A stretch of 5,419 nt of DNA, from positions 1 through 5,419 of the forward strand of contig CALPPK020000112.1 of assembly GCA_943325435.2 (NCBI GenBank), written 5' to 3'. This DNA comes from Bifidobacterium breve. Its GTDB lineage: Bacteria; Actinomycetota; Acidimicrobiia; Acidimicrobiales; Ilumatobacteraceae. Shown here one piece after another: positions 1 to 5,419 of this stretch. The notes beneath the pieces were generated by a model. That model was given only the letters and a program-made list of their open reading frames with translations, was not told the DNA's origin and made no database searches. The position numbers were made by a program, and so were the translations under genes. Within the stretch, counting starts at the first letter, position 1. The number at the start of each line of letters is the position of its first letter.

Positions 1-1746
<1,746 letters not shown>

Positions 1747-1759
1747 GAATTGGTGTGAG

Positions 1760-1777
1760 TGTTAACTCTGTGTAAAC
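1760..1777 (-). promoter_or_regulatory. 11-bp-spaced direct repeat, copy A (upstream of glnK)
   Basis: GTTTACA and GTTAACA on the minus strand with starts exactly 11 bases apart. The element lies just past the antiporter stop codon, 134-151 bases upstream of the glnK start. It matches the element at 4790-4807 at 15 of 18 positions. Direct repeats with one helical turn between units are typical of OmpR/PhoB-type regulators; PHO boxes of Streptomyces (GTTCACC units, 11-base period) are the closest known pattern. Confidence 0.45.
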
Positions 1778-1789
1778 GGGCCCTGAGAA

Positions 1790-4453
1790 CTAAGAAAGGA
1801 GTTCAGTGATGCGTTGCAGAGCTTGCGGGCCCAACTTGCGCCCGTGCCGCGTTGAGACTTCAAAGCGGTCAGATACATCGTCACCTTGGGTAGAGATATG
1901 GGCATGGTGAACATTTGTCTTCGCTTTTGCGAAAGCAGTTGCAACAGCCTGCACTAGCCCAGGTTGATCAGCGCCCGTAACTCGAATCACGCTGTGCCAC
2001 GGATGAGCGTCGTTATCAAGACTGATTGTGAGTCGTGATTGATTGTTGTTAATGAGGCGTCTTGGTGCATCGAGCCGGCGCTTTAAGCGATTCTCTAATT
2101 CAAACGCGATTTGAACGGCATTCGGCTTTTGTGGAGAGTTCACAACGAATGAGTCGAGGACAGCTTCATCTGGCCAAGTGGCTAGATCTGCACTGACAAT
2201 TTCCAGGCCACGTTCGGCGAGTACTGCGCAAATACGTGCGAGAAGTCCTCTCATGTCGCGTGTTGCGATGTTGATAGTCCATTGACCACTTTGCTGCGTG
2301 CCTTCAACACTCACTCGAACTTTGCCGGAACGTGGTGCTGGTTCAACGAGTGTTGCGTGGCGCACCAAAGTTTCTGGTTCGTGGGCGAGTATGTACACAG
2401 CTGCAGCATGTCGTAAGCGGTCGAGAACTTGCGGGTCAGAAGTCAATGACATTGCTTCGCTTCGCCGAACGGATTCAACAGAACCTTCAATGCCTTCAAT
2501 AAGTTCTGGATGCGCAAGAAGTTCTTGTACGCCCGTCGTGATGTCTAGCAATTTCGGATATTGCCAATCTTCAAGGTTGCCTCGAGCTTCTGTCAGCATT
2601 CGGCACTGTTCAACCATCAGTGGAGAACCGAGGAAGTCAGCCAACTGAGCCATGTTTCGTGCGTTGTTTTCAATCGTTTCGGATGAAGCGGCTGTATGCA
2701 AAAGTGCACTTGCTGCAACCAAGGCTCGAATTTGTTGTGCAACATTCTCTGGGAAAACCAATCGATTGATCATTCCAATTGCTGGACTGTCATCTGAAAA
2801 ATCAAGAACAAAGGCAGCAAATAAAATTGCTGAATCCGAAAATGAATTTCGACCAACTCGTTCTCGAAGTGTTTCAACTGTTGGCATTTGCACTGAATGC
2901 GTTGGGTCTAGTTCGGAAGCATCACCTCGACGGGCACGAATCGCTTTATCTATTTCTGGCATTGCACGTCCGACAATGTTGGTGACTTCCAGAAATCTCC
3001 ACGAGCGGGCGTTTCCTCGAACCAACACTTCATAGAGCAATTGCGAAGTCGCAAGGTCCCATGTCAACTCAACTGAACGGTTGGCGTGCATCCAATCGAG
3101 TAGCGCATCGTTTGGTTGAGCCCGGGATGCAAGCAAAGAGGCTTGAAGGCCAAGTGAAAGAACTAGAGAAGGCGGCGGGTTGCCTTGAAGTTGAACTTCA
3201 TCGTTGTTGATTACCAGCCAACCGCCGGCGGGTTCCTCGGTAATTAGAGAAGCGTCTAATGCGGTGGCAGTTTCTTCTGCGTGTTCGATGCGCCAGCGAA
3301 GTAGCGGTGGGGTAATCACAGTGGTCAAAAGAACTACCAGTAAGACGACTGCGTATAAGTCGTCATCAAAGACTCCGACAGCCACTCCGATTGACGCGAA
3401 GATCAGACCAACTTCGCCGCGTGGAATCATTCCCAAACCGATTAGTAACTTGTCGGCATTTGTGCCTCGCGCTCCGAGTGCAGCCACCACCTTTCCGAAG
3501 ATGGCAATGATGGTGAGAATTGCTGCAACAAATAGAACATGACCAGAGAAGAACTTGGTGACGTCGGTGTCAATACCAATCTGTAAGAAGAAGACCGGAA
3601 TAAAGATGGCACCAAGAGATTTAAAGTCTCTTGAAATTCGATCATGTTGAGGAGTGCGAGACAGCGCTGTGCCTGCGATGAATGCCCCAATGATTGGTGC
3701 AAGTTGTGCACCGCTGGCTGCTGCTGAGAATCCGAAAGTTAGGCCGGCCGCGAGAACTCCGATAGTCGCTGGTGAAACTGCCCGTTCGCCAATGAGTGCG
3801 AACAAGCGGGGGACAACCAGAATTCCGATGCCACCGGCAACGGCAATGAACCCAACAGCAATTCCTATGGTGCTCGCAACGCCAGCCAGATCAACTGACC
3901 CTTGCTGAACAATTCGAGTGACAACGGTCAGGATGATGAGGCCAAAAACGTCATCAGCAACTGCCGCGCCGAGAACTATGCGTGCTTCAGTAGATGACAG
4001 TGCTCGCAAGTCACCGAACACTCGAGCAGTAATGCCCACGCTGGTTGCAGCGAGTGCGGCTCCGAGGAACAGCGATGCATTGAATGATTCACCAAGAACC
4101 GAGCCAGCCAAGACGCCAGACGACATGGGGACCACTACGCCGATAATGGCAACGAGCATGGAAGCGCGTCCCACTTTTCTCAGTTCGGTGAGGTCCATCT
4201 CGAGGCCGACTTCAGCCAACAAAATAATTACGCCAACTTCTGCCAAGATGCGCATTGCGTCGCTGGGGTCAATGAGGCCAAGCATCGATGGGCCAATGAC
4301 GATGCCTGCGATGATTTCGCCGAGCACGGCGGGAACCCGAATGCGTTCAAACAGTTCGGCTGCAATCTTGGCAACAATGAGAATGATCGCAAGGTCGGTG
4401 AATATTGAGCCGTAGTCAATGGCGCCGCCTGCGGCTAGTAGCGCTGTATTCAC
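1790..4453 (-). CDS. CPA2 cation/proton antiporter fused to a GlnD-like HD-ACT-ACT module
   Basis: Predicted inner-membrane ion/proton antiporter with a large cytosolic sensor. Residues ~15-385 form the 12-13 membrane helices of the Na_H_Exchanger (CPA2) fold: VPAVLGEIIAG near 40-50, GAAVADD with the paired aspartates D167-D168 as in electrogenic NapA-type exchangers (KefC has QD), K321 in GKVVAALGAR, and GMIPRGEVGLI at 341-351. KefB/C would next have a KTN/RCK domain with a glycine-rich nucleotide-binding motif; none is seen. Instead residues ~408-887 resemble GlnD after its nucleotidyltransferase: linker, degenerate HD domain, two ACT domains. The frame is open throughout, so this is one gene and not an assembly join. 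The GTG at 4453 is the only start in its open frame (a stop lies at 4471-4469), 8 bases after the regulator's stop; no strong ribosome site is seen, so coupling is likely. Ion (Na+, K+) and the signal sensed are not known. Confidence 0.9.
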   Translation of the reverse strand: MNTALLAAGGAIDYGSIFTDLAIILIVAKIAAELFERIRVPAVLGEIIAGIVIGPSMLGLIDPSDAMRILAEVGVIILLAEVGLEMDLTELRKVGRASMLVAIIGVVVPMSSGVLAGSVLGESFNASLFLGAALAATSVGITARVFGDLRALSSTEARIVLGAAVADDVFGLIILTVVTRIVQQGSVDLAGVASTIGIAVGFIAVAGGIGILVVPRLFALIGERAVSPATIGVLAAGLTFGFSAAASGAQLAPIIGAFIAGTALSRTPQHDRISRDFKSLGAIFIPVFFLQIGIDTDVTKFFSGHVLFVAAILTIIAIFGKVVAALGARGTNADKLLIGLGMIPRGEVGLIFASIGVAVGVFDDDLYAVVLLVVLLTTVITPPLLRWRIEHAEETATALDASLITEEPAGGWLVINNDEVQLQGNPPPSLVLSLGLQASLLASRAQPNDALLDWMHANRSVELTWDLATSQLLYEVLVRGNARSWRFLEVTNIVGRAMPEIDKAIRARRGDASELDPTHSVQMPTVETLRERVGRNSFSDSAILFAAFVLDFSDDSPAIGMINRLVFPENVAQQIRALVAASALLHTAASSETIENNARNMAQLADFLGSPLMVEQCRMLTEARGNLEDWQYPKLLDITTGVQELLAHPELIEGIEGSVESVRRSEAMSLTSDPQVLDRLRHAAAVYILAHEPETLVRHATLVEPAPRSGKVRVSVEGTQQSGQWTINIATRDMRGLLARICAVLAERGLEIVSADLATWPDEAVLDSFVVNSPQKPNAVQIAFELENRLKRRLDAPRRLINNNQSRLTISLDNDAHPWHSVIRVTGADQPGLVQAVATAFAKAKTNVHHAHISTQGDDVSDRFEVSTRHGRKLGPQALQRITELLS
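1793..3232 (-). other. GlnD-like regulatory module (linker, dead HD, ACT1, ACT2) within the antiporter gene
   Basis: Residues ~408-887 of the fusion. The linker (about 410-510) contains GWLVINNDEVQL and FLEVTNIVGRAMPE, matching the stretch between nucleotidyltransferase and HD in actinobacterial GlnD, where a sequence like LLGRLLPEW is found. The HD part (about 512-645) keeps the layout but not the metal ligands. ACT1 (about 724-800) has RDMRGLLARICAVLAERGL and SADLATW; ACT2 (about 807-887) has LDNDAHPWHSVIRV, DQPGL, HHAHIST, DRFEV and GRKL, which follow GlnD ACT2 block for block. In GlnD the ACT pair senses glutamine. The module's origin from GlnD is inferred by eye from these aligned motifs. 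Confidence 0.78.
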
Positions 4454-4461
4454 GGTCTCAG

Positions 4462-4746
4462 TTATATCTCACGCGAGAGCAGTATCTCGGCCGCTTTATG
4501 TGCTTCATCAGACAGCATCCAGCCTCTGCGGCGAACCGTAACAATGCTGTCAACGCCTAGAACCTTTCGTAAGACCACCAATGAAGAGTCCGCTCTTCTG
4601 GCTGAGACGTTGTCGAGGCCAGCCAGCCGAAGAATGGACTCGCGGCTGACGACCCGACCCTTGGCATCTAACAAAACCCGAAGAATAGATAGGTCAGTCT
4701 CAGAAAGGAGGCCAGGAGTCTGAACGTGGCTGACGGAATCGGGCAT
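4462..4746 (-). CDS. Stand-alone winged-helix regulator (OmpR/PhoB-type DNA-binding domain)
   Basis: A 94-residue protein that is almost only a Trans_reg_C winged helix. LLSETDLSILRVLLDAKGRV (13-32) matches the entry strand and first helix of the PhoB domain, SRESILRLAG (34-43) the second helix, ARRADSSLVVLRKVLG (49-64) the recognition helix, and SIVTVRRRGWML (67-78) the wing hairpin. There is no receiver domain, so it is not a classical response regulator; similar winged helices also occur fused to uroporphyrinogen-III synthase in actinobacteria. I chose the ATG at 4746 because a TAnnnT box lies 6 bases upstream, fitting leaderless expression, and because the domain starts right after. Starts at 4815 (ATG) or 4860 (TTG) would add 23 or 38 residues without domain character, with no ribosome site, and would leave little or no room for a promoter. 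It probably controls the antiporter and perhaps glnK-amt; the target is inferred. Confidence 0.75.
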   Translation of the reverse strand: MPDSVSHVQTPGLLSETDLSILRVLLDAKGRVVSRESILRLAGLDNVSARRADSSLVVLRKVLGVDSIVTVRRRGWMLSDEAHKAAEILLSREI

Positions 4747-4752
4747 ACAGCA

Positions 4753-4758
4753 ACCATA
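4753..4758 (-). promoter_or_regulatory. Candidate -10 box for a leaderless regulator transcript
   Basis: TATGGT on the minus strand matches TAnnnT and ends 6 bases before the ATG at 4746, which would place the transcription start on the start codon. Leaderless messages are common in actinobacteria. No clear -35 is present; the direct-repeat element at 4790-4807 lies upstream and may serve an activator. Confidence 0.4.
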
Positions 4759-4789
4759 TGAGTGGAGTTTTTCCAGTCTGTCTGCCCCC

Positions 4790-4807
4790 TGTGAACGGTG
4801 TGTAAAC
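4790..4807 (-). promoter_or_regulatory. 11-bp-spaced direct repeat, copy B (upstream of the regulator)
   Basis: GTTTACA and GTTCACA on the minus strand, 11 bases apart, 44-61 bases upstream of the regulator ATG at 4746. It shares 15 of 18 bases with the element at 1760-1777. The position suits an activator or autoregulation site for an OmpR-type protein. If the regulator instead started at 4815 this site would lie inside its coding sequence. Confidence 0.45.
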
Positions 4808-4810
4808 AGA

Positions 4811-4827
4811 CACATTCGTTCAATGTG
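4811..4827. promoter_or_regulatory. Palindromic operator candidate in the divergent region
   Basis: CACATT, five-base spacer, AATGTG: two perfect 6-base arms. It lies 36-52 bases upstream of the acyl-CoA dehydrogenase start and next to the direct repeat of the divergent gene. The size fits a dimeric repressor such as a TetR or GntR family protein, often found controlling acyl-CoA dehydrogenases. No such regulator is encoded in the window. Confidence 0.4.
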
Positions 4828-4862
4828 CGGAATTGCCTCGTTGTACGACAGAATTACCAACC

Positions 4863-5419
4863 ATGGAACTTACCTACGCCCCCGAAGATGAACTGTTCCG
4901 CGCCGAAATCCGTGCGTGGCTCCAAGAGAACCTACCGAAAGGTTGGTTCGACAAAGGTTTCGAAATGAGCAACGACGCTCGCGACAAGTTCAACAAAGAA
5001 TGGCCGGGCAAATTGTTCGAAGGCGGATGGATCTGCGCAACTTGGCCAAAGGAATATGGCGGCAAAGGACTTTCAACAATGCAAGGTGTTGTGTTGTCAG
5101 AAGAGTTTGCAAATGCAAAAGCTCCGATGCGTGCCGACTTCTTCGGTGACACTCTTGTTGGCCCAACACTTCTTCAGTGGGGAACAGAAGAGCAGAAGAA
5201 GGAATTTCTTCCACAAATTCTTAACGGCCAAATGCGTTGGTGCCAGGGTTTCTCCGAGCCAAACTCCGGTTCTGACCTTGCAAGTTTGAAGACAACTGCT
5301 GTTCTTGACGGCGATGAATGGATCATTAACGGCCAGAAGGTATGGACCACACAAGGTCACCACGCCGACTATTGCTTCCTTCTCACACGTACTGACCCTG
5401 ATGCACCAAAGCACAAGGG
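4863..5419 (+). CDS. Acyl-CoA dehydrogenase, N-terminal part (cut by window)
   Basis: FAD enzyme that introduces an alpha-beta double bond into an acyl-CoA thioester, passing electrons to an electron-transfer flavoprotein; cytosolic. The visible 185 codons cover the N-terminal helical domain (about 5-120) and most of the middle beta domain. Diagnostic blocks are WPKEYGG (61-67), LLQWGTEEQKKEFLP (103-117), the family signature WCQGFSEPNSGSDLA (126-140) and INGQKVWTTQGHHADY (155-170), where the WTT segment contacts FAD. The catalytic glutamate lies in the missing C-terminal domain, so chain length or substrate class (fatty acid, branched acid or steroid side chain, as in the many actinobacterial FadE proteins) cannot be set. 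The ATG at 4863 has no recognisable ribosome site (the message may be leaderless). It is divergent from the nitrogen cluster and probably unrelated to it. Confidence 0.95.
   Translation, partial: MELTYAPEDELFRAEIRAWLQENLPKGWFDKGFEMSNDARDKFNKEWPGKLFEGGWICATWPKEYGGKGLSTMQGVVLSEEFANAKAPMRADFFGDTLVGPTLLQWGTEEQKKEFLPQILNGQMRWCQGFSEPNSGSDLASLKTTAVLDGDEWIINGQKVWTTQGHHADYCFLLTRTDPDAPKHK

Follow-up and report, generated by a model that had tools for sequence, protein, structure and literature searches.

The window, i.e. the whole analysed stretch of 5,419 nucleotides, carries on its minus strand, in this order, a winged-helix gene, a long fusion gene, a PII gene and an ammonium transporter (Amt) gene. 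The fusion gene joins an antiporter to a GlnD-derived tail (antiporter–ψGlnD) and occupies positions 1790..4453, with a GTG start at 4453 and a stop at 1790; its product has 887 amino acids. The preliminary description had located it correctly and left the strand unstated, which is minus (4453→1790). Eight bases ahead of it lies the gene of an OmpR/PhoB-type winged-helix protein (4462..4860, minus strand; PF00486). The PII protein is of GlnK/GlnB type (1288..1644, minus strand; PF00543, E 8e-32) and has the T-loop RGSEY, and the Amt gene (3..1298, minus strand; PF00909, E 3e-98) runs off the window. The gaps of 8 and 145 bases, together with the 11-base overlap of the Amt and PII genes, suggest that all these genes may share one transcript. 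An acyl-CoA dehydrogenase gene is found on the plus strand of the window, divergent from the minus-strand genes.

The membrane half of the fusion protein (residues 20-395; 3269..4396, minus strand) is, judged by its sequence, a NapA-type CPA2 cation/proton antiporter with predicted exchange activity. It is matched by PF00999 at residues 24-385 (E 1e-62; 212.6 bits against the Pfam cut-off of 26.2) and has the NapA fold. Both motifs named in the preliminary description, D167-D168 and GMIPRGEVGLI, are present. D167-D168 (3950..3955, minus strand) align with D156-D157 of NapA and both are invariant in 74/74 aligned members, as is K321 (3491..3493, minus strand), which aligns with NapA position 305; we take K305 of NapA to be the transport-site lysine. 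CPA antiporters are dimers. The earlier proposal of a tail that takes the place of the KefB/C RCK domain is not the most fitting one, because the antiporter half is NapA-type, not Kef-type (E 5e-66 for NapA versus E 2e-11 for KefC). No KTN/RCK or TrkA_N domain was matched by Pfam at E <= 1 in the fusion protein, and the curated Kef cut-offs are far from being reached (KefB, 61.9 versus 804 bits; KefC, 53.6 versus 752 bits); identity as KefB or KefC was rejected on these grounds.

The remaining ~480 residues are collinear with the portion of GlnD that follows the nucleotidyltransferase, namely linker, HD, ACT, ACT. The linker region (residues 408-520; 2894..3232, minus strand) resembles in hhalign the GlnD segment between nucleotidyltransferase and HD. 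It is followed by a pseudo-HD region (residues about 521-645; 2519..2893, minus strand), in which a joint alignment shows loss of active-site residues, by a further segment (residues 646-712; 2318..2518, minus strand), inside which the match to the GlnD model TIGR01693 starts at 676, and by two ACT domains. ACT1 covers residues 713-792 (2078..2317, minus strand) and contains the loop D733..G736-L-L738, and ACT2 covers residues 808-887 (1793..2032, minus strand) with the loop D829-x-P-G832. When 23 fusion tails were compared by hhalign with 21 true GlnDs from the same class, the probability was 100 and E 2e-38 over 423 columns; the match runs in order through columns 302-764 of the 776 in the GlnD profile. 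This profile-profile match bears out the central claim of the preliminary description, that an antiporter and the post-nucleotidyltransferase half of GlnD share one frame. The tail profile also finds GlnDs of other classes (L123-L137) at about E 1e-57 to 1e-65, and these possess nucleotidyltransferase and HD motifs wherever their frame is complete.

Pfam detects the two ACT stretches (PF01842, E 4.7e-15) and only ACT-type domains in the window's tail, with no HD model firing at E <= 1. TIGR01693 matches residues 676-884 (E 1.3e-26) at 93.2 bits, far under its whole-protein cut-off of 519.4; it matches 43/43 fusion tails of alignment A4. Against the 850 positions of the GlnD model, many carriers match from about 370 to 847 and others the later part only. 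The nucleotidyltransferase domain is absent, the antiporter standing in its place. That the fusion is itself a GlnD was rejected: it has no nucleotidyltransferase, no HD site and a TIGR01693 score under the cut-off. Folded alone, the tail was modelled with pLDDT 85.5; the first ~250 residues of this model (linker and pseudo-HD) resemble the tail of CCA-adding enzymes and poly(A) polymerases, and the rest ACT proteins. The full-length model has a pTM of 0.54 and does not fix the placement of the domains.

In the joint alignment, H405, H433, D434, H475 and D516 (L078 numbering), presumably the metal-binding and catalytic set of the HD site by what holds for HD enzymes, are each present in 21/21 GlnDs and kept in 0, 1, 19, 0 and 1 of 23 fusions, respectively. 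At most two of the five survive in any of the 23 fusions; the window fusion keeps one (D434). K437 and H443 are kept in 0/23. By these residues, the HD part of the fusion is a pseudoenzyme whose active site is lost, which corrects the plain HD domain of the preliminary description. The ligand loops of the C-terminal ACT pair are of GlnD type and nearly invariant: D733 in 74/74, G736 in 69/74 and L738 in 74/74 for ACT1, D829 in 71/74 and G832 in 72/74 for ACT2. Glutamine binding by this pair is predicted. The mean majority fraction is lowest in the pseudo-HD (0.56), versus 0.66-0.67 in the ACT domains and 0.77 in the antiporter.

Both halves are under purifying selection. In seven locus pairs, pN/pS ranges over 0.10-0.29 in the tail and 0.05-0.17 in the antiporter, values that are rough because most pairs are near silent-site saturation; the close pair L049/L050 gives 0.10 and 0.05, respectively. 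As to the alignments used, A1 consists of the window and 22 of the 26 fusion loci of the class, omitting L020 (internal stop) and L024-L026 (without the ACT part); A2 of 20 GlnD loci and L028, with L027, L029 and L030 unused; A3 of the window, 52 returned proteins and 21 loci; and A4 of the window and 42 of 47 named loci, omitting L047, L060, L061, L065 and L077 as broken, partial or split.

The ψGlnD tail, whole or shortened, was found by tail search in 26 of 296 genomes of the class. In one of them the antiporter part lies on another contig (G104), in one the antiporter is cut by a contig end (G123) and in one the gene is split (G116); an antiporter search added two short forms (G276, G282). 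The fusion extends to a second lineage of the phylum: among 396 phylum genomes it occurs in G334 and G320 of the other lineage f65, besides the drawn class members G052 and G040, and G336 has a tail without antiporter. Among the matches listed in the homologue search (239 passed), 118 of 120 contain PF00999 and both halves. A second search, started from another lineage, found PF00999 in 76/89, and nine of the 13 proteins without it are GlnDs by their Pfam domains. Names given by the sources to the relatives are antiporter, KefB or ACT, with uridylyltransferase for some tails lacking PF00999. By their titles, the 47 named loci belong to Acidimicrobiia (or lower groups), Actinomycetes, Actinobacteria or Actinomycetota; almost all are MAGs, and several titles mention lakes or groundwater.

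In a maximum-likelihood tree, 25 fusion tails and three antiporter-less tails are split at 100/100 from 35 GlnD-labelled rows, one of which (L143) lacks the HD motif by the pattern used. Tails without antiporter are few. One (L059) lies directly ahead of a true GlnD and nests within the fusions, which makes a loss of its antiporter probable; another (P0071) starts with a remnant of an antiporter end; the third (L140) branches first and could be an older form that stood alone, or else a long branch.

Loss of parts is seen in several relatives. In the nearest genome (G001), a fragmented MAG, an antiporter 97-98% identical is followed by a stop and then by PII and Amt, the tail (window residues ~396-875) being missing. 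In G154, which belongs to the same genus, a 435-aa antiporter frame without tail stands ahead of Amt and PII; as this genome is 96% complete, the tail loss in this genus looks real. Five genomes with PII (G089, G178, G108, G276 and G282) keep a short pseudo-HD, and ACT domains were not seen in these forms. Because some relatives lack the ACT pair, or even the GlnD-like part altogether, gating by glutamine cannot be universal. In G072 the winged-helix gene, Amt and PII are retained, and the 16 kb fetched show no antiporter match. The preliminary description held that homologues split into two genes would indicate an assembly artefact; such a split was found in one genome, where L077 (= L144) has the halves as separate neighbouring frames of 399 and 490 aa, and many intact fusions occur elsewhere.

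The link to nitrogen put forward in the preliminary description is borne out by the glnK-type PII gene and amt directly downstream, in the window and likewise in many relatives. The antiporter half was seen in 44 of the 47 fetched named loci. The most constant neighbour among these 44 is a same-strand winged-helix gene just upstream (33/44; three of the 11 loci without it have less than 50 bases of upstream sequence). Amt or PII lies on the same strand within 2.5 kb (<=2.5 kb) in 31/44, counting the decayed copy L061, and is absent from the same strand in 13/44, among them L058, which has no downstream sequence. The usual order is winged-helix gene and fusion, with Amt/PII on the same strand. 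Within the class sample, an adjacent Amt or PII gene on the strand of the fusion is seen in 13/26 carriers and lacking in 13/26; G120 has a divergent Amt, and for G192 the view extends over roughly 1.5 kb of flank. Both genomes of the f65 lineage have Amt immediately upstream. Among 14 loci of non-fused antiporters, four of them from one genus (g6) and some with short flanks (L163 with 155 bases upstream), same-strand Amt/PII was found in 0/14 and divergent in 1/14; L168 was excluded from these controls as having no antiporter, and L154 was counted apart as a member of the same antiporter clade. The Amt subtype of the window (E ≤ 1e-160) is present in 33/296 genomes, 15 of which are among the 26 carriers, so it occurs without the fusion too.

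Five Amt-less named loci (L041, L043, L044, L047 and L065) occupy the same genomic place with Amt/PII absent: the next gene that they have in common, cluster 3 (F420-hydrogenase-beta-like judging from the copy in L065), is the one found past Amt/PII in other loci. In six of seven f22 genomes, Amt is not beside the fusion gene; leuB is located 0.8-5.2 kb downstream in 6/7, followed by ilvE and leuA where the contig reaches.

A separate GlnD above the TIGR01693 cut-off is encoded by 21 of 28 carriers (26 of the class and two of f65), and GlnD pieces by two further ones (G104, G123), which suggests that GlnD and the fusion divide their tasks. Amt or PII is present in the fetched stretch of 13/23 true GlnD loci. 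At E ≤ 1e-8, GlnD and PII are both absent from G040 (98% complete), G052 (97%), G197 (96%), G101 (90%) and G183 (68%), and yet all five retain long fusion frames (881-1016 aa), an argument in favour of direct ligand sensing. These genomes are the best evidence for a tail able to function in the absence of PII, although individual cases could be due to missing contigs.

The explanation that we favour, with moderate confidence, is that of a NapA-type antiporter whose GlnD-derived pseudoenzyme tail gates it by a nitrogen-status signal. Architecture, selection and gene order point to such gating. The ACT pair would bind an amino acid, and glutamine, the effector of GlnD, is by descent the most likely first candidate. 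Binding would change the conformation of the tail and thereby switch the antiporter. The exchanged ion would be Na+, might be K+ or NH4+, and PII would not be obligatory. The antiporter would serve the same task as the adjacent Amt, in an operon that imports ammonium and carries its PII regulator: it might compensate for the charge and protons that ammonium uptake brings in, or it might let NH4+ out when nitrogen is plentiful. A bolder version, which we put forward tentatively, is that in lineages devoid of GlnD and PII the tail makes the ion exchanger itself a nitrogen sensor that does not depend on PII and reads the glutamine level directly. If so, the tail would be the only GlnD-type sensor left there, writing an amino-acid level into the membrane ion or proton gradient, and in G052 and G197 the exchanger would sit next to an Amt for which no PII is available as a plug.

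The chief rivals concern the ligand and PII. ACT domains bind many amino acids, and the pair might read another one, for example branched-chain, linking the antiporter to amino-acid synthesis in general. The leuB neighbours of the f22 genomes, where Amt is not adjacent, would fit a branched-chain ligand; Amt/PII, however, rank second only to the winged-helix gene among the neighbours tested, and the pair descends from a protein that responds to glutamine. We regard this as possible but somewhat doubtful; it is compatible with gating and overlaps the favoured explanation. It is unlikely, to a degree that still deserves attention, that the pseudo-HD binds GlnK or modified GlnK, as the HD of GlnD must, and that GlnK switches the antiporter, the ACT domains being secondary. 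Such docking agrees with the PII gene beside the fusion in many loci, with its canonical T-loop Tyr, and with the ACT-less forms that keep their pseudo-HD in PII-bearing genomes. It is at odds with the five carriers without PII, three of them 96-98% complete, with the position of the pseudo-HD as the least conserved part and with the dimeric state of CPA antiporters.

We find it improbable that the antiporter half is a membrane anchor or ion sensor of a transceptor whose tail acts on PII or Amt. The GlnD origin of the tail and its frequent co-encoding with both would suit this idea, but D167, D168 and K321 are invariant, the antiporter is the better conserved half, tail-less antiporters survive beside Amt/PII in G001 and G154, and antiporter-less tails are few. 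A functional uridylyl-removing enzyme tethered to the antiporter would explain the collinearity with the HD part of GlnD and the retention of D434 in 19/23 fusions; given that each fusion has lost at least three of the five HD residues and that a true GlnD is usually present too, its chance is slight. Least credible, to the point of being negligible, is an assembly or frameshift artefact joining two genes. The single split pair (L077 = L144) speaks for it; it is refuted by the architecture shared among the listed homologues, by the single tree group (100/100) spread over two lineages and by purifying selection on both halves.

These findings suggest that, in some actinobacteria represented by environmental genomes, nitrogen status may control the exchange of ions at the membrane. 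With a tail borrowed from the central nitrogen regulator, proton/cation exchange would be coupled to nitrogen status and need no soluble messenger. The fusion also presents a natural test of the roles of the GlnD HD and ACT modules once catalysis is gone, and relatives lacking the ACT domains, the whole tail, the antiporter or PII allow comparison part by part. No paper on an antiporter-GlnD fusion was found among the matches listed in a search of open-access PMC by title and abstract start.

Several known systems resemble parts of this arrangement. The solved chain of Thermus NapA (4bwz/5bz2) has 394 residues and ends after the membrane domain, whereas the fusion adds a 480-residue GlnD-derived tail. 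GlnD shares with that tail the order linker, HD, ACT, ACT; the fusion differs in having no nucleotidyltransferase and a lost HD active site, and in being membrane-bound. KefC and KefB are K+/H+ exchangers in which a CPA2 antiporter bears a cytoplasmic ligand-sensing KTN/RCK tail. The fusion is alike in combining a CPA2 antiporter with a cytoplasmic sensor-like tail, but the tails are unrelated, and in the alignment KefC has Gln-Asp in place of Asp-Asp and no PRGE motif. SLC9C1 and SOS1, which rank high in the fold comparison via their membrane domain, follow the same principle of an exchanger with a regulatory tail; their tails, cyclic-nucleotide-binding or autoinhibitory, and their signals differ. 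Signals read by antiporters with sensory tails are glutathione and nucleotides (Kef) and cyclic nucleotides (SLC9C1). In PMC10710835, the lactose/galactose antiporter LacS is described as fused to an EIIA-like domain from a nutrient-signalling system; it resembles the fusion as a transporter with a borrowed nutrient-signalling domain and differs by sugar transport, phosphorylation by HPr and the lack of a nitrogen signal. The same paper presents GlnK-AmtB as a case of transport set by nitrogen status (PMC10710835). Homologues of both partners are encoded in the same operon as the fusion; GlnK is a separate soluble trimer, whereas the sensor-like part of the fusion is covalently attached to another transporter. 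Exchangers with a sensory tail and transporters with a nutrient-signalling domain are thus known, and what appears new, as far as the open-access papers listed go, is a GlnD-derived tail on a NapA-type antiporter.

Of all its neighbours, the fusion gene is most constantly accompanied by a gene coding for an OmpR/PhoB-type winged-helix protein, present in the gene neighbourhoods of 33 of the 44 loci showing an antiporter half. In the window its product is small and has no receiver-domain match (4462-4860, reverse strand); it is perhaps a regulator of the fusion operon. The winged-helix gene is also retained in loci L059 and L103, which have lost antiporter or Amt (ammonium transporter) neighbours.

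The GlnD-derived tail, ψGlnD, occurs without the antiporter as well. In L059 (7609-11879), such a ψGlnD is followed directly by a true glnD and the winged-helix gene still lies upstream, the antiporter having probably been lost from between winged-helix gene and ψGlnD. In the tree, the ψGlnD of L140 (7530-8942, reverse strand) diverges ahead of all fusions; it adjoins ROK and glucose/sorbosone dehydrogenase genes, with no antiporter, Amt or PII match nearby.

Genome searches detected neither PII nor GlnD in fusion carriers G040, G052, G197, G101 and G183. In G052 and G197 Amt adjoins the fusion, and PII was found nowhere in either genome. Elsewhere (L032-L036, L038, L040, L064, L066), the first Amt is followed by a second, distinct one, 31-39% identical to it, behind which a second PII is located where the contig extends far enough. 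Genomes of the f22 lineage carry leuB-ilvE-leuA downstream of the fusion, in place of amt-glnK (L067, L075, L076, L077/L144, L146-L148, L151).
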